The position numbers and the translations under genes are program-made. A DNA stretch of 64,000 bases from Patescibacteria group bacterium (GTDB taxonomy: Bacteria > Patescibacteriota > Patescibacteriia > Patescibacteriales > Patescibacteriaceae): NCBI GenBank assembly GCA_030583705.1, contig CP129471.1, forward strand, positions 362,506 through 426,505. Direction: 5' to 3'. Of this stretch, positions 1 through 64,000 are shown piece by piece (positions within the stretch are counted from its first letter, which is position 1; every line of letters begins with the position of its first letter). Below the pieces are notes generated by a model, which was given only the letters and a program-made list of their open reading frames with translations, made no database searches and was not told the origin of the DNA.

Positions 1-2
1 AA

Positions 3-725
3 ATGATGCAACAGCTTAGGCCAGAGAAGTCCGCTACTTATTCTTCTCATGCTATGACCTGGCAGTCTCTGATTGACATAGACTTTTGGTCTACCAATAT
101 GGTTAGCGAAGATTCACGTATCTTTTGGCATTGTTTCTGCTATTACCAAGGAGATTATCGGGTAGAGCCTCTTTATTTCCCGGTTTCCATGGATATGTGT
201 ATGGATAAAAACCAATGGCAAAGCGCCAAGAACCTTTATCGCCAACAAAGACGTTGGGGTTGGGGAGTGGAGAATATCCCTTATCTGGTTTTTAATACCA
301 TTAAACAATGGCCGTCTTTAACAAGAAAAAGTCGTGGTAATTATTTAAGACATATTGGAGTGCAAATTTACGGTTTTCATTCTTGGGCTACTAACGCTTT
401 AATTACTTCAATTATTGGTTGGCTACCTTTAATTTTGGGAGGTAGTGCTTTTAATGCCACAGTTCTTTCCAGTAACTTACCGATGGTAACAAAGTTCTTA
501 ATGACCCTAGCTATGGTTGGTATGGTTCTTTCCGCCATTGTTTCTCTCTTAATGCTACCAACTATTAACAAAAAAGGCTTTATGAAATATGTTACTTCAG
601 TCTTGCAGTGGATTTGCCTCCCGATCGTTATCATTGTCTTTGGTTCAATTCCCGGACTGGAAGCCCAAACCAGGCTGATGTTAGGTAAATACATGGGTTT
701 TTGGGTTACCCCCAAGCATAGATAA
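3..725 (+). CDS. Family 2 glycosyltransferase, C-terminal part (5' end outside window)
   Basis: This is the C-terminal 240 residues of a processive-type, membrane-bound family 2 glycosyltransferase (cellulose/hyaluronan synthase-like), which would polymerise or transfer a sugar at the cytoplasmic membrane. The ED pair at residues 36-37 and the QQRRW motif at 81-85 (QxxRW) are the acceptor-site signatures. At least three membrane segments follow (about 129-148, 161-185, 198-220). The nucleotide-binding DxD half is missing because the gene begins left of the window, so the first in-frame ATG is not the real start. A strong terminator follows at 788-818. The sugar substrate cannot be told from this fragment. 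Confidence 0.8.
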   Translation: MMQQLRPEKSATYSSHAMTWQSLIDIDFWSTNMVSEDSRIFWHCFCYYQGDYRVEPLYFPVSMDMCMDKNQWQSAKNLYRQQRRWGWGVENIPYLVFNTIKQWPSLTRKSRGNYLRHIGVQIYGFHSWATNALITSIIGWLPLILGGSAFNATVLSSNLPMVTKFLMTLAMVGMVLSAIVSLLMLPTINKKGFMKYVTSVLQWICLPIVIIVFGSIPGLEAQTRLMLGKYMGFWVTPKHR

Positions 726-787
726 AGATAGAGAATAGACCACAATTTTAATTTTAATTAATAAAATAAAGAGTTTAAAAAGGATTT

Positions 788-818
788 AAATGTGCCAACA
801 ACCTGGCACATTTATTTT
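788..818 (+). terminator. Rho-independent terminator after the glycosyltransferase
   Basis: A perfect 10-bp stem (AAATGTGCCA / TGGCACATTT) with a 6-nt loop, followed by ATTTTTC. The 10+6 geometry recurs at 35862-35887 and at 1028-1053. Confidence 0.85.
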
Positions 819-987
819 TCAAAAGGATCTTGCCCAAAGTATTCTTAAATGGTATCATGATGATATAGAGATATAGATAATACGGGAGAATTATATAAAT
901 AAAAAGATTATTCTTAACCTTTGAAATAATTATATAAACATATTCACAGTTTATTTTAAGAAATAACATTAATTTAAATCATACATC

Positions 988-2199
988 ATGTTATATAAAG
1001 AGAATAAGAAAAACCAAGAAAACAAGAAAACACCTCAGATCGTTGAGGTGTTTAATAGTGGGGTAAGTAGTAAGTTAAATAGTAGATTATATAATAATAA
1101 AGCCTTCACCCTCATTGAACTATTAGTAGTCATAGCCATCATAGGTATATTATCCACTCTAGTAATAGTAGCTTTGGGTAATTCACGAGCAGGTGCCAGA
1201 GACGCTAAAAGACTAAATGATCTAAAAGCCATGGCTAATGCCCTAGAGCTATATTATGCAGATAATAACGCATACCCTGAAGCAGATAACTTTTCTCCTG
1301 GAGCTACTTTTGAAGCTGGTGGAGTAGTTTATATGGGCAAAGTACCCAATAATCCTACTCCTCATACAGACGGTAATTGTCCAGATAATGACTATACCTA
1401 TACCCAAGTAGAATCAGGACAAAGTTATAATATATCTACTTGTCTTGGTACTCAAGCACAAAATTCTCCCTCTACTTCTTCTACCACAGTCTCATATTCT
1501 CCTTCAGGTATATTTCAATGTGGACAAAACATACAAGATTCAAGAGATAATAATACTTATCAGACAGTCCAAATAGGTAACCAATGTTGGATGAAAGAAA
1601 ACTTAGCTTATTTACCTTCGGTAGTTGGACCAGCAACAGAAAGTGAAACCGACCCCTATTACTATGTCTACGGTTATTCAGGTACAGACGTTGTGGCTGC
1701 TAAAGCCACCACTAACTATACTACTCACGGTGTTCTCTATAACTGGCCTGCTGCTACTACCGCTTGCCCTACTGGCTGGAAGCTACCTACTGACCAAGAA
1801 TTTAATACTTTGGAACAATATACCGTAGCAACTATTGCCAGTACCGACACCCAATATGCCTGCAATACTTCAGCTACCGGTTGGCAAAGATGTGCAGATA
1901 ATAGTGGCAATGATGCCGGAGGAGCTAAAGGAGTCGGTAAATCTCTTAAGAAAGTTGGACAAGGTTCGGGTGTGGGAGCGGGAGATGACTTGGTTGGTTT
2001 TTCCTCTTTTGTTTCTGGCTTTCGAAACGTGGGCGGAACATTTAGTAGTTTGTCAAGTCTTACTTACTTATGGATGTCTTCTTCTCAGTCTGGATCTCTG
2101 GCGTGGAGTGGAGGAATGAACTCTTCTTATTCAACGGTTCGTCGAAGTGCACTTAGTAAGAGTTATGGCTGGTCAGTCCGTTGCCTCAAGGACTCTTAG
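988..2199 (+). CDS. Type IV pilin-like protein with C-terminal FISUMP domain (paralog 1)
   Basis: Probably a surface protein assembled or exported through a type IV pilus-like system. A class III prepilin signal, KAFTLIELLVVIAIIG, lies at residues 38-53, with predicted cleavage before F40 and Glu at +5. It is followed by the usual pilin alpha-helix and an ALELYYADN segment. The C-terminal half is a FISUMP (Fibrobacter succinogenes major paralogous) domain with the marks GNQCWMKENL, LPTDQEF and the closing SVRCLKDS. Such domains have a C-type-lectin-like fold. The next gene is a tandem paralog 28 nt away. The ATG at 988 lies upstream of a terminator-like hairpin (1028-1053), so the true start may be downstream, for example GTG 1048. 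Ligand unknown. Confidence 0.85.
   Translation: MLYKENKKNQENKKTPQIVEVFNSGVSSKLNSRLYNNKAFTLIELLVVIAIIGILSTLVIVALGNSRAGARDAKRLNDLKAMANALELYYADNNAYPEADNFSPGATFEAGGVVYMGKVPNNPTPHTDGNCPDNDYTYTQVESGQSYNISTCLGTQAQNSPSTSSTTVSYSPSGIFQCGQNIQDSRDNNTYQTVQIGNQCWMKENLAYLPSVVGPATESETDPYYYVYGYSGTDVVAAKATTNYTTHGVLYNWPAATTACPTGWKLPTDQEFNTLEQYTVATIASTDTQYACNTSATGWQRCADNSGNDAGGAKGVGKSLKKVGQGSGVGAGDDLVGFSSFVSGFRNVGGTFSSLSSLTYLWMSSSQSGSLAWSGGMNSSYSTVRRSALSKSYGWSVRCLKDS
1028..1053 (+). terminator. Terminator-like hairpin inside the 5' end of the first pilin/FISUMP gene
   Basis: AAACACCTCA, a 6-nt loop, then TGAGGTGTTT: a perfect 10-bp stem identical in sequence to the terminator stem at 35862-35887. Only TTTAAT follows, so the U-tract is short. 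It lies 40 nt inside the longest reading frame of the pilin gene. It may be an attenuator, a leftover terminator, or a sign that translation starts further downstream. Confidence 0.55.
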
Positions 2200-2227
2200 T
2201 TTTTAATTATTACCCATTTCCCCATCT

Positions 2228-3421
2228 ATGATTAATTATAAAATCAAACTAAGTTCCACCAAACAAGGAATCAAGGGGTTCACCCTCATAGAACTCCTAG
2301 TAGTTATAGCTATCATAGGTATATTATCTACTCTAGTAGTAGTTGCTCTAGGTAACTCTAGAACTAGTGCCAGAGACGCTAAAAGATTAAATGATCTAAA
2401 AGCCATGGCTAATGCTCTAGAGCTATATTATGCAAATAATAACTCATATCCCGCATCTATTACCCCAGGACAACCTCTAGAGCAAGGTGGAGTAGTATAT
2501 ATGAGTAAAGTACCTGAAAACCCTACTCCCAGAACAGATGGTATCTGTCCAGATAGTGAATATACCTATACTGCTATTGCTCATAAACCAGGACACTACC
2601 AATTCTCAGGTTGTATAGGTAGTAGTAGCGGTTCTTTTACAGCAGGACCTGTTAGTTACCAAACAGACTCAGGGGTTATTAACTGTGGTGGTCAGATAAC
2701 AGATGCAGATGGTAATGTCTATAACACTGTTCAAATAGGTTCTCAATGTTGGATGAAAGAAAATATGAATATTGGTACTATGTTAGCTTCAGCTGCCACT
2801 ATGCCTTCAAATAATAATGTCATAGAAAAGTGGTGCTATAACAACACTGCATCTAACTGCGGAGTTACCCCAGCCGTTAACCATGGAGGACTATATACCT
2901 GGGCTGAAGCCATGAATCTACCAACCACTTGTTTAACGACAGATTGTTCTGCCCAAATTCAAACCCCACACCAAGGAATTTGCCCAGATGGATTTCATAT
3001 TCCAACAGATCAAGAGTTCAATACCTTAGAGCAATACACTGTAGCAACTATTGCTAGTACCGCCACTCAATATGCTTGTAATACTTCAACTACCGGTTGG
3101 CAAAGATGTGCGGATAACAATGGCACGGATGCCGGGGGATCAAAAGGAGCCGGTAAATCTCTTAAGAAAGTCGGACAGGGATCAGGTAATGGCGCCGGAA
3201 ATGACTTAGTTGGTTTTTCTGCTACCTTGTCTGGTTGGCGTCATACCTCCTCTGGAGGTATCTTTGATCAATTGTCCAATCATACCACTTTGTGGGTGGC
3301 CCTGCAGTCTACCTCCACTAATGCTTGGAGACGCGATTTGTCTTATACCTATTCTACGGTTAATCATGGTACGTATGGTAAGAGTTTAGGTTTGACAGTG
3401 CGTTGCCTTAAAGACTCTTAG
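2228..3421 (+). CDS. Type IV pilin-like protein with C-terminal FISUMP domain (paralog 2)
   Basis: A tandem paralog of the preceding gene with the same architecture. It has a 17-residue leader ending in Gly17, then the pilin N-terminus FTLIELLVVIAIIG (F18, Glu22), a variable middle, and a FISUMP domain (GSQCWMKENM, IPTDQEF, TVRCLKDS). The pilin helix and the segment before LVGFS are nearly identical to paralog 1 in protein, although many codons differ synonymously. The last ~65 residues are much more divergent. The 28-nt gap to paralog 1 suggests one transcript. No clear terminator follows; there is only a weak AGCTTT/AAAGCT hairpin near 3440. Likely a surface adhesin or minor pilin; the ligand is unknown. 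Confidence 0.85.
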   Translation: MINYKIKLSSTKQGIKGFTLIELLVVIAIIGILSTLVVVALGNSRTSARDAKRLNDLKAMANALELYYANNNSYPASITPGQPLEQGGVVYMSKVPENPTPRTDGICPDSEYTYTAIAHKPGHYQFSGCIGSSSGSFTAGPVSYQTDSGVINCGGQITDADGNVYNTVQIGSQCWMKENMNIGTMLASAATMPSNNNVIEKWCYNNTASNCGVTPAVNHGGLYTWAEAMNLPTTCLTTDCSAQIQTPHQGICPDGFHIPTDQEFNTLEQYTVATIASTATQYACNTSTTGWQRCADNNGTDAGGSKGAGKSLKKVGQGSGNGAGNDLVGFSATLSGWRHTSSGGIFDQLSNHTTLWVALQSTSTNAWRRDLSYTYSTVNHGTYGKSLGLTVRCLKDS

Positions 3422-3544
3422 CTCCTTAAACATCAATAAGCTTTTTGTTAATAAAGCTGGTATATTGAGTTTAATAACGATTTAAGCTATAATTTAAGTA
3501 TCTTAAGAGCCTTGGCTCTTTGGTTATTATTTATTATTATTTTT

Positions 3545-4477
3545 ATGTCATCAAGCAATAATAACGCCAAATTCGCGTTTTTCTATTTGTTATCTTTGGT
3601 TGGGTTAATCTTTGTTTCTATTGGTACTGGACAAGCGATTTTTCAGGTAATTCATAAACTCCTACCAGATCCCGGAATTTATCGGGGAGCTTTTAACTCT
3701 TCTTCCTTGACTTTTGCCATTTCGGCATTAATTATTTCTCTGCCTTTATATTTCTTAACCGTGCGTTATCTTAGTCGTTGTCTGCGAGAAGGTTCTTTAG
3801 CTGGTGATTCACCGATTCGTCGTTGGTTAACTTATCTTATCCTCTTTATTTCTGCAGTGGTCTTTATTGTTTGGTTAATGATTACCATTAGTGGTCTTTT
3901 TGATGGAGAGTTAACTCTTAAATTCATTCTTAAGTCCTTAACAGTCTTTGTTATTGCTGGCTTGATTTTCGGTTATTATTTTTATGACATCCGTCGCTCT
4001 TCTTTTAAGAAGGGTAATAAGGTGGTCTTGGCCTATCTAATCGGTGGCTTGGTTATTTCTATCGGTTCCTTAATCTTAGCTTTCTTCTTTGCCGATTCAC
4101 CCAAAGAAGCGCGCGAAAGAAAACAAGATCAGGCAGTAATTAATTCTTTTATGGAACTAGATAATGCTATTGTAGATTATTATTTAAGGTATGAAAAAAT
4201 GCCCGAGAAACTTGAAGAAGTCTTAAAAACCTCTACTCATTTATCTTCGCGTACACTTAGAAACCCCAGTACAGACCAACCATTTAACTATGAGGTAATT
4301 GATGAGAGAAGCTATGAGCTATGTGCGGAGTTTAATCGTTCCAATAAAGAAGATAGTGATGAATTTGGTCTTAATTACGCGGATCGTTGGCCCCATGAAG
4401 AGGGTTATTATTGCATTACCCAAAGCGTGCCACCGACTGAGTTAAAAGCCTTGCCACAAGAAATACCGATGAGGTAG
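3545..4477 (+). CDS. DUF5671-like multi-pass membrane protein
   Basis: A 310-residue integral membrane protein with about five or six hydrophobic segments in the first ~200 residues, then a soluble C-terminal domain (about 210-310) rich in charged residues with an RNPSTDQPFNYE motif. The arrangement resembles the DUF5671 membrane proteins common in Patescibacteria; this is recognition by pattern only. The ATG at 3545 is preferred over an in-frame ATG at 3512 because the upstream eleven residues are a hydrophobic stub. The gene lies 27 nt before scpA and may be co-transcribed with it. Function unknown. Confidence 0.65.
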   Translation: MSSSNNNAKFAFFYLLSLVGLIFVSIGTGQAIFQVIHKLLPDPGIYRGAFNSSSLTFAISALIISLPLYFLTVRYLSRCLREGSLAGDSPIRRWLTYLILFISAVVFIVWLMITISGLFDGELTLKFILKSLTVFVIAGLIFGYYFYDIRRSSFKKGNKVVLAYLIGGLVISIGSLILAFFFADSPKEARERKQDQAVINSFMELDNAIVDYYLRYEKMPEKLEEVLKTSTHLSSRTLRNPSTDQPFNYEVIDERSYELCAEFNRSNKEDSDEFGLNYADRWPHEEGYYCITQSVPPTELKALPQEIPMR

Positions 4478-4504
4478 TGGTTAATAACAATATTTTATCT
4501 TTTC

Positions 4505-5209
4505 ATGATTATTAAACTTGAACAATTTGAAGGACCTTTAGCTCTTTTGGTTTCCTTAATAGATAAGGCTAAATTGGATATTACTGAAGTAAGTTTAGCT
4601 AAGGTGACTGATCAGTATCTGTCTTATCTTCGTGCGGCTCGTAATATGGACCCAACCGAGATGGCGGACTTTTTAACCGTAGCCTCGCGTCTTTTGTTAA
4701 TTAAAACCAAAGCTCTTTTGCCTTATCTTTTACCAGAAGAAGAGGAAGCGATTGAAGAATTTGAGGATCAACTGAGAATGTATCGTGAATTCTTGGAGGC
4801 CAGCAAGAAAGTAGAGGCTATGGTAGCTGAGGGAAGATTTATGTATGCGCGCGAATTTAATCGCCGAAGCTTAATCGCTGCCTCCGGTGCTTTTGCTCCT
4901 CCTAAGAAATTAAAAGCTTCTGATCTTGCGGATTGCTATAATGCCATGATCTTATCTTTAGCCGAGAGAAGACAGACCTTAACTGAAGCAGTAATTAGGA
5001 TTACTGTTAGCTTAGAAGAAAAAATCGCTGATATTAAAAGCCTAATGAAACGTTTAACGGCTGCTCGTTTTAGCGATTTAGTTAAAGCTTCCGGTTCTAA
5101 GGTGGAAGTGGTAGTTAGCTTTTTGGCTTTACTGGAGCTCGTTAAATTAAAACAAATTGTTGCTGAACAATCCGATCTTTTTTCGGAGATAGAATTAATT
5201 CGTAAATAA
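4505..5209 (+). CDS. scpA: Segregation and condensation protein A
   Basis: The kleisin subunit that bridges SMC heads and recruits ScpB in bacterial condensin, needed for chromosome compaction and segregation. The N-terminus has the family signature FEGPLALLVSLIDKAKLDI, then VTDQYLSYL and the SRLLLIKTKALLP helix. A winged-helix-like C-terminus (about 165-230) binds the SMC cap. The length of 234 residues is normal for the family. scpB follows after 5 nt, the usual operon order. No SMC gene is in the window. Confidence 0.93.
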   Translation: MIIKLEQFEGPLALLVSLIDKAKLDITEVSLAKVTDQYLSYLRAARNMDPTEMADFLTVASRLLLIKTKALLPYLLPEEEEAIEEFEDQLRMYREFLEASKKVEAMVAEGRFMYAREFNRRSLIAASGAFAPPKKLKASDLADCYNAMILSLAERRQTLTEAVIRITVSLEEKIADIKSLMKRLTAARFSDLVKASGSKVEVVVSFLALLELVKLKQIVAEQSDLFSEIELIRK

Positions 5210-5214
5210 TAATT

Positions 5215-5775
5215 ATGACAGAAGAACAAAATATCGCACGAGTGGAAGCTTTGCTCTTTGTGGCAGCTAAGCCTTTGCGTTTAAAAGAAGTATGCGCTTT
5301 GTCTGGTCTTAAAACCAAAGAGGCTAGTGAGGCCTTAGAAAAACTACTAGAGATTTGTCGCGAAAACAAAAGGGGAGTGGCGGTGATTAAGAGTGGCGAG
5401 AGCTACCAAATGGTTTCTTCGCCTGAGCAGGCTGAAGTGGTTAAGGCTTTTATTAAAGATGAAACCACTGGTGATTTATCTAAGCCGAGCTTTGAAACCC
5501 TAACTATTATCGCTTATCGTGGACCTGTTAGTAAACTAGAATTGGATCGTATTCGTGGGGTTAACTGCGGACTTATTTTACGTAATCTTTTATTACGGGG
5601 TTTAATTGAAACCGATTTTGATAAAGAAAAAAAAGAAACCTATTATACGGTAAGTTTGGATTTTGTTAAGTTTTTGGGACTTGGCGCAGTGGAAGAATTA
5701 CCAGATTTTGAACGCTTACACGCTGATGATACCTTAGATAGAATACTGGCGGATAAAGAGAGTTCATTAGCTTAG
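5215..5775 (+). CDS. scpB: Segregation and condensation protein B
   Basis: The partner of ScpA in the SMC-ScpAB condensin; it forms dimers of tandem winged helices. Recognisable parts are the N-terminal EALLFVAAKPL, the linker segment FETLTIIAYRGPVSKLELD, and the IRGVNCGLILRNLLLRGLI segment of the second winged helix, which matches the family consensus IRGV. The length is 186 residues. It starts 5 nt after scpA, so the two are almost certainly co-translated. Confidence 0.93.
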   Translation: MTEEQNIARVEALLFVAAKPLRLKEVCALSGLKTKEASEALEKLLEICRENKRGVAVIKSGESYQMVSSPEQAEVVKAFIKDETTGDLSKPSFETLTIIAYRGPVSKLELDRIRGVNCGLILRNLLLRGLIETDFDKEKKETYYTVSLDFVKFLGLGAVEELPDFERLHADDTLDRILADKESSLA

Positions 5776-5852
5776 AGTTTAGTGGTTTTAAGCTTAGTCG
5801 GCTTAGTTTTTTAAAATTATTGTTAATTTATTTAAGTTTAAGTTTAATATTT

Positions 5853-6776
5853 ATGTTCCCCATTGTTCCTTTACTTATTTCGGTTTCTGTTTTAGGCTCG
5901 GTCTATATAAGCCAGAGCGAGTCTTTTAGAAGTTTAGATAGCCTATCTTTTAAAGTGGATAATAATCTTTATTTAAATAATTATTTGGTTATGCCCCAGG
6001 ATAAAAGTCCAGAGTTTATTGGAGGAGAGACCTTGGTTTTGCAAGCCTCTTCGGCTATTGTAACCAACGAGCTGACCCTGCATCCGCTTTTTTCGTGGGA
6101 GGCTAATAGTGTTAGACCAATCGCCAGTTTAACCAAGCTAATGACCGCTCTAACTGTTTTGGATAATTATGATATTAACTGGGATAAAAAGATAACAATT
6201 ATTGAAGCAGATAGACGTGAAGGTAGTAAGCAGAATATCTTTGTAGGGGATGAGCTTAGCTTAAGAGATCTTTTTATTATTGGTTTAATGGCCTCGGATA
6301 ATGACGCTATTATCGCCTTAATTAGAGGTTTGGGTGTAAGTGAAGAAGACTTTGTCTTAGCCATGAACCAAAGGGCTAAGCATTATCGGTTATTTTCCGC
6401 CTCCTTTTCTGAGCCAACAGGCTTGTCTTCTGCTAATCAATCATCGGCTTTTGATGTTGCTAAATTAGCTAGCCTGGCCTTTAAAAGAGCAGAAATAAAA
6501 GAGGCGCTCTCTTTAACAGCTTATGAAATAACCGATTCTAAAGGTTCTGTTAAGCGCCTTATCTCCACTAATGTTTTGTTAAGAGAAGGCTCTAAAGAGG
6601 GCCTTATAGTGGGAAAAACCGGACATATTAGCTTAGCGGGGTATTGTTTTGCCGGACTTTATTCCAAGAACGGTAATGATATAATTACCGTGGTATTAGG
6701 GGCTCATACCCAGCTTTCTCGCTTTAGTGAGAGCGAAGAGCTGGCGCATTGGGTTTATTCAAGCTATAATTGGTAG
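5853..6776 (+). CDS. D-alanyl-D-alanine carboxypeptidase (peptidase S11 family)
   Basis: A penicillin-binding protein of the DacA/S11 type that trims the terminal D-Ala from peptidoglycan stem peptides outside the membrane. An N-terminal hydrophobic segment acts as signal or anchor. The catalytic S-x-x-K is in IASLTKLM (about residues 90-97), the second motif is SDN in MASDNDAII, and the third is KTG in VGKTGHIS near residue 255. The ATG at 5853 is preferred to the upstream in-frame TTG at 5820. The family's C-terminal beta domain appears to be absent, giving 307 residues. The next gene is tpiA. Confidence 0.88.
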   Translation: MFPIVPLLISVSVLGSVYISQSESFRSLDSLSFKVDNNLYLNNYLVMPQDKSPEFIGGETLVLQASSAIVTNELTLHPLFSWEANSVRPIASLTKLMTALTVLDNYDINWDKKITIIEADRREGSKQNIFVGDELSLRDLFIIGLMASDNDAIIALIRGLGVSEEDFVLAMNQRAKHYRLFSASFSEPTGLSSANQSSAFDVAKLASLAFKRAEIKEALSLTAYEITDSKGSVKRLISTNVLLREGSKEGLIVGKTGHISLAGYCFAGLYSKNGNDIITVVLGAHTQLSRFSESEELAHWVYSSYNW

Positions 6777-6799
6777 TATAATAAAATAAAGGTAAATAT

Positions 6800-7549
6800 A
6801 TGAAATTTGTTATTGCTAATTGGAAAATGAACCTCTCTGTTAATGAGAGTATGGCTTTGGCCGAGACTTATCTTAAATTTTTTAAAGAGACTCCGGCTGA
6901 AATAGTGGTTTGCCCTTCTTTTACGTCATTACCCTTTGTTGGAAAGATCTTAAATGATTCGCAAATATCTACTGGTGGCCAAGATGTCTTTTGGGAAAGA
7001 CAGGGTGCTTATACCGGGGAGATTTCGACCAGAGACCTGGTTGACTTAGGGGCTGGTTATGTTATTTTAGGGCATAGTGAAAGGCGATTTAATGGAGAAG
7101 AGGACTGGATGATTAATCGCAAAGTAATAGCGGCTTTATCTGAAGAACCACTTTGTCCAATTATTTGTGTTGGAGAAACCGAAGAAGACCAAAAAGAAGA
7201 TAGACGAGAGGCGGTTATTGCCAAGCAAATGGAAGAGGCGCTAGATGGTGTGAGCTTGGCTTTAGACAGGAATATTATTATTGCTTATGAGCCAGTTTGG
7301 GCTATTGGTTCTGGGATAACGCCTTCTTTAGATGATATTGAATATACTCACCAGATGATTAGAATACTTTTACGTAAACAACTTGGCAGTCGTTCAGATA
7401 AAGCTTGCGCTGTTGTTTATGGAGGCAGTGTTAACGAGAAAAGTGCCAGGAAAATAGCAGATCTTGAGTGCGTAGACGGTTTTTTGGTGGGTGGGGCTAG
7501 TCTGGAAGCTAAAGAGTTTTACCGTATAGCCCAAACTGTGTTAGAATAA
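6800..7549 (+). CDS. tpiA: Triosephosphate isomerase
   Basis: Interconverts dihydroxyacetone phosphate and glyceraldehyde 3-phosphate in glycolysis. All key segments are visible: ANWKMN at residues 6-11 (substrate-binding Asn and Lys), LGHSERR with the catalytic His near 93-99, the signature AYEPVWAIGSG with the catalytic Glu, and YGGSVNE followed by GFLVGGASL at the phosphate-binding end. The length of 249 residues is standard. It sits directly before fructose-bisphosphate aldolase, so the two form a lower-glycolysis pair. Confidence 0.97.
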   Translation: MKFVIANWKMNLSVNESMALAETYLKFFKETPAEIVVCPSFTSLPFVGKILNDSQISTGGQDVFWERQGAYTGEISTRDLVDLGAGYVILGHSERRFNGEEDWMINRKVIAALSEEPLCPIICVGETEEDQKEDRREAVIAKQMEEALDGVSLALDRNIIIAYEPVWAIGSGITPSLDDIEYTHQMIRILLRKQLGSRSDKACAVVYGGSVNEKSARKIADLECVDGFLVGGASLEAKEFYRIAQTVLE

Positions 7550-7628
7550 GATAAAGATTGGAAAATTTATTCTTCTATTAATTTTATTAAAATTTATTAA
7601 AACTACCTAATAATTTTAAAAAACCTTT

Positions 7629-8510
7629 ATGAATCATCTACCAACTGTCCCACTTAGTGTTCCAAGTAGTAAAAAAACTTTGTTTTTAAAGAATTTTAAC
7701 CTGGCTACTAGAAGAACTGGGCGCCTATTGCTTTTTGCCGGTGACCAGAGAGTGGAACATTTAAACGATGATTTCCATGGAGAAGGTATCCCCACTGAAG
7801 ACGCTAGCCCTGAGCATCTTTTTAAAATAGCCGCTAATTCAAGGGTAGGATTGTTTGCTACTCAACTAGGTTATATAAATCGCTATGGAGCTAAATATCC
7901 GAAGATCCCTTATCTGGTTAAACTTAATTCAAAATCTCATTTAGTACCAGTTGGACAACAAGAACCATATAGTGGTGCTTGGTATGATGTTAGACAAGTA
8001 GTGGAATTTGCCAAACAAAGTAAGTTAAATATTCCGGCTATTGGTTACACGGTTTATGTTGGTAGTAGTTTTGAAGCTGCTATGCTTAAAGAAGCCGCCC
8101 AATTAGTGTGGCAAGCTCATCAGTACGGACTTTTAGCTGTTTTATGGATGTATCCGCGTGGCAAGGCAGTGGATAATCAAAACGACCCGCACCTAATTGC
8201 GGGAGCGGTTAATGTGGGAACAGCCTTAGGAGCAGATTTTGTTAAGGTGGATCGCCCGGAGCCAGCTAGTTCAGAAGGTTATGGAGAGATCTTTGCGGCT
8301 GGTGAGGGTATTAGGGTTTTATTTGCCGGTGGTAAGAGCCAGCATGCTTCTTCACTTTTTGGTACGATTGCGGAACAGATGGCGGCTGGTGCTTCTGGAG
8401 TGGCTTTGGGTAGAAATATTCATCAAAGAAAGTTAAAAGAAGCCATTGCCCTAACCAACGCGGTAGCTGGTATTGTCTATGATAGACAAGTACCTCCTTT
8501 GGGAAATTAA
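7629..8510 (+). CDS. Class I fructose-bisphosphate aldolase, archaeal/DhnA type
   Basis: Cleaves fructose 1,6-bisphosphate (or forms it in reverse) through a Schiff base, feeding the neighbouring triosephosphate isomerase. The sequence follows the DhnA/FbaB-type family: FAGDQRVEH near the N-terminus, AVLWMYPRGKAV in the barrel, ADFVKVDRP where the Lys is the likely Schiff-base residue, and the phosphate-binding end VLFAGGKSQ and GASGVALGRNIHQR. The length is 293 residues. An 80-nt AT-rich gap separates it from tpiA. The related transaldolase-like DhnA activities cannot be excluded from sequence alone. Confidence 0.85.
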   Translation: MNHLPTVPLSVPSSKKTLFLKNFNLATRRTGRLLLFAGDQRVEHLNDDFHGEGIPTEDASPEHLFKIAANSRVGLFATQLGYINRYGAKYPKIPYLVKLNSKSHLVPVGQQEPYSGAWYDVRQVVEFAKQSKLNIPAIGYTVYVGSSFEAAMLKEAAQLVWQAHQYGLLAVLWMYPRGKAVDNQNDPHLIAGAVNVGTALGADFVKVDRPEPASSEGYGEIFAAGEGIRVLFAGGKSQHASSLFGTIAEQMAAGASGVALGRNIHQRKLKEAIALTNAVAGIVYDRQVPPLGN

Positions 8511-8520
8511 TTTTTAAGAT

Positions 8521-9333
8521 ATGCAACAAACTTTTGCTTGGATTATTCTAATTATTGCTATAGTTATTATTTTGTTTATCATTAGCCGTAAGTTCATGAT
8601 TCTGGCTAATGTTGATGTTGAGCAAATACAGCGTGAGAAAAATGCTTTACTAAAACAACAAATAATTATGAATCAATTGCAGCGACGTTTTAGTCATTGG
8701 GGTTGGTTTTTCCTAAGAGTCCTTAAACCTTTTTCTCGTTTTCTGCGTAATAGCTTTGATTGGCTTTATGACACACTTAACAATTGGCAAAAATCACAAG
8801 CTAATCGTGAGGCTATGTTAGGGCAAGCTATAGACGAAAGAATAGAGGTCTTGCTCTTAGAGGCTGAGATTTTGGTTAAAGACGAGCGTTATGATTCGGC
8901 TGAAAAAAAATACATTGAGATTATTGGGCTTGATTCTAAGAACTTTAAAGCCTTTCGTGAGTTGGGTGAAGTTTATTTGTATAAGCATTTACTTAAGGAA
9001 TCTATACAGACTCTAGAGCATGCCCTTAACTTAAAGAAGAAGATAGAGGATAAAGAAACAAAAGAAGGGGAGGGTGATTTGGATATTAGCCAGACTAGAT
9101 ATCTTTTGGCTACGGTTTATGAGGAAGCTGGAGATCTAGATAAAGCAGTCGTTAACCTTAAAAGAGCCTTGAAGATTGAAGAAAGCAACCCGCGCTACCT
9201 TGACAGACTTATTGAAGTAAGTATACTTAAAAAGGATAAAGTGGAGGCTTTTAATGCTTATGACAAGCTGCAAAAGGCCAATCCCGAGAATAAAAAACTG
9301 GCTCAATTTAAGGAAAAGATTAGCCAGCTTTAA
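8521..9333 (+). CDS. Membrane-anchored TPR-repeat protein
   Basis: A 270-residue protein with one N-terminal membrane helix (about residues 6-24), a basic linker, and tetratricopeptide-like repeats from about 115 onward (for example ILVKDERYDSAEKKYIEII, AFRELGEVYLYKHLLKESI, YLLATVYEEAGDLDKAVVNL). TPR domains mediate protein-protein contacts, so a scaffold role at the membrane is likely, but the partner is unknown. It begins 10 nt after the aldolase and is followed by the tRNA-Thr locus. Confidence 0.7.
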   Translation: MQQTFAWIILIIAIVIILFIISRKFMILANVDVEQIQREKNALLKQQIIMNQLQRRFSHWGWFFLRVLKPFSRFLRNSFDWLYDTLNNWQKSQANREAMLGQAIDERIEVLLLEAEILVKDERYDSAEKKYIEIIGLDSKNFKAFRELGEVYLYKHLLKESIQTLEHALNLKKKIEDKETKEGEGDLDISQTRYLLATVYEEAGDLDKAVVNLKRALKIEESNPRYLDRLIEVSILKKDKVEAFNAYDKLQKANPENKKLAQFKEKISQL

Positions 9334-9350
9334 TTTTTTCGGCTAAGTAA

Positions 9351-9386
9351 GCCGTTGTAGCTCAGTTGGTAGAGCATCTCCATGGT
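9351..9386 (+). pseudogene. Isolated 5' half of tRNA-Thr (duplicate)
   Basis: These 36 nt are identical to the 5' half of the complete tRNA-Thr that begins at 9528: acceptor strand, D arm, and anticodon stem and loop through GGT. No matching 3' half follows directly. The next 141 nt differ from the intron of the complete copy. They include GCCATGG at 9408-9414, which could pair with the exon end CCATGGT with a G-U pair, as a group I guide sequence would, but CCATGG is self-complementary so this may be chance. Most likely a partial duplication; use as an alternative 5' exon is conceivable. Confidence 0.75.
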
Positions 9387-9527
9387 AATTTTTAACTATC
9401 TTAAGTTGCCATGGAATTGCTCTTTTGGGCAATTAATCTGGAGGTTTTTGGATTTTCACTAGTATGGTTCAGACCTAAATAGGTCATCCTATACTGTGGA
9501 AAACTCTTTAACCGATAGAAGTTTTAC

Positions 9528-9800
9528 GCCGTTGTAGCTCAGTTGGTAGAGCATCTCCATGGTGAGACACATTGTTTTCTTGCCCGCCGTAACAGAAACG
9601 TTTCGGTGTATCCCGAATAACGGTTAAAGTCCGGTAACGGATCAGACCGTGGCGACACACTCGCCCGAACGACTGACAAGGGAGGCTAAGTTTCATTTTT
9701 GAAATATGCCTAAGATACAGTCTAACCCTCTTATAAGGTATTACCGAAATTGAGGTAGAAGTGAAGGAGAAGGTCACCGGTTCAAGCCCGGTCAACGGCT
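9528..9800 (+). tRNA. tRNA-Thr(GGT), interrupted by a group I intron
   Basis: Exons 9528-9563 and 9764-9800 join to a complete 73-nt tRNA. The acceptor is GCCGTTG/CAACGGC, the D arm GCTC/GAGC, the anticodon stem TCTCC/GGAGA with loop ATGGTAA (anticodon GGT), the T arm ACCGG/CCGGT with loop TTCAAGC, and the discriminator base is T. The 200-nt intervening sequence lies directly 3' of the anticodon. CCA is not encoded. The 5' half is duplicated at 9351-9386. Confidence 0.9.
9564..9763 (+). ncRNA. Group I self-splicing intron in tRNA-Thr
   Basis: Core pairings can be traced by eye. P1 is exon ATGGT with GCCGT (9586-9590), with a U-G pair at the 5' splice site. P3 is TCCC/GGGA. P5 is ACGGT/ACCGT, enclosing TCCG-GTAA-CGGA. 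P6 is GGCGA/TCGCC. P7 is GACTG/CAGTC, with the S element AAGATACAGTCT. P8 is a hairpin just before S. The intron ends in G (9763), as group I introns do. The order and the R segment GACTGACAAGGGAG resemble cyanobacterial tRNA-Leu introns (IC3 type). No homing endonuclease is encoded. Self-splicing is inferred, not shown. Confidence 0.85.
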
Positions 9801-9823
9801 CTGTTAAAATTTCTTAAAATAGG

Positions 9824-9877
9824 AAAATAAAAAAAGAAAACCGCTTTTCAGGTGGTTTTCTTTCTGAAAAAGCGGTT
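9824..9877 (-). terminator. Terminator of the minus-strand membrane-protein gene
   Basis: Read on the minus strand, AACCGCTTTTTCAG pairs with CTGAAAAGCGGTT and is followed by TTCTTTTTTTATTTT. A second, overlapping stem (9833-9842 with 9854-9863) faces the opposite way and cannot form together with the first. The region may stop transcription from both sides. Confidence 0.8.
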
Positions 9878-10436
9878 ATTTACTTAATAGGGTGGTGTCG
9901 GATTGTAGGAAATCTATTAGTTCCTCTTTACTTAACTCCTTAACCTTGTCAAGAAACTTTTCTTTGGGAGTTTGCATTCCTATTTCATCTCTTTCTTCCA
10001 CTGTTAATTCTTGAATCTCTTTTTTTAAACTCAAGTGAAGAAAATCAGTAATATCACTTGGAATCTTTTGAGCAGAGGAGTCGGAAGTTATAAAATTACC
10101 AACTGATCCACCGGCAATAATTAATAGGCAGTCTTTTTTCGTGGGAGTAAGAGCATACCCCATCCACGTTACAAACCATAACACCAAGAAAGTATAAAAG
10201 AACTTCATACTATGCTTTTTACCCAAATCCCAACTTCTATAATCGGGGTTTTTCTTATCTTCCTCTTCGTTTTTTAGTTTTTCTCCAGAAATAGAGCTTG
10301 ATTTGCCTACTGAAAATACAATCGCTAGTATGAAAAATACAATAGCAAAAAACGTAAACCAGTCGCTTGCTACATCAAAAAAACGTTTAACTCCGTCAGC
10401 GACGGTTACCCAGTAAAATATTGTATACCAGTCCAA
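9876..10436 (-). CDS. Hypothetical membrane protein
   Basis: A 186-residue protein not recognised as a known family. Two hydrophobic segments are visible (about residues 23-43 and 76-97), separated by a charged loop rich in Lys and Glu. A soluble C-terminal tail (about 125-186) has predicted helical, acidic character (KEIQELTVEERDEI, KVKELSKEELIDFLQ). It has its own promoter (10477-10505) and terminator, sits between an intron-bearing tRNA and an insertion sequence, and looks like an accessory gene. Confidence 0.6.
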   Translation of the reverse strand: MDWYTIFYWVTVADGVKRFFDVASDWFTFFAIVFFILAIVFSVGKSSSISGEKLKNEEEDKKNPDYRSWDLGKKHSMKFFYTFLVLWFVTWMGYALTPTKKDCLLIIAGGSVGNFITSDSSAQKIPSDITDFLHLSLKKEIQELTVEERDEIGMQTPKEKFLDKVKELSKEELIDFLQSDTTLLSK

Positions 10437-10476
10437 TTTACTATCCTCTTTTTTAGTTTTTTAAAGAATTTTTATT

Positions 10477-10505
10477 ATCTTAGTATATCTTCTAATTAAT
10501 GTCAA
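10477..10505 (-). promoter_or_regulatory. Promoter for the minus-strand membrane-protein gene
   Basis: On the minus strand: TTGACA (10505-10500), a 17-nt spacer and TAAGAT (10482-10477), about 40 nt upstream of the ATG at 10436. It lies just outside the left end of the insertion sequence. Confidence 0.55.
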
Positions 10506-10519
10506 TAGGTCGCTGTGTC

Positions 10520-11395
10520 TCATGTCAAATGCGACATAGTGAATTCCTTGGGGGTTTGCATATTTAGCCCCATGTGAGGCCGTTTGTTAAGATAATAGTC
10601 TAAAAACTCCTCTACTCTCTTTTGTACCATAGGCAAGTCTTTTTTACGATATCTCCAGTACCCCAGACACTCTTTTCTTAAAGTACCATTAAATTTTTCA
10701 ATGAAGGCCTGGTCGTTCTTCTTGTAAGGTCGTGAGGTACGAATAAAGATGCCTCTTTGTCTAGCTTCGGTGTCCCAATGATCTTGAAACTCCGGACCAC
10801 CGTCTCGTTGAATCTTGTCTACTGTACCAAACCATTGGAGTTGTTTTTGGAGGGCCTCTTTCCCAGCTAAAGATGTGAGGTTGTCTTGGATCACTACACA
10901 GGACTCTTTAGTGAAGATATCTATGGCAGTGAAAGCAAAGAGTTCTCCCAAGACTACGGTGTCTACTTGAATCACTTCTCTTGGTTTTTCGGCCTTTAAA
11001 ACCGGCCCTCGTCTCTGGTATTTCTTCCATTTACTACGTAATTGGTACTTTTCTCCCAGGATGCGGTAAATGGTACTCACCCCTACAGACAAACCATGGT
11101 CTCTTTGCAGGATATAGCGTATCTTTTGACCGCAGCAATTTCTATATTCTTCACGAATAGTTAAAACCTTGGCTTTAAGGGCTGGATTTACCTTACGGTT
11201 ACGTCGACCTCGTTTAGCATTTTGGTAACTTGCAAGGAACTGGTGAAAGCCCATTTCCTTAATTCCGGCCAGCCAACGATACACGGTGGCGCGGTGCAGA
11301 CCCAATTTAGCTGGAATCTTTTCCGGGCTTACCCCGCTGCCATAGAGTTGCCAACAAACGTGAATTGGGGTTATCCTATCTATGAAATGTGACAT
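10520..11395 (-). CDS. IS481-like DDE transposase
   Basis: An integrase-fold transposase that would move the surrounding element. The N-terminus has a helix-turn-helix (GLHRATVYRWLAG, about residues 32-44), then a second DNA-binding segment (VSTIYRILGEKYQL). The rve catalytic core has D in IQVDTVVLG, D in KIQRDGGPEF and E in QAFIEKFNGTLR. The C-terminus has the typical YYLNKRPHMGLNMQTP. The length of 291 residues is near full for the family, and no frameshift is seen, so it may be active. The coding region runs into the element's terminal repeat at the stop, giving the C-terminus MSHLT. Confidence 0.9.
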   Translation of the reverse strand: MSHFIDRITPIHVCWQLYGSGVSPEKIPAKLGLHRATVYRWLAGIKEMGFHQFLASYQNAKRGRRNRKVNPALKAKVLTIREEYRNCCGQKIRYILQRDHGLSVGVSTIYRILGEKYQLRSKWKKYQRRGPVLKAEKPREVIQVDTVVLGELFAFTAIDIFTKESCVVIQDNLTSLAGKEALQKQLQWFGTVDKIQRDGGPEFQDHWDTEARQRGIFIRTSRPYKKNDQAFIEKFNGTLRKECLGYWRYRKKDLPMVQKRVEEFLDYYLNKRPHMGLNMQTPKEFTMSHLT

Positions 11396-11446
11396 AGTGT
11401 TTCTTTAGTGATTTAGACCTCTAAAGTATATCACTATGTCGCATTT
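10527..11446. mobile_element. IS481-like insertion sequence with 16-bp inverted repeats
   Basis: A 920-bp unit bounded by a perfect inverted repeat: AAATGCGACATAGTGA at 10527-10542 and its reverse complement at 11431-11446. One transposase fills nearly the whole length on the minus strand. A third, near-identical copy of the motif (AAATGTGACATAGTG) overlaps the transposase start codon near 11386-11400. No convincing target-site duplication is visible outside the repeats, so the exact ends are uncertain by a few bases. Confidence 0.85.
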
Positions 11447-11575
11447 TTAATTAGAATACAGCGTAGGTGCTTTTTTTTTAAAAAAAAGGAGGGGGGCAGC
11501 AGTCTACTTAGTTGCTTTCTTGAATAAATAAAAAGTTAAGCAAAGAGCAGGTAGGCTGGGTTATTCTAGTAGCTA

Positions 11576-11604
11576 TTGATTAAATTAAACCTTTCTGTTA
11601 TAGT
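11576..11604 (+). promoter_or_regulatory. Promoter of the tRNA-Tyr / rpmG / tRNA-Gly unit
   Basis: TTGATT (11576-11581), a 17-nt spacer and TATAGT (11599-11604), about 90 nt before tRNA-Tyr. A small AGCT/AGCT hairpin lies in the leader. The rest of 11447-11694 shows no gene, only a poly-T/poly-A run near 11470-11488. Confidence 0.6.
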
Positions 11605-11694
11605 GGAAAGAGCTTTTCGGAGCTGTTTTAATTTATAGAAAACTTCTAAAAAACATTAAGATTATTTCTATTTTTTAGAAATATAAATTACTTT

Positions 11695-11777
11695 GGGTCG
11701 GTACCGAAGCGGTCAAACGGGGCAGACTGTAAATCTGTTGGCTTTCGCCTTCGTAGGTTCGAATCCTACCCGGCCCA
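11695..11777 (+). tRNA. tRNA-Tyr(GTA)
   Basis: A class II tRNA. The acceptor is GGGTCGG paired with CCGGCCC (one G-T pair). The anticodon loop is CTGTAAA with anticodon GTA, there is a long variable arm, and the T arm is GTAGG-TTCGAAT-CCTAC. The discriminator is A; CCA is not encoded. It is followed by rpmG and tRNA-Gly, probably on one transcript. Confidence 0.93.
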
Positions 11778-11799
11778 CTTTTAAGAATAATTTTTGTTT

Positions 11800-11952
11800 A
11801 TGTCTCAAGACAATATGATCAAAATGCAGTGCACCGAGACGGGTGAAATTCGCTGGACACATAAAAACAAGAAGACCCTAAAAGGTCGTCTTGAATTAAG
11901 TATGTTCTCCAAGAAAGCTCGTAAGCACACACTGCATAGAGAAACCAAATAG
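11800..11952 (+). CDS. rpmG: 50S ribosomal protein L33
   Basis: A 50-residue basic protein reading MSQDNMIKMQCTETGEI at the start and KKARKHTLHRETK at the end, which fits bL33. The short C-terminal RKHTLH-E-K pattern is the family hallmark. It has only one Cys, so it is the zinc-free form. It lies between tRNA-Tyr and tRNA-Gly, a placement like that seen in many bacteria where rpmG sits beside tRNA genes and secE. It is short enough to be missed by length cut-offs. Confidence 0.9.
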   Translation: MSQDNMIKMQCTETGEIRWTHKNKKTLKGRLELSMFSKKARKHTLHRETK

Positions 11953-12012
11953 GTTTGCCTTATCGCCCGTTTTTGTGACGGTTAAGCCCGCCATGAAACC
12001 GGACGGTTTCAG

Positions 12013-12083
12013 GCGGGCGTAGTATAATGGTAGTACAGGGGTCTCCAAAACCTCTAGCGTGGGTTCGATTCCTGCCGCCCGTG
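12013..12083 (+). tRNA. tRNA-Gly(TCC)
   Basis: Acceptor GCGGGCG with CGCCCGT (G-T at the first pair), D loop AATGGTA, anticodon stem GGGGT/ACCTC with loop CTCCAAA (anticodon TCC), T arm GTGGG-TTCGATT-CCTGC. CCA is not encoded. The terminator at 12097-12120 follows. Confidence 0.9.
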
Positions 12084-12086
12084 CAA

Positions 12087-12116
12087 TTGACAAAAGTATA
12101 GCGATTATGCTATATT
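12087..12116 (+). promoter_or_regulatory. Promoter overlapping the tRNA terminator
   Basis: TTGACA (12087-12092), an 18-nt spacer and TATATT (12111-12116), 50 nt before the ATG at 12166. The same bases form the terminator stem-loop, so one sequence may end the tRNA transcript and start the next. Confidence 0.5.
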
Positions 12117-12120
12117 TTTT
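12097..12120 (+). terminator. Terminator after tRNA-Gly
   Basis: TATAGC-GATTAT-GCTATA followed by TTTTTTATTG. The stem is short (6 bp) but has a clear U-tract. Confidence 0.65.
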
Positions 12121-12165
12121 ATTGTCCTTTTAAAATTATTGTCGTTTAACTAAAAATATAGAGCC

Positions 12166-12618
12166 ATGGGAACAACAAGATTTCTTAAAAATTATACCCA
12201 GCAAGGTTGTGAACAAGCCTTGAATGAGGGTATTAGTGTTGGGGTTGTCGGGAGTGTATGCCCAGTAACAGATAAAATAGATACTCCACACAGAGTGCAG
12301 GAAGTAAAAGAAGGAGATAGAATTATTGGTTATATTATCCATAAACTTGATCTTTCTCAAAGCGATGACTGGGGTAAATATTTTAATCTTATTAAAGAAA
12401 AGCCCGGTCAACGAATTCCAGGTTTTCCGTTTTCTGTAAGATGGCCAAAGATGTATGGAGGTAAAAAATACCAAATTATTACTGTGGGCGGAGAAATATT
12501 CGAGGCTAGAGTAGATGATTCTCGCGAATATATGAGTGAGGGACTAGAGTGGAATACAGAAGAGGGAAATAAAGAGAAACAATTAGTTGCCGCTTGGAAG
12601 GAATTGTGGCAACGTTGA
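12166..12618 (+). CDS. Hypothetical protein
   Basis: A 150-residue soluble protein not recognised. No signal peptide or membrane segment is visible. The sequence has mixed alpha/beta character (GVVGSVCPV, DRIIGYIIHKL, KYQIITVGGEIFEARV) and ends with acidic and amphipathic stretches. It has its own promoter overlapping the tRNA terminator and its own terminator at 12642-12673, so it is a single-gene unit. It belongs to the accessory-looking stretch between the insertion sequence and gtrA. Confidence 0.6.
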   Translation: MGTTRFLKNYTQQGCEQALNEGISVGVVGSVCPVTDKIDTPHRVQEVKEGDRIIGYIIHKLDLSQSDDWGKYFNLIKEKPGQRIPGFPFSVRWPKMYGGKKYQIITVGGEIFEARVDDSREYMSEGLEWNTEEGNKEKQLVAAWKELWQR

Positions 12619-12641
12619 CTTTTTAGTTTTAAGTTTATTTT

Positions 12642-12673
12642 ACCCGGTGTTTCTAACCAAAGCCGGGTTTTTT
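12642..12673 (+). terminator. Terminator after the 150-aa hypothetical gene
   Basis: ACCCGG and CCGGGT enclose a 15-nt loop, followed by TTTTTTATT. Confidence 0.8.
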
Positions 12674-12799
12674 ATTACTTTCAACTGTACTAAGAGGTGC
12701 GTTAAAGATAAATCCACATCCGAGTTGTTTTTATTTTACAGATATTTTAATTAAATTATACCAAGCTATTCTATTGCACTACACTCTTGCTTTTTTTGG

Positions 12800-12829
12800 T
12801 GTTTTGTGTCAAGGTAGCGGTACAAAACA
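12800..12829 (+). promoter_or_regulatory. Inverted repeat upstream of the 258-aa hypothetical gene
   Basis: TGTTTTGT (12800-12807) and ACAAAACA (12822-12829) form an 8-bp inverted repeat with a 14-nt spacer, 53 nt before the start codon. It could be an operator or a leader hairpin. No clear promoter hexamers could be fixed next to it. Confidence 0.4.
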
Positions 12830-12882
12830 TTCATTAAAAACTTTTAAATTTTAAAAAAAACAAATAAAAAGGGAGATTTAAG

Positions 12883-13659
12883 ATGAAATTATTTAACTCA
12901 AAGGGAGTATTTTGTGGGGTAGACAAAGATGCTCAAGACTTTAATCACGAGGATTTTTCTTTTGGTACCTCTAATTTTAGTTACCCTGATTTACTCAAAT
13001 ACTATCAAAAAATATTTCCTTTACTTAAGGATTTTGGTAGTTATGAATATTTTCAAGAAAGAGTGACCGCGATCAAGAAAAAGATTTCTTACTCTCGTAT
13101 TTCCGGAATTCTTAATGGCCCTCATCTTCCGATTATTATAAAGATCGGACAAGGGGATAGAATTTTAACAAGTTGTCAAAAACTCTTTAAAAGAGTCTTT
13201 CCTTATTATAATAATAAGTTCGGATCTTCCGGAAAGAGATTTACTTTCTATGATTTTTATGAAAATGAAGATCTTTCGGGGAAGGATATCTTTTCAGTTT
13301 GTACTCTGGAATACAACGCTTTTTTATCTCAATCTGCAAAAGAAGCTACCGTGGCTTTATTTTTTCCACAAGCTTTAGCTGGTCGGTCTGTTAATGAGCA
13401 AAGAAAACAGATAGTAGGGCTAAAAAAAGAGATGGATAAAAATTTAATACTTTCTCTAGCTGGTCCACTGGAAGGATTGGCCACCATTCCTCTGTTTGGT
13501 GGGACTGGTCGGTTACCGCAAATTAATTTATCTGCGGTGGATATAGAGAAAAAAGGAATTGTAGTAATTACTGAAAACGAGTATGGGCCGAGAATGTATT
13601 TCAATAGTGATTATGAAAAAACTAGTGCTAACAGCACTGGTGGAATAACCATTTTTTAA
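12883..13659 (+). CDS. Hypothetical protein
   Basis: A 258-residue protein not recognised. It appears soluble, without a signal peptide. The first half is rich in aromatic and Lys residues; the second half contains a Gly-rich stretch (IPLFGGTGRLPQINL, about 205-220) and ends with a Ser/Thr-rich tail. The start is well supported by a GGGAG Shine-Dalgarno sequence about 8 nt before the ATG, which is unusual here because most neighbours lack one. It has a terminator of its own (13685-13722) and an inverted repeat upstream. Likely accessory; function unknown. Confidence 0.6.
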   Translation: MKLFNSKGVFCGVDKDAQDFNHEDFSFGTSNFSYPDLLKYYQKIFPLLKDFGSYEYFQERVTAIKKKISYSRISGILNGPHLPIIIKIGQGDRILTSCQKLFKRVFPYYNNKFGSSGKRFTFYDFYENEDLSGKDIFSVCTLEYNAFLSQSAKEATVALFFPQALAGRSVNEQRKQIVGLKKEMDKNLILSLAGPLEGLATIPLFGGTGRLPQINLSAVDIEKKGIVVITENEYGPRMYFNSDYEKTSANSTGGITIF

Positions 13660-13684
13660 CTCCATCTCCATGAAGTTTAAAATT

Positions 13685-13722
13685 AAAGCACAATGAGATT
13701 TAATTCTTGTTGTGCTTTTTCA
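13685..13722 (+). terminator. Terminator after the 258-aa hypothetical gene
   Basis: AAAGCACAA pairs with TTGTGCTTT (9 bp), followed by TTCATTTC. The stem core AAAGCAC recurs in the terminator at 14387-14416. Confidence 0.75.
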
Positions 13723-13732
13723 TTTCATTTTA

Positions 13733-13761
13733 TTGACATTTTACGAGCAATGACTTATCTT
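13733..13761 (+). promoter_or_regulatory. Promoter of the 183-aa hypothetical gene
   Basis: TTGACA (13733-13738), a 17-nt spacer and TATCTT (13756-13761), 34 nt before the ATG at 13796. Confidence 0.65.
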
Positions 13762-13795
13762 TTATTTAGTACCTAAAAAATTAAAAAACATTGTC

Positions 13796-14347
13796 ATGGA
13801 AAAAATGGGAATAAATGATTTTCTTTCTAGAGATGACTTATTTGAGCGTCTCATTGATCTGGCTCTTGATTATGACAGAGTTAAATTTGATTTATGTTAT
13901 GATTTTATAGTTTATCTTTTAGATTTTTTAGATCAAGAGATTGTTCGTGATGATGGCACTGTCATTAAGTTGAATTATCCTCTTTCTCCCATAAATTTCG
14001 GTCTTATTGCGGCTTCTGCTGCTCTTAATATTTTCCGAAATTATCCAATTTTAAAACCCCAAAAAAGAATATCGCCTTATCTTTTTGAAAAAAGTGGTTG
14101 TAAATTTATGTTTTACGACTATCCCGTTTCTTTATCATCACTTATTTACAAAAATAATTCGTATGGTAATTATCTAGAAGAACTTGCTTTAGCGGACTAC
14201 GATTTGGCAGATTTCTTTGGGGATATAGAAGTGATGAACCTTTGGGATCCTGAGGAAGTAAAAGATGAGAGGAGTCTTTGTTTTTTAAGATATCAAAAAG
14301 AAGCAACTATTTTTATCTTTTCAAGGCAGATAATTTTAAAAAATTGA
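13796..14347 (+). CDS. Hypothetical acidic protein
   Basis: A 183-residue protein not recognised, rich in Asp, Leu, Phe and Tyr. The N-terminal ~55 residues look helical and acidic (DDLFERLIDLALDYDRVKFD). Two hydrophobic patches (for example LIAASAALNIF near 63-73) are probably core rather than membrane. It is monocistronic, with a consensus-like promoter and a terminator. With the two unknown genes before it, it makes a run of single-gene units, a pattern typical of acquired DNA; the origin is inference. Confidence 0.58.
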   Translation: MEKMGINDFLSRDDLFERLIDLALDYDRVKFDLCYDFIVYLLDFLDQEIVRDDGTVIKLNYPLSPINFGLIAASAALNIFRNYPILKPQKRISPYLFEKSGCKFMFYDYPVSLSSLIYKNNSYGNYLEELALADYDLADFFGDIEVMNLWDPEEVKDERSLCFLRYQKEATIFIFSRQIILKN

Positions 14348-14386
14348 GCTCTTTATTGATTTCTTTTATTTTAAAGCTTAAATTTT

Positions 14387-14416
14387 AAAGCACTTGTAGT
14401 TTATGAGTGCTTTTTT
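14387..14416. terminator. Bidirectional terminator between convergent genes
   Basis: AAAGCACT (14387-14394) pairs with AGTGCTTT (14406-14413), followed by TTTAA on the plus strand. On the minus strand it lies at the stop of the 132-aa membrane-protein gene. Confidence 0.75.
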
Positions 14417-14813
14417 AATTTACAATAAGTCTTAAGACTATATCATAGAGGAGAGCCAGTCCTGAGGCGATAAAGATAGCGATGTAGTTCCATTTTGACT
14501 TACTGGAAACAAGACTTTTAAGAACATAAACAACAGCTGATCTTTCTTCTTCTGAGAGGGTTTGTCCTTTACTTATTTTATCAATTAATTTCTTTTCTTC
14601 AATTAGTCGGTCTCTTTTGCTTTCAATGTTAAAACGATGGGCAAAATACCATAAGAAACCTATTGTTCCAATATACCAAGCAATATCAACCCATAAAGAG
14701 CTATAATGAGCTATGACTATAATGGCTCGATAGGCGAGAGTGGCGATAATGCCCAACCAAAAAACTAAGAGCCTATAGGCGTGTGAACTAGTCTTGGCGG
14801 ATTGTTCTTTCAT
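14415..14813 (-). CDS. Hypothetical membrane protein
   Basis: A 132-residue protein with three hydrophobic segments (about residues 14-34, 43-57 and 109-128). Between the second and third is a charged, helical cytoplasmic-type loop (KRDRLIEEKKLIDKISKG, then LSEEERSAV). No family is recognised. It is convergent with the preceding unknown gene and shares a terminator with it. The start ATG at 14813 is the only good candidate. Confidence 0.6.
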   Translation of the reverse strand: MKEQSAKTSSHAYRLLVFWLGIIATLAYRAIIVIAHYSSLWVDIAWYIGTIGFLWYFAHRFNIESKRDRLIEEKKLIDKISKGQTLSEEERSAVVYVLKSLVSSKSKWNYIAIFIASGLALLYDIVLRLIVN

Positions 14814-15106
14814 AGATTTATGGATTTATAGATACGAACCTAATAAATAATTAAAGATATAAAAATTAACCTTTATTCTTATGCTTTAATCATATCATAA
14901 CTTAGTATTTGGGTATATAGGTATTTGGGTACATAGAATAAACTTTATTATAATTTATTTTATTTTTACGCCTTACTTTAAACTGAGTTTTAATCATTAG
15001 TTATTTATGTTATTATTTTTATAGGATGATTGTCTAAGCTATATTTTAAGTGTAGATAACAGGTAAATTTATTCTTCTTTATGATCAATATGATTATTTT
15101 AATTTC
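14814..15106. other. Intergenic region with a two-copy tandem repeat
   Basis: No gene is seen in these 293 bases. A 16-bp unit, GTATTTGGGTAYATAG, occurs twice in tandem (14905-14920, 14921-14936). A weak plus-strand promoter (TTGTCT at 15030-15035, 17-nt spacer, TAGATA at 15053-15058) may serve gtrA. The rest is AT-rich without clear structure. Confidence 0.5.
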
Positions 15107-15517
15107 ATGATTATTCCAAATTCTCTAACTATATCTTCTATTAAAACGTTTATTGTCTACGCCTTGGCTGGAGCCTTAGCTGTAGCTGTTGAGGTTTTTT
15201 TAATCTATTTTATGGTACAGACTCTTAACTGGTGGTATGTTATAGCTTCGGCTTTGGCTTATTTTATTGGTTTTTTTATAGGGTTCTTTTTAAGAAAACT
15301 CTTAGCTTTTCATGAACACGGTTGGAGCCATCTTTTTAAGCAAATGTCTCTTTATGGAGCTATTTTGCTTTTAATATTAACTCTTAATACCTTGGCGGTA
15401 GTTATTTTGGTGGAGAATCTATCTTTAGCTGCTTGGTGGGCACAGGTTATTAGCGCCGGGCCTGTTGGTTTAGTGGGTTATTTACTTAATAAAAAATACA
15501 CCTTTAAGAAAACTTAA
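15107..15517 (+). CDS. GtrA family membrane protein
   Basis: A 136-residue protein with four membrane helices in the GtrA arrangement. It starts with FIVYALAGALAVAVEVFLIYF, has SALAYFIGFFIGFFLRKLLAF in the second helix, and ends with the family's closing GPVGLVGYLLNKKYTFKK. GtrA proteins take part in moving polyprenyl-linked sugars across the membrane or in cell-surface polysaccharide synthesis. No glycosyltransferase partner is adjacent, so its specific pathway is open. Confidence 0.85.
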   Translation: MIIPNSLTISSIKTFIVYALAGALAVAVEVFLIYFMVQTLNWWYVIASALAYFIGFFIGFFLRKLLAFHEHGWSHLFKQMSLYGAILLLILTLNTLAVVILVENLSLAAWWAQVISAGPVGLVGYLLNKKYTFKKT

Positions 15518-15589
15518 ATAGAAGACCCAAAGTCTTTTTTACTGACTTTTCCCTGCTTTCTGCTTTAATTATTTAAACTTTGATCTTTT

Positions 15590-15618
15590 TTGATCTTTTT
15601 AGTTTTTTCTGTTATCAT
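15590..15618 (+). promoter_or_regulatory. Promoter for holB, leaderless geometry
   Basis: TTGATC (15590-15595), a 17-nt spacer and TATCAT (15613-15618), only 6 nt before the ATG at 15625. The transcript would start at or next to the start codon. Confidence 0.5.
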
Positions 15619-15624
15619 ATAATT

Positions 15625-16584
15625 ATGAAAGATAAAAACTCATGGCCGGTGATCGGGCATCTACCAGCCTTAATTTATTTTGATCGCCTTTTGGCTTTTG
15701 AAAAAAATCAACCCGGCTCTATCGGCGGAACTTATATTATTAGCGGAGATAAATTCTCTGGTTCTCTTAAGGCGCTTGATGAATTCAGGCGTCGTCTTTC
15801 TGGGTTGGGAGATTTGGATTTGATTAGATTAAAAAAAGAAGATGATAAAAAGGAGATAGGTGTGGCGGCGGTTAGAAGTTTTGTTTCTTCACTTAATTTA
15901 AGTTCACTAGCCGGCGGTTATAGGATTGGTATAATTGAAGAAGCAGATAATCTGAGCTTGCAAGCAGCTAACGCCTTACTTAAAGCTTTGGAGGATGGAA
16001 GAAGTCGTTTACTTTTTTTTCTTTTAACCAAGAACCCGGATAAATTACCAAGTACAGTTCTTTCCCGAAGCCAAATAATCTATTTTCGCCCAGTGGCTTC
16101 TGATTTAATATACCAAGAGCTTTTGGATAAAAGAAAACTTAATAGGAACTTAGCGAAAAATTTATCAAGACTTTCTTCTGGATTGCCTGAGTTGGCTGAA
16201 CGCTTAGCTGATGATAAAGAGTTTCTAGAGACCAATCTTGCACCAATTAAATTTTTTATCTCTTCCTTTGGACTAAGACTTTATAGCAAATGGCAAGAGC
16301 TAGAGGAGATTAAGTTTTGGGAGGAAAGCTCTGAGCTTGAGCGTGCTCGTTTTATCCTATCCGCTTGGCGCCTAGCTGTTAGGGATATGATGCTTTTAAG
16401 CCTTAATTTACCTAATTTACTTAAATACGCCTTTTTTGAACAAGAGCTTAAGGCTTTGGCTTTAAATCTTTCACTTGCCGAAATCCGTCAACTTGATATA
16501 ATATTAAAAGAGGCTGAAGAAAGATTGGAAGCCAATGTCGGACCTGCTGTGGTTTTAGAAAGCGTTATGTTAACTTTTGCTTAA
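15625..16584 (+). CDS. holB: DNA polymerase III subunit delta prime-like clamp-loader protein
   Basis: A clamp-loader ATPase-fold subunit that helps place the sliding clamp on DNA. The fold is recognisable from GTYIISGDKFSG, IIEEADNLSLQAANALLKALED (delta-prime/gamma Walker B-like region), LFFLLTKNPDKLPSTVLSRSQ (sensor-like segment) and a helical C-terminal collar. The P-loop lacks GK[ST], as expected for a delta prime subunit that does not hydrolyse ATP. No zinc-binding Cys cluster is seen. The ATG at 15625 is chosen because upstream codons overlap the promoter. The length is 319 residues. It is followed by a lipoprotein gene with a 19-nt gap. Confidence 0.8.
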   Translation: MKDKNSWPVIGHLPALIYFDRLLAFEKNQPGSIGGTYIISGDKFSGSLKALDEFRRRLSGLGDLDLIRLKKEDDKKEIGVAAVRSFVSSLNLSSLAGGYRIGIIEEADNLSLQAANALLKALEDGRSRLLFFLLTKNPDKLPSTVLSRSQIIYFRPVASDLIYQELLDKRKLNRNLAKNLSRLSSGLPELAERLADDKEFLETNLAPIKFFISSFGLRLYSKWQELEEIKFWEESSELERARFILSAWRLAVRDMMLLSLNLPNLLKYAFFEQELKALALNLSLAEIRQLDIILKEAEERLEANVGPAVVLESVMLTFA

Positions 16585-16603
16585 AATTTATTTTACTTTT
16601 TAT

Positions 16604-17656
16604 ATGAAACTTAAATTATTATTTTCTCTTTTAGGTCTAGCTCTTTTAACGAGTGGTTGCACTCTCAGTTTTGGCGGTGGACCCAGTGGCCCTGATGGAG
16701 GAATTTTTAGGAGTATTAATAAAGGCTTAGCTTGGAATCAGGCTTCGGTTGTACCAACCGCTTCGGGGCAACCGGCTTCTTTAGTACAGTTTGATGCTAA
16801 TTTTATTGTTATGGATCCTGGGGACCATAATACTCTTTATTATGGGGCTAAAGATAACGGACTTTTTGTAAGTTATGATAATGCCCAAAGCTGGACACCC
16901 CTGCGAGCTACCTCAGCTAATAATATTTCTAACTTGGTGGTTGATCCTGTTTGGCGTTGTACGCTATACGCTGCTTCTGTTAATCGTTTAACTAAGAGTG
17001 TGGACTGCGGACGTAGCTGGGAACAGGTTTATTATGACAATGATCCTTCAGTAGGTGTAACTGCTTTAGCTATAGATCATTTTGATAACCAGATACTTTA
17101 TATTGGGACAACCAGGGGCGAGGTGATTATTTCTAATGACGCAGGTAAGAGCTGGCGGACTTCCGAACGTTTTAATAATCAGATTAGTAAAATAGCGGTT
17201 TCACCGTCAGACAGTCGTTTGGTTTTTGCAGCTACTGTTGGGCAAGGTATTTATCGCTCTAATAATAAAGGTGTAAGTTGGGATAGTCTTGATGAAGCTT
17301 TGAGCGAATTTCCCAATCACCGACAGTTTAGAGATATTTATATTTCTAAAAATTATCCAGGACATGTTCTTTTGGCTAATAATTACGGACTATTATTATC
17401 TACCGATTACGGAGACACCTGGCAGTCTCTGCGTTTGATTACTCCGGAAAATAATGCCATGATTTATTCGGCGATTATTAGCGAACACAGTGATAAAGAA
17501 ATTTTTTATGTTACTGGTACAACCTTTTATAGCACGGTTGATGGTGGTAGTAATTGGTCTACTCGTAAGTTACCATCCGCCAGGGCCGGTTGGCAGATTT
17601 TAGAACATCCGGATCAACCGGGGTTACTTTACATGACCGTTAGGGAACAAAAATAG
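16604..17656 (+). CDS. Beta-propeller lipoprotein (BNR/sortilin-like repeats)
   Basis: A 350-residue secreted lipoprotein. The signal peptide ends in a lipobox LLTSGC, so Cys near residue 20 would be lipidated. The mature part has repeated units of about 45 residues with the Asp-box-like patterns SYDNAQSWTPL, SVDCGRSWEQV, SNDAGKSWRTS, SNNKGVSWDSL, STDYGDTWQSL and STVDGGSNWST, which indicate a six- or seven-bladed beta propeller like VPS10/BNR or Ycf48-type proteins. It is anchored outside the membrane. The ligand is unknown. The first in-frame ATG upstream (16577) overlaps holB and would spoil the signal peptide. Confidence 0.8.
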   Translation: MKLKLLFSLLGLALLTSGCTLSFGGGPSGPDGGIFRSINKGLAWNQASVVPTASGQPASLVQFDANFIVMDPGDHNTLYYGAKDNGLFVSYDNAQSWTPLRATSANNISNLVVDPVWRCTLYAASVNRLTKSVDCGRSWEQVYYDNDPSVGVTALAIDHFDNQILYIGTTRGEVIISNDAGKSWRTSERFNNQISKIAVSPSDSRLVFAATVGQGIYRSNNKGVSWDSLDEALSEFPNHRQFRDIYISKNYPGHVLLANNYGLLLSTDYGDTWQSLRLITPENNAMIYSAIISEHSDKEIFYVTGTTFYSTVDGGSNWSTRKLPSARAGWQILEHPDQPGLLYMTVREQK

Positions 17657-17721
17657 TTTAGTTGACTTATTTAGTTTTTCAAGTTAAGTTGTTTTTACTT
17701 TAATTATTTTTATTTTTTCAT

Positions 17722-18276
17722 ATGAGCGATTACCAAGAAAAAGTTTCACTTAAATTTAAACAGGCGGTTGATTTTTTTAAGCAAGATATTTCTTCCTTAA
17801 GAACAGGTCGTTTAAGTTCCGCTATTTTGGAAAAAGTTGAGGTTCAAGCTTATGGTACCACTATGGCTTTAAACGCTGTTAGTACCATTGCTTCGCCAGA
17901 TAATAAGAGCCTGTTAGTGTCTCCCTGGGACAAGAGTGTTATTAAAGAAATTGAAAAAGCCATAACCAGCGCTGATTTGGGCTTGGGAGTGGTTAATGAA
18001 GGAGAGGCTTTGCGTTTAACTATGCCACCCTTAAATGAAGAAAATCGCCGTGAGTTAGTTAAGAAGCTTAACTCTAAAATGGAAGAAGCTCGTATTGTTT
18101 TAAGGCAAGCCAGAGACGAGGTTAAACAGGAAATTGAGGTTGATTTTGCCGAGAAGACGTTTTCTGAGGATGATAAGTTTCGTTATCTTAAAGAGTTAGA
18201 TACGGCTATTGATAAGGCCAATGAAGAGCTTAAAGAGATAAGGGATCATAAGGAAAAAGAAATAATGACTATTTAG
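17722..18276 (+). CDS. frr: Ribosome recycling factor
   Basis: Splits post-termination ribosomes together with EF-G. The 184-residue length is standard. Landmarks are FKQDISSLRTGRLS near the N-terminus (the Arg-rich helix that contacts 23S rRNA), the domain II segment AYGTTMALNAVSTIASPD, LRLTMPPLNEENRRELVKK, and a long C-terminal helix ending KEKEIMTI. It is followed by rseP after 36 nt. The usual upstream neighbours rpsB-tsf-pyrH are not in the window. Confidence 0.96.
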   Translation: MSDYQEKVSLKFKQAVDFFKQDISSLRTGRLSSAILEKVEVQAYGTTMALNAVSTIASPDNKSLLVSPWDKSVIKEIEKAITSADLGLGVVNEGEALRLTMPPLNEENRRELVKKLNSKMEEARIVLRQARDEVKQEIEVDFAEKTFSEDDKFRYLKELDTAIDKANEELKEIRDHKEKEIMTI

Positions 18277-18312
18277 TTATTTAAAAGCTAATTTATAATT
18301 CAGTTTTACTCT

Positions 18313-19458
18313 ATGTTGTTAACTATTATCGCGTTTGTTTTAGTCTTGGGTGTTTTGGTTTTAGTGCATGAACTTGGGCATTTTTGGGCAGCTCGTCGTT
18401 TTGGTGTACGGTCTGAAGAGTTTGGTATTGGTTTTCCACCAAGACTTTTTGGTTGGTATAAGAACAAAGAGGGAAGCTGGAAGTTTGTTTTAGGTAAAGG
18501 TAAGGTTGTTGATCCAGCTGATACTGTTTATTCTATTAACTCCATTCCTTTGGGTGGTTTTGTTAAAATTGTTGGAGAAAACGGCGATGATCGTAATGAC
18601 CCTAGTAGTATGGCCTCTAAACCAGCCTGGCAGAGGTTTATTATTTTATCGGCGGGTGTCTTCATGAATGTTGTCTTAGCGGTTGTTATCTTTACTGTTC
18701 TTTTGGGCATAGGTTCCCCACAGGCTCTTGATCGTGAGACACTACCGGCTAACGCCGTAATAGGTGAAGTCTATGTTCAAGTCGCTGATCTTGAAGAAAA
18801 TTCCCCGGCTATGGAAGCTAACGTTTTACCTAATGACATAATTGTTTCAGTGGATGGTTTGGCTGTTAACGGTTTTGACTCTCTTAATACCCATGTTAAA
18901 GAAAAAGTAGGGCAACCGGTTGAATATGTCTTTAAAAGAGGGGATGAGTTTTTAGAAAAAACCATAACTCCGGTAATTATTAATAAGGGAGATCAAGAGA
19001 TTGCCGGTATTGGAGTTGGTATTTTTGAGATGGCGCATGTTCGCTTACCTTGGCATACGGCTTTGGTGGAAGGTACGTCTTATACCGGTTTCTTCTTAAA
19101 GGAGATAACTGTTGGTTTAGGTAAGGCACTTTATGAGCTTGTTTCTTCTGGTAAGGCCGATACTGAGGTGGTTGGTCCCTTAGGGATCGCTTCTTTAACC
19201 GGCGATATGGCTAGAATGGGTTTTGCTTATCTAGCTCAGTTTACCGCTATTCTTTCTCTGCATTTGGCGATCATTAACTTTATTCCTTTCCCAGCCCTGG
19301 ACGGTGGGCGAGTACTTTTTCTTTTAATTGAAAAAATTAAGGGTAGTCCAATTCGTAAACAAACGGAAGCTATCTTTCATAACATAGGTTTTCTTCTCCT
19401 GATGCTTTTAATTGTTATTGTAACCTTTAAAGACGCTTTTCGTTTTTTTCAGGATTAA
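18313..19458 (+). CDS. rseP: Site-2 intramembrane metalloprotease (RseP/M50B)
   Basis: A zinc metalloprotease that cuts membrane proteins within the bilayer, for example anti-sigma factors or signal-peptide remnants. The first helix carries HELGH (about residues 20-24), the zinc ligands plus catalytic Glu. One PDZ domain follows (about 150-225, with ENSPAMEANVLPNDIIVSVDG). The third zinc ligand is in the NFIPFPALDGGRVLF helix. The length of 381 residues fits the single-PDZ form. It lies between frr and hpf. Confidence 0.93.
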   Translation: MLLTIIAFVLVLGVLVLVHELGHFWAARRFGVRSEEFGIGFPPRLFGWYKNKEGSWKFVLGKGKVVDPADTVYSINSIPLGGFVKIVGENGDDRNDPSSMASKPAWQRFIILSAGVFMNVVLAVVIFTVLLGIGSPQALDRETLPANAVIGEVYVQVADLEENSPAMEANVLPNDIIVSVDGLAVNGFDSLNTHVKEKVGQPVEYVFKRGDEFLEKTITPVIINKGDQEIAGIGVGIFEMAHVRLPWHTALVEGTSYTGFFLKEITVGLGKALYELVSSGKADTEVVGPLGIASLTGDMARMGFAYLAQFTAILSLHLAIINFIPFPALDGGRVLFLLIEKIKGSPIRKQTEAIFHNIGFLLLMLLIVIVTFKDAFRFFQD

Positions 19459-19499
19459 CCTTTTAATAATTTAAATTTAATAATTTAAAAGATAAAAAT

Positions 19500-19838
19500 A
19501 TGAAGATAAATCTTAAGGCCACTAACTTAGTTCTAACACCGGCTATTGAAAAATATCTTAAAGAGAAAATTAAAATGGTAGAAAAGTATCTTGGAGCTCT
19601 AAAAGTAACAGCTTGTGATGTGGAGTTGGCTTTAACTACTCATCATCACAACAAGGGAGAGATTTTTAAAGCAGAGATTAATTTAGCTGTACCAGGAGAT
19701 TTACTTAGAATCAGTAAAACCGAAAGTGACCTGTATAAAGCGATAGATAAAGCCAAGGATCACCTAGTAGAGGCCATTAAGAAGCATAAAGGCAAGGAAA
19801 AGGCTAAGAGTAGGAAAACAATTATTAAGGCTTCCTAG
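19500..19838 (+). CDS. hpf: Ribosome hibernation promoting factor, short form
   Basis: A 112-residue HPF/RaiA protein (beta-alpha fold) that binds the 30S decoding centre in resting cells. It starts MKINLKATNLVLTPAIEKYL and contains VELALTTHHHNKGEIFKAEINL and the helix ESDLYKAIDKAKDHLVEAI, then a basic tail. It lacks the C-terminal dimerisation domain of long HPF. It sits after rseP with a 41-nt gap. No terminator is evident. Confidence 0.9.
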   Translation: MKINLKATNLVLTPAIEKYLKEKIKMVEKYLGALKVTACDVELALTTHHHNKGEIFKAEINLAVPGDLLRISKTESDLYKAIDKAKDHLVEAIKKHKGKEKAKSRKTIIKAS

Positions 19839-19912
19839 GGTTTATAGAATAAAGCTTCTTTTATTTTGCCAATTCTCTTAAAATAGGACATATTGGATTA
19901 TATTGACATTTC

Positions 19913-19942
19913 TTGACATATTTTAATAATTTAGTGTATAAT
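19913..19942 (+). promoter_or_regulatory. Strong promoter of the AbiE-like operon
   Basis: TTGACA (19913-19918), an 18-nt spacer and a perfect TATAAT (19937-19942), 33 nt before the ATG at 19976. A second TTGACA lies just upstream at 19902-19907. Confidence 0.8.
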
Positions 19943-19975
19943 TTGTATAGAAAGTACTATGAATTATATTACTAT

Positions 19976-20758
19976 ATGAACAAAATATACACTACAACTT
20001 TGTCCGGCAAAGAGCTGGATATAATAGAAAAATTAATCACAAAACATGGGAATGTGGTTGATTTTGATATGATTTTAGAAAAATTTGGTAAAAACAGAGA
20101 AAGACAGGAAGTAAAGAATTTTATCTCAAATTTAGTTAGAAAAGGATGGTTAGTTAGAATCAAGAAAGGTGTTTTTGTAATTTCGGATATTTCAGGTAGA
20201 GGTAGTATAGAGTTAAGTCAATTAGCCATTGCTCAAATTATAGATAATAATTCTTATATATCTTTTGAGGGTGCTTTACAATACCATGGTTTGTTTGATC
20301 AATATTTAAGAGTTGTCACTTCTGTTGGTAAAAAAAGAACATACACAAAGAAATTTTCTGATTGGACGTTTAAATATATTAGTTCAAAAAAGGGATTGTT
20401 TTCTAATTTTAAAGAATATAATATTGATGGCAGGCTTGTTAAGGTGGCTTCAAAAGAAAAAGTTATCTTGGATTTTTTAACCTATAGAAGAAAACTACAT
20501 GATATTGATTTAGTTATTGAAAAGCTTAAAAATCATAAGAATGATTTTGATATAAAGAAACTTATTCAAATCAGTGAAAAATTTTCAATAACCACCAAAA
20601 GGACCTTGGGAATAATTTTAGATTTAGTGGAAATTAACTCAGATGAATTACATAAAAAAATTAAGAATAATAAAAATTATAGCCTCCTAACATCAAAGAG
20701 CGATATTTTTAATGCTAAATGGAGAATTTATACTGAAAAGCAATTTGTAAAAAAATAA
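19976..20758 (+). CDS. AbiEi-like antitoxin / transcriptional regulator
   Basis: A 260-residue protein with an N-terminal winged-helix domain (about residues 10-65, including FISNLVRKGWLVRIKKGVFVI) followed by the AbiEi-type domain (SYISFEGALQYHGL, then a beta-rich segment and KVASKEKVILDFLTY). In AbiE systems this protein represses its own operon and neutralises the nucleotidyltransferase toxin. The toxin-like partner starts 13 nt downstream and a consensus promoter lies upstream. The ATG at 19976 is chosen; upstream codons lie in the promoter. Defence against phage is inferred from family knowledge. Confidence 0.82.
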   Translation: MNKIYTTTLSGKELDIIEKLITKHGNVVDFDMILEKFGKNRERQEVKNFISNLVRKGWLVRIKKGVFVISDISGRGSIELSQLAIAQIIDNNSYISFEGALQYHGLFDQYLRVVTSVGKKRTYTKKFSDWTFKYISSKKGLFSNFKEYNIDGRLVKVASKEKVILDFLTYRRKLHDIDLVIEKLKNHKNDFDIKKLIQISEKFSITTKRTLGIILDLVEINSDELHKKIKNNKNYSLLTSKSDIFNAKWRIYTEKQFVKK

Positions 20759-20771
20759 CCAGTATATTTTT

Positions 20772-21545
20772 ATGTCTGTAAATATCCAATTAATTTCTAA
20801 AAATCAATTAATTATACTTAACAGACAAGGCTTTAAGTATCCTCTTGCTATTGCCGAAAAAGATTATTTTTTGGCGGTTATTTCAAAAATAATATTTGAA
20901 TCAGTATTAAAGAATAAAATAATTTTTAAGGGCGGGACGGCCTTGCATCATGTTTATCTTCCACAACTAAGGTTTTCTGAGGATTTGGATTTCTCAAGTA
21001 ATGGGATAAAAATAGATTTAACTGAAATAAAAAATATTTTTTCAGTTTTTGATTTTTTAGAAATAAAAAAAGATTTTATTTCCGAGGCGACGGTAAAAAT
21101 AGAGAAGCTTCAATGCACCGGTCCTCTTGGGCAGGCTAGTTCGGTGAGGCTGGAGATTGATTGCCTTCAAAATGTAATCTTACCTTCATTGGAAATGAAT
21201 TATGAAAATATTTTTGGAGTTAAGACAAAAGTACGAGTAATGGATATTAGAGAAATTACTGCTGAGAAAATTCGTGCCATGAGCGATAGAGCAAGATATC
21301 GTGATTATTATGATTTTGTAATGATTATGAAGAAAATACCAATAGATATAAATGAAGTTTTAGGCTTGGTAAAACAAAAAGAGATTAGAAAAACGATCAG
21401 TATAGAAAATATTTTAAATAATTGGGAAATAGCCAAGTTAGACAAACAGGAGGATTTACAAACAATTTATTTTATTGAAGAACTAAGCGATGAAGAGATA
21501 AAAGGTGAGTTAGATAAATTAAGCTTTGATAGCATAGAAAAGTAG
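20772..21545 (+). CDS. AbiEii-type nucleotidyltransferase toxin
   Basis: A 257-residue member of the AbiEii/AbiGii nucleotidyltransferase family. The diagnostic motif is FKGGTALHHVY (about residues 51-61), followed by RFSEDLDFSS, which provides the catalytic Asp pair. A later MDIREITAEKIRAMSDRARYRDYYD segment matches the family's Lys/Arg-rich region. Toxins of this family use nucleotides to modify targets such as tRNA, causing reversible growth arrest. It is paired with the AbiEi-like gene as a type IV toxin-antitoxin system. The motifs are intact, so it is probably functional. Confidence 0.85.
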   Translation: MSVNIQLISKNQLIILNRQGFKYPLAIAEKDYFLAVISKIIFESVLKNKIIFKGGTALHHVYLPQLRFSEDLDFSSNGIKIDLTEIKNIFSVFDFLEIKKDFISEATVKIEKLQCTGPLGQASSVRLEIDCLQNVILPSLEMNYENIFGVKTKVRVMDIREITAEKIRAMSDRARYRDYYDFVMIMKKIPIDINEVLGLVKQKEIRKTISIENILNNWEIAKLDKQEDLQTIYFIEELSDEEIKGELDKLSFDSIEK

Positions 21546-21614
21546 TGATTTTAATACTTAGCATTTTTTATACAAAAATGAGTCGTAATTGTTAATAATT
21601 GACCAAAACATTAT

Positions 21615-21641
21615 TTGACAAAAATTATTTTATTATATACT
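21615..21641 (+). promoter_or_regulatory. Promoter of the AbrB-like gene
   Basis: TTGACA (21615-21620) and TATACT (21636-21641) with a short 15-nt spacer, 26 nt before the ATG at 21668. The spacing is not ideal. Confidence 0.45.
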
Positions 21642-21667
21642 GTGTAATCACAAATAAAAAAAGAAAA

Positions 21668-21898
21668 ATGACAGAACAAAAAGAATTTGAATTTGTATTT
21701 AGAGGTGTTGCCACCGTTGACGATAGAGGTCAAATGGTTATACCCATAGAGGCAAGAAAAGTTGCTGGTTTTAAAAACGGAGCTAAAATAGCCGTATTTA
21801 CCGCTCCTTCAAATCTCGATGACGGTAAGTTAAAGATAGTTTTAACGTTAGCCCAATATATTCTTGACATGAAGAGAGTTAAGAAGCTTCTTGGATGA
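21668..21898 (+). CDS. AbrB/MazE-like swapped-hairpin DNA-binding protein
   Basis: A 76-residue protein with the AbrB/SpoVT fold signature VDDRGQMVIPIEARKVAGF (about residues 17-35), where the RGQ-[VI]-IP pattern is the family mark. Such proteins are transition regulators or antitoxins. No toxin gene of the MazF or PIN type follows, since secA is next, so it may be a stand-alone regulator or may act on the AbiE-like pair just upstream. It has its own promoter and a strong terminator (21941-21981). The ATG at 21668 is chosen over an upstream TTG that overlaps the promoter. Confidence 0.75.
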   Translation: MTEQKEFEFVFRGVATVDDRGQMVIPIEARKVAGFKNGAKIAVFTAPSNLDDGKLKIVLTLAQYILDMKRVKKLLG

Positions 21899-21940
21899 TA
21901 ATTTTCTATAAGCTTTAACTTATTTGATTTTTTCCCCATT

Positions 21941-21981
21941 ATAAGGTAAACTCATAAACTGAGCTTACCTTATTTGTTTTT
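21941..21981 (+). terminator. Terminator before secA
   Basis: ATAAGGTAA (21941-21949) pairs with TTACCTTAT (21965-21973), with an inner CTCA/TGAG stem, followed by TTGTTTTT. It isolates the toxin-antitoxin/AbrB block from secA. Confidence 0.85.
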
Positions 21982-22013
21982 AAGTATTAAGAGCTCATTT
22001 TTTAACTTATTTT

Positions 22014-24869
22014 ATGAAATTTTTATCCAAAATATTCGGTGATCCTAACGAAAGGGTCATAGCTTCAATGCGACCAGTTATTGAAGAAATTAATTCTTTA
22101 GAAGAGTCTATAAAGGCTTTGTCTGATGATGATTTAAAACAAAAGACTGAGGAATTTAGAAAAATATTGGGTGTAGAAAGACTAGAAGACGGATCTTTAA
22201 AACAAAATAAAACCAAAGAGGAAGAGACCGCTATTTTAGAACAAATTCTACCCCAAGCTTTTGCGGTTATTCGTGAAGCTTCTCGTCGTTTAACTGGACA
22301 AAGACATTATGATGTTCAGTTAATGGGTGGTATGGTTTTACATCGTGGACAAATTGCGGAAATGAAAACTGGAGAAGGTAAGACTTTGGTAGCTACCTTA
22401 CCTTTATATCTTAACGCTTTAACTGGACGAGGTGTACAATTAGTAACCGTTAACGATTATCTGTCTCGGGTTGGTGCTGGTTGGATGGCGCCGATTTATC
22501 ATGCCCTTGGATTAACTACTGGTGTTATTGTCCATAATACCGCTTTGGTTTATGATCCTAATTATTCTGATGATAAGCAATTTGATGATCGTTTAAAGTA
22601 TTTTCGTCCCGTACCAAGAGGCGAGGCTTATAACTCGGATATTCTTTATGGTACTAATAACGAATTTGGTTTTGATTACTTAAGAGACAACATGGTCCAG
22701 CGTGGCTCACAAAGAGTCCAGCGTGAACTTAATTTCGCCATTGTGGACGAAGTTGACTCTATTTTAATAGACGAAGCTAGAACTCCTTTAATTATCTCTT
22801 CTCCCGCGGAAGAGTCTACAGATAGGTATTATAAATTCGCCGAATTGGTTTCTCGCTTGCAAGAAAATGAAGATTATAATAAAGACGAAAAAATGAGGGT
22901 AGCGACCCTAACAGAGAATGGTATATCTCGGATGGAAAAGTTTTTAGGAGTGGATAATATTTACGCTACCGGTGGTATCCGAGAAGTCCATCATATTGAG
23001 CAAGCTCTTAAGGCCAGAGTTTTATTTGAAAAAGATAAACACTATGTGGTTCGCGAGGGAGAGGTGGTTATTGTGGATGAGTTTACCGGCAGATTAATGT
23101 TTGGTCGTCGTTATTCAGAAGGTCTTCATCAGGCCATTGAGGCTAAAGAAGGAGTTAAAATACAAAGAGAAAGCCGTACTTTAGCTACTGTAACTTTTCA
23201 GAATTATTTCCGTATGTATCGTAAGTTGGCTGGTATGACCGGTACGGCTTTAACCGAAGCTGAGGAGTTTTATAAGATATATAATTTGGAAACCGTAGTT
23301 GTACCGACCCATCGCCCTAATGTTCGTAAAGATGACAATGACCTTATCTATGCCAGTGAAAAGGAGAAATATGAGGCAGTGGCTAAGGAAGTTAAAGCTA
23401 GACATGCCACCGGACAACCGGTTTTGGTTGGTACTATCTCTATCGCTAAAAACGAATTTTTGGGAGAACTTTTAGCCAGAGAAGGTGTTAAGACTAATCT
23501 TTTAAACGCTAAAAATCATGAACAAGAAGCTTCTATGATCGCTCAGGCTGGACAGGCTGGTAGTGTAACTATTGCCACTAACATGGCAGGACGTGGTGTT
23601 GACATTATTTTAGGTGGAGCACCGCTTAATAAAGAAGAATATGATAAGGTGGTGGCTTTGGGCGGTCTACACGTAATTGGTACCGAAAGACACGAAGCTC
23701 GCCGTATAGACAATCAGTTACGTGGTCGTGCAGGACGACAAGGTGATCCCGGTTCAAGTCAATTTTACGTTTCCATGGAAGATGACCTGATGCGTATTTT
23801 CGGGGGAGATAGAATGAAGAATATGATGAAAACTCTTAAGTTACCAGAAGGCACTCCGATTGAAAATAAAATAATTTCCCGCTCTATTGAAAATGCCCAG
23901 AAAAGAGTTGAAGGTAATAACTTTGATACTAGAAAACACTTAGTGGAATATGATGATGTAATTAACAAACATCGTTTAGCTATTTATCGCAGACGATTAG
24001 AGGTTTTAAATATTTCAGAAAAGGTTAAAGATAATAAAGAAGATGATATAGAAGATAATAAGAATGTCGGAGAAAAACCAGAAAATAATCAGGAAAGAAA
24101 TAATCAAGAAGAAAATCAGAATAAAGAAAATATCGGTGAGGTTAAAGATAAAACATTAACGGATATTATTTTAGGGATGATTGAAAACGAGGTTGAGCAA
24201 CTTATTTCTTTTCATACCGCAGCCGAAAGTACTAAAGACTGGAATCTTAAGGAAGTTAAAGAAAGTATAGCCGCTATTTTCCCGCTTAATAAAGAATTAT
24301 CTGAAACATTGGATGGCTTTATTGCTAATCCCGGAAAGTTGGATAAAGTAAGAGTGAGAACTGACTTGATCGAACTAATTATGACCGAAGCCCAAGGGCT
24401 TTATGAGACAATGGCTCAAAAGGCCAAAGAAGCAGGTTTAGATTGGCAGGAAGTGGAAAAGGGTCTTTTATTAAGAGCTATGGATACCCTGTGGATGGAT
24501 CATCTTGAAACCATGGATTATATGCGCCGAGGTATAGGGCTTAGAGGTTATGGACAAAGAGATCCTTTAGTTGAGTACAAAAAAGAAGCTTATCAGTTAT
24601 ATAACCAACTTAATGACAGTATCCAAAAAGAAGTTGTTTATTCAGTCTTTAAGATAGCGGCTGCTCAAGAAATGATAGCTCCTTCAATTAATCTTTCTAG
24701 AGTTTCAATGTCCGCACCAGCGAAAACCATGGATAACGATAGTTCATCAAGCTCAGTAACGGTTTACACAGACAGAAAAGCTAAAGATGACGAAGGTAAT
24801 AAAATAGGTAGAAATGATCTTTGTCCTTGCGGTAGCGGTAAAAAGTATAAGAAGTGTCATGGAGCCTAA
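22014..24869 (+). CDS. secA: Preprotein translocase ATPase SecA
   Basis: The motor of Sec-dependent export. At 951 residues it is full length. Visible parts are MKTGEGKT (Walker A, about residue 119), IVDEVDSILIDEARTPL (Walker B/DEAD-like), TNMAGRGVDIILGG (motif V region), RRIDNQLRGRAGRQGDPG (motif VI), the helical scaffold, and a C-terminal zinc motif NDLCPCGSGKKYKKCHG that binds SecB-like factors or lipid. A low-complexity, highly charged insert rich in Asn, Glu and Lys (about residues 667-712) breaks the scaffold region. secD and secF lie 2 kb downstream. Confidence 0.97.
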   Translation: MKFLSKIFGDPNERVIASMRPVIEEINSLEESIKALSDDDLKQKTEEFRKILGVERLEDGSLKQNKTKEEETAILEQILPQAFAVIREASRRLTGQRHYDVQLMGGMVLHRGQIAEMKTGEGKTLVATLPLYLNALTGRGVQLVTVNDYLSRVGAGWMAPIYHALGLTTGVIVHNTALVYDPNYSDDKQFDDRLKYFRPVPRGEAYNSDILYGTNNEFGFDYLRDNMVQRGSQRVQRELNFAIVDEVDSILIDEARTPLIISSPAEESTDRYYKFAELVSRLQENEDYNKDEKMRVATLTENGISRMEKFLGVDNIYATGGIREVHHIEQALKARVLFEKDKHYVVREGEVVIVDEFTGRLMFGRRYSEGLHQAIEAKEGVKIQRESRTLATVTFQNYFRMYRKLAGMTGTALTEAEEFYKIYNLETVVVPTHRPNVRKDDNDLIYASEKEKYEAVAKEVKARHATGQPVLVGTISIAKNEFLGELLAREGVKTNLLNAKNHEQEASMIAQAGQAGSVTIATNMAGRGVDIILGGAPLNKEEYDKVVALGGLHVIGTERHEARRIDNQLRGRAGRQGDPGSSQFYVSMEDDLMRIFGGDRMKNMMKTLKLPEGTPIENKIISRSIENAQKRVEGNNFDTRKHLVEYDDVINKHRLAIYRRRLEVLNISEKVKDNKEDDIEDNKNVGEKPENNQERNNQEENQNKENIGEVKDKTLTDIILGMIENEVEQLISFHTAAESTKDWNLKEVKESIAAIFPLNKELSETLDGFIANPGKLDKVRVRTDLIELIMTEAQGLYETMAQKAKEAGLDWQEVEKGLLLRAMDTLWMDHLETMDYMRRGIGLRGYGQRDPLVEYKKEAYQLYNQLNDSIQKEVVYSVFKIAAAQEMIAPSINLSRVSMSAPAKTMDNDSSSSSVTVYTDRKAKDDEGNKIGRNDLCPCGSGKKYKKCHGA

Positions 24870-24873
24870 AAAT

Positions 24874-25314
24874 ATGGAAACAGATATTAAACAATTAATT
24901 CAAGAGGTGCTAGAGAAAGGATATTTAATGAGCTTGGCGATTGTGGATACAGGCGGAGTTTGGGTAGCTGATGTTGTTTATATTCATGACGATGAATTAA
25001 ATATATACTGGATGTCAGATCCGGATAGCCGTCATTCACTAGCAATTTTAGGTAATAACCGAGTTGCTGCAACAATAACAGCTAATAGCCAAGGTGAAGA
25101 TAACCTAGGGATTCAATTTGACGGAGTGGCCGAAAAGCTAGACGGCGATAGACATGATTTAGCAATTAAACACTTTGCCAAAAGAAAGAAGCCCGAGCCA
25201 AGTAGTGATGAAGATATTCTCCAAGGTGACTCTTGGTATATGTTAAAACCAAAAAATATTGATTTGATCTATGAAAAACTCTATGGATTTAAGAAACAAA
25301 AATTTGAGCTATAA
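24874..25314 (+). CDS. Pyridoxamine 5'-phosphate oxidase-like flavoprotein
   Basis: A 146-residue split-barrel protein of the PNPOx-like superfamily. Recognisable segments are MSLAIVDTGGVWVADVVYI, LNIYWMSDPDSRHSLAIL, NRVAATI and GIQFDGVAEKL. Members bind FMN or F420 and carry out redox steps or act as general stress proteins; the true substrate is not evident. The ATG at 24874 lies 4 nt after the secA stop. An alternative ATG at 24859 would overlap secA by 11 nt. Confidence 0.75.
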   Translation: METDIKQLIQEVLEKGYLMSLAIVDTGGVWVADVVYIHDDELNIYWMSDPDSRHSLAILGNNRVAATITANSQGEDNLGIQFDGVAEKLDGDRHDLAIKHFAKRKKPEPSSDEDILQGDSWYMLKPKNIDLIYEKLYGFKKQKFEL

Positions 25315-25388
25315 TTTATTGCAAGTTGGGGTAAAGATTTTACTTAAAAACGAAGAGGGGAAATACCTCAAATTATAAAAAATATCTC

Positions 25389-25417
25389 TTGATAGCACCA
25401 CCTTAAAGAGGTATAAT
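25389..25417 (+). promoter_or_regulatory. Promoter of the CYTH gene, leaderless geometry
   Basis: TTGATA (25389-25394), a 17-nt spacer and a perfect TATAAT (25412-25417), only 6 nt before the ATG at 25424, so the mRNA would have essentially no 5' leader. Confidence 0.75.
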
Positions 25418-25423
25418 AACTCT

Positions 25424-25972
25424 ATGCGAGAAATAGAAATTAAATTAAAGGTTAAAGATCCGGCTTTGCTTAGACAACGTCTTGAAGCTATGGGTTGTGT
25501 TTTTTCTGAGCCAATTTCTCAAGAAGATGTTATTTATTCACTAAACGGTAATACCAATCCTTGGGCCAGCTCAAAGGAGGGGGATACGGTTATAAGAATC
25601 AGAAAACAAAACGGTGTATTTATGCTGACCCTTAAAAAACAAATTACCAGTGAATTAGATAATCTGGAATATGAAACCAAGATAGAGAAACCAGAAGAAA
25701 TGCATAATATCTTACTTTCGTTAAGCGCTATACCAGTAGTGGAAGTTAAAAAGATTCGCTATAAGGCCAAATTAGAAGAATATGAGGTATGTCTTGATAA
25801 TGTTGAAACTCTTGGAGATTATGTGGAATTTGAAGCTTTAATTAATGACGGTGATGATCCAGTTGGTATTGAAGAAAAACTTTTTTCCTTAGCAACTTCT
25901 TTAGGACTTACCGCAGAAGACAGAGAAACAAGGAGTTATGACACTATTATTTTTCAGAATAAAAATAATTAA
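25424..25972 (+). CDS. CYTH domain protein (class IV adenylate cyclase-like)
   Basis: A 182-residue CYTH (CyaB/thiamine triphosphatase) tunnel-fold protein that acts on triphosphate substrates with divalent metals. The N-terminal MREIEIKLKV carries the EXEXK signature. Further marks are DTVIRIRKQNG, FMLTLKKQI, EYETKIE, VVEVKKIRYKA and LDNVETLGDYVEFE, the alternating basic and acidic strands of the tunnel. It could be an adenylate cyclase, a thiamine or inorganic triphosphatase. It is adjacent (3 nt) to a nucleoside kinase-like gene and probably co-transcribed. Confidence 0.85.
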   Translation: MREIEIKLKVKDPALLRQRLEAMGCVFSEPISQEDVIYSLNGNTNPWASSKEGDTVIRIRKQNGVFMLTLKKQITSELDNLEYETKIEKPEEMHNILLSLSAIPVVEVKKIRYKAKLEEYEVCLDNVETLGDYVEFEALINDGDDPVGIEEKLFSLATSLGLTAEDRETRSYDTIIFQNKNN

Positions 25973-25975
25973 TTT

Positions 25976-26530
25976 ATGATTATCATTGTTGTCGGACAAC
26001 CATCTTCTGGTAAAGATACTGTTTCTTATAAAATAGTTGAATACGGTTTTTCTCATGTTTCCAGCGGAGATATTATTCGCCGAGATATGAAGATTAAAGG
26101 CTTGTCTCTTGATCGAGAAAGCATGTATCATTTTGTTTTAAAAAAGCGCTCTAAAGAAGGCGCTTTTTATCCGGCTAATGAGATTGCCGAACAATTAAAG
26201 GAGGGAGATAATATTGTTATCTCTGGTTTTCGTAATTTATCTGAAGTTGATTACCTTAAAAAACGTTTTCCTAAAGAAGTTAAAGTAATTGCCTTAACCG
26301 TACCTTTAGAAATTCGCTTTCAAAGAGCCAAAGATCGAAATAGGGCAGGGGATGATATTTCTTTAGAAAAATTTAAGGAACAAGAAGACAGAGAAAGGAC
26401 TAAAACCGAAGCGCATAATCTAGATGAGGTAATTGCCTCAGCGGATCATTTAATTGAAAATTCAGGTAGTTTAGAAGATCTTTATGAAAAAATTGAATCG
26501 GTGATGGCTATTATCCTTAAAGCAAGATAA
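25976..26530 (+). CDS. P-loop nucleotide kinase-like protein
   Basis: A 184-residue P-loop protein. GQPSSGKDTVS at residues 7-17 is the Walker A loop, with Asp where most kinases have Ser or Thr after the Lys. A VSSGDIIRRDM segment follows, as in adenylate and dephospho-CoA kinases. NIVISGFRNLSEVDYL is the second substrate strand and FQRAKDRNRAGDD the lid-like basic segment. It resembles dephospho-CoA kinase and archaeal UPF0200 kinases; the substrate is uncertain. It starts 3 nt after the CYTH gene. Confidence 0.7.
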   Translation: MIIIVVGQPSSGKDTVSYKIVEYGFSHVSSGDIIRRDMKIKGLSLDRESMYHFVLKKRSKEGAFYPANEIAEQLKEGDNIVISGFRNLSEVDYLKKRFPKEVKVIALTVPLEIRFQRAKDRNRAGDDISLEKFKEQEDRERTKTEAHNLDEVIASADHLIENSGSLEDLYEKIESVMAIILKAR

Positions 26531-26650
26531 AAGACACGAGGTAAAAAATGTTAGGTAAAATGTAGAATAAAAACAAGAGAAAAAGGTAAAAAAATATAGA
26601 TAAAAAACTAAAAAACAAGAAAAAAATAAGAAAATATAGAGAAAAAAACA

Positions 26651-26677
26651 AAAAGAGCCCATTTAGGGCTCTTTTAT
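26651..26677 (+). terminator. Terminator after the kinase-like gene
   Basis: AAAAGAGCCC-ATTTA-GGGCTCTTTT, a perfect 10-bp stem running into T residues; its A-rich flank lets it work both ways. Confidence 0.85.
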
Positions 26678-26754
26678 GCTATATCTTTAATTATATCATA
26701 CTTATATAAAAAAGTCAATAGGTATGTTTAGGGGGTTTTGTCCACAAGTAAGGC

Positions 26755-26783
26755 TTGATTTTTAAAGTTTTTTAAGTTAGTAT
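26755..26783 (+). promoter_or_regulatory. Promoter of secD-secF
   Basis: TTGATT (26755-26760), a 17-nt spacer and TAGTAT (26778-26783), 45 nt before the ATG at 26829. Confidence 0.55.
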
Positions 26784-26828
26784 TTATTTACACACAATCT
26801 TAATTACAGTTTTTAAGTTTATTTTTTT

Positions 26829-28850
26829 ATGTCTTTTTTAAGAAATGTTTTTTCTTTGTCCGGCCGACGAAAGGTTTGGTGGACTTTAGTTTTAGTAATT
26901 GTTTTAACTGTTTGGGCCTCTTTAATAGTAGTTGGAGATCGCTATAATGCCACTGTGGCACAATATAATCTTCCTTTACCACAGGTTAAGGAAAGACCTT
27001 TTAGATTGGGCTTGGATCTTTTAGGTGGCTCACAGTTAACTTATGATGCAGATACTTCGGCGGTACCGGCCGGTGAAGAAGCTATGGCCGTTGAGGGAGC
27101 CAGGGATGTTATTGAACGAAGAGTTAACGCTTTCGGTGTTAGTGAGCCAATAGTACAGGTTAACCGAGCTGGTGAAGATAATTACAGAATAATTATTGAG
27201 TTAGCCGGTATTACCGATATTGGAGAAGCTATTAAGCAAATTGGTGAAACCCCTCTTTTGGAATTTAAGGAAGCTAATGATGAATTACGTGAGTTAAGCG
27301 AAGAAGAAAAAAAGACAATGGAAGAGAATAACACTCAGGCCCAAACCAGAGCAGAAGATATTTTGGGTATGTTGGGAGCTGGCCAAGACTTTGGTGATTT
27401 AGCTCGTAGCTTTAGTGATGATGAATTTACCAAAGAAGATGGCGGTTATGTCGGTTGGGTTTCCAAATTAGATAATCCGGAAATAGCTAGTTTGGTGGAA
27501 AGCCTTGAGCCAGGACAGTTTACTCCTCAATTAGCTCGTACTTCTTTTGGTTTTGAGATTTTAAAACTTAATAATAAAAACATTCGTGAGGTTAATGTGG
27601 CGCAAATTTTAGTTTGTTACCAAGATAACGAGGATTGTGAGAGCGAATTAAATCGTGATCAAGCCTATGAACTGGTTAAAGAAATAAAAGACAAGGCAAC
27701 TCCTGAAAATTTTAATTCTCTTTTGGATGAGTATCATGACCGTCTTTCACCCAAAAGCGGTGAACTTGGTTGGGTAAAAAGAGAGGTTCAGGGAGAGGTT
27801 TTTGATGAAGTGGCTTTTAACCAAGAGATTGGTACAGTTTCCTTTATTGCTGAAAGCAAATTTGGTTTTCATTTGCTTCACAAAAAAGACGAAAATCCGG
27901 AATATGATCTAAGCCATATTTTAATTACCACTACTTCAGAAGAAGATATAATTGGGCCACAAAGTGAATGGAAGAATACCGAGTTAACCGGGAAGAACCT
28001 ACGTCGCGCTTCGGTACAACTTGATCCCAATAACGGACTACCAACCGTTAATCTTGAGTTTGATAATGATGGAGCTAAGTTTTTTGAACAAATTACCGAA
28101 AGAAATGTCGGTCGTCCGGTAGGTATTTTCTTAGATGGTTTACCGATTAGTACTCCAAACGTTAATGAAAAAATTACTGGTGGACAGGCTGTTATCCAGG
28201 GTAACTTTACCATGGTTGAGGCTAGGGAATTAGTTAAACGTCTTAACTCAGGAGCTTTGCCTTTGCCGATTACTTTGGTTAGCCAACAAACAGTTGGAGC
28301 TAGTTTAGGACAAGAATCAGTAGAGATGAGCTTACAGGCAGCTATGATCGGTCTTATCTTGGTAATGATCTTTATGGTTATCTTCTATCGTTTCTTGGGA
28401 GTTGTATCTGTTTTTTCCTTGGTTATTTACGGACTTTTAACTTTAGCGGTCTTTAAGCTTTGGCCGGTTACTTTAACCCTTTCCGGTATTGCTGGGTTTA
28501 TCTTGTCTATTGGTATGGCAGTGGATGCCAATATCTTAATCTTTGAACGCTTAAAAGAAGAGCTTAAGGCCGGTAAATCTTTTTCTTCGGCTATCCAGGA
28601 AGGTTTTAATAGAGCTTGGCCATCTATTAGGGACAGTAACTTTACCACTATCTTAGTTTGCTTTGTATTAATCCAGTTTACCACCAGCTCAATTAAAGGT
28701 TTTGCCATTACTTTGCTAATTGGTGTGCTTTTATCCATGTTTAGCGCTATTACTGTTACCAGGACTTTTCTCAGATTGTTTAAGGAAGGTTGGATGGAAA
28801 AGCATCCCAAACTTGTTGGTTATAAACGACCGACTGGGGAAAATCTTTAA
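26829..28850 (+). CDS. secD: SecD with embedded parvulin-like (PpiC) domains
   Basis: The proton-driven Sec accessory subunit that pulls exported chains outward. SecD parts are the first membrane helix (about 14-36), FRLGLDLLGGSQLTYD, VIERRVNAFGVSEPIVQ, then WKNTELTGKNLRRASVQ, the P1 domain, and the C-terminal five-helix membrane block with GMAVDANILIFERLKEEL. Between about residues 155 and 370 the periplasmic head carries parvulin prolyl-isomerase-like sequence: FGDLARSFSDDEFTKEDGGY, VGWVS and TSFGFEILKL, then a second unit starting VAQILVCY and running through SGELGWVKREVQGEVFDE and SKFGFHLLHK. This explains the 673-residue length. It is followed by secF. Confidence 0.9.
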   Translation: MSFLRNVFSLSGRRKVWWTLVLVIVLTVWASLIVVGDRYNATVAQYNLPLPQVKERPFRLGLDLLGGSQLTYDADTSAVPAGEEAMAVEGARDVIERRVNAFGVSEPIVQVNRAGEDNYRIIIELAGITDIGEAIKQIGETPLLEFKEANDELRELSEEEKKTMEENNTQAQTRAEDILGMLGAGQDFGDLARSFSDDEFTKEDGGYVGWVSKLDNPEIASLVESLEPGQFTPQLARTSFGFEILKLNNKNIREVNVAQILVCYQDNEDCESELNRDQAYELVKEIKDKATPENFNSLLDEYHDRLSPKSGELGWVKREVQGEVFDEVAFNQEIGTVSFIAESKFGFHLLHKKDENPEYDLSHILITTTSEEDIIGPQSEWKNTELTGKNLRRASVQLDPNNGLPTVNLEFDNDGAKFFEQITERNVGRPVGIFLDGLPISTPNVNEKITGGQAVIQGNFTMVEARELVKRLNSGALPLPITLVSQQTVGASLGQESVEMSLQAAMIGLILVMIFMVIFYRFLGVVSVFSLVIYGLLTLAVFKLWPVTLTLSGIAGFILSIGMAVDANILIFERLKEELKAGKSFSSAIQEGFNRAWPSIRDSNFTTILVCFVLIQFTTSSIKGFAITLLIGVLLSMFSAITVTRTFLRLFKEGWMEKHPKLVGYKRPTGENL

Positions 28851-28882
28851 TCTTTATTTAATTGAAAATTATTTTTCTTAAT

Positions 28883-29797
28883 ATGACATATAATATTATC
28901 GGCAAAAGTAAACTCTGGCTAACCATCTCTTCTATTTTGGTTATTGCTTCAGTGGCCGCTTTGGGTGTATTTGGACTTAAACTTGGTATTGATTTTACGG
29001 GTGGTAGTCTTTTAGAGGTTCGCTTTTTCTCGGAAAGACCCTCAGTCTCTACTATTGAAGAAAGGCTAAGTCCTTTATCTCTTAACAGTTTAACCGTTCA
29101 GCCGGTTGGAGAAAACGATGTAATGATGCGTTTTCAGGAAATTGATCAAGAAACCAGAGAAGAAACTATAGGTTTGTTAAATGAGTTTTCTCCAGTAGAG
29201 GGAGAGCCAGCTTTAGAAGAGTTGCGTTTTGAAGCGGTTGGACCGACGGTTGGACAAGAGTTAAGGAAGAAATCAATTTACGCGACTATTTTAGTGATCT
29301 TGGCTATTAGTTTATACATTGCTTGGGCTTTTAGAAGAGTTTCTAGGCCAATAGCTTCTTGGAAATACGGTGCTGTAACTTTAGTTTCTCTTTTTCATGA
29401 TGTTGTAATTTTACTTGGTGTTTTTGCTGTACTTGGACATTTTTACGGAGCTGAAATTAACGTTGCCTTCTTAGCAGCAGCTTTAACGGTACTTGGGTAC
29501 AGTGTACATGACAGTATTGTGGTTTTTGATCGTATTAGAGAAAACCTACCAAGATCTAATGATAGTTATCGCAAAACAGTTAATGACAGCATTAACCAAA
29601 GTATAGTTCGTTCAATTAATACCTCAGTAACCGTTATGGTGGTACTATTATCAATTATCATAATGGGTGGATCATCAATTTATTATTTCTCAATAGCTTT
29701 GTTTGTTGGAATATTATTTGGAACATATAGTTCTATCTTCTTAGCCGCCCCATTATTGGTTCTTTGGAGTGAAAGAGCAGAAAAGAATAGGGGATAG
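28883..29797 (+). CDS. secF: Protein translocase subunit SecF
   Basis: The membrane partner of SecD. A first helix (about 8-28), then LKLGIDFTGGSLLEVRF, a small periplasmic domain, and the RND-type block with VALTVLGYS-like AAALTVLGYSVHDSIVVFDRIREN and TSVTVMVVLLSIIIMGG. The length of 304 residues is typical. The ATG at 28883 is preferred over an upstream TTG at 28862. The gap of 32 nt from secD indicates one operon, closed by a terminator at 29825-29856. Confidence 0.95.
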   Translation: MTYNIIGKSKLWLTISSILVIASVAALGVFGLKLGIDFTGGSLLEVRFFSERPSVSTIEERLSPLSLNSLTVQPVGENDVMMRFQEIDQETREETIGLLNEFSPVEGEPALEELRFEAVGPTVGQELRKKSIYATILVILAISLYIAWAFRRVSRPIASWKYGAVTLVSLFHDVVILLGVFAVLGHFYGAEINVAFLAAALTVLGYSVHDSIVVFDRIRENLPRSNDSYRKTVNDSINQSIVRSINTSVTVMVVLLSIIIMGGSSIYYFSIALFVGILFGTYSSIFLAAPLLVLWSERAEKNRG

Positions 29798-29824
29798 ATA
29801 ATATATAAAAAACTTTGTTCAAAT

Positions 29825-29856
29825 AAACCCGTCAAGCACTTGGCGGGTTTATTGTA
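29825..29856 (+). terminator. Terminator after secF
   Basis: AAACCCG pairs with CGGGTTT, with an inner CAAG/CTTG extension, followed by ATTGTATTG. Confidence 0.75.
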
Positions 29857-29913
29857 TTGATTTTATTGGTTAAAAATGTGTCTTTCTTTTATTTTTATTG
29901 TCCTATTAATTTT

Positions 29914-29942
29914 TTGACAAACTCTCCTTTTTCAGTTAGACT
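29914..29942 (+). promoter_or_regulatory. Promoter of proS
   Basis: TTGACA (29914-29919), a 17-nt spacer and TAGACT (29937-29942). A hairpin (29942-29951 with 29966-29975, 10 bp) follows at once and ends 4 nt before the start codon at 29980, so it may affect translation. Confidence 0.65.
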
Positions 29943-29979
29943 AAAGCTATTATGTATCTATTTAAAATAGCTTTATTTT

Positions 29980-31221
29980 ATGCGCCAATCACAACTTTTT
30001 ACCAAAACTCTTAAAAATGACCCTAAGGATGAGGAGAGTTTAAACGCCAGACTGCTTTTACGCGGTGGCTTTGTTAACAAGCTTTCGGCCGGTATTTATT
30101 CTTTTCTACCTCTGGGGCTGCGGGTGCAGAATAAGATTATTGGGATTATTCGAGAAGAGATGAACGCCATTGGTGGACAGGAGGTTTTAATGCCTGCCTT
30201 AATCCCTGCCGATTTTTGGAAAAAAACTAATCGTTGGGATACGATAGATGTTTTATTTCGTTTTAAAACTGAAGATGAAAGAGAGTATGGACTAGGTGCT
30301 TCTCATGAAGAAGTGGTAACTCCTTTAATTAAAGAATATGCTCCGTCTTACAAAGACTTGCCTTTAATTGTTTACCAATTCCAAACTAAGTTTAGAAACG
30401 AACTTAGACCTAAAGCCGGACTTTTACGTGGTCGTGAGTTTATGATGAAAGATCTTTATTCTTTTCATACCGACCAAAAAGATCTTGATGCTTTTTATGA
30501 AAAAGCGGCTATTGCCTACCGATCTATTTATACTAGAATGGGCTTAGGGGATATTACTTACTTAACTTATGCTTCTGGTGGAGACTTTGCTCGTTATTCG
30601 CATGAGTTTCAAACCATTACGCCTTCTGGTGAAGATTTAATCTATCTTTGTGAAAAATGCAAGATGGCGGTTAATGAAGAGCTTATTGCCGAGCAGCCTA
30701 CTTGTCCGCAATGTTCTTCGGTTGATCTTAAAACCGTTAAGTCTATTGAGGTGGGTAATATCTTTAAGCTGGGGGAGCGTTTTAGCAAGGCTTTTGATTA
30801 TTACCACACAGATCGCCAAGGTAATAAACAACCGGTTTTAATGGGCTGTTACGGGATAGGTGTATCACGTTTAATCGGGGCAGTAACCGAGGCCAAGGGT
30901 AGCGAAACTAGTATTTTATGGCCTGAGGAGATCGCTCCTTACAAGGTGCATCTTATTTTAATGTCCGGTGATGAAGAGGCTGAAAAACAGGCCGAAGAAT
31001 TATATGAAAAACTAAAGAAGCTTGGTGTGGAGGTTTTATATGACAACCGAGTTGAAGTTTCAGCTGGACAAAAGTTTGCGGAATCAGACTTAATCGGTTG
31101 CCCTTATCGTTTATTACTTAGCGCCAAATCTTTAGCTGCTGGCGGAGTGGAAGTTCTAAAGCGATCTAATAACGAAACTTCCTTTTTGTCTTCAGATAAA
31201 GTTTTGTCCCTTTTTTCTTAA
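29980..31221 (+). CDS. proS: Prolyl-tRNA synthetase, short form without editing insert
   Basis: Charges tRNA-Pro with proline. Class II motifs are visible: motif 1 (GGQEVLMPALIP), motif 2 (FQTKFRNELRPKAGLLRGREFMMKDLYSF) and motif 3 (GCYGIGVSRLIGA). The C-terminal anticodon-binding domain begins near PYKVHLILM. At 413 residues it lacks the ~180-residue YbaK-like editing insert that bacterial ProS usually carries between motifs 2 and 3. This short form is seen in mitochondria and Patescibacteria. A small Cys pair cluster (LCEKCKM, PTCPQCSS) lies between, which suggests a zinc-binding remnant. Confidence 0.94.
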   Translation: MRQSQLFTKTLKNDPKDEESLNARLLLRGGFVNKLSAGIYSFLPLGLRVQNKIIGIIREEMNAIGGQEVLMPALIPADFWKKTNRWDTIDVLFRFKTEDEREYGLGASHEEVVTPLIKEYAPSYKDLPLIVYQFQTKFRNELRPKAGLLRGREFMMKDLYSFHTDQKDLDAFYEKAAIAYRSIYTRMGLGDITYLTYASGGDFARYSHEFQTITPSGEDLIYLCEKCKMAVNEELIAEQPTCPQCSSVDLKTVKSIEVGNIFKLGERFSKAFDYYHTDRQGNKQPVLMGCYGIGVSRLIGAVTEAKGSETSILWPEEIAPYKVHLILMSGDEEAEKQAEELYEKLKKLGVEVLYDNRVEVSAGQKFAESDLIGCPYRLLLSAKSLAAGGVEVLKRSNNETSFLSSDKVLSLFS

Positions 31222-31289
31222 AGTCTTTTTTCGTATTTTTTCTTAAGAATATAATAATATAATAATACTGGAATATTTTTCTCACCACC

Positions 31290-32333
31290 ATGTTAAACTC
31301 ATTTTTTAAAAAATTCAATCAAGACCTAGGTATAGACCTTGGAACCGCCTATACTTTAGTTTACACTCCTGAAAAAGGTATTGTTATTAATGAGCCTTCT
31401 ATTGTGGCGGTTAATATGCGGACAGAAGAAATATTAGCGGTTGGGCTTGAAGCTAAGCGTATGCTTGGTAAAGCACCGGCTCATATCCAGGTAATTAAGC
31501 CTTTAGTGGATGGTGTTGTCTCAGACTTTGAGGTAACCGAAAAGATGCTTAAATATTTTATTGATAAAGCTCATACCGAGAATTTTATTTTTATGCCGAG
31601 ACCCAGAGTGGTGATTGGCATACCTTTGGATATTACTGAGGTGGAAAAAAAGGCCGTAGAAGACGCGGCTAAATCAGCGGGCGCCAGACAAGTCTTTTTA
31701 GTGGAAGAGTCTATGGCGGCTGCCATTGGTGCTCGTTTGCCGGTAACTGAAGCTACAGCCACTATGGTAGTGGATATCGGAGGCGGTACCACTGAAATTG
31801 CCGTTATTTCTTTAGGAGGTGCCGTTAACTGGAAGAATTTGCGAATTGCTGGTAACTTTTTAAATCAAGAAATCATTCAATACATTCGTGAGGAATTTAA
31901 TGTTTTAATTGGGGAACAATTGGCTGAGGAAATTAAGATTAAGATAGGTTCAGCCTCGGTTTTACCTGAAGAAATGGAAATGTTGGTTCGTGGACGTGAC
32001 CTAATGAACGGCTTACCCAAAGAGATTAAAGTAACGGATAGGCATATTCGCGAAGCTTTATCTAGAACTGTTCATCAGATAATAGACAATATTAAATTAA
32101 TCCTTGAAACCACTCCACCAGAATTGGTTTCCGATATTTACGAGCATGGCATTGTTTTAACCGGTGGTGGAGCTTTACTGCGAGGCTTGGATAAAGAAAT
32201 TTCTTCAGCTACAAAAATACCGGTTCGGGTAGCTGATGATCCTTTAACTTGTGTAGCTCGTGGTACTGGTATTTTGTTGTCTGATCAGGTGCTACTGGAA
32301 AAGGTAGTAGCACCCGGCACTAAAGAACTTTAA
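31290..32333 (+). CDS. mreB: Rod shape-determining protein MreB
   Basis: A bacterial actin homologue that guides lateral wall synthesis. Actin-fold nucleotide motifs are clear: LGIDLGTAYTLVY (phosphate 1), VVDIGGGTTEIAVISLGG (phosphate 2) and IVLTGGGALLRGLD (adenosine). The N-terminal stretch NSFFKKFNQ could be a membrane-binding amphipathic start. The length of 347 residues is normal. It opens the operon mreB-mreC-mreD-PBP2, with gaps of 8, 42 and 25 nt. Confidence 0.97.
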   Translation: MLNSFFKKFNQDLGIDLGTAYTLVYTPEKGIVINEPSIVAVNMRTEEILAVGLEAKRMLGKAPAHIQVIKPLVDGVVSDFEVTEKMLKYFIDKAHTENFIFMPRPRVVIGIPLDITEVEKKAVEDAAKSAGARQVFLVEESMAAAIGARLPVTEATATMVVDIGGGTTEIAVISLGGAVNWKNLRIAGNFLNQEIIQYIREEFNVLIGEQLAEEIKIKIGSASVLPEEMEMLVRGRDLMNGLPKEIKVTDRHIREALSRTVHQIIDNIKLILETTPPELVSDIYEHGIVLTGGGALLRGLDKEISSATKIPVRVADDPLTCVARGTGILLSDQVLLEKVVAPGTKEL

Positions 32334-32341
32334 TTTTTCTT

Positions 32342-33151
32342 ATGGTTTCTTCCAGACTGATAAAAACGGCGATGGTCGTTATTGTCGTTATTTTACTTTT
32401 GTCTCTTTTTAGGGGTTTGGGTTGGCTTAGACCAGCGGAAAATTTACTAACTTCTTTTTTCTCTCCGGTAGGCTCTTTCTTGCATGGTACAGGACTTTGG
32501 GTGGGGGGCTTAATTAAGCACGACGAAGATTTTGATGTTGTTTTAAATGAAAAAAACCAATTAAAAGAGGAAAGAGATTCATTATTGTCTGAAGTTGCCC
32601 GTTTAAAAGAGATGGAAAGAGAAAATGAAGTTTTACGCACTTATCTGTCTTTTGTGCGTTCAAGTGGTCTCGAGTATCGTTTGGCTGGGGTAGTGGCCCA
32701 AGGTAATGCTGGAGATAATTGGCGTAATCGGGAGTCTATTACAATTAATAGGGGAACAAGGGATGGTTTATCTGCCGGGCTACCGGTTTTAACCTCAGAA
32801 GGAGTTTTATTGGGAAAAATTATTGAGGCTGAAGATAATCTATCTCGGGCTTGTCTTTTGGTTAGCCCTTCTTGTCGCTTAGCTGTTACAGTTTCTGGGC
32901 TTAATGAAACCTTAGGTATAGCCCAGGGTGATTTAGGCTTAACGGTTCAAATAGACTTAATTCCTCAAAATAAAAGCTTAAATGAAGGGGATATTATAGT
33001 TACCTCAGGCTTGGAACAAGATATGCCGGCAGGTTTGGTGGTTGGTAAGATAGATAGAGTAATTAAGCAACAAAATGAGCTTTGGCAAAAAGCCATTGTA
33101 ACCCCAGCGGCTGACTTTGATAACTTAAGGGTTGTTATGGTGGCGCTTTAA
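32342..33151 (+). CDS. mreC: Rod shape-determining protein MreC
   Basis: A single-pass membrane protein linking MreB, MreD and the transpeptidase. One N-terminal helix (about residues 8-26), a coiled coil (about 65-100, LNEKNQLKEERDSLLSEVARLKEM), then the two beta-barrel domain (VVAQGNAGDNWRNRESITINRGTRDGL, GLPVLTSEGVLLGKI, CRLAVTVSG, DIIVTSGLEQDMPAGLVVGKI). The length of 269 residues fits the family. It starts 8 nt after mreB. Confidence 0.93.
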   Translation: MVSSRLIKTAMVVIVVILLLSLFRGLGWLRPAENLLTSFFSPVGSFLHGTGLWVGGLIKHDEDFDVVLNEKNQLKEERDSLLSEVARLKEMERENEVLRTYLSFVRSSGLEYRLAGVVAQGNAGDNWRNRESITINRGTRDGLSAGLPVLTSEGVLLGKIIEAEDNLSRACLLVSPSCRLAVTVSGLNETLGIAQGDLGLTVQIDLIPQNKSLNEGDIIVTSGLEQDMPAGLVVGKIDRVIKQQNELWQKAIVTPAADFDNLRVVMVAL

Positions 33152-33193
33152 TTTTAAAAAGAATCTGAAGAAGTTTAAGTAAAGATATTTCTT

Positions 33194-33721
33194 ATGAGAA
33201 AAATTTTCCATTTTTTTATCTATGCTCTTTTAGCGATCTTGGTGGTCTTAATTGACCTGTCTTTTTTACAGGCTTTGCCTTGGGAAATTTATCGTCTTCA
33301 GTTAACGGTGATTGTTTTGGTTTTTTTGCGACTTTTTGCGGACGAAAAAATCTGGCTTTGGTGGTTAGCAGGAGCTGGTTATCTATTAGAAATTTTTTCT
33401 TTTATGACTTTTGGTTTACATATTTTAGCTTTATCTTTAGCGGCGCTGGCTGCCCATTACCTCCTTCTTCGTTGGGTAACTAATCGTTCTGTTTATGCGG
33501 CGGCTTTGGCAGTAGTGGTAGCGGTTTTATTTTATGATGGAGTTTTTTGGCTTTATGATTATTTTTTCTCAGCTAGTAATGACCCAGTGGTTTTTGAAAC
33601 CTCCTTTATGGCTCAACTAAGAGCTTTATGCTACAATGGGTTACTTGGCGCAATAATCTTTTACTTAATTAACCTTTTAACCAAGCGTTTTTCTCCGGTA
33701 TTTTTAAGGAAGTTTACCTAG
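33194..33721 (+). CDS. mreD: MreD-like rod-shape membrane protein
   Basis: A 175-residue protein with five or six hydrophobic helices and few polar loops. Sequence similarity in the MreD family is low, so the call leans on length, topology and its place between mreC and the PBP2 gene. The opening helix with VLIDLSFLQALPWEIYRLQLTVIVLVFL and the internal FMTFGLHILALSLAAL fit the family's style. Confidence 0.75.
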   Translation: MRKIFHFFIYALLAILVVLIDLSFLQALPWEIYRLQLTVIVLVFLRLFADEKIWLWWLAGAGYLLEIFSFMTFGLHILALSLAALAAHYLLLRWVTNRSVYAAALAVVVAVLFYDGVFWLYDYFFSASNDPVVFETSFMAQLRALCYNGLLGAIIFYLINLLTKRFSPVFLRKFT

Positions 33722-33746
33722 TAATTTATCTTAAAACACTTAGTTT

Positions 33747-35786
33747 ATGAAGCTAAATAATAAGTCTAACCACGACAAAGAAGCAGATCCTTTTATTATT
33801 AGAGAAGGAAGTTTTAAGGAGGGTAATTTTCACGGCAAGTTTCGTCGGGAATGGGTTGAGGCGACTTTTAGTCCAGGAGAACACGGAGAAGATTTGGTTA
33901 CCAGGTCGGTAGGTGGAGCCTTTATGGGTTTTGTAAAGATAGCCCTTTTTTTAGTAGCTTTTATCTTACTAAGTCGTTTAGGTTGGTTACAAATAGTTAA
34001 AGGAGAGTATTACAAAACAATGGCAGATGGTAATCGTATAAGGTTAGATAGGTTAGAGGCAACTAGAGGTATAATTTATGATAGAAATAATTTACCTTTA
34101 GTTCATAACGTAGCTAATTTTTTAATCTATTCAATTCCTTCTGATTTACCTAAAGAAGAGTTAGCTAGAGAAAAAGTCTTTAAAAGACTTGAAGAGCTTT
34201 TAGATAAAGATATTGCTGTAATTAGAGAAGAAATAGATAGCTTAACGCCAGCGGATTATGAGTATTACCAACCCATCTTTATTGCCGACAATATACCTTA
34301 TGAGAAAGCTTTAGCGATTTATCTTGAATCTTTTTCCACTCCAGGTATAACCGTTGAGAGTAAGCATCGTCGGCAGTATGAATTATCTTCTTTGTCTTTA
34401 TCTCATGTTTTAGGTTATACGGGCACGGTTAGTCGTTCAGAATTTGAGGCTAATCGTTTAGAATATAGCCGTATTGATTCTATCGGCAAAAGCGGGGTGG
34501 AAAAAAGTTGGGAAAAGTCTTTACGCGGACAACATGGTAGTAAACAAATTGAAGTGGATGCCCTGGGAAAAGAAAAGCAGGTAATTAGTAGCCTTACTCC
34601 CATACCTGGGCAAAGTTTAATTCTCTCGATAGATAGTGAAGCCCAAAAAAAGCTAGAGGAAATATTATTTACCCAACTTTCTTCCATGAGGTTAACCAAG
34701 GGAGTAGCCATAGCTTTGGATCCGAGAAACGGTGAGGTAATTGCTTTAGTAAGCCTACCTTCTTATGACAATAATCTTTTTGCTGGTGGTATTGGCGTGA
34801 CGGATTATAAGGCTTTAATTGAATCTCCAGATAAGCCATTATTTAATAGGGCTGTACAGGGAGAATATCCTTCAGGTTCAACCGTTAAGCCCGTAGTGGC
34901 TGCTGCGGCCCTGCAGGAGGGTATTATAACGGCCAACACTTCGTTTTTAAGTACAGGGGGGCTAAGAATAGGTCAGTGGTCTTTTCCAGACTGGAAAGCC
35001 GGGGGGCACGGACAAACTAATGTCACCAAAGCCATTGCTGAGTCGGTTAATACTTTTTTCTATCATATCGGAGGAGGCTATGACGGTTTTAATGGTTTAG
35101 GTATAGATAAATTAGTACAATGGTTTTTAAAGTTTAATCTTGGTAAACCTCTTGGGCTTGATCTACCGGGAGAAGCTATTGGTTTTGTTCCAACTAAAGA
35201 ATGGAAAGAATTTGTTCAAGGAGAAAGATGGTATATTGGAGACACTTATCATATTTCCATTGGGCAAGGTAACTTAATTACTACACCTATGCAAGTAGCG
35301 GCTTGGACAGCTTTTTTTGCTAATGGTGGGAAGATATATCAACCAAGAATGGTTAAATCTTTAATTAAACCAAACGGAGAGGTTGAAGAGATACCAAGTA
35401 AGGTTTTAGTGGAGAATATAGTGGATAGCCAACATGTTGAAACCGTTAAAAGGGGATTAAGACAAACCGCAGTTTCAGGTAGTGCCGCCAGTCTTTCCAC
35501 CCTACCAGTTGAAGCCGCCGGAAAAACCGGTACAGCTCAATGGTCATCTAAAAAGGCTCCACATGCTTGGTTTACCGGCTTTGCACCATATAACAATCCA
35601 GAATTAGTTATTACCATCCTAATAGAAGAAGGAGAAGAAGGCAGTAGAGTAGCCACACCAGTAGCCAGGGAGTTTTTAAGGTGGTATTTTGGGGGTAGGG
35701 AAGAGATTAATGAAGAAGAAGTAATTGATACAGAAGAAGAAATTAACGAAGATCAAGATATAGAAGAGGAACAAATTGAAAATTAG
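33747..35786 (+). CDS. mrdA: Penicillin-binding protein 2 (transpeptidase)
   Basis: The class B transpeptidase of the elongation machinery, cross-linking peptidoglycan outside the membrane. A 60-residue cytoplasmic tail precedes one membrane helix (about 61-78). The dimerisation domain contains RLDRLEATRGIIYDRN. The catalytic domain has S-x-x-K in YPSGSTVKP, S-x-N in AESVNTFF and K-T-G in GKTGTAQW. The C-terminus is a strongly acidic tail rich in Glu. The partner glycosyltransferase RodA is not in the window. The terminator at 35862-35887 closes the operon. Confidence 0.94.
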   Translation: MKLNNKSNHDKEADPFIIREGSFKEGNFHGKFRREWVEATFSPGEHGEDLVTRSVGGAFMGFVKIALFLVAFILLSRLGWLQIVKGEYYKTMADGNRIRLDRLEATRGIIYDRNNLPLVHNVANFLIYSIPSDLPKEELAREKVFKRLEELLDKDIAVIREEIDSLTPADYEYYQPIFIADNIPYEKALAIYLESFSTPGITVESKHRRQYELSSLSLSHVLGYTGTVSRSEFEANRLEYSRIDSIGKSGVEKSWEKSLRGQHGSKQIEVDALGKEKQVISSLTPIPGQSLILSIDSEAQKKLEEILFTQLSSMRLTKGVAIALDPRNGEVIALVSLPSYDNNLFAGGIGVTDYKALIESPDKPLFNRAVQGEYPSGSTVKPVVAAAALQEGIITANTSFLSTGGLRIGQWSFPDWKAGGHGQTNVTKAIAESVNTFFYHIGGGYDGFNGLGIDKLVQWFLKFNLGKPLGLDLPGEAIGFVPTKEWKEFVQGERWYIGDTYHISIGQGNLITTPMQVAAWTAFFANGGKIYQPRMVKSLIKPNGEVEEIPSKVLVENIVDSQHVETVKRGLRQTAVSGSAASLSTLPVEAAGKTGTAQWSSKKAPHAWFTGFAPYNNPELVITILIEEGEEGSRVATPVAREFLRWYFGGREEINEEEVIDTEEEINEDQDIEEEQIEN

Positions 35787-35861
35787 GTTTATGAACATAA
35801 AAGATAAAATAAGATAAGATAGGATAAAATAAATAATTGGTTATTGAAATATGTCATTTAT

Positions 35862-35892
35862 AAACACCTCAACAAGCTGAGGTGTTTATGAT
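35862..35892 (+). terminator. Terminator of the mre/PBP2 operon
   Basis: AAACACCTCA-ACAAGC-TGAGGTGTTT, a perfect 10-bp stem. The stem sequence is identical to that of the hairpin at 1028-1053. Confidence 0.8.
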
Positions 35893-35919
35893 TTATTTAA
35901 GTAATTATTTTTAATTAAA

Positions 35920-35945
35920 AAAGTCAGGAATAATTTCCTGACTTT
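35920..35945 (-). terminator. Terminator after the minus-strand lipoprotein
   Basis: AAAGTCAGGAA and TTCCTGACTTT form an 11-bp stem with a 4-nt loop. On the minus strand it is followed by TTTTAATT. Confidence 0.75.
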
Positions 35946-35958
35946 AACTTTTAATTTA

Positions 35959-36573
35959 TTATTGGATTCTGTGGGACTCATATTCAATCGAGTCTTCTTC
36001 CCAATAGTACATATTAATCAGCATTGGATTAATTGGCTGAAAAATATAGGGTTTTAATTTCTTTCCTCCGGCAATAAAGACCGAATTACTATGTGGATCA
36101 TAAGTAGCATCCAATTCCTGATAAGAACCATTTTTTATTATTTCTATGGTTCCTCTGTCAGTATCGTAGCGCCATATTAATTCAATGTCTCTTACTACTC
36201 CAACTCCGTTATACGGTTTGGCACTACTTCTTGGAGGAGTGTCCATCCATTTAAATGGGGTTTTAATAGCATCGAGCCAGAGAGCTTGATCGAAGTAGTT
36301 AAAGTGAAATGTAACTTTATTTTGATCTGTGAGGTGACTCTGCCATCCTTTTATTTGTGCAATGGGTGGCAAGGTTGAGCCAATTGAATTATTAGAAAAA
36401 TAAAACATAGCTGGTGCATAGTATCCGCCATCGCCAATACCCATAGCGATATACATGTAGTCCAGTTCAAGTTTTGTCTCTGTACTTGTAACAGAGTTAT
36501 CGCAACCTGCTGCGGTGATGATGCCCACTACAAATAGAAGAAGATAAGAAAATAAGTTTTTTGTTTTTTTCAT
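35959..36573 (-). CDS. Hypothetical lipoprotein
   Basis: A 204-residue exported protein. A signal peptide ends in a lipobox-like ITAAGC, placing the lipidated Cys near residue 24. The mature domain is rich in Tyr, Trp and Asn and looks mainly beta (MYIAMGIGDGGYYAPAMFYFS, IELIWRYDTDRGTIEII). No family is recognised. It is a single-gene unit with a consensus promoter (36604-36632) and a terminator, set between the cell-shape and heat-shock operons. Confidence 0.7.
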   Translation of the reverse strand: MKKTKNLFSYLLLFVVGIITAAGCDNSVTSTETKLELDYMYIAMGIGDGGYYAPAMFYFSNNSIGSTLPPIAQIKGWQSHLTDQNKVTFHFNYFDQALWLDAIKTPFKWMDTPPRSSAKPYNGVGVVRDIELIWRYDTDRGTIEIIKNGSYQELDATYDPHSNSVFIAGGKKLKPYIFQPINPMLINMYYWEEDSIEYESHRIQ

Positions 36574-36603
36574 GTTTCGTTTGGTTTTTAAAGAAATGTC
36601 TTT

Positions 36604-36632
36604 ATTATATATATGTTATATTATTTTGTCAA
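36604..36632 (-). promoter_or_regulatory. Consensus promoter of the lipoprotein gene
   Basis: On the minus strand: TTGACA (36632-36627), a 17-nt spacer and TATAAT (36609-36604), both hexamers perfect, about 30 nt before the ATG at 36573. Confidence 0.85.
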
Positions 36633-36700
36633 GTGTTTTATCCACAGATCTAAATTGTTTTCTAGATTAATATAATAAAATAATATAAAATAGTTAATCT

Positions 36701-36727
36701 TTAGCACTCTTGACATGAGAGTGCTAA
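36701..36727 (+). promoter_or_regulatory. CIRCE operator (HrcA binding site)
   Basis: TTAGCACTC, a 9-nt spacer, then GAGTGCTAA: an exact match to the CIRCE inverted repeat. The spacer contains the promoter's TTGACA, so HrcA binding would directly block RNA polymerase. Confidence 0.97.
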
Positions 36728-36739
36728 TTTTGATAAAAT
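36710..36739 (+). promoter_or_regulatory. Promoter of the heat-shock operon
   Basis: TTGACA (36710-36715) lies inside the CIRCE spacer. An 18-nt spacer leads to TAAAAT (36734-36739; alternatively ATAAAA one base earlier). The ATG of hrcA is at 36766. Confidence 0.8.
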
Positions 36740-36765
36740 GACAGTGTTGTTAATTTATTATTTAT

Positions 36766-37446
36766 ATGGAAGAAAGAAAAAGGCTAATTTTAGACATAAT
36801 TATTAAAGATTATATAGCTACCGGTTGCCCGGTTGCTTCAAGCCAGATTGTTGATAAGTATAAGCTACCTTTTAGCTCAGCCACTGTTCGTAACGAAATG
36901 GCGGAACTTGAGGAGCTTGGCTTAATTGTCCAACCCCATACTTCAGCTGGTCGTATCCCTACTGAAAGAGCATATAACCTTTATCTAGAGGGATTATCTC
37001 CTACCGAGATGGACAAGAAAGAAAAACAACTTTTAGCTGAGGCTGGCACAGACGAAGAAGGTTGTAAACAAACCGCCAAGGTCTTGGCTAAACTTTCCGG
37101 TTTAGCCGTAGTTTGGGCGCTCCATCGTCGTTATGTCTATTACACGGGTCTAGCTAATCTTTTTCAGCAACCTGAGTTTTCCCGCCATGATTTGGTTTAT
37201 GATATTTCTGAAACCATTGATCACTTAGATGAGATAGTATCCGATGTTTTTGATGAAATAGATTTTTCTCCTTTAGTTAAAGTCGGACAAGCTAGTCCTT
37301 TTGGACCTTTTTCAGGTACAGTAATATTCAGGTATAAACAAAAAAAAGATCATGCGGGACTGGTGGCTTTAATTGGCCCTATGAGAATGGATTATGAAAA
37401 AAACTTGGGTAGACTTAACTTTTTGCACCAGTTATTAAATAATTAA
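36766..37446 (+). CDS. hrcA: Heat-inducible transcription repressor HrcA, short form
   Basis: Represses heat-shock genes by binding CIRCE, a perfect copy of which lies 40 nt upstream, so it should autoregulate. The N-terminal winged helix is well conserved (YIATGCPVASSQIVDKY, SSATVRNEMAELEELGLIVQPHTSAGRIPT). The C-terminal ligand/GrpEL-responsive part is reduced: 226 residues against about 340 in Bacillus-type HrcA. It is first in the operon with grpE, hsp20, dnaK, a DUF3467 gene and dnaJ. Confidence 0.92.
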   Translation: MEERKRLILDIIIKDYIATGCPVASSQIVDKYKLPFSSATVRNEMAELEELGLIVQPHTSAGRIPTERAYNLYLEGLSPTEMDKKEKQLLAEAGTDEEGCKQTAKVLAKLSGLAVVWALHRRYVYYTGLANLFQQPEFSRHDLVYDISETIDHLDEIVSDVFDEIDFSPLVKVGQASPFGPFSGTVIFRYKQKKDHAGLVALIGPMRMDYEKNLGRLNFLHQLLNN

Positions 37447-37467
37447 AATAATTAAAATTAAAATCAT

Positions 37468-38097
37468 ATGACAACAGATAACCAAGAACAAGAAGATTTA
37501 ATTGAAGAGGCTGAAGGCCTTGGCGATCTTGAAGATCTTCAGGATAATTCTTCGGCAGGTGAAGAAGACTCCAAAAAAAGCTCAGGAGAAAACTCAGAAG
37601 AAGGCTCAACCGAAGAGAAGCTTCAGGAAATGGAGAGTAGGTACTTAAGAGCTTTGGCAGACTACCAAAACCTCTTAAGACAACACAGTAAAGAAAAAAG
37701 CGAGATGATTAAATATGCCAATGAAACTTTAATTTTAAGCTTATTACCTGTTTATGATAATCTCCGATTATCTATTAAACATTTTGGTGAATCTGAGGAA
37801 AACTGGTTAGCTGGTATTAGACACATTACCCAACAGTTTAAGTCCTCTTTAGAAGAAGCTGGAGTTAAGGAGGTGGAAACAGGCAACTTGCCTTTTGATC
37901 CTTTAGTCATGGAGGCGGTGGAAACCAGAGAGTCTTTAGATCAAGACCAAGATAATTTAGTAGCTGAAGAATTAAAGCCCGGTTATCTACTTGGTGAAAA
38001 AGTTATTATACCAGCCAGAGTAGCGGTTTATGCTTTTAAGAAAGACCAGGGAACACCTGAAGAAGTTATTGAGCAGGTGGAAAGTGATGACGGTTAG
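37468..38097 (+). CDS. grpE: Nucleotide exchange factor GrpE
   Basis: Releases ADP from DnaK. A long acidic, disordered N-terminus (about residues 1-50, rich in Glu, Asp and Ser) leads to the dimer helix (MESRYLRALADYQNLLRQHSKEK) and the C-terminal beta domain with GVKEVET, FDPLVMEAVE and the end PARVAVYAF. The length is 209 residues. It lies 21 nt after hrcA. Confidence 0.94.
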   Translation: MTTDNQEQEDLIEEAEGLGDLEDLQDNSSAGEEDSKKSSGENSEEGSTEEKLQEMESRYLRALADYQNLLRQHSKEKSEMIKYANETLILSLLPVYDNLRLSIKHFGESEENWLAGIRHITQQFKSSLEEAGVKEVETGNLPFDPLVMEAVETRESLDQDQDNLVAEELKPGYLLGEKVIIPARVAVYAFKKDQGTPEEVIEQVESDDG

Positions 38098-38169
38098 TAA
38101 TTAGGGTTGTTTCTGAATAATTTCTTATTTTATTTAAGTTAATTTAATTATTAATAATTATTATTAAAG

Positions 38170-38206
38170 TTCGTTCGGGTCTTATACAAGATAGCCGTAA
38201 CGAACA
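38170..38206 (+). promoter_or_regulatory. Hairpin in the hsp20 leader
   Basis: GTTCGTT (38170-38176) pairs with AACGAAC (38200-38206). Inside, CGG/CCG and TCTT/AAGA extend the stem to about 14 bp with interruptions and an ATAC loop. It ends 5 nt before the Shine-Dalgarno AAAGGAG. It could protect the mRNA, mark a processing site or respond to heat; no pairing with the Shine-Dalgarno itself is seen. Confidence 0.55.
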
Positions 38207-38223
38207 AGAAAGGAGAAAAAAAT

Positions 38224-38652
38224 ATGACAGCACTTATTCGTTGGACACCTCTCCTTGAGCCTTTTGAGGAGATGGACAAGATGTTTGATTCAATGACCCC
38301 GGCTTTGCGGGGTGCGCATAATTTTATGCCAGCCATTGATATGTATGAAGACAAAAACAACGTTATTGTGGAAACCGAATTGGCCGGTATTGATCCAGAC
38401 AAGGTGGATATTTCCATTGAAAACGATGTTTTGTCCATTAAAGGCGAGAGTGAGAAAAAAAGCGAGGTAGAGGAAAAGAATTATTACCGCAAAGAAATTC
38501 GTCGCGGTAGTTTCTATCGTTCAGTGCCTTTGCCGGCCCATGTTATGGGTGACGAGGCTTCAGCGGTTACCGAAGCTGGTGTGTTAAAGATCACTATCCC
38601 CAAGGCACCAGAGAGTAAGCCGAAAAAGATAACAATTAAAACTAGCAAATAA
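38224..38652 (+). CDS. Small heat shock protein (Hsp20/alpha-crystallin)
   Basis: An ATP-independent holdase. The 142-residue protein has the alpha-crystallin domain from about residue 38 (PAIDMYEDKNNVIVETELAGIDPDKVDI to the end), with NDVLSIKGE, YRKEIRRGSFYRSVPLP and the GVLKITIPK strand. The C-terminus ends in KPKKITIKTSK rather than a clear IxI tail, though ITI can serve. A strong AAAGGAG Shine-Dalgarno precedes the ATG, unlike most neighbours, suggesting high expression. It is placed between grpE and dnaK. Confidence 0.93.
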   Translation: MTALIRWTPLLEPFEEMDKMFDSMTPALRGAHNFMPAIDMYEDKNNVIVETELAGIDPDKVDISIENDVLSIKGESEKKSEVEEKNYYRKEIRRGSFYRSVPLPAHVMGDEASAVTEAGVLKITIPKAPESKPKKITIKTSK

Positions 38653-38676
38653 TTATTTATTTAATCATTAAAAAAT

Positions 38677-40635
38677 ATGGGAAAAATTCTAGGTATTGAC
38701 TTGGGTACCACTAACTCGGCGATGGCCGTTATGGAAGGTGGACAACCCAAAATTATTGAAAATATCGAAGGTAATCGTACGACACCTTCCATTGTAGCCA
38801 TTTCTAAAAATGGCGAGAGATTGGTTGGATTAACCGCTAAAAGACAAGCCGTAACTAACCCGGAAAATACGGTGTTTGCGGTTAAGCGTTTAATTGGACG
38901 TCGTTTTGAAGACGAGGAAGTACAACGCGATTTAAGTACTGTGCCATATAAGATAATTCAATCTGGAGAAGGAGTTAAAGTTAAGTTACAAGACAAAGAG
39001 CATAGTCCGCAGGAAATTTCTGCTATGATATTAGCTAAACTAAAGGCTGATGCTGAAGCTAAATTAGGAGAAAAGATCACTGAAGCTGTTATTACGGTTC
39101 CGGCTTATTTTGATGACTCACAACGTCAAGCCACTAAAGATGCCGGACAAATTGCCGGTCTTGAAGTTAAACGTATCATTAATGAACCAACCGCTGCCGC
39201 TCTGGCGTATGGTTTTGATAAAAAAGCCGGACAAAAAATCGCCGTCTATGATTTGGGCGGTGGAACTTTTGATGTTTCTGTTTTAGAGATTTCTGAAGAC
39301 ACGGTAGAGGTTAAAGCCACTAACGGTAATACCCACTTAGGTGGTGAGGATTTTGATCAAAGAATTATTAAGTGGATCATTGAAGAATTTAAAAAAGAGC
39401 AGGGTATAGATTTGTCTAACGATAGTCTGGCCTTACAACGTATTAAAGAAGCTGCGGAAAAAGCTAAGATAGAGCTTTCTACTACTTCAGAAACCGAAAT
39501 TAACCAACCCTTTATTACCACCGATGCTAGTGGACCAAGACATTTGGTTATGAAAATGAAGCGTTCCGAGTTGGAAGCTTTAGTAAATGACTTAGTGGAA
39601 AAAACCATTGAGCCTTGTCAAAAGGCTTTAGCAGACGCCGGCTTAAGTATTTCAGATATCCAAGAAGTTATTTTAGTGGGTGGTATGACCCGTATGCCTT
39701 TGGTTAAAGAAAAAGTTAAGCAATTTTTCGGTAAAGAACCAAACCTAACGGTTAACCCAGATGAAGTAGTGGCTCTAGGTGCCGCTGTACAAGCCGGAGT
39801 TCTCCAAGGAGATGTTAGAGATGTTTTACTTTTAGATGTAACCCCGCTCTCTCTTGGTATTGAAACCATGGGCGGAGTAGCTACTCCGTTAATTGAACGA
39901 AACACCACTATCCCAACCTCAAAATCTCAAACCTTTTCTACTGCCGCAGATAGCCAAACCAGTGTAGAAATTCATGTTGTTCAAGGAGATAGACCAATGG
40001 CTTCAGATAATAAGAGTTTGGGTAGATTTATCTTAGACGGTATTCCACCGGCACCACGTGGCATACCACAAATTGAAGTTTCTTTTGATATTGACGCTAA
40101 TGGTATCTTAAACGTTAAAGCTTCAGATAAAGCCACCGGTAAAGCCCAGCATATTACCATTACCGCTTCTTCTGGACTTGCTAAGGAAGAGATAGAAAAG
40201 ATGCGCCAAGAAGCAGAAGCTCATGCAGAAGAAGACAAGAAAAAGAAAGAACAAGCTGAGGTTAAGAATCAGGCGGAGGCGGTAATCTTCCAGACAGATA
40301 AGCTTTTAAGCGAATCAGGAGATAAGATGAAAGCTGAAGATAAAACCGAGCTTGAGGAAAAACTAAAGGCCCTTAAAGAAACCAAAGATACAGATCAATA
40401 CGATAATATTAAAAAAGCCATGGAAGAGCTAAATACCACGGCTCAGCGTATTGGGGCAAGTATGTATCAAGCACAGCCAGGACAACAAGCTGAACAAGGT
40501 TCTGGGCAAGGAGATAATTCACAACCAACTAGTGAAGAAACCAAAGAAGCGGGTCAGGAAGCAGGTAATGAACAAAGTAATAATTCAGACACTGAGCCAA
40601 CCGAGGGTGAGTTTGAAGAGAAAAAAGATAACTAA
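38677..40635 (+). CDS. dnaK: Chaperone DnaK (Hsp70)
   Basis: An ATP-driven chaperone. The N-terminal ATPase has [54 protein letters not shown] and [14 protein letters not shown]. The substrate domain begins near [14 protein letters not shown], and the C-terminal lid ends in a low-complexity Gln/Glu/Ser tail (about 600-652). The length is 652 residues. It is part of the hrcA operon, 24 nt after hsp20. Confidence 0.97.
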
Positions 40636-40721
40636 TTTTAAAGACAGTTAATTTAAAAGAAAGTTAAAAAGTTAATTTAAAAAAATAATTAATTCATTGG
40701 CTTAGGCCTTAATTTAATAAT

Positions 40722-41015
40722 ATGTCAGAAAATAATCAAAAACCCCAAGAGATTAAGATTAATGACTCTATCCAAGGAGGAGAGTACGCTAACATTGCTT
40801 GGATTAATCATAATGAAGAAGAGTTTCAACTTATCTTTGGCAGTGTAGCGGGTCCTTCGGGGCGAACTGTTGCTAAGGTAATAACTACTCCAGGTCACTT
40901 TAAGCGCATGATTGCCGCTATGACAGATAACCTTAAAAAATATGAAAGTACTTTTGGGGATATTAAACAGGCAGTAGCGCAAATGCCAGAAAAAGAAATA
41001 GGTTTTAAGGATTAG
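40722..41015 (+). CDS. DUF3467 family protein
   Basis: A 97-residue small protein with the DUF3467 pattern: YANIAWINHNEEEFQLIFGSV, then KVITTPGHFKRMIAAMTDNLKKYESTFG. The fold is presumably alpha/beta and the role is unknown. Its position between dnaK and dnaJ in a CIRCE-controlled operon suggests a stress-related job, but the family also appears elsewhere in genomes. Confidence 0.75.
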   Translation: MSENNQKPQEIKINDSIQGGEYANIAWINHNEEEFQLIFGSVAGPSGRTVAKVITTPGHFKRMIAAMTDNLKKYESTFGDIKQAVAQMPEKEIGFKD

Positions 41016-41085
41016 AAAAGAAAGTTTAAGTAGCTATAAGTAGTGTCAATAATAAAGACATAAGATAATAGATAATTATAAAACC

Positions 41086-42171
41086 ATGGCTAAAGATTAT
41101 TACGCCGTTTTAGGTGTTGCCCGCAATGCTTCAGAAGAAGATGTTAAGAAGGCTTTTCGTAAAAAAGCCCATGAACATCATCCAGACAAAGCTGGTGGCG
41201 ATGAGGCTAAATTTAAAGAAATTAACGAAGCTTACCAGGTACTCTCTAATAAAGAGCGCCGGGCTCGTTATGATCAATTCGGCTCAGGCTTTGAAAACGG
41301 CCAAGCCGGAGCGGGGCAGGCTGGTCATGGTTTTGGCGGTTTTAACCAAGGTGGTTTTAATATTAATATGGACGACTTTGGAGATATCTTTGGAGATATC
41401 TTCGGTTTTGGTGGAGGTAGAAGTTCAGGCTCAGCAAAAGCGGGGTCACAAAGAGGCAATGATCTTCAACTTAGAATAGAGATAGAATTCATGGAAGCGG
41501 TTTTTGGTACCGAAAAGACTATTAAAGTTAATAAAGGGGTTGTTTGTAAATCATGCAGTGGTAGCGGGGCAGAGCCTGGTTCAAAAATTGAAACTTGTCC
41601 GCAGTGTCATGGACAAGGCAGGGTAACCCAAATGCAAAGAACAATTCTTGGGCATATTCAGATGCAGACTGTTTGTCCTAGTTGTCGCGGAGAAGGTAAA
41701 AAAATAACTAATCCTTGTTCAACTTGTCGTGGTACTGGGGTAAGCCGAGAAGCGGTAGAGTTAAAGGTTAAAATTCCAGCTGGTATAGATAACGGGGAAA
41801 CCATTCGTTTAAGTGGAGAAGGGGAAGCTGGAGCTAAGAATGGAGACGCTGGAGATCTTTATCTTCATATAACAGTTAAGTCGGATAGTCGTTTTAAAAG
41901 AGAAGGAGAAACTATTCTTTCTAATTTGGAAATAACTTTTCCGGAAGCGGCACTGGGAACAACTAAAGATATTTTAACTGTGGACGGAGAAGTAAGACTT
42001 AAAATACCAGCAGGCACACAGTCTAATAAAGTTTTTGTTTTAAAAAACAAGGGTGTTCATAGTCTTAGAAGTAGAGGTAGGGGGGATCATCTAGTAACAG
42101 TAACGGTTAAAACACCCACTACTCTAACTCGCAAACAAAAGAAGCTTTTAGAGGAGTTTGAGGAGGAGTAA
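41086..42171 (+). CDS. dnaJ: Chaperone DnaJ (Hsp40)
   Basis: Delivers substrates to DnaK and stimulates its ATPase. It has a J domain (about residues 3-68) with HPD in HEHHPDKAGG, a Gly/Phe-rich region (about 70-125), and a zinc finger with four CxxCxGxG repeats (CKSCSGSG, CPQCHGQG, CPSCRGEG, CSTCRGTG). The C-terminal substrate domain has VKIPAGIDNGETIRLSGEG. At 361 residues it is a full type I DnaJ. It is the last heat-shock gene in the operon, 20 nt before miaA. Confidence 0.97.
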   Translation: MAKDYYAVLGVARNASEEDVKKAFRKKAHEHHPDKAGGDEAKFKEINEAYQVLSNKERRARYDQFGSGFENGQAGAGQAGHGFGGFNQGGFNINMDDFGDIFGDIFGFGGGRSSGSAKAGSQRGNDLQLRIEIEFMEAVFGTEKTIKVNKGVVCKSCSGSGAEPGSKIETCPQCHGQGRVTQMQRTILGHIQMQTVCPSCRGEGKKITNPCSTCRGTGVSREAVELKVKIPAGIDNGETIRLSGEGEAGAKNGDAGDLYLHITVKSDSRFKREGETILSNLEITFPEAALGTTKDILTVDGEVRLKIPAGTQSNKVFVLKNKGVHSLRSRGRGDHLVTVTVKTPTTLTRKQKKLLEEFEEE

Positions 42172-42191
42172 AGGCATTATACAATTACCTT

Positions 42192-43127
42192 ATGAAAAAA
42201 CTTCCTAAAATTCTAGTTATCTTAGGTACTACTTCTTCTGGTAAGACTAAACTAGCTGTTTCTTTAGCTCGTTTATATAACGGGGAGATTGTTGGTGCAG
42301 ATTCTCGGCAGGTATATAGGGGGATGGACATTGGAACCGGTAAGGATCTGGCTGAATATGGTAGTGGTACAAACAGAGTTAAATATCACCTCATAGACAT
42401 AGCTGATCCCAAAAGAGCATATAATCTTAAGCGCTACCAAAAAGATGCCTATAAGGCTATAGATAATATACTTAAAAGAAACAAATTACCTATCTTAGTT
42501 GGAGGATCTGGCCTTTATCTTCAGGCGATAGTAGATGGTTATCTTTTAAGTGAAAATAAGCCCAAAACAAGCCTTAGGAGATTATATGAGTCAATGGAGC
42601 TATCTAAGCTCCAAACTATCGTTAAAGGGCTGGATAAAGCCTTTTATGACCGTTTAAATGACTCAGATAAGAGTAATAAGAGAAGGTTGGTTCGTTATGC
42701 TGAAATCCTTAAAACCAATCTTTTAACTAAAAAAGAATTACAAAAATCTTTAAGTTCTCAATCATCTACCAAATACGATTGTTTAATAATCGGTCTGGAT
42801 TGTTCTCTTGAAACAATTAGGCAAAGGATAAAGAAAAGATTAAATCAAAGATTTAAAGAAGGTATGATTGAAGAGGTAGAAAGATTACATGAACAAGGTA
42901 TTAGCTGGACAAGGCTTCAGAGTTTTGGTTTAGAATATAAATATATTTCTTTATACCTCCAAGGTAAAATAAAGAAAAAAGAGATGAAAGAAAAACTAAA
43001 TATAGCTATTGGGCAATTTGCTAAAAGACAAAAGTCCTGGTTTAAAAGATGGGAGAAACAGGGGAGAGAAATTTGCTGGGTTAAGAATAAGAAAAGTTTA
43101 AAAGATATTTTATCTTTTATTTCTTAG
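42192..43127 (+). CDS. miaA: tRNA dimethylallyltransferase
   Basis: Adds a dimethylallyl group to A37 of tRNAs reading UNN codons. P-loop GTTSSGKTKLA (about 11-21), then GADSRQVYRGMDIGTGK, YHLIDI, and GGSGLYLQAIVDGY, with the C-terminal region FAKRQKSWFKRW. The length of 311 residues is normal. It starts 20 nt after dnaJ and is convergent, with only 4 nt between, with the minus-strand dehydrogenase. Confidence 0.94.
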   Translation: MKKLPKILVILGTTSSGKTKLAVSLARLYNGEIVGADSRQVYRGMDIGTGKDLAEYGSGTNRVKYHLIDIADPKRAYNLKRYQKDAYKAIDNILKRNKLPILVGGSGLYLQAIVDGYLLSENKPKTSLRRLYESMELSKLQTIVKGLDKAFYDRLNDSDKSNKRRLVRYAEILKTNLLTKKELQKSLSSQSSTKYDCLIIGLDCSLETIRQRIKKRLNQRFKEGMIEEVERLHEQGISWTRLQSFGLEYKYISLYLQGKIKKKEMKEKLNIAIGQFAKRQKSWFKRWEKQGREICWVKNKKSLKDILSFIS

Positions 43128-43131
43128 TTTT

Positions 43132-44133
43132 TTATTCCACCACATTCTCTTTCTTGCCTTTAATAAAGTTGTTTATATTTTCAATCGTGGTATTAGTGAT
43201 CCTTTCTACTGCTTCTTGGCTATAGAAGGCGATATGCGGGGTAAAGACTACATTGTCTCTACCTACCAGCGTATGGTTTCTGGTAATAGCAGCTAGTTCA
43301 GCCGGCGTGGTGTGTTTATCTCTAACTAGTTGTTGTTCTTCAAAAAGTAGCTGTTCTTCTTCTAAAACATCAAGTCCAGCACCACTTAGATGATTAGAAT
43401 CTAAGGCTTTAATTAAAGCTTCTGTTTCAATAAGGCCGCCTCTAGCGGTATTAATAATTAAAGCACCTTTTTTAATTTTTATTATATTATCTTTATTAAG
43501 TAGATGATGAGTCTTAGAATTATATGGAACATGAAGAGAAACAATATCTGATTTACTCAGAAGTTTATTTAAACTAACATATTCAAAATCTAAGGTTTCG
43601 GCCATAAATTCATTAGGATGGGGATCAAAAGCTAAGACCTTCATACCAAAACCTTTAGCTATTCTAATAACATGCAAACCTATTTTTCCAGCACCCACCA
43701 CCCCAATAGTCTTACCCTGTAGATCAAAACCACGTAGTCCCTCTACGGAAAAGTCTTGCCTTAGAGTTCTTTGATATGATTTATGAACATGTCTTGAAAG
43801 AGCTAAAATAAGGGCAAAGGTATGCTCAGCTACCGTGTTTTCTCCATAACTTGGGACATTGGAGACTGTAATACCTCTTTTTTTTGTTTCATTAAGGTCT
43901 ATATGATCAAAACCGGTAGAGCGGGTGGAGATCATTTTAAGTTTAGGCAAAGCTTGAATTGTCTTGGCTGTTACCGGGGAAGTAATAAAGCCGGAGATAA
44001 TTTCCGCTTTTTGGTATTTTAGAGGATCAACCTTAGGTAAAGCTTCTTCAAAAAATGTCACCTTTTGACCCTTAAAGGCCGGTTTCATTAATTTCTTCTC
44101 CCAGGGTTCAGCATCAAAGATAAAGATATTCAT
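43132..44133 (-). CDS. D-isomer specific 2-hydroxyacid dehydrogenase
   Basis: An NAD-dependent reductase of 2-oxoacids (D-lactate dehydrogenase-like). The N-terminal catalytic part has STRSTGFDHIDL. The NAD-binding domain has GVVGAGKIGLHVIRIA and FDPHPN (Asp favouring NAD). The active-site Arg is in INTARGGLIE, the Glu in LDVLEEEQ and the His in FTPHIAFYS. The length of 333 residues is normal. D-lactate dehydrogenase would suit fermentative metabolism in this group; the exact substrate is inferred. It follows gatB with a 39-nt gap. Confidence 0.85.
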   Translation of the reverse strand: MNIFIFDAEPWEKKLMKPAFKGQKVTFFEEALPKVDPLKYQKAEIISGFITSPVTAKTIQALPKLKMISTRSTGFDHIDLNETKKRGITVSNVPSYGENTVAEHTFALILALSRHVHKSYQRTLRQDFSVEGLRGFDLQGKTIGVVGAGKIGLHVIRIAKGFGMKVLAFDPHPNEFMAETLDFEYVSLNKLLSKSDIVSLHVPYNSKTHHLLNKDNIIKIKKGALIINTARGGLIETEALIKALDSNHLSGAGLDVLEEEQLLFEEQQLVRDKHTTPAELAAITRNHTLVGRDNVVFTPHIAFYSQEAVERITNTTIENINNFIKGKKENVVE

Positions 44134-44172
44134 AATATTTGGTTTATTTAAAATAAATTTTATTAAAATTAA

Positions 44173-45669
44173 TTAAGTGTTTAACTCCTCCAGTATTTTC
44201 TTAACTTTTTGCGGGTTAGCTTTACCTTTTGTTTCGGCCATAACTTGCCCGATAAAAAACTGTAACAAAGATACTTTACCATTCTTATACTCAGAGGTTT
44301 GATCAGGGAAAGCGGCAAAAACTTTAGTTACGGTTTGTCTAAGCTGTTCTTCATCATCTAATTGCTCAAGACCTTGTTCAGCCATAATATGGGTTGGTTC
44401 TCCGCCTCCTAAAAACATCTTTTCTAAAATACTCTGGGCTGCACTGGAGTTTATCTTATCATGATAAACCAAAAGGATAAACTCAGCCATATTTTCAGCT
44501 GTTATTAAGGCGGTTTTTTCAGGGTGAATCTTTTTAAGTTTAGTATATTCGTTAAGTAACCAGTTAGCAGCTAGTTTTGGTAGCTTTTTATCATGCCTTG
44601 CCCAACTATCTCCTTGGGCTTCCACCCAAGCTCCTAATTCCGAGATAACTTTTTCATAATAATCTGAAAGCTCTTTATCTGCACAAAGTAAGATAGCTTC
44701 TTCTTCGGATAATGTATATTCTTGTCTAAACCTTTCTTCTCTAGCTTCTGGTAATTCCTTAAGTCTAAGCTTTATGTTTCTTAAAAAAGTAGGAGAGAGT
44801 TTAAACGGGGGAATATCTGGGTCCGGGAAATAACGGTAGTCTGCGGAACTTTCTTTTACTCTTTGTCCAATGGTTATATTCTTTTGGTCATTCCAACCTC
44901 TAGTTTCGGCTTTAATATGCTCATTATTTTCAAGCATCTTAGTTTGTCTGTTTATCTCAAAGTCAATGGCTTTTTCTAAAGACCTAAATGATCCTATATT
45001 TTTTACCTCAACTTTATTATTCAACTTATTATTTCCCAAAGCCATTATTTGTCCGTCCTTATATTGCCAGCCACCTTTTTTTTGTAAACTAATATTAGCC
45101 TCACAACGCATCTCGCCTTTTTCAATATCAGCAGAAGCCAGACCTAAATAACGAAGAATTTGCTGGTATCTTTGGGCAAAAGCTTTGGCAGTAGCGGCAT
45201 CGGGAATAATGGGTTCAGTAACCAACTCCACTAAAGGTGTACCGGCGCGATTATAGTCTACCAAGGAATAATCCTCAAAAGGGGGATGATTAAGCTTACC
45301 AGTATCTTCCTCAAGATGTAATCTAGTAATACTTATTACCTTATCATTTACTCTTAAACGCCCACTATACGCTAAAGGGAGCTCTGATTGCGATATTTGG
45401 TAGCCTTTGGGTAGATCTGGATAGAAATATTGTTTGCGATCAAAGCGTGAAAGGCGATTAATACGACAACCTAAAGCCATGCCCAAAAGAATAGTTGATT
45501 CAATAGCCGCCATGTTGGGTGAAGGTAGAGTTCCTGGATGACCCAAACAAATAGGACAAACAACCGTATTAGCCGGTGCTTCAGAGACGTTAGGACAAGT
45601 ACAAAACATCTTTGATTCGGTTTTAAGGGCAGCGTGTATCTCCAGCCCGATAATCACATCGTAGGTCAT
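44173..45669 (-). CDS. gatB: Aspartyl/glutamyl-tRNA amidotransferase subunit B
   Basis: The kinase subunit of the GatCAB complex, which converts Glu-tRNA-Gln (and Asp-tRNA-Asn) to Gln- or Asn-tRNA. It starts with IGLEIHAALKTESKMFCTCPN and has CPICLGHPGTLP, RFDRKQYFYPDLPKGYQISQ, LHLEEDTGKL, DYNRAGTPLVELVTEP and EKGEMRCEANISL. The C-terminal YqeY-like tail domain is present (about 350-498). The length is 498 residues. gatA and gatC are not in the window. Confidence 0.96.
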   Translation of the reverse strand: MTYDVIIGLEIHAALKTESKMFCTCPNVSEAPANTVVCPICLGHPGTLPSPNMAAIESTILLGMALGCRINRLSRFDRKQYFYPDLPKGYQISQSELPLAYSGRLRVNDKVISITRLHLEEDTGKLNHPPFEDYSLVDYNRAGTPLVELVTEPIIPDAATAKAFAQRYQQILRYLGLASADIEKGEMRCEANISLQKKGGWQYKDGQIMALGNNKLNNKVEVKNIGSFRSLEKAIDFEINRQTKMLENNEHIKAETRGWNDQKNITIGQRVKESSADYRYFPDPDIPPFKLSPTFLRNIKLRLKELPEAREERFRQEYTLSEEEAILLCADKELSDYYEKVISELGAWVEAQGDSWARHDKKLPKLAANWLLNEYTKLKKIHPEKTALITAENMAEFILLVYHDKINSSAAQSILEKMFLGGGEPTHIMAEQGLEQLDDEEQLRQTVTKVFAAFPDQTSEYKNGKVSLLQFFIGQVMAETKGKANPQKVKKILEELNT

Positions 45670-45791
45670 AAGTTATATAATATATGAGAATATTATAGCA
45701 TGGAAATATAATAAATAGCAAAAAACAAAAAGAGAAATTAAATACCTAAAACAGGAAAGTAGAGCTTATAAAAAGTTACGGTTAAAAATAA

Positions 45792-45818
45792 AAAACAGCA
45801 ACTTTTGGTCGCTGTTTT
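45792..45818. terminator. Terminator downstream of tmk (works on either strand)
   Basis: AAAACAGC and GCTGTTTT enclose an 11-nt loop. On the minus strand it is followed by TTATTTTTAAC. Confidence 0.7.
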
Positions 45819-45826
45819 ATTAATCT

Positions 45827-46495
45827 TTAAGAAATCATCTTCTCAATTTTTTTCCAAACCATTTCATGTATGTCTTCGCGACTCATTATCTGGTTATCTT
45901 TTACACATTCAATAACCGCAAAATCATCAAAGATATCGGCTATTGAGAGATAGGTCTCTTCAGCCGCTTTTATGTGCCTCTCGTCTTTCTCATGAATATC
46001 TTTGTTTTCACCTCTGTCAGTAACAAGTTTCATGCTAATTTCGGTCGGTACATGCAAAATTACATTTAAATCTGGCTTAGGAATCTGGGCTTTAGTAAAT
46101 TCAAAATCATAAAGCCACTTAAGATACTGCTTTCTTTGTTCCTTATCTTCAATCTTAGATCCCTGATGAGCCATATTGGAAGCAACATAACGATCCGCTA
46201 CTACAATCTTTCCCATAGATAACGCCTCAATAATTTCCTCTTTATGAGCAAAACGATCGGCAGCATAAAAGGAAGATACTACATAGGGATTTATAGCATT
46301 AGCGTCTTGCCCGAAATCTCCTCCAAGGTACATCTCAACCAGAGTGGCTGAAGAGTGTCCATAGCGGGGAAAAGTAACGGATAAGACTTCTTGACCCTCG
46401 TCTTTAAGGTGGCTAACCAATAATTCGGATTGGGTTTTTTTACCCGAGCCGTCTGTGCCGTCTATGACGATAAATACTCCTTTTTTATTTTGCAT
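45827..46495 (-). CDS. tmk: Thymidylate kinase
   Basis: Phosphorylates dTMP to dTDP. P-loop DGTDGSGKKTQ (about 13-23) with the thymidylate-kinase pattern, then VTFPRYGHSSATLVEMYLGG, FYAADRFAHKEEI and VVADRYVASNMAHQGSKI (DRY-type motif). The 222-residue length is normal. It is last in the block dcd-thyX-kinase-tmk, which makes dTMP and carries it forward. Confidence 0.93.
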   Translation of the reverse strand: MQNKKGVFIVIDGTDGSGKKTQSELLVSHLKDEGQEVLSVTFPRYGHSSATLVEMYLGGDFGQDANAINPYVVSSFYAADRFAHKEEIIEALSMGKIVVADRYVASNMAHQGSKIEDKEQRKQYLKWLYDFEFTKAQIPKPDLNVILHVPTEISMKLVTDRGENKDIHEKDERHIKAAEETYLSIADIFDDFAVIECVKDNQIMSREDIHEMVWKKIEKMIS

Positions 46496-46507
46496 AATTG
46501 TATGGTT

Positions 46508-47119
46508 TTATTCTTTTGTTTTACTTTTTAAAATTATAACTTCAATTGTTTTTTCCATCTCTTTGATAAACTCTTCAAATTCACCATTGTTTTCTACGCG
46601 ATAATCGGCTAAAGCGATTAAATCAGCGATCAAAAGTTCTGGCTTTTTTTGCTGATCTTTTAAAAACTCCTCGTAAGTCTTATTCTTATCATCAATATTT
46701 TCAGTTCTTGCGGTAATTCTTTCATATCTTTTTTCTTCATCACTTATAATACCGATAAGATAAAAACAAGGGAGTTTTTTAAGTTCAATAATATCCGCCG
46801 AACGCCTAATGCCTTCAATAATCACCAAATTTGCCGCATCTTCTTCAACGGTTTTTTTCATGGGGCGAGCTAAAATATCTTCTCCAAATTCTTGAGCTAA
46901 TGCTAAAAAGAGATTTTGTAAGTTATTTCTGGTTTCAGGCAAGTAAAGATTTTTGGCGATAGCTCTTAAGGGATCTGAAAAAGTATGGTGTCCAGCCTGA
47001 TATTTTTCTTTAAAGTGGCGAGCGACTGTGGATTTACCTGAACCCATAGCGCCCACCAAACCGATGACAATTTTTTGGTTTTTCTGTTTCTTCTCCTCCT
47101 CTTCTTTTTGTAGCTTCAT
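46508..47119 (-). CDS. P-loop nucleotide kinase, possibly (deoxy)nucleotide or dephospho-CoA kinase-like
   Basis: A 203-residue kinase-like protein. GLVGAMGSGKSTVARHF (about 20-36) is the Walker A loop, TFSDPLRAIAKNLYL the substrate region and ANLVIIEGIRRSADIIEL a Walker B-like strand. A very charged N-terminus (KEEEEKKQK) precedes it. The position between thyX and tmk suggests a role with nucleotides, for example a deoxynucleoside monophosphate kinase; the motifs also fit dephospho-CoA kinase relatives. Spacing is 15 nt from thyX and 12 nt to tmk. Confidence 0.7.
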   Translation of the reverse strand: MKLQKEEEEKKQKNQKIVIGLVGAMGSGKSTVARHFKEKYQAGHHTFSDPLRAIAKNLYLPETRNNLQNLFLALAQEFGEDILARPMKKTVEEDAANLVIIEGIRRSADIIELKKLPCFYLIGIISDEEKRYERITARTENIDDKNKTYEEFLKDQQKKPELLIADLIALADYRVENNGEFEEFIKEMEKTIEVIILKSKTKE

Positions 47120-47134
47120 AGAAATAATCTGCTT

Positions 47135-48460
47135 TTAGCCTTGCTCCTTAAGGGCAATATCTTGTTTACCTCTTCTAATATCCCAATTACTCGGATCAGT
47201 ATCTGAATAAAGAGTTAAGTAGGGGAAATTATCCTTCAGAGATTGATGCATCTTATGAGCCACTTCCCGATAGGTGGGATGAACGGTTTTATCTGAACGA
47301 AGCTCGGTAACATAAACCATTTGCGGCAAGCTGTAAGTAGTCCGGCAAGAAACCAAAAAGCCCATGGGAATATAGTATTGCTTAATTTCTAAAGAAGCTT
47401 CAAGTTTATTAATAATATCCACTTGAGTTTCAATTAGAGTAAGAGCTTTTTCTCTTAATTCAGGGGAGAGTTCATTAAGATACCATTGGTGAAAACCGAT
47501 CTCTGTAGTTAAAAGAGGCATACGGAAAACTCCATTGCGGTGTCTTTGAGCATCTCTTGAAGATCCATAGTCTAAGAGAAAATCACAAAGACAACTACCT
47601 AATTCACTTAAGAAAGTCGGTAAGTTGGTTTTTATTGGCCTTTTTACCAAAACTTCTTTGTAAGTTTCAAGGCTTATCGAATCTATTTTTGATTCACACT
47701 TAAAGACCGGACAACTTGGGTTATGGTAGTAGGTATAAAGCTCGGAGATCTTTGCCCGATAAACTTCTTGCTCAGGATAAGTCTTGTGAGAAAAACTTTC
47801 CGGATATTTCTCTTTAAGAATTTCTGTTATTTCCTCTGCAATACTTCTTACTTCCTCTAAGGGATGATGATTAAGCAGAGCCAGTTTCTCAGCAGCTTGT
47901 CTTAAGTTAGTATGCCAGCTTAACTGGGTACAAATACCGGCTGGTAGAAAAGAACGCAAGGTATCAAAAACCCTGGCTGACAAGGCTTTGTCATAAGTCT
48001 TTTCTTCTTCATCTACTTGTCTTGGATAAACTCCTCTAAGATATTCTTTTAAAGGCTCTTGAGACTTTACATAAAAGTCCATCCAATCTTTCAAGAGCTT
48101 GGAGCTTGCTTGTGTTTTAAGAGGATCTTCAAGTGGTTGTTTAGCCATGTCAATGTAGCGTGTACTGGTTTCTTGGCCAGAGTAAAGTGGCCAATCTTGA
48201 ATAGCTTTAGCGGCTAAGATACTGACATTCTCAATGAAGAGGGTAATCGTACCGCAATCACCAATACTCCCGTGACCATAACCGACATAAAAACGGTTCA
48301 TAAAATTACCACTACCTTTTTCCCTAACCTTTTCAAGGTGAGTGGTTACGCTATCTGAACTGCGAGAATACAAAGCTTGCAACATGGCACTATCTTGGGG
48401 ATCAAGATTTTCGGCCAAAGTAACAAAACGCTTTTTGGTGTTTTCTTCCTTTGTTTCCAT
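47135..48460 (-). CDS. thyX: ThyX-like FAD-dependent thymidylate synthase, double-length
   Basis: Makes dTMP from dUMP using flavin and methylene-tetrahydrofolate. At 441 residues it is about twice classical ThyX. Two ThyX-like halves can be seen. The first has YGHGSIGDCGTITLFIENVS and SGQETSTRYIDM (about 57-107) but not RHR. The second has GSSRDAQRHRNGVFRMPLLT (about 296-315), then PMGFLVSCRTTYSLPQ and a closing HPTYREVAHKM. The active-site elements may therefore be shared between halves, like an internal dimer. It is followed by a kinase and tmk. Confidence 0.85.
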   Translation of the reverse strand: METKEENTKKRFVTLAENLDPQDSAMLQALYSRSSDSVTTHLEKVREKGSGNFMNRFYVGYGHGSIGDCGTITLFIENVSILAAKAIQDWPLYSGQETSTRYIDMAKQPLEDPLKTQASSKLLKDWMDFYVKSQEPLKEYLRGVYPRQVDEEEKTYDKALSARVFDTLRSFLPAGICTQLSWHTNLRQAAEKLALLNHHPLEEVRSIAEEITEILKEKYPESFSHKTYPEQEVYRAKISELYTYYHNPSCPVFKCESKIDSISLETYKEVLVKRPIKTNLPTFLSELGSCLCDFLLDYGSSRDAQRHRNGVFRMPLLTTEIGFHQWYLNELSPELREKALTLIETQVDIINKLEASLEIKQYYIPMGFLVSCRTTYSLPQMVYVTELRSDKTVHPTYREVAHKMHQSLKDNFPYLTLYSDTDPSNWDIRRGKQDIALKEQG

Positions 48461-48552
48461 GATATTTGTTTTTTCTTTAATTAATGATGAGATAAATTTT
48501 TAAAAAACTAATTTATCTCAGTATATAAGCCCACTTGATTTTGTCAAGGTTG

Positions 48553-49092
48553 TTATGCCTTAACTTCAGAATCTTTATTAACCGAGCTACCGGTGGTAGC
48601 TGTCTGGCCTTGATATTTTCCACGATAGGGGTTTTCCGCTTTTTTGTCCATTTTACAAAAAACTAGCTGACAAATCCTTCGGCCGGCATCCAATTTAATT
48701 GGCACAGAGCTGGCATTATATAATTCTAAGGTGATACGTCCTTCAAAGCCTGGGTCAACCCAACCGGCGTTTTGAATAAAAAGACCTATTCTCCCAATAG
48801 AGCTCCTCCCTTCCACAAAGGCTGTTAGGTCGTTAGGTAAGCGTACATACTCCTCAGTGGTAGCCAAAATGAAAGAATGAGAGGGGATAACAATGCTTTT
48901 TTCTTTTATTTCTTCGTAATGAATTTCCTGATCAAGAGAGATTATACCTATTTCTTTATCTTTAATTAAAAGAAAATGATCTCCCAAATGACAATCCACT
49001 GAAGCTGGTTGAATAGATTCTTTCTTTATTGGATCAATATGAAGCTCACCGCTTTCAAGCATCTCTTTAATTGTAGTGTCTGATAAAATCAT
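48553..49092 (-). CDS. dcd: dCTP deaminase
   Basis: Deaminates dCTP to dUTP (or directly to dUMP in bifunctional forms), feeding thymidylate synthesis by the ThyX downstream. The trimeric dUTPase fold signatures are PASVDCHLGDHFLLI, VEGRSSIGRIGLFIQNAGWVDPGFEGRITLEL and RICQLVF. The length is 179 residues. It is the first gene of the minus-strand thymidylate block, with an ATG at 49092 and 92 nt before thyX. Confidence 0.94.
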   Translation of the reverse strand: MILSDTTIKEMLESGELHIDPIKKESIQPASVDCHLGDHFLLIKDKEIGIISLDQEIHYEEIKEKSIVIPSHSFILATTEEYVRLPNDLTAFVEGRSSIGRIGLFIQNAGWVDPGFEGRITLELYNASSVPIKLDAGRRICQLVFCKMDKKAENPYRGKYQGQTATTGSSVNKDSEVKA

Positions 49093-49170
49093 AAATAAAG
49101 TTAAAATTATTATATTTTCAGTTTATCTTTTTTAGGTGTTTAAGTCAATTGGGTTTTAATGGTATATATC

Positions 49171-49252
49171 TTGACAACTATTCACGACTTTGATAGTATA
49201 TAAATACTAAACGTGAAACGGATATTTCGTATGTCCGTTTCTTTTATTTTTT
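49171..49252 (+). ncRNA. Possible very short transcript: promoter followed by terminator
   Basis: TTGACA (49171-49176), a 17-nt spacer and TAGTAT (49194-49199) are followed at once by an 11-bp hairpin (GAAACGGATAT at 49215-49225 with ATGTCCGTTTC at 49231-49241) and TTTTATTTTTT. A transcript from here would be about 45 nt, little more than its terminator. It points opposite to both neighbouring operons. Confidence 0.35.
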
Positions 49253-49340
49253 AAGATGTTTTTCAAGTCTTATAAAATCTCTAAAATTCGAGCCGGCAAA
49301 CTGTTTGATTTCTTTTATTTTTAACACTCTTCTTATAACC

Positions 49341-49371
49341 AAAAGACCCCTCTCTAAGAGAGGGGTCTTTT
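49341..49371. terminator. Terminator of the secE-nusG-rplK-rplA operon
   Basis: AAAAGACCCCTCTC and GAGAGGGGTCTTTT form a perfect 14-bp stem with a 3-nt loop. With A/T tails on both sides it should work in either direction. Confidence 0.9.
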
Positions 49372-49412
49372 GTAGTTTAGGGTTACAGTTTAAAGGTATC
49401 CAATAACTCAAC

Positions 49413-50174
49413 TTACAGCTGTACAATAATACCTGGTCCCATAGAAGAGCAGAGAGTGATTTTCTTAATGTAGGTACCCTTAGAACCTGAAGGTTTAGCT
49501 TTCTTAATAGCTTCCAAAAGAGTTAGGGTATTTTCTTTAAGTTGTTCTTCTTTAAAAGAAACCTTACCAACAGCGGCATGAACATTACCAGTGTCATCAT
49601 TTTTAAAACTAATTTTACCTTTCTTTAATTCGCCAACCGCTTTTACCGGATCAGTAGTAACAGTTTCGTTCTTAGGGGAGGGCATTAATCCTCTGGTACC
49701 AAGAATTTTGGCAATTGGAGCTAGGCTCTTCATTAAAGAAGGTTCAGCTACAGCTACCTGGAAATCTGTTTTTTCGGTTTTCTTAATTTCAGCAATCAAA
49801 TCTTCACCACCCACTAAATCCGCCCCAGCTGCTTTAACAGCCGCTTCTTTATCTGAGGAGACAAAAGCTGCTACTTTAATAGTCTTACCAGTACCATGAG
49901 GCAAGGTTACTGCCGAACGAATTTGCTGGTCACCTTTTTTAGTATCAATACTAAGGCGAACATGGAGCTCTACCGAGCTATCAAACTTAGTGGAAGAAAA
50001 CTTCTTAACTAAACCAATAGCTTCTTCAAGAGAATAAGCCTTATGAGCATCGTAGTCATAAGCTTTCTTATTATCAGTCTTTCTCTCGCTCTCAGTCTTT
50101 TTTGCCTTTACAGCTTTCTTCTCGCTAGATTTGCTCTCCTTCTCGGCCTTAACCGATTTTTTTTCTTTAGTCAT
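49413..50174 (-). CDS. rplA: 50S ribosomal protein L1
   Basis: Forms the L1 stalk at the ribosomal E site. The core starts around residue 48 (YSLEEAIGLVKKFSSTKFDSSVELHVRL), with VTLPHGTGKT, GLMPSPKNETVT and the closing KPSGSKGTYIKKITLCSSMGPGI. An N-terminal extension of about 45 residues made mostly of Lys, Glu and Ser is additional to the family's normal length, giving 253 residues. It is last in the operon secE-nusG-rplK-rplA. The presence of L1 matters for placing the organism, since one large Patescibacteria subgroup lacks it. Confidence 0.96.
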   Translation of the reverse strand: MTKEKKSVKAEKESKSSEKKAVKAKKTESERKTDNKKAYDYDAHKAYSLEEAIGLVKKFSSTKFDSSVELHVRLSIDTKKGDQQIRSAVTLPHGTGKTIKVAAFVSSDKEAAVKAAGADLVGGEDLIAEIKKTEKTDFQVAVAEPSLMKSLAPIAKILGTRGLMPSPKNETVTTDPVKAVGELKKGKISFKNDDTGNVHAAVGKVSFKEEQLKENTLTLLEAIKKAKPSGSKGTYIKKITLCSSMGPGIIVQL

Positions 50175-50265
50175 ATTCGTGGTGCGGACGTTTTATTTAA
50201 ATTAAATAAAACTCCCACAAAATTAATAATAATTATAATAAATAAACGATTAAAAAGGGAATTGT

Positions 50266-50691
50266 TTATTCTTCAATATCCACTCCCATTTGTCTGGCTG
50301 TGCCAGCTACAATCTTAGAAGCCGCATCAAGATCTCTGGCGTTTAAGTCAGGAAGCTTTATTTCGGCAATCTCTCTTAACTGCGCTTGGGTAATTTTACC
50401 GACTTTCTCGGTTAAAGGCTTACCTGAACCCTTACTTATCTTGGCCATTTTCTTAATCAACTCAGAAGCTGGGGGAGTTTTCATGATAAAACTATATGTT
50501 CTATCTGAGTAAACAGTAACTTCCACAGGAACAACTTCACCCATCTGATCCTTAGAAGCATCGTTAAACTTAGAACAAAACTCCGAGATGTTTAAACCAT
50601 GTTGACCCAAAACCGGACCAACCGGTGGTGCCGGATTGGCTTGTCCTCCCTTAAGTTGTAATTTGAAAACGGTTAATACTTTTTTTGCCAT
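50266..50691 (-). CDS. rplK: 50S ribosomal protein L11
   Basis: Part of the GTPase-associated centre of the large subunit. It has [26 protein letters not shown] (Pro-rich N-domain), [16 protein letters not shown], and the C-terminal RNA-binding part with [25 protein letters not shown] and GTARQMGV. The length of 141 residues is standard. It lies 91 nt before rplA and 9 nt after nusG. Confidence 0.97.
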
Positions 50692-50700
50692 ATAATTTAG

Positions 50701-51246
50701 TTACAGTTTCTTAATTTGTAAAAAATCAAGTTCCACGGGCGTTTCTCGGCCGAACATGGAAAGAAGCACCTTGATTTTACCTTTAGACTCATCAAGTTCA
50801 ATGATTTTGCCTTCAAGATTTTTAAACGGACCGTCTACCACTCTAACCGGTGAATCAACTGATACATCCATCTGAAACTTAGGTTCTTCTACACCCATTC
50901 TCTTTTGCAGGTCCTTAATTTCTTCTTCACTTACCGGAGTAGGAATATTACCCGTTCCGATAAAGCCGGTAACATTCGGAGTATTACGTACCGCATACCA
51001 AGAATCGTCGGTAACCACCATTTCCACTAGAATATAGCCGGGAAAGATCTTTTCTTCCACTACTTTTCTTTTACCATTATGAATCTTAATCTTTTTTTCT
51101 TTAGGGATTAGAACATTAAAGATCTTATCTTCCATGTCCATTGATTCAACCCTCTGTTTAAGGTTTTGTACTACGTTGTCTTCGTAACCCGAGTAGGTGT
51201 TAATGACATACCAGCGACGACCTTGATTAAGTGTTTGTTTAGCCAT
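50701..51246 (-). CDS. nusG: Transcription antitermination factor NusG
   Basis: Binds RNA polymerase and links it to ribosomes or Rho. The NGN domain has RRWYVINTYSGYEDNVVQNLKQR and PGYILVEMVVTDDSWYAVRNTPNVTGFIG. The C-terminal KOW domain has DSPVRVVDGPFKNLEGKIIELDESKGKIKVLLSMFGRETPVELDF. The length is 181 residues. It is 9 nt downstream of secE. Confidence 0.96.
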   Translation of the reverse strand: MAKQTLNQGRRWYVINTYSGYEDNVVQNLKQRVESMDMEDKIFNVLIPKEKKIKIHNGKRKVVEEKIFPGYILVEMVVTDDSWYAVRNTPNVTGFIGTGNIPTPVSEEEIKDLQKRMGVEEPKFQMDVSVDSPVRVVDGPFKNLEGKIIELDESKGKIKVLLSMFGRETPVELDFLQIKKL

Positions 51247-51255
51247 ATATAAAAA

Positions 51256-51441
51256 TTAGCGACTGATCAAAGATTCAAAGCCTTTATTTAAAAGCCAGTC
51301 TACTGAGCCTAAAAATATAGCCATAGCTAAACTGACCGCTATAACTAAAAGGGAATAGTTATAAGTTTCTTTCTTAGTAGGCCAGGTGACTTTTTTCATT
51401 TCGTCATACGACCCTCTAAAATAAGCTATTAATTTGTTCAT
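51256..51441 (-). CDS. secE: Preprotein translocase subunit SecE
   Basis: The minimal SecE that clamps SecY. The 61-residue protein has the conserved amphipathic helix with DEMKKVTWPTKKETYNYS followed by a single membrane segment (about 31-52). It is first in the operon, preceded by a GC-rich leader patch near 51461-51474 and the promoter at 51497-51526. Confidence 0.94.
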   Translation of the reverse strand: MNKLIAYFRGSYDEMKKVTWPTKKETYNYSLLVIAVSLAMAIFLGSVDWLLNKGFESLISR

Positions 51442-51496
51442 ATAAGAGGTTTAAAAAACGACCCCCGCGGGCCGATGGATTATATATCCTACTTAA

Positions 51497-51526
51497 AGGA
51501 TAACAAAAATCTTAAAAGACTGTCAA
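51497..51526 (-). promoter_or_regulatory. Promoter of secE-nusG-rplK-rplA
   Basis: On the minus strand: TTGACA (51526-51521), an 18-nt spacer and TATCCT (51502-51497), about 55 nt before secE. Confidence 0.55.
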
Positions 51527-51600
51527 GAGCATAAAGTCAAGAAAACAACAATAAACCCATATAATTAATTATACTCCTAAATAAGTAATTTGTCAATAGA

Positions 51601-51629
51601 TTGACTTTTTAATGGTTTTTATGTTAATT
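51601..51629 (+). promoter_or_regulatory. Promoter of the 147-aa membrane-protein gene
   Basis: TTGACT (51601-51606), a 17-nt spacer and TTAATT (51624-51629), 34 nt before the ATG at 51664. Confidence 0.5.
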
Positions 51630-51663
51630 TTCAGTTAATTCAAACAACCTTAAAAATTGAAAA

Positions 51664-52107
51664 ATGAAAATCATTCCCGATGAGATCCTTAAAATGATTG
51701 ATAAGGATTTTTTAAGAGAGTTTATTAAAGAAGCTTTTATTTGTGCTTTAATAATTAGTCTCTCTTTTGGATTATTGATAAAAACTTTTTTATTAACGGA
51801 TGAAGGATACCATCCTATTGTACTTCATTTATTAATCTATAAAGTTTTATCGTTCTTTTTACTGTTTTTTGTTTACTTTACTAGATTATTTGGAACTGAC
51901 TTTAAGGCTCTTTGGACTCGTTTGATACTAGGAATTATTGTTTTCATAGGTATTACTTTATTTTTAACTCACTATCGTTTAGGATTAATAGGTGAAGATG
52001 GCTTAATCAGCTACTTATCTGGCATATTTGCTATAGCTATTTGGCATATTTTTCTATTAAAAAATCGCCAACTGGTAGAATATCTCGCAAAAGTAGCGGA
52101 GATATAA
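51664..52107 (+). CDS. Hypothetical membrane protein
   Basis: A 147-residue protein with four hydrophobic segments (about 22-42, 54-76, 85-103 and 113-132). The N-terminus KIIPDEILKMIDKDFLREFIKEA is amphipathic and cytoplasmic by charge. No family is recognised. It is a single-gene unit with promoter and terminator, divergent from the secE operon. Confidence 0.6.
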   Translation: MKIIPDEILKMIDKDFLREFIKEAFICALIISLSFGLLIKTFLLTDEGYHPIVLHLLIYKVLSFFLLFFVYFTRLFGTDFKALWTRLILGIIVFIGITLFLTHYRLGLIGEDGLISYLSGIFAIAIWHIFLLKNRQLVEYLAKVAEI

Positions 52108-52137
52108 TAATCTCCGATTAATTTTGATTTAATCTAC

Positions 52138-52166
52138 AAAGGAGCAATAATCTTGCTCCTTTTATA
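52138..52166 (+). terminator. Terminator after the 147-aa membrane-protein gene
   Basis: AAAGGAGCAA-TAATC-TTGCTCCTTTT, a 10-bp stem followed by ATATTA. Confidence 0.8.
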
Positions 52167-52212
52167 TTACCCAATAAAATAATTTAAATATCATTTCAAT
52201 CTTAAATATTCT

Positions 52213-52245
52213 CATCTTAACCTTAACCTTAATCTTAACCCTAAA
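52213..52245. repeat. Short TTAACC-type hexamer repeat
   Basis: About five imperfect tandem units of a CTTAAC/CCTTAA-type hexamer lie between a terminator and the next promoter. It is a small low-complexity tract with no clear role. Confidence 0.5.
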
Positions 52246-52247
52246 CA

Positions 52248-52276
52248 TTGTCAAAAATCCTTAATCTCGGTATACT
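52248..52276 (+). promoter_or_regulatory. Promoter of the 129-aa gene / Clp operon, near-leaderless
   Basis: TTGTCA (52248-52253), a 17-nt spacer and TATACT (52271-52276), 8 nt before the ATG at 52285, so transcription would begin at or beside the start codon. Confidence 0.65.
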
Positions 52277-52284
52277 TTAAGCAT

Positions 52285-52674
52285 ATGGATATAACCTCTG
52301 TTATTTCAGCTGTTTCTTCTTCTTTACTCAAGCTCTTGCTTGATCTGGTTTACTTTCCTTTTTGGTGGTATTCGGTTGGTTTTATCAAGGTACTTGTTTG
52401 GTCTAAAAATTTCATTATAGGGAAAGCCAGGGGACTGGCTATTTTGGTTTGGTTAAAAAATATCTTTACACCAATGTTTGGACAAAGAGACTGGGTGGGT
52501 ATGCTTATTAGCTTCTTTATGAGAGTAGTGCAAATTATCGCCAGAAGCATTATGCTCTTTTTCTGGATTATCTTTGTCTTAATTGTAATTTGTCTATGGT
52601 TAATTACCCCTATCTATATTGTCTACCAAATTATTTTCCAGATGATTGGTCCGTTAAATATAAACTGGTTTTAA
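52285..52674 (+). CDS. Hypothetical membrane protein upstream of the Clp ATPase
   Basis: A 129-residue protein rich in Trp, Phe and Ile, with hydrophobic stretches at about 12-38 and 85-120 separated by a basic linker (KNFIIGKARGLAILVWLKN). No family is recognised. It begins almost at its own transcription start and ends 15 nt before the membrane-anchored Clp ATPase, so the two are probably expressed together and may act as partners in the membrane; this is inference from position. Confidence 0.6.
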   Translation: MDITSVISAVSSSLLKLLLDLVYFPFWWYSVGFIKVLVWSKNFIIGKARGLAILVWLKNIFTPMFGQRDWVGMLISFFMRVVQIIARSIMLFFWIIFVLIVICLWLITPIYIVYQIIFQMIGPLNINWF

Positions 52675-52689
52675 GTTGATCATAAATAT

Positions 52690-55458
52690 ATGGAAGAAAA
52701 TAAAGAACAAAGAATTTTTACTAGCTGCCCAAACTGTAACGGCTCCGGCTTTTTGCGAACCATGGATTGCAGAAACTGCCAAGGCTCAGGCCTAGGTGTT
52801 TTTGAACGAGGCTCTTGGTATTTTTTTAAAGCCGAAATTAACGCTTTATCCATTAATCTTCATAAGTTTAAGGATCGCCTTGATCTAATAATAGATATTA
52901 TAACTTATGTAATAATCTGCTTTGGTTTAGGGGCCTTAATTTGGTGGCTTTTTGCTTATGGACAAGTTGTGCAAGCTTTTAGCTTAATGGAAAGCCATCT
53001 TTTAAGAGGCTTAATCTTTTGGGAAACCCAACATTGGCTTCTTTGGTCTTTTTGGGTAGCTATGCTTTTTGTTTGTTTTGCTATTTATCGTTTTTCTCGT
53101 CGTAAAGAAAAAATGCATATTATTAAACCATCCACCTACCAAGAAAACCTTAATCAGGCTCCAATGATCTCTGATTGGGAAGAGGTTAAAAAACTGTCTA
53201 AAAAAAATAAAACCAATGTTTTTGCCGGTGCTAATGAAAAGGTAATATCAATTTTAGAAAAAGCTTTTACGCTCGCCGAAAGTCTTCAACACCCGCAAAT
53301 TAACTCTCTTCATCTTTTTGCTGCTACCTTAATGGTTAGCTCTGAAGCAGCGGCACTTTTTTCACGTCTTAATGTGAGCGAACAAACCATGGTGCAAAAA
53401 ATTCAAAAAAAATTAGGAGAAACTCCTCCAGGACCACTTAAGACTTCTTTTGGAGCTGAAGCTAGAAAGATTATGATTACCGCATATCTTAATGCAGCAG
53501 ATAAGCGCCAAGACCAAATAAGAGAGTTGGATATTCTTTTACCGGCCTTTGATCTTAATCCCTTTATCTCAGAGTTACTCTATGAATTAGAAACCGAAAG
53601 AGATAAGCTAGCTAACGGTATTGCCTGGTTTAAAATATCGGATATGTTACAGGACAGACATAGGCAATACAGAAGAGTAGCTCAGTATAAACCATCTTCT
53701 AATATGGACAGAGCCTATACCGCAGTGGCCACACCCTTATTGGATAATTTCTCTCACGACATAACCTTAGCGGCCAAATGGGGGAGAGTGGATATTTGTC
53801 TGGGTAGAGACGAAGAGATTCGCGAGGTTTTTGATCGCCTAGAAAGCGGCCGATTGGGTATTGTCTTAGTTGGTGGAGAAGGTACTGGGAAAACAACGAT
53901 TGTCGGGGGTATTGCCCAGTTAATGGTATTAGAAGACGTACCAGCTATTTTAAACGATAAGCGACTGTTAGAGCTGGATCTTTCTCGTTTAATCGGGGGC
54001 TCTACGCCAGCTGAAGCTGAGGCTAAACTATTACAAATAATTTCCGAAATAAACCGAGCCGGTAATATTATCTTATACATTAAAAATATTGAAAGAATCT
54101 CTGGAATAGGTTCCGGTGGAGAAGAAAGCCTTAACTTAGCTGGTGTTTTAGCTGATGCCCTAGATCGTCATGCCTTAATTTGTTTTGCAAGCTCTACCGA
54201 AGAAAACTACAGTAAGTACATAGAGCATTCGGCTTTAGGTAACTCACTGTCTGCCATTAATGTTAAAGAACCTTCACCTAACGCCGCTATTGTGATGATT
54301 GAAAGTAAAGTAGGTTGGTATGAACACAAATATAATGTCTATTTTTCTTATGACTCTTTAGCTGAAGTGATAAACTTAACAGATCGTTATATCCATGACG
54401 CTTATTTGCCGAAAAAAGCCTTGGAGGTACTTGAACAAGTAGCTGTTAAGGCCTCCAGAAGACAAGATAAAACAGTGGACAAAGAAGCTATTGCCGAGGT
54501 TATTACCGAGCTAACTCATATTCCGGTTACCAAATTAACAGACGATGAGAGTAAAGGACTCTTGGGTCTTGAAGAAAAAATTCATGAGAGAATGATTGGG
54601 CAAGACGAAGCGGTTAAGATGGTAGCCGCCGCTTTACGTAGGGCCAGAGTGGAATTACGCGAAAGCAAACGCCCAATCGCTAACTTCCTTTTTCTTGGAC
54701 CAACCGGTGTCGGAAAAACGGAGTTGGCTAAAACCGTTTCTGAGGTTTACTTTGGCCGAGAGGATTATATGATCAGGTTGGATATGAGTGAATATCAGGA
54801 ACAAAGAAGTTTAAGTAAGATGATTGGTTCACCAGATGGAGCAATAGGCTACTTAACCGAAGCTGTTCGTAAGATGCCCTTTACCTTAATTCTTTTAGAT
54901 GAAATAGAAAAGGCTCATCCAGATATTCTAAATCTTTTCCTTCAAGTTATGGACGATGGACGTTTAACGGACGGACAAGGACGTACCGCTGATTTTACCA
55001 ACTCAATTATTATTGCCACCTCTAACATAGGTTCAAACTTTATCCAACAAGAGGTTAGAAAAAATACTCCATTGGCTGAAATTAAAGAAAAATTGGTTAG
55101 AGAAGAGCTTAGTCAAGCTATGCGTCCTGAACTTATTAACCGTTTTGATGGTGTTATCGTCTTTACTCCGCTGGATAATCAGGCGGTTATCTCCATTGCC
55201 AAGCTGATGCTTAAGAAAATAGCAACTATGTTGGAAGCTAAAGGCTTTGGCTTTAACATTTCAGAAGAAGCAATAGCTAAGCTAGCAGAACTCGGCTTTG
55301 AGCCAGAATACGGAGCTAGACCCCTAAGAAGACTACTACAAGAAAGAGTTGAAGACGCTATTGCCACTAAGATTTTATCAGGAGAAGTTGGTCGCAGAGA
55401 TACGATTATAATTAACGACGACTTAGAAATAACTGTCGCTAAGGCTGAGAGGCTTTAA
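52690..55458 (+). CDS. Membrane-anchored Clp/Hsp100 AAA+ ATPase with DnaJ-like zinc finger
   Basis: A 922-residue disaggregase/unfoldase-like protein. The N-terminus has two CxxCxGxG motifs (CPNCNGSG, CRNCQGSG; residues about 9-31) like the DnaJ zinc finger, then two membrane helices (about 62-84 and 118-138). A Clp N-domain follows (about 180-320, KAFTLAESLQHPQINSLHLF). D1 has Walker A GGEGTGKTT but its Walker B region reads ILYIKNIERI, lacking the Asp-Glu pair. D2 has GPTGVGKTELAK, LILLDEIEKAHP and ATSNIG, all intact. No ClpP-binding IGF-type loop is visible. It probably extracts or remodels membrane proteins without ClpP. Confidence 0.85.
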   Translation: MEENKEQRIFTSCPNCNGSGFLRTMDCRNCQGSGLGVFERGSWYFFKAEINALSINLHKFKDRLDLIIDIITYVIICFGLGALIWWLFAYGQVVQAFSLMESHLLRGLIFWETQHWLLWSFWVAMLFVCFAIYRFSRRKEKMHIIKPSTYQENLNQAPMISDWEEVKKLSKKNKTNVFAGANEKVISILEKAFTLAESLQHPQINSLHLFAATLMVSSEAAALFSRLNVSEQTMVQKIQKKLGETPPGPLKTSFGAEARKIMITAYLNAADKRQDQIRELDILLPAFDLNPFISELLYELETERDKLANGIAWFKISDMLQDRHRQYRRVAQYKPSSNMDRAYTAVATPLLDNFSHDITLAAKWGRVDICLGRDEEIREVFDRLESGRLGIVLVGGEGTGKTTIVGGIAQLMVLEDVPAILNDKRLLELDLSRLIGGSTPAEAEAKLLQIISEINRAGNIILYIKNIERISGIGSGGEESLNLAGVLADALDRHALICFASSTEENYSKYIEHSALGNSLSAINVKEPSPNAAIVMIESKVGWYEHKYNVYFSYDSLAEVINLTDRYIHDAYLPKKALEVLEQVAVKASRRQDKTVDKEAIAEVITELTHIPVTKLTDDESKGLLGLEEKIHERMIGQDEAVKMVAAALRRARVELRESKRPIANFLFLGPTGVGKTELAKTVSEVYFGREDYMIRLDMSEYQEQRSLSKMIGSPDGAIGYLTEAVRKMPFTLILLDEIEKAHPDILNLFLQVMDDGRLTDGQGRTADFTNSIIIATSNIGSNFIQQEVRKNTPLAEIKEKLVREELSQAMRPELINRFDGVIVFTPLDNQAVISIAKLMLKKIATMLEAKGFGFNISEEAIAKLAELGFEPEYGARPLRRLLQERVEDAIATKILSGEVGRRDTIIINDDLEITVAKAERL

Positions 55459-55539
55459 ATATGATGATAGATTTAAATTGATAGATTTAAAGTAATAAAA
55501 TAGAATAATATTATATTAACATATTATAATTAGTGTTAT

Positions 55540-56586
55540 ATGGAAAATTACGAACAATACCTTATTTATGGAGTTATCGCCTTAGTGGTTTTTCTTTTAA
55601 GTTGGAGTCTTTCTGTTGTAGTGGCAGTACTAGCTATCCGTTTTAAAGTATTAGATAAACCAGATGGTGAAAGAAAAAAACATAAACAAGCAACACCTCT
55701 TTGGGGAGGCTTGGCTTTGGGGGCCGCTATTCTACTCGGTCTTTGGTTAGGTAGAGGTTTTTTAATTATAGGGGATCTTGAGCCTGCTCATTGGTGGGCA
55801 GTAGCTCTCGGTGGCCTTATCCTTATCATTGGTGGAGCCTTAGATGACAAATATAACCTTAAGCCAAGTAGGCAAATAATTTTTCCTATTCTAGCCTCTT
55901 TAACCGTTATTATCGGGGGAGTGGGTATTGAAAAGATTAGTGGCCCTAATGGAGAGCTTTTATATCTTGGTATTTTAACCGTTCCTCTAACTTTTTTATG
56001 GATCTTGGGTATGAGTTATACCACCAAGCTATTGGACGGCCTAGACGGTCTAGTGGCTTCTTTAGGTACGGTAGCTGGAATAATAATCTTTCTTTTTACC
56101 ATGACCACTCGTTGGTATCAGCCAGATATTGGTTTTGCAGCCTTGGTTTTAGCGGCAGCTTGTCTTGGCTTTTTAATGTTAAACTGGTCGCCTGCTAGAT
56201 TATTCTTAGGAGAAGGTGGCTCTCTTTTGATCGGTTACTTTTTAGGGGTTCTATCTGTTATCTCTGGAGGTAAGATAGCTATTGCGCTTTTAATTATGGG
56301 ATTACCGGTTTTAGATGTAGCTTGGACAATTATTAGAAGAATAGGGGCCGGACATAATCCTTTTAAACACGCAGATAGACAGCATCTTCATTTTAGGTTT
56401 CTTGATGCCGGTTTTTCAGTTAAACAAACGGTTATTATCATGTCCTCAGCCGCTTTATTATTTGGTCTTTCGGCTCTTTTTCTCCAAAGTAGGGGAAAGG
56501 TAGTTGGTTTAATCGTTTTGGGTCTTTTAATGATAATTATATTGTCTTTTCTGTCTCTGCTTGACAAAAAAAGAGGTATGCGGTAA
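55540..56586 (+). CDS. Polyprenyl-phosphate glycosyl-1-phosphate transferase (WecA/TagO-like)
   Basis: Moves a sugar phosphate from a UDP-sugar to undecaprenyl phosphate, starting a surface polymer. A 348-residue protein with about ten membrane helices. Signatures are PDGERKKHKQATPLWGGLAL (N-terminal loop), GGALDDKYNLKPSRQ (Asp pair), LLDGLDGLVASL, FLGEGGSLLIGY and HADRQHLHFR (the HxxHH-like end typical of WecA/TagO). The sugar is likely GlcNAc or similar; not provable here. It differs from the MraY gene at the right end of the window. Confidence 0.88.
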   Translation: MENYEQYLIYGVIALVVFLLSWSLSVVVAVLAIRFKVLDKPDGERKKHKQATPLWGGLALGAAILLGLWLGRGFLIIGDLEPAHWWAVALGGLILIIGGALDDKYNLKPSRQIIFPILASLTVIIGGVGIEKISGPNGELLYLGILTVPLTFLWILGMSYTTKLLDGLDGLVASLGTVAGIIIFLFTMTTRWYQPDIGFAALVLAAACLGFLMLNWSPARLFLGEGGSLLIGYFLGVLSVISGGKIAIALLIMGLPVLDVAWTIIRRIGAGHNPFKHADRQHLHFRFLDAGFSVKQTVIIMSSAALLFGLSALFLQSRGKVVGLIVLGLLMIIILSFLSLLDKKRGMR

Positions 56587-56626
56587 ATTCAAAAGTATTG
56601 TTTAAGTTTTTTATTTATATAAAGAT

Positions 56627-56935
56627 ATGAAATCAGCTATTATCGCTACGGGCGGCAAACAATACAGGGTTGCCGAAAACCAAATTATTGAAATTGAAAA
56701 ACTGCCTGAAGAAAACGGCAGTACGGTTTCTTTTGATACCTTAATGGTCTTTGATGAAGAAGGTGCAGTAGAGATCGGAGCTCCAAGTTTGGGAGAAAAG
56801 GTAAGTGCAGAAGTCTTAGACACCGCTAAGGGTGATAAGATAAGTGTCATTAAGTTTAAGAATAAGACCAGATACAGAAGGAACGTAGGACACAGACAGA
56901 TTAGGACGAAGGTTAAGATTACGAAAATAGCATAA
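56627..56935 (+). CDS. rplU: 50S ribosomal protein L21
   Basis: A 102-residue bL21. It starts MKSAIIATGGKQYRVAENQII and contains VSFDTLMVFDEEG and the basic end IKFKNKTRYRRNVGHRQIRTKVKI. In most bacteria rpmA (L27) follows in the same operon; here a region without an intact gene follows, so L27 must be encoded elsewhere. Confidence 0.96.
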   Translation: MKSAIIATGGKQYRVAENQIIEIEKLPEENGSTVSFDTLMVFDEEGAVEIGAPSLGEKVSAEVLDTAKGDKISVIKFKNKTRYRRNVGHRQIRTKVKITKIA

Positions 56936-56952
56936 CAACTATTTATAAGTAA

Positions 56953-57227
56953 TTCGACTATATATCTTTCGAAAACCTGGAAATTGATTTTAAAAAAGGT
57001 GAATTTGATCTTAGCATAGAGAGAACTGACGTATAAGTAAGCAGGGAAATTTTAAAGAAGCTGTTGCTTCGCTTGCCTCTGATTTTGAAAGTAGTCAGTA
57101 TCTTGATGATGATCAAAAGAGGGTTGTGATCGGATTAACCATGGACTATCGACGTAAGCCAGACTTATCTGAAGAAGATGTTACTGCATTTACCTCTTAT
57201 ATAAAAAACTTACTCGAAATTAAATAA
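56953..57227 (+). pseudogene. Possible degraded gene downstream of rplU
   Basis: Two coding-like fragments lie in different frames without a start codon. The first (56953-57036) reads in part FENLEIDFKKGEFDLSIERT. The second (57030-57227) reads GNFKEAVASLASDF, KRRVVIGLTMDY-like sequence, and ends YIKNLLEIK before a stop. A single frameshift would join them. The protein is not recognised. The region is followed by a proper terminator, so it may once have been the last gene of the rplU transcript. Chance reading frames are the alternative. Confidence 0.35.
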
Positions 57228-57230
57228 AGA

Positions 57231-57260
57231 AAAACCCCTGTTCAAAAGCAGGGGTTTTTT
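57231..57260 (+). terminator. Terminator after rplU / degraded gene
   Basis: AAAACCCCTG-TTCAAAAG-CAGGGGTTTT followed by TT. A 10-bp stem with a U-tract. Confidence 0.85.
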
Positions 57261-57326
57261 GATGTTTTAAATACCTTTTGTTATATCTTTTTCTCCTATC
57301 CTTTTTAGCATTTCGATTTCTCTTTC

Positions 57327-57998
57327 TTATTTGGTTTGGAGTAAAGACGCATATCTCCAGTGATCAATAAGGGTTCTGAGTATCACTTCCACTTTCCCCT
57401 TCTTGATGCCAAATAACTTAGCTGTCTTATGGAAGTCCCGTTCAACATCCTCAAAATAAAGATGATCCCCATTTACCATCGCTTTTTCTTGTAATGTTTT
57501 TTGCATAAATCTTGCCCAAGCTTCTACAAAAAAGTAGGTTTCTTTCATTTTTGGCACTGCACTAATAGCATTCTTCCAGTTTCTTCTGGTATTTGATTCA
57601 TTTTTAAATTCCATAGGAGGACACTCGAAAAGATCGCGCCAAAGTTTACCTCTCTCTTTCATTTTAGATAGAATTTTTTCTTCTTCTTCCATTATTTTCT
57701 GCATATCAATGTCTTTCACGAGGAAAATGTGTTTACAAGAAAGCTCGGTATTAGGATAGGGCCCCACAATTCTAGGGATAAAACCGAGAAACGCTCTATT
57801 TAAATCACGTATAATCAGATCCGTATTTGAATCTGACTTTACACTAATAACTACGCCATTAAAGTCTGTTTCTACAACTTTCCCTTCATTATTGGCGGAG
57901 ATTATTTTCATTTCTTCAACGGCTTCGTATTTATTAAGTGACCCTAGGTTCTTATAATAAACAGTGCCTTTTTTCGTAAGTCTCTGGTTTGTACTCAT
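57327..57998 (-). CDS. Hypothetical protein with structured leader
   Basis: A 223-residue soluble protein, not recognised. The N-terminal ~100 residues look beta-rich (TVYYKNLGSLNKYEAVEEMKII, GVVISVKSDSNTDLIIRDL). The remainder is helical with many Lys, Glu and Trp residues (IMEEEEKILSKMKERGKLWRDLF). A very strong Shine-Dalgarno, AGGAGG, lies 11 nt before the ATG, rare in this window. The 5' leader of about 100 nt holds a 16-bp hairpin (58025-58080) and is driven by the promoter at 58108-58136. The promoter and leader layout match the gene at 60768. Confidence 0.6.
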   Translation of the reverse strand: MSTNQRLTKKGTVYYKNLGSLNKYEAVEEMKIISANNEGKVVETDFNGVVISVKSDSNTDLIIRDLNRAFLGFIPRIVGPYPNTELSCKHIFLVKDIDMQKIMEEEEKILSKMKERGKLWRDLFECPPMEFKNESNTRRNWKNAISAVPKMKETYFFVEAWARFMQKTLQEKAMVNGDHLYFEDVERDFHKTAKLFGIKKGKVEVILRTLIDHWRYASLLQTK

Positions 57999-58024
57999 TT
58001 TTTTAATGCCTCCTTTTAAGTTTG

Positions 58025-58080
58025 TTTGTAATAAAAGTAAAGAACTCTTGGGTCCAAAAAATCCTTACTTTTATTACAAA
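58025..58080 (-). promoter_or_regulatory. Long leader hairpin upstream of the 223-aa gene
   Basis: TTTGTAATAAAAGTAA and its reverse complement (58025-58040, 58065-58080) form a perfect 16-bp stem around a 24-nt loop that contains the near-palindrome TTGGACCCAA. It ends 26 nt before the start codon. It resembles the stem at 60683-60742 in sequence ends and spacing. Confidence 0.75.
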
Positions 58081-58107
58081 CGTTTGTTAAGGTCCAAGTG
58101 ATTTATA

Positions 58108-58136
58108 TCTATATCACAATACCACTATAATGTCAA
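58108..58136 (-). promoter_or_regulatory. Promoter of the 223-aa gene
   Basis: On the minus strand: TTGACA (58136-58131), a 17-nt spacer ending in TGTGA, and TATAGA (58113-58108). The TGA directly before the -10 makes it an extended -10 type. It lies just beyond the recR stop. Confidence 0.75.
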
Positions 58137-58146
58137 CAAGTTTTAC

Positions 58147-58743
58147 CTACACCTCATTCCTAAACTTCAAGGCATGTCCAAGGGTAAGTTCATCGGCGTA
58201 TTCTATGTTAGCACCAGTCGGGAGACCTTTGGCCAGACGACTTACTTTAATATTAGCGGGTTTAAGAATCTTAGCTAAATATAATGAAGTTGTTTCTCCC
58301 TCAAGATTAGGATTAAGCGCTAGAATAACCTCTCTTGGTTTTATTTCCTTTATTCTGTCCACTAACTCCTTAACCCGTATATCATGCGGGGTAACTCCCT
58401 CTATGGTATCTATAGTACCTCCTAATACAAAATAATACCCCTTATAGAGTTTAGTGTCTTCAATGGTCATTAAGTCCCTACTATCCGCCACCGCACAAAG
58501 AATGTTTTTATCCCTACTAGTATCTGCACAAAGATCACAAGGATCTTTTTCTCCATAGGAAAAACAAATTGAACAGGTTTTAATAGCCTCTGGTAGGGCT
58601 TCAATAGCTTGGGCTAGTTCTTTTAATTTAGCTGGTTGTTGTTCTAACAAATAAAAAACATAACGCTCTGCCGTTTTTGGTCCAACTGAGGGTAGGCGAG
58701 AGAGTAATTCAATAAGCTTCTGAATAGAAGAGGGGAAACGCAT
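58147..58743 (-). CDS. recR: Recombination protein RecR
   Basis: Acts with RecFO in gap repair and loading of RecA. An N-terminal HhH segment (LIELLSRLPSVGPKTAERYVFYLL), a zinc finger (CSICFSYGEKDPCDLC), and a Toprim domain (LCAVADSRDLMTIEDT, LALNPNLEGETTSLYLA). The length of 198 residues is normal. It is 19 nt downstream of ybaB, the usual order. Confidence 0.96.
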   Translation of the reverse strand: MRFPSSIQKLIELLSRLPSVGPKTAERYVFYLLEQQPAKLKELAQAIEALPEAIKTCSICFSYGEKDPCDLCADTSRDKNILCAVADSRDLMTIEDTKLYKGYYFVLGGTIDTIEGVTPHDIRVKELVDRIKEIKPREVILALNPNLEGETTSLYLAKILKPANIKVSRLAKGLPTGANIEYADELTLGHALKFRNEV

Positions 58744-58762
58744 GAAGTTAACTTGATTTTAA

Positions 58763-59041
58763 TTACAAACCGAATTTTTCCAAACCACCCATGGCTTTCA
58801 TTTTTTCCGCCATAACCTTTTGAGCTTTCTTAATGGCGTTATTAACAGATTTTAAGGTAGCTTGTTCAATTTGCGCCTTAGTCATACCATCACCGATCAC
58901 CACAGATTTAACCTCAAGATTACCGTCTAAGGTAATTTTCACACCACCATCTTCGTTAGTAACAATCTCCTCCGCTAAAGCACTCTGCATGGTTTTAGCT
59001 TGTGAGCGAAGATCTTTAATTTGCTTAAGTTTTTGAAACAT
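58763..59041 (-). CDS. YbaB/EbfC family nucleoid-associated protein
   Basis: A 92-residue DNA-binding dimer that commonly sits before recR. It starts MFQKLKQIKDLRSQAKTMQ and contains the strand pattern GGVKITLDGNLEVKSVVIGD, then a helical C-terminus (QIEQATLKSVNNAIKKAQKVMAEKM). It is slightly shorter than E. coli YbaB. It likely forms an operon with recR and with dnaB upstream (64-nt gap). Confidence 0.93.
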   Translation of the reverse strand: MFQKLKQIKDLRSQAKTMQSALAEEIVTNEDGGVKITLDGNLEVKSVVIGDGMTKAQIEQATLKSVNNAIKKAQKVMAEKMKAMGGLEKFGL

Positions 59042-59105
59042 ATCTTTAAATTTAATTATTAATAATTGTTAAATTGTTGATTAAAAAGTTATATATTATA
59101 AGCTC

Positions 59106-60506
59106 TTACTCATAACCCTCATCAGCGGGACTGTCATAACTACCTTTGGCTAGGTTTTTAAAGCTAACCGTTTCTTCATCAAAGTAGAGTTTAATATCAC
59201 CAGTTGGACCGTTTCTGTGTTTAGCGATAAAGATACGGGCAACATGCTTTTCTTCTTCAGAAAGTTCATCAGGGTCATAGCCTCTGTCTGCGGATTTACG
59301 ATAAATAAACATTACCACATCAGCGTCTTGTTCAATGGAACCAGATTCACGCAAGTGGGAAAGACGGGGGATAGCCGGTTTAGTTTGTTCTACTGCACGA
59401 GCTAACTGAGATAAAGCTAAAACAGGGACATTAAGTTCTCTGGCAATACTCTTTAAGGCTCTGCTTATTTCGGCAATTTCTTGTACTCGGTTATCTGAAT
59501 ATTTACCACGACCTTCCATTAACTGGAGGTAGTCAATAACAATAAGGCCAAGCTTATGATCCATTTGCAAGCGTCTGGCTTTGGTTCTTATTTCCATAAT
59601 ATTAGCATTAGCCGAGTCGTCTATAAAAATCGGAGTTTCAGCTAAAACACCCATGGCATGCCCAATACGGGAAAAGTCATCATTATCTTCTTTATCCGAG
59701 AGTTTACCAGTACGCATTTTCCATAGACTTACACCAGCTTCGGCACAAAGCATTCTGTCTACTAACTGTTCTTTACTCATTTCCAAAGAAAAGATAGCCA
59801 CCGGCTCTTTATTAATTACCGCGGCTTGTCTAGCTATATCTAAAGCTAAAGACGTTTTACCCACAGAAGGACGAGCGGCCAAGATAACCAAGTCAGATTT
59901 TTGGAGTCCTGCCAAAAGATTATCTAAATCAGCAAAACCAGTAGCTAAACCGCGTAGCTTGCCAGATTGTTTATGTAATTCGTCTATACGATCAAAAGCG
60001 GCAGTTAAAAGAGAGTCTATTGGTTCAAAAACTTGTTTTAAAGAGTCTTGTGAAACAGCAAAAAGCTTTTGTTCCGCTTCATCCAGTATTTTATCTATAT
60101 CTTGTTCTTCTTCATAACCTAGGGTACCAATATCTGAAGCAACAGAGATAAGTCTTCTTAGAGTAGCTTTTCTTTTAATCAACTCAGCATAGTAAGTAAC
60201 ATTAGTAGCAGTGCCAACCGAGTTAGCTAAATTGGCGATATATGAATAACCACCAACTTCATCCAACTTACCCTTTTCTTCAAGACGAGAGGTTAAGCTT
60301 AAGATATCTATAGGTTCTCTTTTAGCAAAAAGCTCTTTCATAACCCCATAGATTCTGCCATGGCCTGTTTTATAAAAATCATCCGGTTCAATAACATCCG
60401 CGATCTTTATAATAGTGTCAGGATCAATTAAAAGAGAGCCAAGAACATAGAGTTCGGCTTCAAGATTCTGGGGAGGTAATTTACCTATATTATCTTGTTT
60501 AGACAT
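59106..60506 (-). CDS. dnaB: Replicative DNA helicase DnaB
   Basis: A hexameric 5'-3' helicase at the replication fork. The N-terminal domain has PPQNLEAELYVLGSLLIDPDTI. The RecA-like domain has Walker A ARPSVGKTSLALDIA, FSLEMSKEQLVDRML, Walker B LIVIDYLQLMEG, and LSQLARAVEQ, LSHLRESGSIEQDADVVMFIYR. The length is 466 residues. No intein is present. It heads the dnaB-ybaB-recR operon. Confidence 0.97.
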   Translation of the reverse strand: MSKQDNIGKLPPQNLEAELYVLGSLLIDPDTIIKIADVIEPDDFYKTGHGRIYGVMKELFAKREPIDILSLTSRLEEKGKLDEVGGYSYIANLANSVGTATNVTYYAELIKRKATLRRLISVASDIGTLGYEEEQDIDKILDEAEQKLFAVSQDSLKQVFEPIDSLLTAAFDRIDELHKQSGKLRGLATGFADLDNLLAGLQKSDLVILAARPSVGKTSLALDIARQAAVINKEPVAIFSLEMSKEQLVDRMLCAEAGVSLWKMRTGKLSDKEDNDDFSRIGHAMGVLAETPIFIDDSANANIMEIRTKARRLQMDHKLGLIVIDYLQLMEGRGKYSDNRVQEIAEISRALKSIARELNVPVLALSQLARAVEQTKPAIPRLSHLRESGSIEQDADVVMFIYRKSADRGYDPDELSEEEKHVARIFIAKHRNGPTGDIKLYFDEETVSFKNLAKGSYDSPADEGYE

Positions 60507-60628
60507 AGCTTTATTCTACAAAAAAGCGGCTTAATAAGCAAATAGGATAACTTGTTAAGAAGTTGTTGATAAAAACATAATATCTTAAATAAAAAATGGC
60601 TAAAATAAGCCACTATAACCCCATACTA

Positions 60629-60657
60629 TTGACATATTATGTCATGTGTGATATAAT
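60629..60657 (+). promoter_or_regulatory. Consensus promoter with palindrome, upstream of the 114-aa gene
   Basis: TTGACA (60629-60634), a 17-nt spacer and a perfect TATAAT (60652-60657), with TGA directly before it. The palindrome TGACATATTATGTCA (60630-60644) covers the -35 and could be an operator. Confidence 0.85.
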
Positions 60658-60682
60658 TAAAGAATAGGGTATCTTTACAAAG

Positions 60683-60742
60683 ATTTGTAATGAGAGCAAG
60701 CATTTGCGACTTAAACCGGGAAGGTTTGTTCTCATTACAAAT
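60683..60742 (+). promoter_or_regulatory. Branched leader structure upstream of the 114-aa gene
   Basis: ATTTGTAATGAGA (60683-60695) pairs with TCTCATTACAAAT (60730-60742), a perfect 13-bp stem. Inside are two small hairpins, GCAA-GCAT-TTGC and AAACC-GGGAA-GGTTT, giving a three-way junction. It begins about 20 nt after the predicted start of transcription and ends 25 nt before the ATG. Confidence 0.75.
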
Positions 60743-60767
60743 TAAAAAACAAAAAACAATTAAAACA

Positions 60768-61112
60768 ATGGAAAAAATTACAGCCAAAACAGTTAACGCG
60801 TGCCTAGACCAACTAAGCCTGATAGTATTAATAGTAGTATGTGGAGGCCATATATTATTTGCTACTGTGTTATTTACTGCATTGATTTATATTGAGGTTA
60901 ATACAGAAGGATTTAATTGGATGCTTGCTATATTTTCTTTAACTCTACTTTGTATATTAGGGCTCTTATTAATCTTATTAAGAAAAGTCGTTTATAAATT
61001 CATGATCATACTAATATACATTTTCAAAAACAACATGGATTATTCTCTAGAAAAAAATGTAGAGGAGCTAATAGGTAAAGAAAAAAAGAGAGAAGAAGTG
61101 TCTTATATTTAA
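60768..61112 (+). CDS. Hypothetical two-helix membrane protein with structured leader
   Basis: A 114-residue protein not recognised. It has a short N-terminal part (EKITAKTVNACLDQLS), two hydrophobic segments (about 18-42 and 52-72), a third weaker one near 76-88, and a charged C-terminal tail (LEKNVEELIGKEKKREE). The ATG at 60768 is chosen because the longer reading frame from 60690 would run through the leader hairpin. The promoter is near-consensus. Position and leader match the 223-aa gene on the other side of recR-ybaB-dnaB. Confidence 0.6.
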   Translation: MEKITAKTVNACLDQLSLIVLIVVCGGHILFATVLFTALIYIEVNTEGFNWMLAIFSLTLLCILGLLLILLRKVVYKFMIILIYIFKNNMDYSLEKNVEELIGKEKKREEVSYI

Positions 61113-61120
61113 AACAGTTT

Positions 61121-61150
61121 AAAGCGGTCAAAAAGACCGCTTTTTTATTT
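61121..61150 (+). terminator. Terminator after the 114-aa gene
   Basis: AAAGCGGTC-AAAAA-GACCGCTTT followed by TTTATTT. Confidence 0.88.
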
Positions 61151-61199
61151 CCTTAAACTTTGCTATACTTATAAATAACTAAATAAAGTCAAAATTCTT

Positions 61200-61802
61200 A
61201 TGAAATATTTACTTTCCTTACTTTTAATTACTCTTTTGGTTAGTACCAGCTTTCTACCTTCGTTTTCTTTAGCCGCTGAACCTTTAGTGGATTCAGATAA
61301 AGACGGACTGGTAGATTATTTAGAGGTTCTGTTTGGCACAGATCCCAATAACCCAGACACTGACGGAGACGGTTATGTGGATGGTTTGGAGGTGGCTATG
61401 GGTTATGATCCTCTTAACCCTTTACCGGTTAAACTTGAAAAAACCATTCTAATAGACACTAAAAAGCAAGAGCTTTACCAACAATTAAAAGGTATTACCA
61501 TAAGGACTCATACCGTTTCCACCGGCAAGCCGTCCATGCCAACCCCCAAAGGGGAGTTTACCATTGCCAATAAAATACCAAGGGCTTGGTCTAAAGCCTA
61601 TGGACTTTGGATGCCTTTTTGGATGGGTTTTAAAAATACCAGAGTAGGTATACACGAACTACCAGAATGGCCTAATGGCTACAAAGAAGGCTCTAACCAT
61701 CTTGGGCAAGCGGTTTCCCATGGTTGTATTAGATTAGCTCCAGTAGCGGCTAAAATAGTCTATGACTGGACTGAAGTTGGTACTAAGGTAATTGTTAAAT
61801 AA
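61200..61802 (+). CDS. L,D-transpeptidase (YkuD) with calcium-binding-type repeats
   Basis: An exported enzyme that cross-links or modifies peptidoglycan at meso-DAP-type residues. It has a signal peptide (about 1-25), then two thrombospondin-3/EF-hand-like loops (DSDKDGLVDYLE, DTDGDGYVDGLE; about residues 31-62) that would bind calcium, then the YkuD domain from about 80 with STGKPSMPTPKGEF and the catalytic Cys in SHGCIRLAP (about 178-186). The length is 200 residues. It provides a beta-lactam-insensitive route next to the D,D-type PBP2 found elsewhere in the window. Confidence 0.9.
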   Translation: MKYLLSLLLITLLVSTSFLPSFSLAAEPLVDSDKDGLVDYLEVLFGTDPNNPDTDGDGYVDGLEVAMGYDPLNPLPVKLEKTILIDTKKQELYQQLKGITIRTHTVSTGKPSMPTPKGEFTIANKIPRAWSKAYGLWMPFWMGFKNTRVGIHELPEWPNGYKEGSNHLGQAVSHGCIRLAPVAAKIVYDWTEVGTKVIVK

Positions 61803-61924
61803 TCTTATCCTGCTAATAACCTTAGAGTTTTAAATATCACTTAAATACTGTAATTATTAATTATTTATCTTATTTATTTTGCTTATCTTTACTCTATTTA
61901 TCCTATATTTATTTATTTTAAAAT

Positions 61925-63193
61925 ATGATTTATCTGGATCACAGCGCTACTACCCCTCTTGACCCTTTAGTTTTTAAGACTATGGAGCCGTATCTTACCA
62001 AAGACTTTGCTAACCCTGCTTCAGTGCATAGTCTTGGACAAAAAGCTTTAAAAGCTTTGGATGATTCAAGATTTATGATCGGGAAAATATTAGAGATAGA
62101 CAAACCTTCTGATCTTATCTTTACCTCAGGAGCCACTGAAGCTAATAATCTTTTAATTAAGGGGGTTGTGCTTGAGAATTTAACAAAATTAGAAAAGTCA
62201 AATAGGAAGTTAAATCGTAAAAAAGGGGAGTATAAAAAGGTTCATATTATTACCACGGCCATTGAACATGATTCTGTTATTGAGCCTTGTCGGACTTTGG
62301 CTTTGGATGACAGGGTTGAGGTAACTTATTTACCAACAGATAAGAAGGGGATTGTCTCGGTTAACTCTTTAATTAAAGCTTTAAAACCTAACACAATCTT
62401 AGTATCCATTGGTTATGTTAACAGCGAGATCGGAGTTATCCAGCCAATTAATAAACTTGGGCGAGCCTTAAAAAAATATAATAAGCATGTTTACAAAACC
62501 TGGCTTAACGCTTCAACGCGCAAAAGAGGAGATAAACCACAACCCATTATCTTTCATACCGACGCCACCCAAGCACCTAATTACTTAAACTGTTCAGTTA
62601 AGAGCCTCTTAGTAGACGCTATGAGTTTATCTGCTCATAAACTATATGGACCAAAAGGTGTGGGAGCTCTTTATTTTAATCATAATTTTTCTTTATCGCC
62701 CCTTTTAAACGGTGGTCACCAAGAAAAGAATCTTCGTTCCGGTACGGTTAATGTACCAGGAGCTATTGGCTTAGCCACTGCCTTATCTTTAGCTGATAAA
62801 AAAAGATCTTTTGAAGTTAAAAGATTAAAGGTTTTACGTATCTTTTTCCTTAGGGAGTTGCATAAAAACTCAGTTGGTTATAAGCTAAATACGCCACTTA
62901 AAGAGAGTGTACCAGGGCATATAAATCTAAGTTTTAAGAAAATAGCTCTATCGGGTGAGGCTTTGTTAGTAGCTTTAGACGAAAAAGGTATAGCTGTTTC
63001 CACTGGCTCAGCCTGTGCTGCTGGCTCAGTATCTGTCTCCAGGGTTTTAAAAGCTTTGGGGTTATCTGATAAAGAAGCTGGTCGCTCTATTAGATTAACT
63101 ATGGGACGGCTAACTGGCAAAAAAGAAATAATTAAAATAGTGGCTGTTTTAAAAAGATTACAAAGACTAAAAAGCAACCATAGTACAAAATAA
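61925..63193 (+). CDS. Cysteine desulfurase (NifS/IscS family)
   Basis: A PLP enzyme that takes sulfur from cysteine for Fe-S clusters and tRNA thiolation. It starts MIYLDHSATTPLDPLV and has FTSGATEANNL, TTAIEHDSVIEP (His stacking on PLP), FHTDATQAPNYL, the PLP-binding Lys in SLSAHKLYGPKG, and the persulfide-forming Cys in STGSACAAGS. The length is 422 residues. Two basic inserts, near residue 85 and near 190, make it a little longer than IscS. No IscU or tRNA-thiolase gene follows directly. Confidence 0.92.
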   Translation: MIYLDHSATTPLDPLVFKTMEPYLTKDFANPASVHSLGQKALKALDDSRFMIGKILEIDKPSDLIFTSGATEANNLLIKGVVLENLTKLEKSNRKLNRKKGEYKKVHIITTAIEHDSVIEPCRTLALDDRVEVTYLPTDKKGIVSVNSLIKALKPNTILVSIGYVNSEIGVIQPINKLGRALKKYNKHVYKTWLNASTRKRGDKPQPIIFHTDATQAPNYLNCSVKSLLVDAMSLSAHKLYGPKGVGALYFNHNFSLSPLLNGGHQEKNLRSGTVNVPGAIGLATALSLADKKRSFEVKRLKVLRIFFLRELHKNSVGYKLNTPLKESVPGHINLSFKKIALSGEALLVALDEKGIAVSTGSACAAGSVSVSRVLKALGLSDKEAGRSIRLTMGRLTGKKEIIKIVAVLKRLQRLKSNHSTK

Positions 63194-63207
63194 TTGTAAT
63201 TATATAT

Positions 63208-63624
63208 ATGAAGATAAAACTAATTAAAATTCTCGGACAATTCCATATTAAAGCGGCAAACTTTAGAAGCTCAGCTAAAGACATGTGGACTGAAAGAATT
63301 GCCTTATGGCCCACTCTAATTTCCGGTCTTTTTGTTTTACTAGCTTGGCTTGGTGCTTTTTTAATAGTTAGGACAGTTGGAGACAACTTAGCTATTCTTC
63401 ACTACAACGTTATCTTTGGTGTTGACTTAATAGGTGATATAAGAAGAGTTCTTTTTATGCCAGCCTTTGGCTCTTTGGTTTTTTGTCTTAATCTTTTTCT
63501 GGCTATCGCTTTATTTGGTAAGAAAGATAAGTTAGCGGCTAACCTTCTAATGTACGGCTCTTTAGCTGTTAATGTTTTAACTTTCATGGGTCTTTATTTT
63601 CTATATATGATTAATTTAAGTTAA
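63208..63624 (+). CDS. Hypothetical membrane protein
   Basis: A 138-residue protein with three hydrophobic segments (about 34-54, 84-104 and 113-135) after a basic N-terminus (KIKLIKILGQFHIKAANF). The family is not recognised. It sits 14 nt after the desulfurase and 6 nt before mraY, so it is part of the same transcript, but neither neighbour reveals a role. Confidence 0.6.
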   Translation: MKIKLIKILGQFHIKAANFRSSAKDMWTERIALWPTLISGLFVLLAWLGAFLIVRTVGDNLAILHYNVIFGVDLIGDIRRVLFMPAFGSLVFCLNLFLAIALFGKKDKLAANLLMYGSLAVNVLTFMGLYFLYMINLS

Positions 63625-63630
63625 AATTTT

Positions 63631-64000
63631 ATGGAAAGTCTGATTATTAAAATACTTTTTCTCTCAAGCTTGGCTTTTATTTTTGCCATGGCTTGGACTC
63701 CTTTGTTAACTAATTTTTTATATAAATACAAGCTAGGTAAAACCATTCGTAATTCCGGTGCCACACCGATCTTTTCCAAACTTCATGCCGCTAAAAGCGG
63801 TACCCCAACCATGGGCGGTGTCTTAATCTGGGGTACTGTACTAGCTTTTGCGGTTTTCTTTTATATCTTTGGTTATAAGCTAAACTGGCCATGGGTTAAC
63901 CAATTTAATTTTCTTTCTAGAGCCGAAACCTGGTTACCTTTGGGAGTCTTAATTTCCTCAGCTGTAGTTGGCTTACTGGATGATTGGCTTGATGTACGGG
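63631..64000 (+). CDS. mraY: Phospho-N-acetylmuramoyl-pentapeptide transferase, N-terminal part (runs off the window)
   Basis: The first 123 codons of MraY, which makes lipid I for peptidoglycan at the membrane. After one membrane helix come GKTIRNSGATPIFSKLHAAKSGTPTMGG, whose KSGTPTMGG is the family signature, a second helix, and VVGLLDDWLDV with the catalytic Asp pair. The reading frame is open to the edge. The ATG at 63631 follows the previous stop by 6 nt. Confidence 0.93.
   Translation, partial: MESLIIKILFLSSLAFIFAMAWTPLLTNFLYKYKLGKTIRNSGATPIFSKLHAAKSGTPTMGGVLIWGTVLAFAVFFYIFGYKLNWPWVNQFNFLSRAETWLPLGVLISSAVVGLLDDWLDVR

Follow-up and report, generated by a model that had tools for sequence, protein, structure and literature searches.

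The stretch analysed here (the window) is 64,000 nt of contig CP129471.1 from the Patescibacteria group bacterium assembly GCA_030583705.1. It holds a tRNA-Thr(GGT) gene that is interrupted by an intron and preceded by a second copy of its own 5' half, between a TPR gene and a tRNA-Tyr gene. The features, numbered from the first base of the window, are as follows.

8521-9333: TPR gene, left of the putative displaced tRNA-Thr 5' half
9200-9227, + strand: promoter-like TTGACA-16-TATACT, within the end of the TPR gene
9351-9386, + strand: putative displaced native 5' half of tRNA-Thr(GGT), here copy 1 (from identity; the intact gene of the same-genus genome G003 stands there)
9382-9388, + strand: ATGGTAA, anticodon loop at the left junction, presumably the 7-bp overlap for recombination (from sequence)
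9387-9527, + strand: presumed left-end segment of an element, 141 nt (from homology to the G115/L069 segment, which precedes an integrase)
9528-9563, + strand: exon 1 of the putatively element-borne tRNA-Thr(GGT) (from ARAGORN and sequence)
9564-9763, + strand: predicted group I intron between tRNA positions 36 and 37, inside ATGGTAA after ATGGT (from alignment and structure)
9764-9799, + strand: exon 2 of tRNA-Thr(GGT) (from ARAGORN and sequence)
9876-10436, - strand: 186-aa ORF with no family match; it may be cargo of the element or have been inserted later
10500-11466, - strand: IS481/IS3-like insertion sequence (transposase 10520-11395), a later insertion (from an identical second copy)
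11695-11778, + strand: tRNA-Tyr; in G003 this gene adjoins tRNA-Thr on the right as its native neighbour

Neither ARAGORN nor Rfam reports the unspliced tRNA-Thr locus. With the 200-nt intron (9564-9763, last base G) joined out of 9528-9799, ARAGORN calls tRNA-Thr(ggt), which bears out an earlier, sequence-only reading of this DNA in which the gene was broken at 36/37 by an intron of that length. That reading had named another intact tRNA-Thr(GGT) gene as grounds against it, and a search of the window genome, a single contig of 869,590 bases, found no second copy. At window position 12400, 14 nt match exon 2 within an open reading frame that has no surrounding tRNA, and a match to GGTTCAAGCCC at G000:839644 is not a tRNA half; both were discarded. 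The TTGACA-16-TATACT site agrees with the consensus at 11 of 12 positions, two such sites being present against 1.2 expected in shuffles, and motifs of similar type, read by eye, occur at the equivalent place in relatives. This site may be the promoter that natively serves the tRNA locus.

When 192 relatives were searched at the DNA level, ten further loci proved to contain the intron, always at the same tRNA position. We aligned 16 introns and fitted to them a P1-P9 structure drawn up manually from a single one; under it, 90.4% of cells are paired, and 31 of the 52 pairs are changed on both sides. The covariation score was 0.441, against 0.150 for shuffled versions (0/500) and at most 0.157 for slid ones. 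P4 and P7 are invariant and so add nothing to this covariation. The U-G at the 5' splice site and the terminal G are each present in 16/16 introns, so that these two features, like the P1, P3 and P5-P8 pairings that had been proposed from the one sequence, hold in homologues. The core helices P3-P8, including P7, are accompanied by a conserved J8/7 motif of AAGAUA type, in keeping with group I, as are the U-G and terminal G. The Rfam Intron_gpI check that had been suggested did not lend its support: RF00028 at its gathering score, which is a detection threshold and not a biochemical criterion, gives no match in the window, and the best intron homologue reaches 21.8 bits against a threshold of 50 bits. 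Because this threshold is not reached, group I membership rests on structure. With covariation on P1-P9 in 16 homologues behind it, the assignment of the intron in this tRNA-Thr(GGT) to group I, of the predicted self-splicing type, is supported.

No homing endonuclease gene was found inside the intron. The IMG/VR contigs L139 and L141 contain the intron's exact string GCCCGAACGACTGACAAGG, near an ORF that reads like a GIY-YIG nuclease, and these contigs make a phage source for the intron type possible. Rfam, applied to viral contigs bearing the intron's P7 string, matched a different intron only.

The doubling of the 5' half is as exact as had been claimed. Copy 1 (9351-9386) is identical to exon 1 over all 36 nt, agrees with it at 38 of 39 nt over 9348-9386, and precedes it with a spacing of 177 nt. 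Four other genomes (G083, G136, G111, and G115) carry a doubled 5' half at spacings of 164-200. Across the class it occurs in 8 of 381 genomes (7/291 genera), with none for a reversed-pattern control, and among ~85,000 species genomes the tandem pattern was found in 18 DNA stretches, all titled as Patescibacteria lineages or just "bacterium" and some of them among the genomes just named. Among the 192 relatives, 4 of the 11 intron-bearing genomes have it, compared with 1 of 181 others (p = 3e-5, ancestry ignored). A layout of a 5' half, 117-164 nt, and a complete tRNA-Thr(GGT), often with a Xer-like integrase, is present in ~20 Patescibacteria. Locus L078 has a third tRNA-Thr 5' half ~108 nt before the left junction, ahead of the doubled pair, as if it had been struck more than once. 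Five intron-bearing relatives have an ORF with an HTH-like start upstream of the tRNA (L003 807-1493, L007 882-1496, and counterparts in L004, L006, and L009), which in L004 and L006 runs into the first bases of the tRNA.

Earlier, the two 5' halves had been suspected of competing for the single 3' half, with GCCATGG in the intervening segment as a possible guide sequence. Neither suspicion survived comparison. Copy 1 is without the intron's P1-extension strand; the supposed guide lacks conservation, with ATCATAG in its place in G115's homologous segment (CCATGG is also its own reverse complement); and in relatives copy 1 pairs with an orphan 3' half. Splicing competition is therefore rejected, and the doubling does not serve splicing.

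Insertion into the anticodon loop predicts an orphan 3' half at the far end of the element. Such a half was found first in G111 and then in 13 of 20 whole genomes searched; the other seven yielded none. Every one of the 13 begins exactly at ATGGTAA, and no tRNA 5' half precedes those read with their flank (in G461, just 13 bases precede it on the contig). G285 has additional 3'-half debris beyond its orphan half. In six genomes the orphan lies on the contig and strand of copy 1, delimiting elements of 6.5, 8.3, 8.6, 13.6, 19.9, and 34.4 kb, and right ends are alike within groups, with ATTG, TATAC, or GATAACC ahead of ATGGTAA. Joined, copy 1 and orphan were called tRNA-Thr(ggt) by ARAGORN in 12/12 pairs tested; the acceptor stem pairs fully in 10 of these and has a single mismatch in the other 2. 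For G136, G203, G461, and G466, the orphan fits the acceptor strand of copy 1 at 7/7 positions and the 5' strand of the element tRNA at only 4-6 of 7; from this better fit, the two displaced halves were once one gene.

Empty sites point to the same position. The congener G449 has the intact gene, with which the left flank of G111 aligns up to ATGGT and the right flank from ATGGT, which locates the insertion in ATGGT(AA); likewise, G141 is an empty site for G285 at the nucleotide level. Relatives thus have displaced target fragments at both ends together with an uninterrupted counterpart. Restoration of the Islander type, in which native and element tRNA parts are joined, is not what is found, as the complete tRNA is inside the element and the right end has no 5' half. 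In IMG/VR, we searched for attP circles and attP strings, doubled halves, and the integrase and found none.

A tyrosine recombinase begins soon after the tRNA in most non-Saccharibacteria cases with enough sequence. These recombinases are 34-78% identical to one another; for the one that was run against NCBIfam, the match is Xer-like and stays under the XerC/XerD equivalog cut-offs. Phage_integrase matches were obtained in G111, G459, and G463, with related recombinases in others, such that the relatives' elements do contain a tyrosine recombinase. The G463 element is a tailed prophage with terminase, tape measure, major tail protein, endolysin, and integrase. By family matches alone, on which the defence-like gene names rest, the other elements include two tyrosine recombinases with SIR2, HEPN/AbiU2, and Panacea-domain genes (G111), three recombinases and a SIR2-like gene (G459), a SoFic-like gene (G455), and a helicase like PDC-S37 (G285).

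The window copy is more eroded. Same-genus G003 has the order TPR, intact tRNA-Thr, tRNA-Tyr, and copy 1 stands at the place of the G003 tRNA-Thr. The 141-nt segment after copy 1 (9387-9527) is homologous to that of G115, with a score of 50 against 22.7 +/- 4.3 (0/300). This pairwise match alone is significant; an HMM of ten other segments did not find the window segment. It opens with AATTTTT, where most non-Saccharibacteria relatives have AATAAA. From copy 1 to tRNA-Tyr is 2.3 kb, including the 967-bp insertion sequence, whose transposition appears recent because a second, identical copy stands at G000:609390-610356. No integrase lies beside the window tRNA, and no orphan 3' half was found in the window genome. 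With both integrase and right junction missing, we class this copy as a decayed relic rather than an element, and the case for it rests on relatives.

In same-genus G002, the intact tRNA is preceded, at a distance of 24 nt, by a 5' half that is interrupted; at ~5900-6025 in L085 (G002), and before the upstream ORF in L004, 5'-half remnants are broken by inserts that are short and palindromic, such as GCCCCGTC..GACGGGG, which suggests that small repeats land in dead tRNA pieces. Within window 9371-9432, AGAGCA..TCC of copy 1 and GGAATTGCTCT of the segment are complementary, and GGAATTGCTCT recurs in the segment of L066; this could be a candidate recombinase-binding site.

Taken together, we consider it very probable that an integrative element split the host tRNA-Thr(GGT), bringing a complete spare tRNA with it, and that this locus preserves the left end of that element, now decayed. 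The most fitting interpretation of the upstream half is that it belonged to the native tRNA gene, whose 5' part was displaced when this element cut it. A tyrosine recombinase, presumably the adjacent Xer-like enzyme, would join attP to the ATGGTAA anticodon loop of the host gene; crossover would separate the native halves, putting the 5' one at the left junction and the 3' one at the right, with a whole tRNA-Thr(GGT) in the same direction 117-164 nt inside the left end. Because this complete tRNA lies collinear with the host promoter, the host would keep its tRNA, which in the window would require the group I intron to be spliced out. The element circle would have a junction of the ATTG-ATGGTAA-TAAACAGG type. 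As for the relic, recombination between the two 3' halves may have deleted the element body.

A local tandem duplication of the 5' part of the tRNA, with the first copy then losing its 3' part, would need no mobile element, and it is consistent with the 36-nt identity of the two window copies and the lack of an orphan 3' half in that genome. However, the same layout with similar spacing occurs in many distant genomes, the orphan 3' halves of relatives are precise, acceptor strands match the orphan and not the neighbouring tRNA, and the window segment is homologous to that of an integrase-bearing relative; we regard such a duplication as improbable. It has also to be considered that an upstream nuclease cut an intronless tRNA and that repair copied the nuclease gene, the 5' exon, and the intron, with the old 5' half staying behind upstream and the 141 nt being a nuclease remnant. 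The ORF of 205-229 aa immediately upstream of exon 1 in five relatives would suit this, but it has no endonuclease family or fold match (searches of Pfam, NCBIfam, and PDB families returned none, and a low-confidence model gave no clear fold match), and the loci that have it are without a clear second 5' half. Homing would also not yield two gene halves far apart and leaves the orphan 3' halves unexplained, which makes it very improbable.

We find it harder still to credit a functional RNA, with the 5' half and segment acting as a regulator or decoy, or as an alternative, competing 5' exon. In the window, copy 1 and the segment fold far better than shuffles (z = -6.4), and several intronless elements retain the full anticodon arm at the left junction. 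Yet 20 aligned segments share no consensus fold outside the tRNA part, the guide motif varies, and the orphan partner accounts for copy 1.

Group I introns in bacterial tRNA genes are known from cyanobacterial tRNA-Leu and others. The present intron resembles these in its anticodon-loop position, 5' U-G, terminal G, and P3-P8 core, and differs in its Thr(GGT) host, its score under the Rfam threshold, the absence of an ORF of its own, and its carriage by an integrative element in several genomes. Group I introns have also been reported in tRNAs of circularized, mostly CPR, genomes (PMC8172020). Islander describes a regenerated tRNA and one displaced fragment, with 3760 islands having 3' and 159 having 5' fragments (PMC4383910). 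The elements here share with those islands a tyrosine recombinase, an anticodon-loop crossover, and displaced tRNA fragments at their ends. In Islander islands, however, a tRNA fragment restores the target and one displaced fragment is left, whereas in the present elements displacement affects both native halves, and near the left end there is a tRNA gene that is complete and separate. We found no description of this arrangement in the literature searched, most subscription journals being outside its scope.

An element of this design may target an apparently single-copy tRNA gene, since it breaks the gene and supplies a whole spare. The arrangement explains the apparent lack of tRNA-Thr(GGT) in automatic annotation of some Patescibacteria genomes, and it offers a sequence signature for locating prophages, and islands that carry defence-like genes, in a phylum of which little is known.

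The spare tRNA of such an element would itself be an integrase target. Of 10 intron-bearing elements, 8 have the same 5-bp anticodon stem as the host, and all 10 share its three loop-proximal pairs; of 10 intronless elements, all 10 have a different stem, and 8 differ within the three proximal pairs. Fisher's test gives p = 7e-4 both for the full stem and for the proximal pairs with kinship ignored, and true independence is below what the test assumes because some of the elements are closely related, notably five copies from Saccharibacteria. The pattern suggests a masking role for the intron, which would keep the integrase from the spare tRNA; the stem differences could also come from a foreign origin of that tRNA. 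The fuller proposal, that an intron placed in the 7-bp overlap hides the spare tRNA-Thr from the element's own and related integrases and that intronless elements instead alter the stem read by the integrase, is a tentative one that we lean slightly against. Archaeal elements have been described as tRNA-intron vectors (Sugahara 2012, as cited in PMC8371274), and introns have been proposed to shield tRNA genes against integration (Randau and Soll, as cited in PMC4390854). As in the archaeal cases, a mobile element here carries a tRNA intron; those introns are removed by protein enzymes, whereas this one is a predicted bacterial group I intron and lies in a spare tRNA belonging to the element itself. 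Whether tRNA introns guard tRNA genes from integrating elements, as has long been proposed, thereby becomes testable, as the intron-bearing L066 and the intronless L069, with its changed stem, have integrases that are 72% identical.
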